DNA of 20,831 bases from positions 1-20,831 of IMG/VR virus record IMGVR_UViG_3300025646_000471; one strand, 5' to 3'. Of the stretch, positions 1-20,831 are shown one piece after another. The stretch is from a virus. Within the stretch, counting starts at the first letter, position 1. Every line of letters starts with the position of its first letter. A model generated the notes under the pieces. That model was not told the origin of the DNA. It saw only the letters and a list, made by a program, of their open reading frames with translations, and did not search any database. Both the position numbers and the translations under genes were made by a program.

Positions 1-339
1 AACGCAGAGGGTACAATCCTCGCTCAAGGGATGGCTCAAGAGGACAAGGCATCAAGCCGTATCAATCAGACATCCTACGTCGAGAACTGCGAAACATCCG
101 CAGTAGGTCGTGCCCTTGGATTTCTTGGGATCGGGATTGAGACTTCCATCGCCACAGCAGATGAGGTCGATATGGCCATCAAAAAGCAGGACACAGCCCC
201 TGACCGAAAGCAACTGACCGCTGACATCGTTAGCAGTATGAAGGATGCCGTAAAGGGCGGAAAAGAGGCGCACGTCAAGTCCGCACTCGAAAGCAAGTAC
301 ACATATACTAAAGAGCAATACGAAGAGATTTTCGGATGA
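1..339 (+). CDS. ERF-like single-strand DNA annealing protein, 3' part
   Basis: This reading frame is already open at base 1, so only the C-terminal 112 residues are present; the first internal ATG at 31 is probably not the true start. The stretch SYVENCETSAVGRALGFLGI matches the conserved core seen in phage ERF-type recombination proteins, which anneal complementary single strands during phage recombination. After this core comes a charged linker with many Lys, Glu and Asp residues and a short tail ending in EEIFG. The gene overlaps the next by the ATGA arrangement and lies just upstream of a RecE-like exonuclease, the usual partner of an annealing protein. Family membership is inferred from the motif and the context; the N-terminal half is outside the window. 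Confidence 0.7.
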   Translation, partial: NAEGTILAQGMAQEDKASSRINQTSYVENCETSAVGRALGFLGIGIETSIATADEVDMAIKKQDTAPDRKQLTADIVSSMKDAVKGGKEAHVKSALESKYTYTKEQYEEIFG

Positions 340-548
340 GCGAGGAAGAAGAAGGCTACGCCAATACGCACACAATCACGATGACCAATGGTACATATTT
401 TACAATTCGGTTTGAGAAAGAAGAAGGGCGTAATGTTGTAGATATCTATCAGGTGTTTGATGAGGATAATGAAATATATCTTATGTCAATGGCAAAGGAG
501 CATTTGGTGGAAATGATATACCAATTTGAATCTATGTTAAATGACTGA
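336..548 (+). CDS. Small unknown protein, 70 residues
   Basis: I do not recognise this protein. It starts inside the stop of the annealing-protein gene (ATGA overlap) and its end overlaps the exonuclease gene by 8 bases, so the three are almost certainly co-translated. The product is acidic, with a run of Glu near the N-terminus, then a segment of alternating hydrophobic and polar residues (TYFTIRFEK) that suggests beta strands, and a helical C-terminus (HLVEMIYQFESML). There is no signal peptide or membrane segment. Its position between two recombination genes suggests an accessory role in the same process, but nothing in the sequence proves that. Confidence 0.65.
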   Translation: MSEEEEGYANTHTITMTNGTYFTIRFEKEEGRNVVDIYQVFDEDNEIYLMSMAKEHLVEMIYQFESMLND

Positions 549-1284
549 GGAACTATTTAAGGACGACAGCGCATATTATTCTGACAGACAGTATCTGTCG
601 AATAGCGCCCTGAAGCTTCTACGTGAGTCCCCCCACAAATTCGCACTATGGCGTACTCGCCAATGGGAGCAACCAAGCAATGTTGCTTTCGAGTTAGGCA
701 AGGCTGTTCACTCTATGTTTTTAGAGGGAATAGATAACGCAATGGTGACGAGCGTACGTAGAGATGTCAGGACCAAGGCATACCAAGACTTCTTGGAGGA
801 AAACAAGGATAAGTTTATTCTATCCAAGTCTGACTACGAGAATTATTTGGGGATGTGTGAGCGACTTCAAAACAACAGCGAAGTACAAGCACTTATGTGG
901 AGTGGTCGTCCTGAAGTTCCCGCAGTTGGAGAATATAGAGGATTAAAGTTTAAGGGCAAGGCTGACTGGCTCGTTGAATCTCCAGGCGAAAGTTACATTT
1001 TAGACCTGAAGACCACATCGAAAACCATCAGTGACTTCTACAAAAGCGCAAAGTTTCTATTGTATAACCAGCAGGCAGCATTGTACAGCCACCTGTTTAA
1101 CGTAGATAGATTTTACTTTGTGGTTGTTGAGAAGAGTTGGCCTTATGAAATTGGTATTTTTGATACAAGCATTGAGTTTATTCAGTCCGGATATTACGAA
1201 CTAAATAAATCCATAGACTTGTATGAGGAGTTATTTGTAGAAGGTTCTTATACTAAAGATTATGCAAGACAGTTTATTTTATAA
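541..1284 (+). CDS. RecE-like PD-(D/E)XK exonuclease (PDDEXK-like exodeoxyribonuclease 8 family)
   Basis: A 247-residue nuclease of the kind annotated as putative exodeoxyribonuclease 8, PDDEXK-like domain. Visible motifs in order are an N-terminal SNSALKLLRESP segment, GKAVH with His57, a KGKADW segment with the metal-binding Asp142, the ILDLKTT strand giving Asp155 and Lys157 of the D-x-K signature, and the YNQQAALY helix at about 175-182, typical of RecE/RecB-like exonucleases. In phages this enzyme resects double-stranded ends and hands the strand to an annealing protein, here encoded directly upstream. It overlaps the next gene by 23 bases. The domain assignment is well supported by the ordered motifs; activity and polarity are inferred from the family. 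Confidence 0.85.
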   Translation: MTEELFKDDSAYYSDRQYLSNSALKLLRESPHKFALWRTRQWEQPSNVAFELGKAVHSMFLEGIDNAMVTSVRRDVRTKAYQDFLEENKDKFILSKSDYENYLGMCERLQNNSEVQALMWSGRPEVPAVGEYRGLKFKGKADWLVESPGESYILDLKTTSKTISDFYKSAKFLLYNQQAALYSHLFNVDRFYFVVVEKSWPYEIGIFDTSIEFIQSGYYELNKSIDLYEELFVEGSYTKDYARQFIL

Positions 1285-1651
1285 TATCGTAGATATTGTC
1301 TCCATCTATTCGGGTGTAGACAGCGAGGAGATTATGACTCCAAAGAAGTCTCGCCCGGTAACAAAGGCAAAACGTCTTGCGTCAAATATCCTCAAGCAGT
1401 ACGGATATGGTGCGACTGAAATCTCACTTATCCTAAACATCGATCGGAAGTCTGTGTACGATTACGTACAAACACACGAAGATTGGATGGACAACAGTTC
1501 CTACAAAAAATCTTATCTGAGCTGTATTTCTGCTCTTGATGAGCTTGATGAGTCAGGACTAAACTTGAAAAGCGAGGTGGACAAACTCAAAATCAAGGTA
1601 CTTAAACTCGAAGATATGTACGAGCATATCAAACAATTAATTTTATCTTAA
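1262..1651 (+). CDS. DnaA domain IV-like DNA-binding protein with C-terminal coiled coil
   Basis: A 129-residue protein whose first half resembles the duplex DNA-binding domain IV of the initiator DnaA. The pattern IYSGVDSEEIM, then SRPVTKAKRLASNIL, then ATEISLILNIDRKSVYDYV parallels the DnaA series of a short helix, the R-x-x-x-x-x-R basic helix, the T-x-x-E-I-G turn and the D-H-T-T-V recognition helix (here Asp61 to Val65). The AAA+ ATPase domains of DnaA are absent. Residues from about 85 to 129 have the heptad-like spacing of a coiled coil (LKSEVDKLKIKVLKLEDMY), suggesting dimerisation. It lies between an exonuclease and an SSB-tipped protein. It may be a phage origin-binding protein or a regulator; it could also be a generic helix-turn-helix factor. 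Confidence 0.65.
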   Translation: MQDSLFYNIVDIVSIYSGVDSEEIMTPKKSRPVTKAKRLASNILKQYGYGATEISLILNIDRKSVYDYVQTHEDWMDNSSYKKSYLSCISALDELDESGLNLKSEVDKLKIKVLKLEDMYEHIKQLILS

Positions 1652-1657
1652 TTTGAA

Positions 1658-1900
1658 ATGGCTGAGAAGAATGCTACTTTCATTGGTAAGACCAAAGTGG
1701 TCAAGACCAAGTTCGGTGAAATCGTTAAAATTGCCTTTGGGCCACGCGATTTCGAACAATTCGAAGGACTCAAGAACCAAAGTGGTTGGGTGAATCTTGA
1801 GTTAATGTCTAAGCGCGATGGCGAGAAATACCTGAAGGTTCAGGATGAGTATCAGCCAAAGAAAGCTGTAAACGCAGGGACCGACGACTTCCCTTTTTAA
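1658..1900 (+). CDS. Mini protein with SSB-type acidic C-terminal tip
   Basis: An 80-residue protein ending in TDDFPF, which closely resembles the DDxPF tip by which bacterial single-stranded DNA-binding proteins recruit partner enzymes. The body has alternating hydrophobic residues (KTKFGEIVKIAFG, WVNLELMSK, KYLKVQ) that suggest a small beta barrel, followed by a short linker and the tip, so its layout mimics a shrunken SSB. Codons favour AAG, GGT, ATC and TTC more than those of its neighbours, as expected of an abundantly made protein. The gene sits among recombination and replication genes and is followed by a strong hairpin terminator. The SSB-like role is inferred from the tip and the context; a canonical full-length OB fold is not evident. 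Confidence 0.6.
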   Translation: MAEKNATFIGKTKVVKTKFGEIVKIAFGPRDFEQFEGLKNQSGWVNLELMSKRDGEKYLKVQDEYQPKKAVNAGTDDFPF

Positions 1901-1921
1901 TGTCGTAACTATTCAATTGTG

Positions 1922-1945
1922 AGAGGGGGCGAAAGCCCCCTTTTT
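1922..1945 (+). terminator. Hairpin terminator after the SSB-like gene
   Basis: A perfect stem GGGGGC/GCCCCC with a GAAA tetraloop, extended by A-T pairs and followed by five T residues, begins 22 bases after the stop codon at 1900. It has the form of an intrinsic terminator. It ends only 13 bases before the next start codon at 1959, leaving no room for a separate promoter, so downstream genes must depend on read-through or processing. Confidence 0.85.
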
Positions 1946-1958
1946 CAACCTCTTTGTT

Positions 1959-2237
1959 ATGGGTAGCGATTACAGATTCTTGTATTGGGATGACCTTGGT
2001 GATAGCCAACAGCACGTAGATAACCAATGTCAAAAGCACGCTGAACAACAGGATAAAGACCTGTTGGAAGAAAGACTCCTTGATGCCGAATGGATTGAAA
2101 AGGAGGAAGAGTATAACAGACGTATGGATATTATTGGACAAAATGGGAACACCGGTGAGCACTACTTTGAGTACTTCAATGATCACCTAAGTTCCGCACA
2201 AATTTGGGATGATGAAGAAGAAAGAGACATCGAGTGA
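1959..2237 (+). CDS. Unknown acidic protein, 92 residues
   Basis: No family is recognised. The product is strongly acidic and rich in Gln, Glu and Asp, with a central helical stretch (KDLLEERLLDAEWIEKEEEY) and an acidic end (WDDEEERDIE). It has no membrane segment or signal peptide. Translation probably begins at the ATG 13 bases after the terminator hairpin. Its end overlaps the start of the next small gene by 26 bases. A very acidic small early phage protein could bind a basic host target or mimic DNA, but there is no direct evidence for this. Confidence 0.6.
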   Translation: MGSDYRFLYWDDLGDSQQHVDNQCQKHAEQQDKDLLEERLLDAEWIEKEEEYNRRMDIIGQNGNTGEHYFEYFNDHLSSAQIWDDEEERDIE

Positions 2238-2355
2238 CCAGTTTATGCGTATAGCAATGGCTCGTCTAAAGGCAGATTGGCCTTTCTATCCACAGCGATT
2301 AGCGATGGCAGCACATATGTATCGCAAATGGCTAGATAGACAAATGGCTCAATAA
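2212..2355 (+). CDS. Small basic protein, 47 residues
   Basis: This short frame starts at an ATG inside the end of the preceding gene and runs to TAA at 2353-2355. The product begins MKKKETSSDQ and continues as one likely amphipathic helix region rich in Arg, Met, Ala and Trp (RIAMARLKADW, MYRKWLDRQMAQ). The overlap and the plausible amino-acid composition support a real gene, but it is short and belongs to no family I recognise. It is the last coding sequence before the structured non-coding region. Confidence 0.5.
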   Translation: MKKKETSSDQFMRIAMARLKADWPFYPQRLAMAAHMYRKWLDRQMAQ

Positions 2356-2360
2356 AGGAA

Positions 2361-2419
2361 TGAGTAGGTTGTTGGGAGGCGGTGGGTTAATGGATGATCA
2401 AAGCCGCCTCCCCCACTCA
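2361..2419 (+). other. Long stem-loop
   Basis: The arms GGGAGGCGG (2374-2382) and CCGCCTCCC (2404-2412) are perfectly complementary over 9 bp. Outside them TGAGT (2361-2365) can pair with ACTCA (2415-2419) across an internal loop. The terminal loop is 21 bases. The structure stands out for its GC content in an AT-rich region. It may be an RNA element, a DNA cruciform, or a block to transcription without a U-tract. Confidence 0.55.
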
Positions 2420-2420
2420 G

Positions 2421-2464
2421 TCAAAGTGTAAAATAATGCACCCTCAAAGTGTCAAATAATGCAC
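2421..2464. repeat. Tandem 21-bp direct repeat
   Basis: TCAAAGTGTAAAATAATGCA plus C at 2421-2441 is repeated at 2444-2464 with a single A-to-C difference. The period is 23 bp, roughly two helical turns, so proteins bound to both copies would lie on the same face. Each copy includes a weak dyad (GTG ... CAC). The layout fits iterons for an initiator or paired operator sites for a repressor; only two copies are present. Confidence 0.7.
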
Positions 2465-2470
2465 TTTAGC

Positions 2471-2505
2471 TCGGAAAAGTTCCGAATACGGCTCAATAGT
2501 GAGCC
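2471..2505 (+). other. Two consecutive short hairpins
   Basis: TCGGAA (2471-2476) pairs with TTCCGA (2480-2485) over a 3-base loop, and GGCTC (2490-2494) pairs with GAGCC (2501-2505) over a 6-base loop. Both are perfect and only four bases apart. Neither is followed by a T-tract. They may form a structured 5' leader for the genes that start at 2563. Confidence 0.4.
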
Positions 2506-2562
2506 ACAAGCGTAACGATTACCATTGATTCTTAAACGAGGGTAAATTATTACAAAATAGAA

Positions 2563-2730
2563 ATGAAATATCGAGTTAACTACACCTACTTTGACCAAAG
2601 CAAAACGAAAGCTGCTCAATGGGAGCAGAGAGAGAAGGACTTTGAGACAATGGAGGAGGCTCTTCTTTTTGTCAAAAGGGTAGACCTGAACATATCAGTT
2701 AGAAATATAAACATTCAACCTGTACTGTAA
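2563..2730 (+). CDS. Small unknown protein, 55 residues
   Basis: An ATG in an A-rich leader opens a frame to TAA at 2728-2730. The product begins MKYRVNYTYFDQ, carries a charged middle (KAAQWEQREKDFETMEEAL) and ends in a short hydrophobic strand-like segment (LNISVRNINIQPVL). The alternation of beta-like ends around a helix suggests a compact folded domain. It is the first gene after the structured region and is coupled to the next through a TAATG stop-start overlap. No family is recognised. Confidence 0.55.
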   Translation: MKYRVNYTYFDQSKTKAAQWEQREKDFETMEEALLFVKRVDLNISVRNINIQPVL

Positions 2731-2882
2731 TGCAAATAGAAACATTTAAATTTATTGGTAGCGTTCACTTGTTGCCACACATATCTTTTTGCTATGATTC
2801 GAACATATGCGAAAGGGCAATTTCAATTGGTTGGCTGTGGTACGGAGTTACCATATACAGGAAAAACGAAATGCACTTATGA
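2730..2882 (+). CDS. Small unknown protein, 50 residues
   Basis: The start codon shares one base with the stop of the upstream gene (TAATG), and the stop overlaps the next start as ATGA at 2879-2882. This precise coupling on both sides is the main argument that it is translated. The product is fairly hydrophobic (KFIGSVHLLPHISF, ISIGWLWYGVTIY) and contains two Cys residues, but has no clean membrane helix. No family is recognised. Confidence 0.45.
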   Translation: MQIETFKFIGSVHLLPHISFCYDSNICERAISIGWLWYGVTIYRKNEMHL

Positions 2883-3178
2883 GCGAAGAAATGCAAATAA
2901 TATACTTGTACAGAGTACAACTTGCTTGGAAGGTAACATCCGGCAGGTCTTACTCAAACGTGTACAAGGGGTCTGAAGACAGGCCATACGAATTTGTATC
3001 ACGTGCCAAAAGCATAGATGATATAAATAGAAATCCTGAGATTGTTTATCAGATGATGCTACAAAATGGCTTGACTGGAAAGAAAATCAAGGATTTCTTT
3101 ATAAAGGAGTGCTATGAACAGCGCCCAATTTCACAATCGTTTCACCATAAAGAAGAGGACTACAACAAAGAATTTTAA
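2879..3178 (+). CDS. Unknown protein, 99 residues
   Basis: The preferred start is the ATG at 2879 (MSEEMQIIYLYRVQ), which overlaps the upstream stop as ATGA; an in-frame upstream start at 2807 would overlap that gene almost completely. The product has a strand-like N-terminal part (MQIIYLYRVQLAWKV) and a middle typical of small phage proteins. A helical, lysine-rich part follows (GLTGKKIKDFFIKECYEQ). The stop lies only two bases before the helicase gene, so it is probably co-expressed with it. No function can be assigned; a helicase accessory role is possible from position alone. Confidence 0.6.
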   Translation: MSEEMQIIYLYRVQLAWKVTSGRSYSNVYKGSEDRPYEFVSRAKSIDDINRNPEIVYQMMLQNGLTGKKIKDFFIKECYEQRPISQSFHHKEEDYNKEF

Positions 3179-3180
3179 AA

Positions 3181-4110
3181 ATGAGGGAATTTATTTTTGA
3201 TGCGGACAAACTCAAAGAACAGCTCATCGAACTGAGGAACGATGGGATGAAGAAAGGAGACTGGGTAGGGTTTCACAGCCTGTACGACAAGTACTCAGTA
3301 AAAAGAGGTAGCACCACCTATATTTATGCAGGTGCTCACCAAGGAAAGTCTCAATTTGCTTTTGAGATTATGATGAATCTTGCTCAGTATTCAGGATGGA
3401 AGTGGGCAGTGTACTCGCCTGAGACAGGAAGCCCAGTTGAGGTCTTTGCTGAACTATGCTGGGTGTATCTGCGAAAGCCATTCTTGATCAATGAAAAGAT
3501 TACTGCTACGGATGAAGAGGCACAACTTGCCATAGAATTTATCACCAAGCATTTCTATATCATTGATTCGGGATTGCAAGACATAACAATCGAAGGCTTC
3601 TATACTGCTGTGGCAGATGTAGAGCAACGATATGACATCAAGATTGATGGATGCTCCATTGACCCATTCACCGAAATAAAGACAGATGTGTCTTCCGGTG
3701 TTCGTGATGACATTGCCATAGGTCAGATTCTGACTCGTGTTCGAAAGCACTCTGCAGAGCGAGACTACCACACAATCGTTACCGTTCACACCAAGCACCA
3801 ACAGGTGAAGTACAAGGATGGAATCCCATACGTTGACGTGCCTACGATGAACGACATCGCAGGGGGTATGCAGTGGTCGCGAAAGGGGATGATGGTGATA
3901 AACATATGGAGGTGTCCATACGGACTAACCGACAACAACGGAGTGCCCTATGAGCCGAATCAGGTGAAGATATCAGTGGTCAAGGCGAAGCCAAAGGCCG
4001 TTGGTAAACTTGGATGGGTGTATATGTACTACGACCGAATAATGAACAGGTACTACGAGGTAAACGATTTTGATGGAACAAAAATATATGCACAAGCACT
4101 CGCTAATTAA
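3181..4110 (+). CDS. DnaB-like replicative helicase core (RecA-fold ATPase)
   Basis: A 309-residue protein matching the C-terminal ATPase domain of DnaB-family helicases, without their N-terminal primase-binding domain. The Walker A motif GAHQGKS is at residues 51-57, preceded by the strand TTYIYA. The Walker B region DGCSIDP is at 156-162, with Asp161 as the likely metal-coordinating residue. Further on are a THTKHQ segment like helicase motif 3, and AGGMQWSRKG followed by hydrophobic residues and an Arg, equivalent to the DnaB segment near the nucleotide site of the next subunit. It would unwind DNA at the phage fork as a ring. No primase is visible in the window. A RecA-like recombinase is the main alternative but fits the motifs less well. 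Confidence 0.75.
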   Translation: MREFIFDADKLKEQLIELRNDGMKKGDWVGFHSLYDKYSVKRGSTTYIYAGAHQGKSQFAFEIMMNLAQYSGWKWAVYSPETGSPVEVFAELCWVYLRKPFLINEKITATDEEAQLAIEFITKHFYIIDSGLQDITIEGFYTAVADVEQRYDIKIDGCSIDPFTEIKTDVSSGVRDDIAIGQILTRVRKHSAERDYHTIVTVHTKHQQVKYKDGIPYVDVPTMNDIAGGMQWSRKGMMVINIWRCPYGLTDNNGVPYEPNQVKISVVKAKPKAVGKLGWVYMYYDRIMNRYYEVNDFDGTKIYAQALAN

Positions 4111-4375
4111 TGAGTACAGGAGGTCGTGGGGCAACGCCCTACGGCTCTTCTTCGCTCTCAATATAGAGCGCATTACAAGCGCAGAGTTTGATGACAACTT
4201 AGACTTAATTATAAACGGAGAACTGTATAAGTTTGATGTTGGTGATTACACTGGACACGCAGATAAATACATCTTTTTTAACCCTATAAATGGTAGGCTT
4301 GTCATTGAGTCAAATGGCGTTAAGAAAATCTATAAATTTGAAGTATCTTTATTTGATGAGAATGAAAAGTTCTGA
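4073..4375 (+). CDS. Unknown protein, about 100 residues
   Basis: The frame overlaps the end of the helicase gene. Possible ATG starts are at 4073 (MEQKYMHKH) and 4088 (MHKHSL); the second leaves a shorter overlap, and the sequence does not decide between them. The product has a basic N-terminus, then ALRLFFALNIERI, and a beta-rich C-terminal half with regular alternation (DLIINGELYKFDVGDY, KYIFFNPINGRLVIES, KKIYKFEVSLF). No domain is recognised, although the D-x18-ExY-like layout is faintly reminiscent of small nuclease folds; I do not claim it as one. Confidence 0.55.
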   Translation: MEQKYMHKHSLINEYRRSWGNALRLFFALNIERITSAEFDDNLDLIINGELYKFDVGDYTGHADKYIFFNPINGRLVIESNGVKKIYKFEVSLFDENEKF

Positions 4376-4634
4376 AGAAAAAATTACAGAAGTTGCAAAC
4401 TCTGTTCGTGATTTACTGATTCATAAAAATGCTGCATACGGTGATTCTGCCCTTAAGCCTGTTGCTATTTTTGGAAATGCGGATCCAATCGTTTCTCTAA
4501 CCGCTAGGATTGATGACAAACTTATGCGCATAAAGAACAGGGGCCTAAATGATAATACAGAAGATACAGTTGTTGACCTAATAGGTTATCTAATTCTTCT
4601 GAAGATTGCTTTAAATGATGCTAATCAGAAATGA
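4356..4634 (+). CDS. DUF1599 / Nmad1-like protein
   Basis: About 92 residues from the ATG at 4356 (4362 is an alternative; both lie inside the end of the upstream gene, and an earlier in-frame start would overlap it far more). The ordered features KNAAYGDSALKP, then a helix RIDDKLMRIKNRG, then EDTVVDLIGYLILLK match the family known as DUF1599 or nucleotide modification associated domain 1. That family occurs in phage genomes and has been linked by comparative genomics to modified-nucleotide metabolism. The helix with E-x-x-x-D also recalls all-alpha nucleotide pyrophosphohydrolases. The family call is fairly firm; the substrate is unknown. Confidence 0.65.
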   Translation: MRMKSSEEKITEVANSVRDLLIHKNAAYGDSALKPVAIFGNADPIVSLTARIDDKLMRIKNRGLNDNTEDTVVDLIGYLILLKIALNDANQK

Positions 4635-5025
4635 AAGAGAGCTATTTAACTATCTAAAGGAAAATCACATTGCTGATTTAGAAACTTGTCGAGACGAGTT
4701 TAGTTTCTATGATTGTTATTCAAGTTATACAAATTCAGACATAGAGCTGAAGTGTAGGAAGACTCACTACGATGAACTTCTCATAGAAAAAGCAAAATAC
4801 GATAACCTACTCGCCAGGGCGTTAGAGTTCCGTACAGTACCATTGTACATTAACTCTACGCCCTTTGGTGTTTTTGTATTCACCCTAACTGAACTACCAG
4901 TGCCAGCTTGGGAAGAAAGAAATATGCCAAAGACTACTGAGTTTTCAAACAGAGAAAAGATAACAAAAGTGGTAGGCTATTTGAACATAAGAGACTCTAA
5001 AGTTCTTGAGTATTGGAAGAAATAA
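4615..5025 (+). CDS. Possible small PD-(D/E)XK nuclease-fold protein
   Basis: A 136-residue protein overlapping both neighbours (20 bases upstream, 13 downstream). Two ATG codons in a row at 4615 and 4618 could start it. Residues 31-46 contain FYDCY followed by DIELK, which could be the Asp and the E-x-K of a PD-(D/E)XK active site (Asp33, Glu44, Lys46). A basic helix with LLIEKAKYDNLL and a strand-rich segment (TVPLYINSTPFGVFVFTL) come next, in the order expected for that fold. The C-terminal part (MPKTTEFSNREKITKVVGYL) looks conserved but is unassigned. Its position beside RusA suggests DNA processing. This is a motif-based inference with only moderate support. Confidence 0.5.
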   Translation: MMLIRNERELFNYLKENHIADLETCRDEFSFYDCYSSYTNSDIELKCRKTHYDELLIEKAKYDNLLARALEFRTVPLYINSTPFGVFVFTLTELPVPAWEERNMPKTTEFSNREKITKVVGYLNIRDSKVLEYWKK

Positions 5026-5381
5026 TATTAACCCTGCCAAAGCCACCAAGCCTTAATAAGATATACGCTGGTGTACACTGGGCAACAAGACTTAAATATA
5101 AAAATGACTATAAAGGAAGTATTAAAGCTGAGCTTTCTAATCACGATAAGTTTACTTGCGAAAGCTATAGTTTGGACATTAGCTACAATAGCAGGCTTGA
5201 TATTGATAACGGCATTCTTGTTTCAAAGTTTTTATCTGATTGCCTTGTCCAAGAAGGGTATGTTCCGGATGACACTCCAAAGTATTTCACTTCGGTTAAA
5301 ATCTCATTCGATGGAACTCTACCGAAAAATACGTATTTGGTTAAATTAAAAATTAAAGGATATAAATTGTATGGCAACTAA
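5013..5381 (+). CDS. RusA-family Holliday junction resolvase
   Basis: A 122-residue protein of typical RusA length. It begins with the family hallmark PKPPSLNKIYAG followed by a basic segment (WATRLKYKNDYKGSI). The active-site region is RLDIDNGILVSKFLSDCL (residues 61-78) followed by GYVPDD: Asp63 and Asp65 form the D-x-D-N motif, Lys72 lies in the expected helix, and Asp86-Asp87 provide the later acidic ligands. RusA dimers resolve four-way junctions, and in phages this helps finish recombination and trim branched DNA before packaging. It completes the recombination gene set of this block. The gene overlaps its neighbours on both sides. Confidence 0.85.
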   Translation: MEEIILTLPKPPSLNKIYAGVHWATRLKYKNDYKGSIKAELSNHDKFTCESYSLDISYNSRLDIDNGILVSKFLSDCLVQEGYVPDDTPKYFTSVKISFDGTLPKNTYLVKLKIKGYKLYGN

Positions 5382-5604
5382 GTATCACACAAACCCGGAA
5401 ATCGCCAGTTTAATTGATGAAAAGCTGCAAGCTATGGCTTCGGCTTTTGCAAACACTGGTAAGGACTCAACGCTTAAAGAAATAAAAGAAGCGTACAAGA
5501 AAGAATGGAAACTTATGGATGAGATTGCTCAGATTGATCCTGAGTTCTGCAAGATCATTCGCCCTTATGATGAAAAAGAATGGATGAATCGTACGAAATC
5601 CTGA
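5371..5604 (+). CDS. Unknown helical protein, 77 residues
   Basis: It starts at an ATG inside the end of the RusA gene and overlaps the next gene by 25 bases. The product is predicted by eye to be almost all helix and highly charged (SLIDEKLQAMASAF, LKEIKEAYKKEWKLMDEIAQ), with a Pro-rich turn near the C-terminus (IRPYDEKEW). It has no membrane segment. No family is recognised; small helical proteins at this place in phage genomes are often unassigned regulators or packaging accessories, which is only a contextual remark. Confidence 0.55.
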   Translation: MATKYHTNPEIASLIDEKLQAMASAFANTGKDSTLKEIKEAYKKEWKLMDEIAQIDPEFCKIIRPYDEKEWMNRTKS

Positions 5605-5804
5605 CACAGGATGAGGCGGACTTCCTTATTGAATTATATGAGAAAATTAGAACTCGCGTAGTAGACAAGCGACAAGTAACACTTGTTGGTATAGCAAAAG
5701 AATTTGGTATGAAACCATCTGAACTTGCAGAATACCTACCGCACATACTATCGATGTTAAATGCTATTGAGGATGAGGTACGACAAGGACGAGATAGAGA
5801 TTGA
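5580..5804 (+). CDS. Small helix-turn-helix-like protein
   Basis: A 74-residue acidic protein starting at ATG 5580 within the previous gene. The segment VTLVGIAKEFGMKPSELAEYL (about residues 38-58) has the spacing of a helix-turn-helix, with Ala in the first helix, Gly at the turn, and a second helix starting with Lys-Pro-Ser. The N-terminal helix (EADFLIELYEKIRTRVV) could support dimerisation. It lies directly before the candidate sigma factor and overlaps it, so both may be part of one transcription-control unit. DNA binding is an inference from this pattern only. Confidence 0.5.
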   Translation: MDESYEILTQDEADFLIELYEKIRTRVVDKRQVTLVGIAKEFGMKPSELAEYLPHILSMLNAIEDEVRQGRDRD

Positions 5805-6174
5805 GGCTGTCCGTTCTGTTGAGCAAGGTAGACTTACAAATAAGATTGGAAGGTTTATACTTGACCGCTCTGGAGAAATAGCAAATTCATCATTTAAGTC
5901 ACCAGAGAATCCTGAGCTGACTCAGGCTCTTATTGATGATGCTGTAATGAGATGCTGTGAAAAGTTCCTGCATTATTACAGGCCAAATGAAAGCGCAGCA
6001 AACCTAATCATATCTATGATATTTTCTGCGATGTATAATAAAATGACCTCACTAAACTGGAGCGATGTCTATGGTCAAAAGATATCAGGGAAAGTTCGTT
6101 TGGTTGAAGATGGCGACATAGTAATTAAATACGTTCGCTATATGAAAGATGATAACATAAGTAAAGACCTATGA
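5773..6174 (+). CDS. Candidate late transcription sigma factor, T4 gp55-like
   Basis: The likely start is ATG 5773 (MRYDKDEIEIE); an in-frame ATG at 5761 is also possible. The 133-residue product contains ELTQALIDDAVMRCCEKFLHYY followed by ANLIISMIFSAMYNKMTSL, which recalls the region 2-like helices of T4 gp55-type late sigma factors, where an E/D-x-I-x-D-A-I-x-x-C segment is followed by an aromatic-rich helix carrying basic residues. Such proteins guide host RNA polymerase to phage late promoters. It is located at the end of the early block, just before the convergent late genes, where a late switch would fit. Similarity is at the pattern level only; no -10-like late promoter could be matched to it. 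Confidence 0.5.
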   Translation: MRYDKDEIEIEAVRSVEQGRLTNKIGRFILDRSGEIANSSFKSPENPELTQALIDDAVMRCCEKFLHYYRPNESAANLIISMIFSAMYNKMTSLNWSDVYGQKISGKVRLVEDGDIVIKYVRYMKDDNISKDL

Positions 6175-6413
6175 ACTTATATGAAACTTGGCTGATAGTT
6201 GTTAGCACAGGACTCCTGTTTTGCTATCTATATATATTTGATCCGTTTGTTCGGTTTATCGATGAGAACCTAAATTTTAAACCTTTTAACTGCGTTTTGT
6301 GCGCTACCTTTTGGGCATCAATTATTATTGATTTACTTTTAGGAATTAATATTATTTACGCTTGTTTCTCCGCATTTGTGGCGGAAATGGCATATCGTAA
6401 ATTGGTAAATTAA
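6171..6413 (+). CDS. Small membrane protein with a Cys-x2-Cys motif
   Basis: An 80-residue protein coupled to the upstream gene by an ATGA overlap. Two hydrophobic segments are evident, at about residues 6-24 (WLIVVSTGLLFCYLYIFD) and 45-72 (FWASIIIDLLLGINIIYACFSAF), separated by a loop with KPFNCVLC. The paired Cys residues stand just before the second membrane segment, an arrangement I have seen in small uncharacterised phage membrane proteins. It lacks the context of the lysis genes, which are on the other strand, so a holin role is unlikely but not excluded. Confidence 0.6.
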   Translation: MNLYETWLIVVSTGLLFCYLYIFDPFVRFIDENLNFKPFNCVLCATFWASIIIDLLLGINIIYACFSAFVAEMAYRKLVN

Positions 6414-6417
6414 TAGT

Positions 6418-6528
6418 ATGGAACAGTTTAAATGGGTAGGTAATTGCACCTGCAACGGAACAGATTGTTCCTGTAATTATTTGTATAACGATAAACCTAA
6501 CGAAGATGCCGATTCCAGCGCCTCTTGA
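6418..6528 (+). CDS. Cys-rich micro-protein, 36 residues
   Basis: A short frame starting four bases after the previous stop. The product MEQFKWVGNCTCNGTDCSCN has four Cys in a C-x-C-x4-C-x-C pattern, then an acidic tail. Four close Cys could bind one zinc ion or form disulfides. The tight spacing and the overlap with the next small gene support a real coding sequence, but the length leaves doubt. No family is recognised. Confidence 0.45.
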   Translation: MEQFKWVGNCTCNGTDCSCNYLYNDKPNEDADSSAS

Positions 6529-6658
6529 CACTGAGAACAAAAAACAATACGCAGAACGATGTATGTCAGATGAAACAATGTTACAAGAATATCCAACACC
6601 AGCTCAGCGATATGCCGTGTGTATGGTAAAATGGAAAGATAGCATTAAGGGAAAATAA
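6506..6658 (+). CDS. Conserved-looking small phage protein, 50 residues
   Basis: It starts within the Cys-rich gene and ends two bases before the convergent terminator. The pattern MPIPAPLDTENKKQYAERCM, then EYPTPAQRYAVC and a final Val-Lys-Trp-Lys, resembles a short segment often found in Bacteroidota phages either as a tiny protein or near portal or protease genes (pattern M-P-I-P ... R-C-M ... E-Y-P ... Q-R-x-A-V-C ... W). Its function is unknown to me. The recall of the pattern supports that it is a real gene. Confidence 0.55.
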   Translation: MPIPAPLDTENKKQYAERCMSDETMLQEYPTPAQRYAVCMVKWKDSIKGK

Positions 6659-6682
6659 AAAAGGGGGCGTAAGCCCCCTTCT
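6657..6682. terminator. Shared bidirectional terminator between convergent blocks
   Basis: GGGGGC (6663-6668) pairs with GCCCCC (6673-6678) over a GTAA loop, with flanking A and T residues extending the stem. In the minus direction it is followed by a strong T-tract (complement of the A run at 6655-6662). In the plus direction it is followed by TTCTTC, a weaker tract. It lies between the stop at 6658 and the minus-strand stop at 6687, so it can end both transcripts. Confidence 0.85.
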
Positions 6683-6686
6683 TCGT

Positions 6687-7088
6687 TTAACCAAATAACC
6701 TATATCTCACAAAAATCAATAGACCAAATATAATTAATAAAAGTACAGATAACCAAATAATTACTTCCTTAAATTCATTTTTTTTTGGCTCTGCTGGCTT
6801 GTATACATATTTAGTGACGTTTACACGAACAGTGTCTGAAGGGCAGTCAACATTTAGATAGACAAGACTATCTCGAAAGTCAACCTTTACTTTTACGCGA
6901 TCTTGATAAATTACCGTGTCCCTGAACAATGTCACTGTGTCTGTTAGTGTTCTTTCCTTGGTTACAATTACCGTGTCCCGAACAATCACACTCTCTGGGA
7001 CTAAGACTACACCACTTCTGCATCCACTAACTACCGCAAGAAGTGCACTCGTCAGGATTATCAATATTACAGGTCGGAACTGGCGCAT
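6687..7088 (-). CDS. Candidate unimolecular spanin (lipoprotein with C-terminal membrane anchor)
   Basis: A 133-residue protein with an N-terminal lipoprotein signal peptide: a basic start (MRQFR), a hydrophobic core, and a lipobox VSGC with the lipidated Cys at residue 23. At the other end residues 109-127 (VIIWLSVLLLIIFGLLIFV) form a membrane helix followed by Arg-Tyr-Arg. The middle is rich in alternating Val/Asp/Thr (VIVRDTVIVTKE, VTLFRDTVIYQD), implying beta strands. A lipid-anchored N-terminus plus an inner-membrane C-terminal helix is the layout of u-spanins such as T1 gp11, which fuse inner and outer membranes at the last step of lysis. It directly follows the endolysin gene, as a spanin should. 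A plain accessory lysis protein is the alternative. Confidence 0.65.
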   Translation of the reverse strand: MRQFRPVILIILTSALLAVVSGCRSGVVLVPESVIVRDTVIVTKERTLTDTVTLFRDTVIYQDRVKVKVDFRDSLVYLNVDCPSDTVRVNVTKYVYKPAEPKKNEFKEVIIWLSVLLLIIFGLLIFVRYRLFG

Positions 7089-7111
7089 TGTCTAATTGAT
7101 TTAACCATTCA

Positions 7112-7564
7112 TCAAAATGGCTTGTACTTTGTTTTTCCATTTACTTTGATTGCTTTGAGGATTTGCTTGCGATTTTGTGCTTTGTTAAATGATACGTGAA
7201 CCCAGTCTGGGTTTTCGTCAGTACCAAATTCCCAAATAAGTTGGTCAAATACAAGTTCATTCTTGATGTAGTTGAAAATATCTGCATTCATCTCTTCCAT
7301 CTGAATGTCTGCTGCGGCTCCATTTAGAGCGCAATGCTGCGACGTGGTTGCTCCGCCAATGGCTAGGTTCAAACGAGGGCAACGAAACCCTGAAGAGATA
7401 TTGATTGCGGTTTCAAAGTGATCGCGAACAGGCTGAAGTATATTGATGCACAGCTCACGAATGTAGTTCACTTGTTTTTCGTTTGGGAGATTTGCAATGC
7501 GCATAGACTTAGCAGTGTTGCTATGAATCATCTCCTTTAACGTAAAGTTTTTTGTTAGTTTCAT
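7112..7564 (-). CDS. Peptidase M15 endolysin
   Basis: A 150-residue enzyme of the Peptidase M15_3 type, a zinc-dependent cleaver of peptidoglycan peptide bonds. The N-terminus NFTLKEMIHSNTAKSMRIAN is the family's usual opening, followed by ISSGFRCPRLN. Zinc ligands are visible as His77 in SQHCALNGAAADI, Asp86 in the same segment, and His123 in WVHVSF. The His-to-Asp spacing is two residues longer than in the commonest S-x-H-x-x-G-x-A-x-D form. There is no signal peptide, so export to the periplasm would need a holin, and holin-like genes lie directly upstream. Its start overlaps the stop of the 44-residue basic protein. Confidence 0.85.
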   Translation of the reverse strand: MKLTKNFTLKEMIHSNTAKSMRIANLPNEKQVNYIRELCINILQPVRDHFETAINISSGFRCPRLNLAIGGATTSQHCALNGAAADIQMEEMNADIFNYIKNELVFDQLIWEFGTDENPDWVHVSFNKAQNRKQILKAIKVNGKTKYKPF

Positions 7565-7695
7565 CGTCCCTGACCGTTATAAGGTTTTGAATAATTTTTA
7601 GAGGACTTGTTAGCACTTGCCTTCTTAGAGTGTTTGTGGCGTTTCTTGCTTTTTGAAACGTATGTAGTTGCGCTTTGCAGTTTACTTTTTGCCAT
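7561..7695 (-). CDS. Very basic 44-residue protein in the lysis cassette
   Basis: The frame starts at ATG 7695, inside the end of the upstream holin-like gene, and its stop overlaps the endolysin start (ATGA). The product MAKSKLQSATTYVSKSKKRH continues with more Lys, Ser and Asn and no acidic residue that I can find. It lacks a membrane segment. The strict overlap on both sides argues for translation. It might be a nucleic-acid or envelope-binding factor, or a structural protein carried in the late operon; no family is recognised with certainty. Confidence 0.6.
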   Translation of the reverse strand: MAKSKLQSATTYVSKSKKRHKHSKKASANKSSKNYSKPYNGQGR

Positions 7696-7846
7696 CTTTC
7701 ATATAAAAAAAGGGAAAAGCTGCTATAATAAACGCAGCAACCTCAGATAGTTTGGCGTTTCCTGTATATACAGCTCCAAAAGAACCACCGATTAGAACGA
7801 TACCTATAAGTGTTGTTTTCCAATTGACAAATATCCGTTCTATCAT
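7682..7846 (-). CDS. Holin-like small membrane protein B
   Basis: A 54-residue protein starting with MIERIFVNWKTTLIGIVLIG. It has two hydrophobic segments (about 12-27 and 34-48) joined by a short turn around YTGNAKLSE, and a charged C-terminus (MKDGKK). Small proteins with an N-W-K-T-T-L start and a G-G-S-F-G-A turn occur as holins in Bacteroidota phages. A holin would pore the inner membrane and let the M15 endolysin reach the peptidoglycan. It starts by ATGA overlap from protein A and runs into the basic protein gene. The gene was too short to be obvious from length alone, but the coupling is convincing. Confidence 0.65.
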   Translation of the reverse strand: MIERIFVNWKTTLIGIVLIGGSFGAVYTGNAKLSEVAAFIIAAFPFFYMKDGKK

Positions 7847-8010
7847 TTCTTTTTAGATTTGATTTCGGCAATGGCCTTATAGATAAGAATAGCGGTCAGA
7901 GCGATGGTCATTACACCAGACACAGCAGAAATATATTCATTAATAGGTATAGTAAGAAATGTGATGCTACTTCCTATCCAAGAAACAATCACGCCATCAT
8001 TCTGATTCAT
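7843..8010 (-). CDS. Holin-like small membrane protein A
   Basis: A 55-residue protein (MNQNDGVIVSWIGSSITFLT...) with two likely membrane segments, about 8-22 and 30-46, and a very basic end (EIKSKKK). It is the first gene of the minus-strand lysis cassette, preceded by an 86-base gap with a terminator. Size, topology and operon position match phage holins or antiholins. With protein B next to it, one may act as holin and the other as antiholin or co-holin; the sequence cannot tell which. Confidence 0.6.
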   Translation of the reverse strand: MNQNDGVIVSWIGSSITFLTIPINEYISAVSGVMTIALTAILIYKAIAEIKSKKK

Positions 8011-8042
8011 ATCACATAAAGTATAAACTTTAATATAATATA

Positions 8043-8070
8043 CAAAAAAAGAAAGCCCCGAAGGGCTTTC
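8043..8070 (-). terminator. Terminator upstream of the lysis cassette
   Basis: GAAAGCCC (8051-8058) pairs with GGGCTTTC (8063-8070). Read on the minus strand, the loop is UUCG closed by C-G, a very stable tetraloop, and it is followed by seven T residues (8044-8050 complement). It would end transcription coming from the tail-fibre genes, leaving the lysis genes to a separate promoter or to read-through. Confidence 0.85.
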
Positions 8071-8096
8071 AACAGAGAGTATATGAGGGAGGCGGA

Positions 8097-8354
8097 CTAC
8101 TCTGTAACTTGTTCACCAACAGCAAACTCGCCAGTCTCAAGATTCAAAGAACCCTGACCATACTCCTCAGCAAGTGTGTTCATAAACTCCTGAATTTCAT
8201 TTCCTGAGTTACGAAGATCTTCAACGAGTTTATTTTGGCGAACTTTAATATCCTCTTGAGTTACATACAAACCACCCAACTCCATTTGGATTGCTTGTTG
8301 TTTAGCTTTGATCTCTCGACCTTTAGCTAATTGTTCTTCTGTTACGTGTTGCAT
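8097..8354 (-). CDS. Fibre-adjacent coiled-coil protein, 85 residues
   Basis: The ATG at 8354 (MQHVTEEQLAKG) is preferred over a TTG two codons upstream. The product is mostly helical and highly charged (GREIKAKQQAIQMELGG, KVRQNKLVEDLRN), and ends with YGQGSLNLETGEFAVGEQ. That last pattern, a short G-x-G-x-I/L-N-L-E-T-G-E-F segment after a helical body, is one I associate with small proteins next to tail fibres in marine phages. It may be a fibre-assembly helper or a virion component. The gene ends 27 bases before the terminator hairpin. Confidence 0.6.
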   Translation of the reverse strand: MQHVTEEQLAKGREIKAKQQAIQMELGGLYVTQEDIKVRQNKLVEDLRNSGNEIQEFMNTLAEEYGQGSLNLETGEFAVGEQVTE

Positions 8355-8391
8355 AATCAATTACATTAATGTGCTACTAATATACGAAATA

Positions 8392-8763
8392 TTAGCAATC
8401 AACAGCATCATCGTAATCGTTTTGCAATTTAAGATGAGCGTAAGCTTGAACCAACAAATTGTCCTCTGTATCGCTAACCTCAAAGTTATAGTGAGTGCGG
8501 TAGATTGGCTCAGCGTGAGCTTCACGAGTGGCAGCAGATGCATAAGTGGCTACCTCAAAATTGCACCGCAAAACTTTATTCCAGCTCTCTTCTGGTGCTG
8601 TTGGCATAGCGGGAACCGGATTACCATCAGTGTCTACAGTAGGATTTGCTGGGACGTAGTTGTAAGACTTAACGTCAGAAGACTCGTAGTTAAGGCGAGT
8701 AATTTTGTGGTATGCGTTTGTAAAAGTCATACCAAACTTATCAATAGTTGCTGTAATAGCCAT
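8392..8763 (-). CDS. Unknown protein near the tail fibres, 123 residues
   Basis: The product starts MAITATIDKFGMTFTNAYHK and has a beta-rich appearance with many Tyr, Thr and Val residues, a Pro-rich loop in the middle (VPANPTVDTDGNPVPAMPTA) and a C-terminal helix (NLLVQAYAHLKLQNDY). It lies in a row of small genes between the fibre genes and the lysis cassette. Its position and composition suggest a virion protein or a minor baseplate/fibre component. No established family is recognised. The leader is AT-rich without a Shine-Dalgarno sequence. Confidence 0.6.
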   Translation of the reverse strand: MAITATIDKFGMTFTNAYHKITRLNYESSDVKSYNYVPANPTVDTDGNPVPAMPTAPEESWNKVLRCNFEVATYASAATREAHAEPIYRTHYNFEVSDTEDNLLVQAYAHLKLQNDYDDAVDC

Positions 8764-8795
8764 ACTTTGAATTATTTATTTAGTTAATATACAAT

Positions 8796-9185
8796 TTATT
8801 CGCAAGAATACACATCCGCCACCTTTCCACCTTCTTCAATTTGAATCAGTTTTGTTCCGCTTGGATAGTAGAACCACTGATTGTTTCCGTTGAATATCTC
8901 TTTATTGTTATTATAGATAAATGAGCCAACGTCCACCGGGTCTGTAGTTGAGTAGTAAGAAAGCGTTTCTGAGATTGAACCCTTTTTACACCCCTGCTCT
9001 GTATCGTCAAATCCGGTCTCCGTCAAGGTTATTGCCGTAAGGGCACTATACCCATAAAACTCAGATATAGCATCAGGTTTGCTAAAGCCCGCAAGCCCAG
9101 AGAGAGTCCTCAAGCTTCCGCTTGAAGACCCTAACTCAGTTCTTATATCTCCTATTGAAAGAGCTCCGCTACTTCGTAAGGCCAT
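8796..9185 (-). CDS. Virion-associated protein with a SxFYGYS motif
   Basis: A 129-residue protein that overlaps the end of the fibre gene by 17 bases. Its first 45 residues (SSGALSIGDIRTELG, then SLRTLSGLAGFSKPDAISEFYGYS) match a short module found in many phage structural proteins, with an S-x-x-D-I-R-x-E-L-G opening and a final S-x-F-Y-G motif. The rest carries three Cys residues and a beta-like pattern (YYSTTDPVDVGSFIYNNN, WFYYPSGTKLIQIEEGG). It is likely part of the tail or fibre tip. The assignment rests on the N-terminal module and context. Confidence 0.6.
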   Translation of the reverse strand: MALRSSGALSIGDIRTELGSSSGSLRTLSGLAGFSKPDAISEFYGYSALTAITLTETGFDDTEQGCKKGSISETLSYYSTTDPVDVGSFIYNNNKEIFNGNNQWFYYPSGTKLIQIEEGGKVADVYSCE

Positions 9186-12100
9186 TGATTATCTCTTTAA
9201 GTTGATCAATCTGTGCTTGTTGTTCTTTTATAGCAGCAATAGCAAGAGTTACCATTTTATCATATCTAACAGTTTTATACTCTTCTGGATTTTTTTCAAT
9301 ATGCAAAGGGTCATAGTGTTCTGAGTTTGGGTCCCCATATCCATACTTATCATTGATATCCTTTCCTCCTTGCACAGCTACACCCATTGGCCAAACAGCC
9401 TCTACCTCTTGAGATATTAGTCCAAAATCCTTGTCACCTTCTTTCTTAGACCATACTTCCTCAGACTTTTTGTTCCATTCAAATGTATAAGCGCCTATCT
9501 TATTTATTATATCTATTGCGCTATCTATAGGTTGAATGTTTTGTTTAAGTCTTCTGTCAGAATAATACGCAATAACATCACCAGTGGCATATATTGGGCC
9601 TTCTACCTTGAAGTAAGAAACTGGGTTTCCTACAATAACATAATGGCTGGAGTGGTCAACACCATTATAACCATTACCAAAGTGCAAGTTTGAGCCAGTC
9701 CAGTCTAGTACTCGACCCATTATATCAAAAGTCTCCCAGTTACCTTGTACTCTTACACAATTATAACCACTACCAACAGACTCACCATAAAGTCTTCTAG
9801 CAGTAGAACCATTAAGCCTAATTTCTGGAAAAGATACTGTATCAATTGTCCTAACATTCTGATTCATATTAGCGGCATATGAGTCAGTAACGTTGTTCAA
9901 TAATCTCCTCCAAGAAGACCACGAATTTCTATTGTGATCTACCTCATTTCGCATATAAAGCTCAGCTCCTACACCGGGACCATAGCTGGCAGATAGCTGA
10001 TACATAGTGTATCCATTATATCCTGACCAAGTTATTACGTGACCCCAGTTTCCATCACCGGTGTATGTGGGGTACATAAAGTCCACACGAAGGCCACCGC
10101 CACCCATTTGGTTAACAAGGTCAATAGGGCGTTCTGATGTTAAATATGAACCGTATTCATAGTAAGGTTTAAGATACTGACCAGTAGTGTCTTTTCTAAC
10201 GAATGAAGATGCGTGAAGACTATCTACAGTATCGGCATTGCTTACAGACTGAGAACCTATGTTTCCTGCGTGGATAACAGCATTGCCTCCAGTTGTTATT
10301 GAGCCGTGAACGCTCAAGTTTCCAGCGTTTGAAAGGTACATCAACTGTGTACCGGCAGTATTATTAAACCAGTCGTATCCTCCAGTTCCGTAATTCCTCT
10401 GTCTAGCCGTTCCAGCGTCTTGAATTAAGTTCCAGTAGTTAGAACCGTCTCCCATATTAAGACCGCTAGACCAAGGCACTCCAGAAGCACCACCATTGTT
10501 AATAAACAACTTCCTAAGCTTAGATTCGCTATTCGGGTCTACATAATATCCAGTGTCTTCAGAGTCATAAAAGATTGGAGCACGGAATGAATATGGCGAA
10601 TATGTATATCCACCATTTGAAGCTCCATAAACATAAAGAACACCTCTAGATCCTTGACTGCTTGTTATTCTAAAACCAGTGCCTTCGTATGCATTTAGTT
10701 CTTCCCAATCATCTCCTGCGTTCCAGAGGTAGTGATTGTCGTCTCCGTTAGTTCTTAGGTATAGCTTTGTATCATTAAGTCCAAATGAGCCACCCTGATT
10801 GCCATAAACAGCACCAGAATAACTTGCATAGTTTACTGATTGAGAACCGATGTTGCCACTAGTGATCATTTCTACCCAACCAGATGTAGCAGTATCCCAC
10901 TTACCTCTGAGCCAGTATCTGTTGTCTGTAGCATTACTCGCACCGACCATCATCCAACCATAACCAACATTTGATGTTGAGTAATGTTGACCAGAAACAA
11001 TACCTTGTGCGTGAATATATCCAGCACCTTGAGGATGATCAGTTCCTTCACCCCAGATATCCCATCCAGAAAAACCCCCTTGCCAAGCATTCGCCCAATT
11101 TCCGTGGTCTTTTGCCCATCCGTTTGTACCAGTCCAGTATCCTTGATCACCAGTATACTGTTGTCTATTTGTCCAGTATCTTGGCATATTCCATCTTGCC
11201 CTAGTGTTAGTTGTTAACTGACTAAGACTAGATTCACCATTTGGGTCTACATAATATGCTGTGTCATTAGAGTCGTAGAAGATTGGTGCACGTAAAGAAT
11301 CAGCAGCTTCAACATATCCATTAGCATAAGTGTAGCCGCTGTAAAATGTCATTCTTGTGTCATAATTCCTTATGATAGTAAGGTCGTGGTTTGTTAAAGA
11401 ACCAACTTTAGATTGACCGCCAACGTGAGAGAACATACCAGTTTGAATGCCCTCATCTCTTGCGTATACTCTTATAATAGAGTGTGGTCCATTTGAAAGA
11501 TGGAACTGTGTGCCCCAACCACCAGTATCTACCCAATCACTTCCAGAATCTCCAACGTATAAATTTCTTATTCTTGAAGAGCTATTTGGGTTTAAGTAAT
11601 AAGAATTGTCATTACCATCATAATAAATAGGTGAGTAAACAGCAGTACCTGCTTCAATGTAGCTATTATTTACAATTAAACGACCGTATGGGATTGATAT
11701 AAGACCACTATTAAAACCGTCAGTTCCAGTATTTAACTCAATAGTTCCGTTGTAACCGGAGTTAATACGTACATTCCTTCCAGGAAAACTTAATATGCCT
11801 AAATCGCCTGAAAATCCAACATTACCTACCCAGATATTAGATGAATCTTTAAATGATATTTGTCCTTCTGCACCATTAATATCAAGCCTGTTTCCTGAAA
11901 CACTTATATATTCAAAGTTTCTTTGTGATGTTGTTTCTGAGTTACCCGCAGATGCAGCATAGTTTACTGATTGAGAGCCAATGTTTCCAGAATGTATAAT
12001 AGTACGAAGTGTGTTCCAACTTGTAGTATTACCAGAACGAAGATACCAGTTCTCGTGAGCGGTTGTACTAGAAGGTCCAATGATTTGCCAAGCAGCATAT

Positions 12101-12930
12101 CCATCGTGCCATCCCTGCATAGTCATTAAAGAGTGCCAATCCGATATGCCAGTAATCTGGTTGGTAAACTCCCAGGTTACACGATAGTCAGCATAATTGT
12201 TTGGAGTTAGTTGGGCAGAACGAGTATCTTGAATAATGCCGTGATATGCTCTATCGGTGTAATCGGCATAGCTCACTGACTGAGAGCCGATGTTACTTTT
12301 GTTAATAGCGGTAGAAGCGTCTTGTTTGGCATCAAGAAGAGTGGAGATGTATGCTCCAGCCCAAGACATATAAATATTACCGTCACTACCGATAAAAAGC
12401 TTTTCTGTGTTGCCAGATCTAAACGACCAGCCAGCATCACCCTCAACACCAAATAGCATTGAGCCAACTGAACGATAAATACCACCATACCCCCAGATTT
12501 CACCAACTCTTATGTTGCCGTTGGTGTATAGGTAACTTCCCGAATAAACCTCTCCTCCAAAGCGAGTTGCTCCACCATTCCAGTTAAGATATAACGTGGT
12601 GGTGTTTTCACCATAGTATGCGTTAAACTGGTCACCACCTGTTACACGAATGTTGTAATTGGTGTCTCCTGCATAGGTTATAAACCTTGCTTCACCGCTG
12701 CTAATCCTTAGCCTCTTTGTACCAGAAGTTGATACATAAAAAGAACTATCGGTACTAAGATATAACGTGATATCATTAGCACTTCCAGAGTGTGCCCAAT
12801 CATCAAGACCCAAACCGCCCCTAAATGTTGAACCATCATAAAATCGGAATGCCGCATTTACGGTGTTTGTATCAACGTGCCCAGAGGCGTATAATCTACC
12901 ACTTACGTTTGTGCTTAAAAGATTAGCCAT
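9169..12930 (-). CDS. Tail fibre with C-terminal S74 chaperone domain, 1253 residues
   Basis: A long receptor-binding fibre. The body contains repeated segments: NIGSQSV blocks near residues 210, 315, 693 and 890, and a module with F/Y-Y-D-x-N/E-D-x-x-Y-Y-V/L-(D/N)-P-N near 431, 550 and 787. Glycine, Asn, Tyr and Trp are common, as in beta-solenoid fibres. The last 130 residues form an intramolecular chaperone of peptidase family S74: the cleavage site around SDRRLK (residue 1124 on), then KDFGLISQEVEAVWP, and a C-terminal coiled coil YDKMVTLAIAAIKEQQAQID. This domain trimerises the fibre and then cuts itself off. The gene begins one base after the stop of the larger fibre gene. Domain order is seen directly; receptor is unknown. 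Confidence 0.9.
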   Translation of the reverse strand: MANLLSTNVSGRLYASGHVDTNTVNAAFRFYDGSTFRGGLGLDDWAHSGSANDITLYLSTDSSFYVSTSGTKRLRISSGEARFITYAGDTNYNIRVTGGDQFNAYYGENTTTLYLNWNGGATRFGGEVYSGSYLYTNGNIRVGEIWGYGGIYRSVGSMLFGVEGDAGWSFRSGNTEKLFIGSDGNIYMSWAGAYISTLLDAKQDASTAINKSNIGSQSVSYADYTDRAYHGIIQDTRSAQLTPNNYADYRVTWEFTNQITGISDWHSLMTMQGWHDGYAAWQIIGPSSTTAHENWYLRSGNTTSWNTLRTIIHSGNIGSQSVNYAASAGNSETTSQRNFEYISVSGNRLDINGAEGQISFKDSSNIWVGNVGFSGDLGILSFPGRNVRINSGYNGTIELNTGTDGFNSGLISIPYGRLIVNNSYIEAGTAVYSPIYYDGNDNSYYLNPNSSSRIRNLYVGDSGSDWVDTGGWGTQFHLSNGPHSIIRVYARDEGIQTGMFSHVGGQSKVGSLTNHDLTIIRNYDTRMTFYSGYTYANGYVEAADSLRAPIFYDSNDTAYYVDPNGESSLSQLTTNTRARWNMPRYWTNRQQYTGDQGYWTGTNGWAKDHGNWANAWQGGFSGWDIWGEGTDHPQGAGYIHAQGIVSGQHYSTSNVGYGWMMVGASNATDNRYWLRGKWDTATSGWVEMITSGNIGSQSVNYASYSGAVYGNQGGSFGLNDTKLYLRTNGDDNHYLWNAGDDWEELNAYEGTGFRITSSQGSRGVLYVYGASNGGYTYSPYSFRAPIFYDSEDTGYYVDPNSESKLRKLFINNGGASGVPWSSGLNMGDGSNYWNLIQDAGTARQRNYGTGGYDWFNNTAGTQLMYLSNAGNLSVHGSITTGGNAVIHAGNIGSQSVSNADTVDSLHASSFVRKDTTGQYLKPYYEYGSYLTSERPIDLVNQMGGGGLRVDFMYPTYTGDGNWGHVITWSGYNGYTMYQLSASYGPGVGAELYMRNEVDHNRNSWSSWRRLLNNVTDSYAANMNQNVRTIDTVSFPEIRLNGSTARRLYGESVGSGYNCVRVQGNWETFDIMGRVLDWTGSNLHFGNGYNGVDHSSHYVIVGNPVSYFKVEGPIYATGDVIAYYSDRRLKQNIQPIDSAIDIINKIGAYTFEWNKKSEEVWSKKEGDKDFGLISQEVEAVWPMGVAVQGGKDINDKYGYGDPNSEHYDPLHIEKNPEEYKTVRYDKMVTLAIAAIKEQQAQIDQLKEIINGLTK

Positions 12931-12931
12931 A

Positions 12932-15900
12932 TTATTTGTTCTCTAATTTTTGGATACGCTCCGATAACTCCTTAACCGTTTGCAAAAGTAAGACCGACAA
13001 TCTCGTGTAGTTTAGTGACTCAGGCTGTCCATCGTCATCGTAATGTACAACCTCAGGGAATAGTTCTGCTACCTCTTCGGCAATCAAACCAATCTCTTGA
13101 GTTTCTGATCCTATCTTATTATATCGTACTGGGCGAAGTGAATAAACCTTATCTGTTACAGGCTCAAGGTCAACGATGTTTTCCTTGTAACGTCTTGCCG
13201 ATGTCTCTGAGAATGTTCCTTGTACTTCTACATCTCCTGCAAAACGAACACTTAAAGCTTGTACTCTCTTTTCATCTTCATCATCTATGTTCCAGTATCC
13301 GTAGTCAGCGTGATTACCCCATCCGTAGGCCGTGTCGGCATTGGAGCCTTGTGCGCTTGTTGCAGCGTAAGATGTATAGTTTACTGAGTCAAGAACGGGT
13401 GCTTGGACTCCTCCGCCATAGGAATTTTTAGAACAGTACAAAGTTCCATTGTTCCACTCAATTTGCCATCCGTATGCGTTATTATGAAATCCACTTGCAT
13501 TAGAATTTGGATTTACCATCAACGATACTTGACCATTTGATGCGTCAAACTCTAAACCATTCCATCCATTTCTATTTCCAGCTATTCTCCAAGCACCATA
13601 AGTGCCATTGTTTGGATAAATATGTGCGCCATTGACACTAGAGAAGAATCCCCGATCTACGGGCAAATGAACCCAGTTATTGAATTCAGCATATCCACCC
13701 ATATTGGACATAGTAAATCCACCAGAGAGTCGGTATGCGCTTGAATTTACCGTTCCTGCTACATCTAGCTTGTAAGATGGATTATCAGTACCAATACCTA
13801 CGTTACCGCCATTCACAATAGTTACACGAGTAGAATTTCCGGTGCGGAACATTATATAACCACCGTTAGTTTCACCGTGTATATCTATACAGTTTTGGTA
13901 GTTCTCCTCACCGGAAGCATTTAAACGAAGCCATCCTCTTGACCCAGCTCCATTCAAATAAACGCCATTTGTTAAAGAGTAGTACGACAGTGCTCCATCC
14001 GTGCGGTATAAGTTCCCTTCTATTGGGCTTAATGTAATTCCACCTCCAAAGCGAACATCCGAAGAAACATCTAGCTTGTAAGAAGGACTCGTAGTACCAA
14101 TACCTAAATTCCCACTACCATCCCAAGTTCCTTTAAAGAAACCATTTCCCTCAAAGTAATGCACACCGTTTGCACGATAGTATCCGTTTGTTCCAGAATA
14201 AGAAATATACTCGTATGAGCCAGTACCATAGTATACAGTTCCTTCTCTAGCTCTAATGGCTCCATCAACATCTAACTTAAGTCCTGGACTAGTAGTACCA
14301 ATACCTACGTTATTAGAATCTCCTCTAAGCGTTATTCCGTTACCCTGTCTTGTATTAAGTGCAATACCATAGTATCCGTACATACCAAATGCACTCTCTC
14401 CGCCAAATGCAGCAGAGGAGAACTGCAAATATCCGTGAACAGCATAATTTTGGTCTAAGGTAATTTGGTTACCACTATCTACAGTTATTGACCCAGTGGT
14501 TCTAAGTGAACCACCCACATCAAGTGTGTATGTAGGATTTGTTTTATTTACGCCTAGTTGTGGAGTATATGTGTGATTATCATATACACGAAAAGCATTT
14601 GTTAAATAGTCCGTACCCAAGTACATATAAGACAATAACGTTCCAGAGTCTCCGTAAGCACCAAGTGCCTTCATTACTGTTCCAGAGCCGTTAGCAAATG
14701 AGAATCCTTCCCTAGCCCAGCTACCCCAACCGCTATTTGTTCTGTATACATAACCTCCACCTGTGGTTTCAGCCACGTTAATTGTGCTGCTGGTAAGACT
14801 TCCACGAGATACAACTGTAGCCAATGTATCTGACTCAGTAGTAATAAAGCCGTAGTTTTCTACATCCTGAATAGATGCCATCTGACGAAGGTCAACACTA
14901 TTACCATTGCTGATGGTAAGCGTCTTTTCTTCCTGATTCCAGTCAAGTTCTTGTGAGTCTGTCTCTGAGGTGAGGTATCCTTGAGCTGCAACCCATACTC
15001 TAGTTGCAAGTACATCGCCATTCCAAGTAGCATTGCCAGAAGTTGAAAGACGTACTTCTGCTCCAGAGCTACCTTGTACTTGAAGAACTGAATCATTTAC
15101 GTGAATACCTCCAATCTGTACACCGCTAAGATATGCAGATAAAGCCCATATTCCTTCAGCAGCATTTACAGAGAAGCGCTCGTTAGATTGTGGAGCTCCG
15201 TTTATACCTACGTTTCCTCCGTCAATAATGGTTATTTGATTGTCGTCACCAAGGTATAATGTTTTATTCCCAGTGGCTCCTATTCTAGCATAGTTTGTAT
15301 CCCACGTAAGATAACCATATGCAGTACCTTCAACTCCCCAGTAACTAATAGCAGACGATTCAGTCCAAAATGAGTTTGATGAGAATGTTCCGTTTACGTG
15401 AAGTTTATAGGTTGGATTTGTCGTATTGACACCAACGTTACCAGCATTGCTTAAAAACAAAACATTTTCTATGCCGTTTGGATGCAATGATATTGGCCCG
15501 TTGCTATTCCAAATGTTTAACGCCTTAGCTCCTCCGTAATATGCGTATGCTGTTCCAGCTCTAAATATCTCTCCTTGTCCATCATTTGTTTTTAGTGCAA
15601 TATCAGCATATTGTGTTGTTGCTGTTGAACCAAAGTATGACACTTGACTTGAAGCTCCACTAATAACATTTAGACCTCCAGCGGTTATAGTTCCAGTTGT
15701 TGAATTACCCCTTGTTACAACAGTATCTAAAGTATCAGACTCAGCAGTCAAGTAATTGCCCTGCGCTTGGAATGGTAAAGCAGAAAGGTCTACTGATTCG
15801 TTGTAAGCATTCCCTTCACCAACAAATACAAGGTTTGTGTCTACAAGCTTTACATTTGAGATATAGTTGTTCTCGTATGATGTTAGATATCCTTCTGATG

Positions 15901-18214
15901 CGTGGTCACCCCAACCATATGCAGCATCCCAATTTGTAGCATTGTTTGTTGTGGTGTACCAAGAAGACCCAGTATAAATTGGATCAGTCTCTGATTCAAG
16001 TTTGCGGTCAAGCACATCTTGAAGTTCACTTACGTCTTCAATATAGTGCCTGTGGAAAAGGTCCGCGTATAATCCTGCGTGATTACCCCAACCATAAGCC
16101 GTGTCCCAGTTTGTGGCGTTATTTGAAGTAGTATACCACGAGGAACCAGTATAAATAGGGTCTGACTCAGATTCAAGTTTCCTATCTAATACGTCCTTAA
16201 GTTCGTTTATTTCTGCAATTTCGTGTGTGTGGCGTGTATCTGCCTTTTCTGAAAGAAAAGTGTCTACTTCTGTCTCCGTATAATATCGGTCGTCGTGGTC
16301 GTGACCAGATGCTGCGTAGTCTGGGGTGAAGTTCTCCCAAATTCTATTAGTGCTGTTGTAAGCTAATAAGTCGCCATCTTCTGGTGAGGCTGCACTAACA
16401 TCGTGCAACTCGTGAAGCACATTGCCCTGCGTAATACGAACAGCAATAGAACCGTTTCCCGCGCTTGAAACAACAAAGGCAATCGGAAGGCGTAAGTTTG
16501 GTGCAGATGGTTCTACATTAGTAAGGCCACCCGGTTTTAGTGGGTCGCACCACAACACATCACCCTCTTGGAAAATTTCAGTGTCAATGCCACGAATCGT
16601 ACCCTGCGTTACTACTTTTCCAAACTCACCAGCTGCAATATCACGTAGCGCAACACCAATAATATACTTGCTGTTCACAGTGCCATCTGAAACCATTAAG
16701 CCTGCCTCAATCTTACTTGAGTTGCCTACAGTTCCGATAGCCATTAAAACAGTACCACGAGCAATGTCTTCAGCAGTTCCGTTCTTAACGTGCCAGTGCA
16801 TATCCTGACCGATATTGAACCACTGAGAATCGTATGGGTAAACGGACACTGTATCTACATCAGCGTTCCACGCCATATAGCCTTGACGCTCGTCTCCAGT
16901 AAGCCTAACGGCAGTATCAAAATAAACATAGTCTGTGGTTACTCCACCTACATCAATTGAATTTGCCGTAGTGTTACCACGACCAGTAACATCGTCAAGT
17001 GTATCAGTTTCCGATAATGAGATAGTGCTATTAATCCACTCTCCAGAAGGCTCATCATAAACAAGAAAGTCTCCGCCTTCAGGATTATCTATTGTTACAT
17101 CAGATAGACTCGTTAAATCTCGCTGTGGAAGCCCAGAAAGGTATGTGGTGGTATCAATGCTGCCATCTGCCTTCAAAAAGCCACTGGAAGTCCCAGAAGG
17201 GGTCTTAAATCCATTTGATGTTATTTTACCATCTGTGTCTATATATGCAATTGGATCCTCCATCCAATCAAAGGAAAATAGAACATTTGCTGGGTCTCCT
17301 TGGTCTGGTATTAGCCCACCATTTTCGTCTGCCATTAAACGAATTTGACCAGTAATAGACCACATCGTTAGTGATGATGGTCCGTATACAGCTTCTGTTG
17401 TTACTGAGCCAACAGTTATTGGATTTGTTGTTGTTGAACCTAACGTTGTAACATCATCTAATGTTTGAGATTCTGTGTAAGACGTAAGATATGTGCTTGT
17501 GTCAACACTACCATCCGAACGAAGGAAACCAGTTGTTCCGCTTGTTTTGAATCCAGCAGATGCAGTAGCATATCCATCTCCATCAACAGAGAAATGGGTA
17601 TCGCCTAACCAGTTTACATTAAACAATGTTGGATTTGGCTCACCTTGGTCAACCTGCTGGTTATTTTTAACAGTAACTATTCCGTTATATTGAACCAATG
17701 AAGTTGTTACGGATGTAGCTGTTAGAGCTCCAACTGATATGTTGTTTGCGGTAGAAGCCCCTCTTCCTGTTACGCTGTCAAGAGTATCGCTTTCTGTAAA
17801 TTCAGGAAACTCATCAGGAATCCATAGTCCACTTCCCTCGTTGTATACTAAAATGTCTCCATCGTTAGCCCTTGCATTGCCAACGTCAGCAAGCGAAGAA
17901 AGCGTGGCTGAAGTAGTAAGAAAGTCGTGTGTCCAGTTGACCCAACTCTCACCATTAAACTGCAGCAGCTGACCTGTTGATGCCGTGCTAATTATTACAT
18001 CCTTAAGGTCATTTAATTCGCCTACATCAGATGAGCCAACAGTAATCCACTCAACGCCTGTTCCTGTAGATGATAAAACTTTACCTGATGTTCCAACTTC
18101 GCCAACTGAATCACTCAGGGTTCCTAAAACACCAATTTGATCAGTGAAGAATTTTTTACCATTTATGCGCTGATTGCCCAGCGTGCGGACAAACGTGAAT
18201 AGATTTTCCATCAT
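12932..18214 (-). CDS. Giant modular tail fibre with S74 chaperone domain, 1760 residues
   Basis: The largest gene here. Its N-terminal two thirds mix several repeats: L-x-x-L-x-D-V segments with G-D-x-L-V-Y-N/D-E (residues about 65, 108, 366, 601), T-L-D-x-V-x-x-R/L-G segments (140, 247, 400, 823, 1125), and two DVLDRKLESE-YTGSSWYT-NNATNWD modules (669-785). A domain at about 440-598 resembles a beta-rich decoration-type module. Six G-x-V/L-G-I/V-G-T-x-x-P-x-x-K-L-D-V repeats follow (926-1472). The last 89 residues are an S74 chaperone: SARRYKENIVDLEP, then IGLIAEEVAELFPEVV, and the final helix LLLQTVKELSERIQKLENK. The fibre presumably attaches by its N-terminus to the baseplate. The two S74 domains of the tandem fibres are clearly different. 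Confidence 0.9.
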   Translation of the reverse strand: MMENLFTFVRTLGNQRINGKKFFTDQIGVLGTLSDSVGEVGTSGKVLSSTGTGVEWITVGSSDVGELNDLKDVIISTASTGQLLQFNGESWVNWTHDFLTTSATLSSLADVGNARANDGDILVYNEGSGLWIPDEFPEFTESDTLDSVTGRGASTANNISVGALTATSVTTSLVQYNGIVTVKNNQQVDQGEPNPTLFNVNWLGDTHFSVDGDGYATASAGFKTSGTTGFLRSDGSVDTSTYLTSYTESQTLDDVTTLGSTTTNPITVGSVTTEAVYGPSSLTMWSITGQIRLMADENGGLIPDQGDPANVLFSFDWMEDPIAYIDTDGKITSNGFKTPSGTSSGFLKADGSIDTTTYLSGLPQRDLTSLSDVTIDNPEGGDFLVYDEPSGEWINSTISLSETDTLDDVTGRGNTTANSIDVGGVTTDYVYFDTAVRLTGDERQGYMAWNADVDTVSVYPYDSQWFNIGQDMHWHVKNGTAEDIARGTVLMAIGTVGNSSKIEAGLMVSDGTVNSKYIIGVALRDIAAGEFGKVVTQGTIRGIDTEIFQEGDVLWCDPLKPGGLTNVEPSAPNLRLPIAFVVSSAGNGSIAVRITQGNVLHELHDVSAASPEDGDLLAYNSTNRIWENFTPDYAASGHDHDDRYYTETEVDTFLSEKADTRHTHEIAEINELKDVLDRKLESESDPIYTGSSWYTTSNNATNWDTAYGWGNHAGLYADLFHRHYIEDVSELQDVLDRKLESETDPIYTGSSWYTTTNNATNWDAAYGWGDHASEGYLTSYENNYISNVKLVDTNLVFVGEGNAYNESVDLSALPFQAQGNYLTAESDTLDTVVTRGNSTTGTITAGGLNVISGASSQVSYFGSTATTQYADIALKTNDGQGEIFRAGTAYAYYGGAKALNIWNSNGPISLHPNGIENVLFLSNAGNVGVNTTNPTYKLHVNGTFSSNSFWTESSAISYWGVEGTAYGYLTWDTNYARIGATGNKTLYLGDDNQITIIDGGNVGINGAPQSNERFSVNAAEGIWALSAYLSGVQIGGIHVNDSVLQVQGSSGAEVRLSTSGNATWNGDVLATRVWVAAQGYLTSETDSQELDWNQEEKTLTISNGNSVDLRQMASIQDVENYGFITTESDTLATVVSRGSLTSSTINVAETTGGGYVYRTNSGWGSWAREGFSFANGSGTVMKALGAYGDSGTLLSYMYLGTDYLTNAFRVYDNHTYTPQLGVNKTNPTYTLDVGGSLRTTGSITVDSGNQITLDQNYAVHGYLQFSSAAFGGESAFGMYGYYGIALNTRQGNGITLRGDSNNVGIGTTSPGLKLDVDGAIRAREGTVYYGTGSYEYISYSGTNGYYRANGVHYFEGNGFFKGTWDGSGNLGIGTTSPSYKLDVSSDVRFGGGITLSPIEGNLYRTDGALSYYSLTNGVYLNGAGSRGWLRLNASGEENYQNCIDIHGETNGGYIMFRTGNSTRVTIVNGGNVGIGTDNPSYKLDVAGTVNSSAYRLSGGFTMSNMGGYAEFNNWVHLPVDRGFFSSVNGAHIYPNNGTYGAWRIAGNRNGWNGLEFDASNGQVSLMVNPNSNASGFHNNAYGWQIEWNNGTLYCSKNSYGGGVQAPVLDSVNYTSYAATSAQGSNADTAYGWGNHADYGYWNIDDEDEKRVQALSVRFAGDVEVQGTFSETSARRYKENIVDLEPVTDKVYSLRPVRYNKIGSETQEIGLIAEEVAELFPEVVHYDDDGQPESLNYTRLSVLLLQTVKELSERIQKLENK
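15890..16210 (-). repeat. Duplicated module inside the giant fibre gene
   Basis: Two adjacent stretches (about 15900-16030 and 16075-16205) encode nearly the same block, DVLDRKLESE-DPIYTGSSWYTT-NNATNWD-AYGWG-HA, but differ at many third codon positions. A third copy of the A-Y-G-W-G-N-H-A end occurs near 13310. The duplication is therefore old enough for silent sites to drift while the protein stayed constrained. Confidence 0.75.
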
Positions 18215-18219
18215 AGACT

Positions 18220-18741
18220 TTATGCGTTGGAGTCGCAGTCGTCATCAATGGGATACACGGGGTAGTATACTGATGACTCTTGAGAATCCTCCTCGTTAAA
18301 TAAATCGTTTGTACTGGACTGAGCAAGAGCTAGGAGCGTAGCATCTGCCTTGATGTAATTTACAATCCGTTGATTGATATAACTAATCTTAGAGTCCAGC
18401 CCACTTGAGATTCCATTGAGGGCATATTGGTCTAGATCTTTTTCTTCGTTTTTGGTCGTTCCTATAGCGGTGCGAATAGTTGCAATTGCGCTACGCACGA
18501 CATAAAGAGCAAGGGCGTACTTGACAATCTTAAATAAGCCAGATTCGGCTTCGGTTAAGTCTTCATCAAATACCTTTTGCTCAAGGTCTTCGTACAATGC
18601 TGTTCCAAGAAGGTCTTGAATAGACGTTGCTTGCTCAAGCATAATTAACGACAATAAAGACTGACGATCTAACTTCTTTGGAAGTGGATAGTTTTGATAG
18701 ACGTAGTTGTCGTCAATGAATATGACTTTTACGATGCTCAT
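18220..18741 (-). CDS. Probable head-tail connector / neck protein (DUF6712-like)
   Basis: A 173-residue protein that starts by ATGA overlap from the portal gene. After a short strand-rich start (IVKVIFIDDNYVYQNYPLP) it carries a helix with LLSLIMLEQATSIQDLLGTALYEDL. That pattern recalls connector-type proteins of Bacteroidota phages such as DUF6712. The second half is helical (VKYALALYVVRSAIATIRTA, ISYINQRIVNYIK) and ends in an acidic tail. Tight coupling to the portal gene supports a role at the head-tail junction. The family label is a recall of pattern and order, not a verified match. Confidence 0.5.
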   Translation of the reverse strand: MSIVKVIFIDDNYVYQNYPLPKKLDRQSLLSLIMLEQATSIQDLLGTALYEDLEQKVFDEDLTEAESGLFKIVKYALALYVVRSAIATIRTAIGTTKNEEKDLDQYALNGISSGLDSKISYINQRIVNYIKADATLLALAQSSTNDLFNEEDSQESSVYYPVYPIDDDCDSNA

Positions 18742-19982
18742 TGGTCTTGTGGTATGTCGTTAGTATTTGCACCTTTAATTGACTCCAAGTTTACTGGCTC
18801 TTCAAGAATGTTTAGATTGATTTTATCATATCCAACTGTAGAGAGAACCCGATTAACGGAGTCCATAATATTTTGGCGGTTTGGTAAGGTTTCTGTAGCG
18901 CGGAAAATCTGATACGCACTTACAAGTTCATTACCCGTACCACCCAACTTGCCAGCCACCATAACACCGAAAAGCGTGGGCGAGGTGACGTTATGTGCGG
19001 TGAGAATCTTCGCATCGTTTAAACGGCTAAGGATATCGATCGTCTTATCTAAATTGCTAACGTCAAGTGGAGTAAAAGTTGGAGCATCATCCTTAGTCTT
19101 TACCCAAGATGCAATAACTGTTTCCGCCTCAGATCCAACAAATGAAGCCTTAAACTTATCAAACTCTAATTTCTTTTGCTCATTAGACATATTACGTCCA
19201 ACGAATGTTGCGAGTACTTTTGGAGTAAATCCATTGGCAGCTGAGTTTCGTATGTGCTTACCAAATTCGTAGTCCGCATTGATAAAATGGAACGCTGAAA
19301 TGTAGTTCGGAACACCATAATAGTGATTGTTGCTGTATGGATTCTTGACATACAAAATCTGCTCTTGGTCTTTGCTGAATTTATCGAACGCTGGGATTTT
19401 TTTTGGTTCGTTGTGCTGCATAGAAACATCACCTTTACCAAACTTTTTACGCACAATGTAGTGAGTAATCTTTCCATCTTTATTTGGTTCTGCAATTCGC
19501 AAACCCTTGATATCTAATGATTTAAACTCAACAATCTTATTGTGATCCTTATTCCATTTGATATAAAATGCGAATGCACCATTTAGCTCTTGCTGGAATG
19601 ATGCGTGAACAAGCTGCTCATAAAGACCCTGAGACTTTCCTGCACAGTTTGCAATAAATGCTTTAATTTCTGCCCGCTTAATTGGAGCCTTGAATGCAGA
19701 CTCCAAATCATAAATTAGTCCATTTCCAGCCACCATCTTTGCTTTCTTGGTGATGATTCCAGCGTGTACTGGTGACTGATTGTACATACGCTGCAACAGG
19801 ATCGGAAAGTCGTCTCCATATCCAAACTTAACGTAATCACCAGCAGTTGTGTTCCCGACCGCATATCGCGAATCAAGATTCTCAATAGACCTTTCGAGCG
19901 GATTAGTTACAATGTTGGTCTCCTTCGCGACAACAAAAGTGTTCGAAGCAAAGTAGTCAACAACTTTATCGAAAATGCTCAT
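18738..19982 (-). CDS. Phage portal protein
   Basis: A 414-residue protein with the layout of a portal: a charged N-terminus, an early region with DDFPILLQRMYNQSPVHAGI and AKMVAGNGL, a middle containing FYIKWNKDHNKIVEFKSLD and the segment YYGVPNYISAFHFINADYEF, then NGFTPKVLATFVGRNMS and a region with ILTAHNVTSPTLFGV typical of the crown-side helices. Portals form the dodecameric channel through which DNA enters the capsid and leaves at infection. The order (this gene, then a connector-like gene) supports the call. Length is within the usual portal range, at the short end. The start ATG lies in an AT-rich leader. Confidence 0.75.
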   Translation of the reverse strand: MSIFDKVVDYFASNTFVVAKETNIVTNPLERSIENLDSRYAVGNTTAGDYVKFGYGDDFPILLQRMYNQSPVHAGIITKKAKMVAGNGLIYDLESAFKAPIKRAEIKAFIANCAGKSQGLYEQLVHASFQQELNGAFAFYIKWNKDHNKIVEFKSLDIKGLRIAEPNKDGKITHYIVRKKFGKGDVSMQHNEPKKIPAFDKFSKDQEQILYVKNPYSNNHYYGVPNYISAFHFINADYEFGKHIRNSAANGFTPKVLATFVGRNMSNEQKKLEFDKFKASFVGSEAETVIASWVKTKDDAPTFTPLDVSNLDKTIDILSRLNDAKILTAHNVTSPTLFGVMVAGKLGGTGNELVSAYQIFRATETLPNRQNIMDSVNRVLSTVGYDKINLNILEEPVNLESIKGANTNDIPQDQ

Positions 19983-19995
19983 TTTTTATAATAAT

Positions 19996-20340
19996 TTACA
20001 AGTTACTTATCTTAACTGTAGTAGAAAATAACTCGTCATTACTTTGAGAATTATCAAAAGTATAATCAATCACTTGACAAACATACCGACCGTATACACG
20101 GAAGTCGTCGTAGATTTCCAACTTATACTCTCCACCGGGTACGTCAAAGTCTGTTAGATCTAAGTCAAGGACAATGAAATCCTTTGCTAAGTCAAATTCA
20201 AACTTATCATATAAGTTGTCAAACACATATTCTGTTGTGCCAACAACCTTTGTCAGTTTTACCGTGAATGGTATGTCAGCCATAAGCGGAGCCTTCACAA
20301 AAGAAAGTTCGTTGCTTTGTCCGTTGCTTAGAGTTTTCAT
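19996..20340 (-). CDS. Unknown structural-type protein, 114 residues
   Basis: A mostly beta protein by eye (PFTVKLTKVVGTTEYVFDN, YDKFEFDLAKDFIVLDLDLT, GGEYKLEIYDDFRVYGRYVC) located directly upstream of the portal in transcription order. It has one Cys and no membrane segment. It might be a small head decoration or tail component. The leader between it and the preceding terminator is AT-rich and about 20 bases long. No family is recognised. Confidence 0.6.
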   Translation of the reverse strand: MKTLSNGQSNELSFVKAPLMADIPFTVKLTKVVGTTEYVFDNLYDKFEFDLAKDFIVLDLDLTDFDVPGGEYKLEIYDDFRVYGRYVCQVIDYTFDNSQSNDELFSTTVKISNL

Positions 20341-20353
20341 AAAATAAAAGTAA

Positions 20354-20396
20354 TAAAAAAAGGGAGGGGAAACCCCTCCCTTTCCCCGAATTGGGG
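20354..20396 (-). terminator. Strong terminator with a second small hairpin
   Basis: GGGAGGGG (20362-20369) pairs with CCCCTCCC (20373-20380) over a 3-base loop, and on the minus strand is followed by a seven-T tract (20355-20361 complement). Just before it in transcription order is a second stem, CCCC/GGGG at 20384-20396. It lies between the end of the partial structural gene and the next gene, where it could set the ratio of the two products. Confidence 0.85.
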
Positions 20397-20406
20397 TTGA
20401 TTATAT

Positions 20407-20831
20407 TTAGACAAGCTTAGCCCACTCGGCATCATCGATTGGGTATGCAAGGACATTTTCGTCACCAACCAAAGTCAATTGGTAGCGGTTCTTATCCGTA
20501 CGAGCAGCGCCAGAAGCACCATCAACGGTAGCAGCGTACATACCGAAGTCGTAACCAACCAAGTGCTTAGTACCAGCAGCAGTCTCAATGAAAGCTACGA
20601 TTTCAGCACCGGGTAGAGCAATTTCTTCAAGAGCATTACGCTTAGTAGCGTCCATACGAACAAACTCCATAGCAATGGTAGGAACAGCAGAAGCGGAACC
20701 ATCAGCGTTCACAGTCTTAACGTCCGTGAAGTTAGAGAAACCATCTTTGTTGTTAAAACCAAGCTCGAGCAAGTCGTTACTAGCAGCAACCAAGTCAGCC
20801 TTAACGCTAGTAGTCACGCTAAAGGTAGCAA
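20407..20831 (-). CDS. Virion structural protein, 3' part, likely abundant
   Basis: The frame is open to the right edge of the window, and the first in-frame start visible is only a GTG at 20817, so the gene probably continues outside. The visible part begins ATFSVTTSVKADLVAASNDL and is rich in Ala, Val, Thr and Gly with few Cys. Codons are strongly biased to GCT/GTT/ACC/AAG/AAC, unlike most other genes here, a mark of high expression. A segment NRYQLTLVGDENVLAY near the end is strand-like. It could be a tail tube, head decoration or capsid-associated protein; sequence alone does not decide. It is followed by a strong terminator. Confidence 0.65.
   Translation of the reverse strand, partial: ATFSVTTSVKADLVAASNDLLELGFNNKDGFSNFTDVKTVNADGSASAVPTIAMEFVRMDATKRNALEEIALPGAEIVAFIETAAGTKHLVGYDFGMYAATVDGASGAARTDKNRYQLTLVGDENVLAYPIDDAEWAKLV

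What the first reader, a model, noticed from the sequence alone, without database searches (positions are those of the whole stretch)
2356..2562. Structured non-coding region with direct repeats among replication genes
The only sizeable gene-free stretch in the window combines a GC-rich 9-bp stem with outer pairing arms, a 21-bp direct repeat with a 23-bp period (two helical turns), two small hairpins and an AT-rich end. It lies about 700 bases after a DnaA-domain-IV-like gene and 620 bases before the helicase. The features are seen; an origin or operator role is inferred.
Basis: partly seen in the sequence, partly recalled or inferred. Interest (0 to 1): 0.6.

Follow-up and report, generated by a model that had tools for sequence, protein, structure and literature searches.

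The report
Phage copy of defence-gene promoter repeats
This Bacteroidota phage carries, in a gap between small genes, two copies of a DNA sequence spaced exactly 23 bp apart that also stands in longer arrays in front of a common but unstudied bacterial candidate anti-phage gene, so the phage may be carrying a docking site or decoy for the host's defence protein.

Summary
The repeats, stem and hairpins are real, but the interval is a composite of two independent modules.

Module 1 (2360-2421) is a conserved stem-loop. In 12 phage sequences 7 of 17 pairs show compensatory changes, and the loop is nearly invariant.

Module 2 (2422-2459) is CAAAGTGTAAAATAA repeated with a 23-bp period. Allowing 12-42 bp in public viral contigs, 53 of 71 distinct matches have exactly 23. 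All 57 distinct period-23 phage contexts have exactly two copies, nearly always one pair per record. In bacteria the unit is rare and forms 3-6-copy, 23-bp arrays, mostly upstream of one clade of AAA_14-DUF4143 genes (PADLOC 'PDC-S01', a candidate defence family). Relatives of that gene, found blind to repeats, also carry 23-bp arrays with other units (13/13). One other unit, and a third resembling a further one, occur as two-copy pairs in unrelated phages. Checked phage records lack the gene. The modelled protein is an Orc1/Cdc6-like ATPase with a winged-helix-like segment and a PD-(D/E)XK nuclease.

Best reading: a phage-borne binding site, probably a decoy, for a host PDC-S01-type protein. 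Binding is inferred. An origin bound by the DnaA-like protein is not supported.

The parts
2360..2421 (+). Module 1: conserved stem-loop (outer stem around TGAGT/ACTCA, inner stem GGGAGGCGG/CCGCCTCCC, conserved loop GTGG..TAAYGGATGATNNAAGC)
   Evidence: 12 homologous sequences; 95.6% of cells paired, 7 of 17 pairs with double changes, 0/500 shuffles as high, slid controls much lower
2422..2436 (+). Module 2, copy 1 of the 23-bp-period unit (CAAAGTGTAAAATAA)
   Evidence: same unit as bacterial arrays
2445..2459 (+). Module 2, copy 2 (CAAAGTGTCAAATAA), start exactly 23 bp after copy 1
2446..2467 (+). Small hairpin AAAGTG/CACTTT with the second repeat copy in stem and loop
2471..2485 (+). Small hairpin TCGGAA/TTCCGA; similar CGGAAAA..TCCGAAT segments follow the pair in L106 and L136
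2490..2505 (+). Small hairpin GGCTCA/TGAGCC
2432..2551 (+). Outer stem AATAATGCACCCTC (2432-2445) / GAGGGTAAATTATT (2538-2551) closing the three hairpins in the predicted fold
   Evidence: 86% complementary; in the minimum-energy fold; not tested for covariation
2563..2730 (+). Downstream small gene (55 aa, MKYRVNYTYFDQ...), no known family above cut-off; directly downstream of the pair in L120, L136, L174 too
2209..2355 (+). Upstream small gene (48 aa, ..DQFMRIAMARL..); its homologue starts directly at the second repeat in L161, L166, L198, L181

Best explanation
The repeat pair at 2422-2459 is a phage-borne, two-copy version of the promoter-proximal 23-bp iteron arrays of one clade of bacterial AAA_14-DUF4143 (PDC-S01) genes. 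SHOWN: same unit, same period, two copies in phages against 3-6 in bacteria, no such gene in the phage records checked. INFERRED: the host protein (AAA+ core, winged-helix-like segment, PD-(D/E)XK nuclease by structure model) binds its own array in direct-repeat register and thereby controls its gene; the phage pair offers the same protein a minimal two-site docking place. The likeliest use is as a decoy: copies of the phage genome soak up or mis-position the protein, blunting a candidate defence system. The adjacent stem-loop 2360-2421 is a separate conserved module, probably acting in the transcript at the 3' end of the upstream gene.
For: Strict phase: gap free over 12-42 bp, 53 of 71 distinct matches at 23 bp. 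One pair per record in 19 of 20 pair-bearing records, reversed-pattern control 0. In 85k genomes only 11 loci, 8 titled Bacteroidota; seven lie directly upstream of an AAA_14-DUF4143 gene in 3-6 copies, and an eighth such gene came from another search. Thirteen relatives found by protein only: best lag 23 in 13/13 upstream regions; with the seven full-length unit-bearing genes 20/20; the unit is confined to one clade of 8 (support 100/100). Other DUF4143 subfamilies show other layouts, so the period goes with the protein. Copy number: 57/57 distinct phage contexts two, bacterial arrays next to the gene 3-6. No PF13635 in 21 records, the window and 20 others, 19 of them with a strict pair match plus G003-type relatives, and no protein family shared by all. 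A second unit (ACGGTAGNGTA, L268 type) also occurs as two-copy period-23 pairs in three other phage contigs, two of which carry a third, different period-23 pair alongside. No Bacteroidota -7 box within 70 nt downstream in 0/50 phage contexts, against 5/10 bacterial arrays. Model pLDDT 90.7; Foldseek hits to Orc1/Cdc6 on origin DNA and to Card1/Cdn1 nucleases.
Against: No binding data. A co-evolving host regulator rather than the PDC-S01 protein could be the binder. Phage pairs lie mostly on the local coding strand (45 same, 4 opposite), which a pure decoy would not need. Defence function of PDC-S01 is itself only a candidate. Two further repeat types gave no period-23 phage hits. Three bacterial arrays (L199, L207, L208) have no gene of this clade directly downstream. 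The host of this phage is unknown. Many phage contexts are related to one another, so counts overstate independent events.
Confidence: 0.45

Rival explanations
1. Phage operator: the host protein that binds the array also binds the pair, and thereby regulates the phage gene(s) downstream, letting the phage respond to the host's defence state.
For: Pair lies upstream of small genes and 45:4 in the coding direction; same orientation as in bacterial promoters.
Against: Downstream genes are many and unrelated; no Bacteroidota -7 box near any of 50 phage pairs; in L352/L355 and L003-L005 the pairs face the other way.
Confidence: 0.17
2. Reverse wiring: a phage-encoded DNA-binding protein recognises the pair, and the bacterial gene copied the phage site so that infection switches the defence gene on.
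For: Arrays sit close to -7 boxes; phage pairs are single and strictly phased.
Against: The 23-bp period holds across arrays with quite different units, which points to the bacterial protein family as the common factor; no phage protein family is shared by all pair-bearing records.
Confidence: 0.12
3. A conserved Bacteroidota regulator, unrelated to PDC-S01, binds both the bacterial arrays and the phage pairs.
For: Three bacterial arrays lack a gene of this clade directly downstream (L199, L207, L208).
Against: Repeat unit changes with PDC-S01 clade while the period stays; one other pair in 394 further Bacteroidota genomes, again upstream of such a gene.
Confidence: 0.12
4. Replication origin of the phage, bound by the DnaA-domain-IV-like protein or another initiator.
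For: Iteron-like geometry; near exonuclease, annealing-protein and helicase genes in several phages.
Against: Absent from the whole 38-kb record of a close relative; position and orientation vary; DnaA_C proteins do not track the pair; no skew minimum.
Confidence: 0.06
5. Recognition site: the nuclease uses the pair as a mark of foreign DNA and attacks the phage there.
For: Intact PD-(D/E)XK residues E342, D344, E358, K360.
Against: Selection would remove a harmful, dispensable site; instead it is found in many phage lineages with exact spacing.
Confidence: 0.05

Closest known systems
Promoter arrays of AAA_14-DUF4143 genes
   Same: Same unit CAAAGTGTAAAA, same 23-bp period and direct orientation
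   Different: Bacterial arrays next to the gene have 3-6 copies, half of those scored with a -7 box; the phage has two copies, no -7 box, no gene
RNA-based anti-CRISPRs (phage solitary CRISPR-repeat mimics; from memory)
   Same: Phage carries a minimal copy of a host defence locus's repeat without the defence genes
   Different: Here the repeat looks like a double-stranded DNA site with helical phasing, and the host system is not CRISPR
Plasmid iterons and archaeal Orc1/Cdc6 origin boxes (from memory)
   Same: Direct repeats spaced about two helical turns, bound by winged-helix proteins; the host protein model hits Orc1/Cdc6 on origin DNA
   Different: Only two copies, dispensable in close relatives, no initiator gene tied to it
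Operator decoys / titration sites (general regulatory concept, from memory)
   Same: Extra binding sites could titrate a regulator
   Different: No naturally occurring phage decoy for PDC-S01 found in the held library

Membership tests
PDC-S01-type 23-bp promoter array | Direct repeats with 23-bp period | tested here: met
   20/20 bacterial genes; window pair period 23
PDC-S01-type 23-bp promoter array | Unit found in front of a gene of the clade | tested here: met
   CAAAGTGTAAAA unit in front of L200-L204, L206, L209 and, with L210, eight such genes
PDC-S01-type 23-bp promoter array | Three or more copies directly upstream of an AAA_14-DUF4143 gene | tested here: not met
   Two copies; no PF13635 in the phage
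Phage replication origin | Retained in close relatives | tested here: not met
   Absent from L010/G001
Phage replication origin | GC-skew minimum at the site | tested here: inconclusive
   No minimum in the window, but the window may be a fragment
DnaA-box site for the 1262-1648 protein | Site and protein occur together | tested here: not met
Known structured RNA (Rfam) | Match above the gathering score | tested here: not met
Anti-defence decoy | Host protein binds the site and is inhibited or titrated | not testable with these tools
   needs binding and phenotype assays

The most novel reading that the evidence does not exclude
Many phages carry minimal two-copy DNA mimics of the promoter arrays of PDC-S01 defence candidates, each matched to a PDC-S01 clade. 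This would be a class of DNA-only counter-defence that titrates a sequence-specific Orc1/Cdc6-like nuclease-ATPase.
Probability: 0.33. Interest if true: 0.9.

Novelty: new variant of a known kind. Interest (0 to 1): 0.72.

Why it matters
[quoted passage not shown] A cognate DNA repeat for one subfamily, readable from the promoter, gives a direct biochemical handle on what the protein recognises. Phages that carry matched two-copy pairs point to an arms race over that site and make it testable.

Tried and rejected
Rfam search of interval and window: nothing. INPHARED and PLSDB: no relative of the region and no pair beyond chance matches. DnaA-like protein as binder: no co-occurrence. A phage-encoded binder shared by all pair-bearing records: none at BLAST level. 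Other unrelated 23-bp pairs in the same phages: not enriched. General claim that all DUF4143 genes have 23-bp arrays: rejected; other subfamilies have palindromes or other periods. Phage scans for two further array types (CATTCGTGGA, GTCCATCTGTA): no period-23 hits. The stem-loop as a short coding ORF: the frame is stopped early in several relatives (sequences). My pattern used a 22-bp spacing by mistake; it found 0 of 8 genomes and serves as an unplanned spacing control. Paper searches for DUF4143, PDC-S01, AAA_14, COG1373 and decoys found no report of such repeats among the titles and passages seen.

Full report
What is in the window. The window is a 20.8-kb virus record (IMG/VR) from a phage whose helicase relatives in GenBank are mostly Flavobacterium and Riemerella phages. 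The interval 2356-2562 lies between two small genes. The strand folds better than every one of 200 shuffles (z = -5.3). No Rfam family matches.

Two independent modules. Relatives in public viral contigs show that the stem and the repeats travel separately. The stem-loop (2360-2421) occurs with the repeats in L120, L176, L196 and L325 and without them next to it in L100, L149 and L333. Twelve versions align with 95.6% of cells paired, 7 of 17 pairs carrying compensatory changes, none of 500 shuffles reaching this, and slid controls far lower. The loop GTGG..TAAYGGATGATNNAAGC is nearly invariant. In L014, L176 and similar loci it begins at the stop codon of the upstream gene (read from the sequence), so an RNA role at that gene's 3' end is likely but not shown.

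The repeat pair. I searched viral contigs for CAAAGTGTNAA twice with a gap free over 31 lengths. After removing duplicates, 53 of 71 matches have a period of exactly 23 bp. A chance or coding repeat would not prefer one spacing. Whole records hold a single pair in 19 of 20 pair-bearing cases, and the reversed control pattern finds none. All 57 distinct period-23 contexts have exactly two copies (this count uses longer flanks to define 'distinct', hence 57 rather than 53, and includes the window). The genes downstream are many and unrelated. The pair is absent from the whole 38-kb record of the close relative L010, and reversed and elsewhere in L003-L005 and L008. So it is an accessory site.

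The bacterial counterpart. The same pattern in about 85,000 species genomes gives only 11 loci, eight of them titled as Bacteroidota. Seven stand directly in front of a gene for a protein with Pfam AAA_14 and DUF4143 domains (shown by Pfam for L200 and L209, and by the same P-loop frame in the others), in 3-6 tandem copies. An eighth such gene came from a scan of 395 Bacteroidota genomes that otherwise held only the starting genome's own array. PADLOC lists this protein as PDC-S01, a phage defence candidate; a recent survey calls it the fourth most common defence system of prokaryotes and notes the ATPase plus PD-(D/E)XK make-up (PMC12988326).

The period belongs to the protein family. I took 13 relatives by protein similarity only, without regard to repeats. 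All 13 have upstream arrays with 23 bp as the best lag, but with other units, for example AGCCGTTTTGCTGGTTATTCCTT, GTGGTCCATCTGTATAGTTGAAA and GTGGATGAACGGTAGCGTAGGAG; two of them (L269, L270) are weak on their own (p about 0.01). With the seven full-length CAAAGTGT-type genes this makes 20/20. In the tree, the CAAAGTGT unit is confined to one clade of eight (support 100/100) whose remaining member has a divergent unit. DUF4143 proteins of other subfamilies show palindromes or other periods. A constant period with a clade-specific unit is what one expects if the protein, or something inherited with it, binds the repeats.

What the protein looks like. A model of the L200 protein (17 sequences, pLDDT 90.7, pTM 0.91) shows an AAA+ core, a three-helix-plus-two-strand segment at about 208-285 that I read as a winged helix, and a C-terminal PD-(D/E)XK fold with invariant E342, D344, E358 and K360. 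Foldseek finds the archaeal ATPase SSO1545, Orc1/Cdc6 initiators bound to origin DNA, and Card1/Cdn1 nucleases (global TM-scores are low, so this is domain-level likeness).

Not one odd case. A second unit (ACGGTAGNGTA, L268 type) also gave phage contigs with two-copy period-23 pairs: L349, L352 and L355, with terminase genes, and in L349 DNA polymerase and UvsX-like genes. L352 and L355 carry, right beside it, a further pair of a different unit (GATACTATCTGNATAG), again period 23, which resembles the L267 type. None carries a DUF4143 gene above cut-off. Two other units gave nothing, so generality is partial.

How it most likely works. The phage records checked lack the gene and have no common protein that could be the binder, so a host protein is the best candidate. 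Half of the bacterial arrays scored are followed within 70 nt by the Bacteroidota -7 box TAnnTTTG, as an autoregulatory array would be; none of 50 phage pairs is (0.7 expected by chance, and the box itself is from memory). This favours a docking or decoy site over a promoter operator. The coding-strand bias (45:4) speaks for some link with transcription and keeps the operator rival alive. Steps not shown: binding, autoregulation, any effect on infection, and that PDC-S01 defends at all.

The origin and the DnaA-like binder are not supported.

Noticed in passing
L003, L052, L053, L084-L100 (e.g. L003:3228-3300): A leader CCTTTAACACCAAAGAGAAATG recurs before many small genes in this phage group, often exactly 26 bp after the repeat pair; probably a shared translation or transcription start element.
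   Followed up: partly
L113, L190, L349: Repeat pairs start directly after the 3' end of a phage-borne tRNA gene, in unrelated phages and with two different repeat units.
   Followed up: no
L199, L207, L208: Three- to five-copy CAAAGTGT arrays in Bacteroidota contigs without a gene of the matching clade directly downstream; left-overs, or sites with a use of their own.
   Followed up: partly
L202: Contig labelled Candidatus Rokubacteria is nearly identical in the AAA_14-DUF4143 region to a Bacteroidetes MAG (L206); probably a mis-binned contig.
   Followed up: no
L314, L316, L318, L322, L299: Other DUF4143 subfamilies have palindromic or 22/32/34-bp-period repeats before the gene, suggesting that repeat layout follows subfamily.
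   Followed up: partly
window 1262-1648 and L222, L224, L232, L235: Two kinds of small phage proteins with a DnaA-domain-IV-like region are common in these phages; the L222 kind keeps the DHTTV signature.
   Followed up: partly
L053:3068-3190, L097:2770-2880: A further repeat CAAAGTAAGGG (about 33-bp spacing) precedes the 23-bp pair in one phage group.
   Followed up: no
L114, L125, L126, L145, L154: Tandem CAAAGTGTAAAC with a 12-bp period in other viral contigs; relation to the 23-bp pairs unknown.
   Followed up: no
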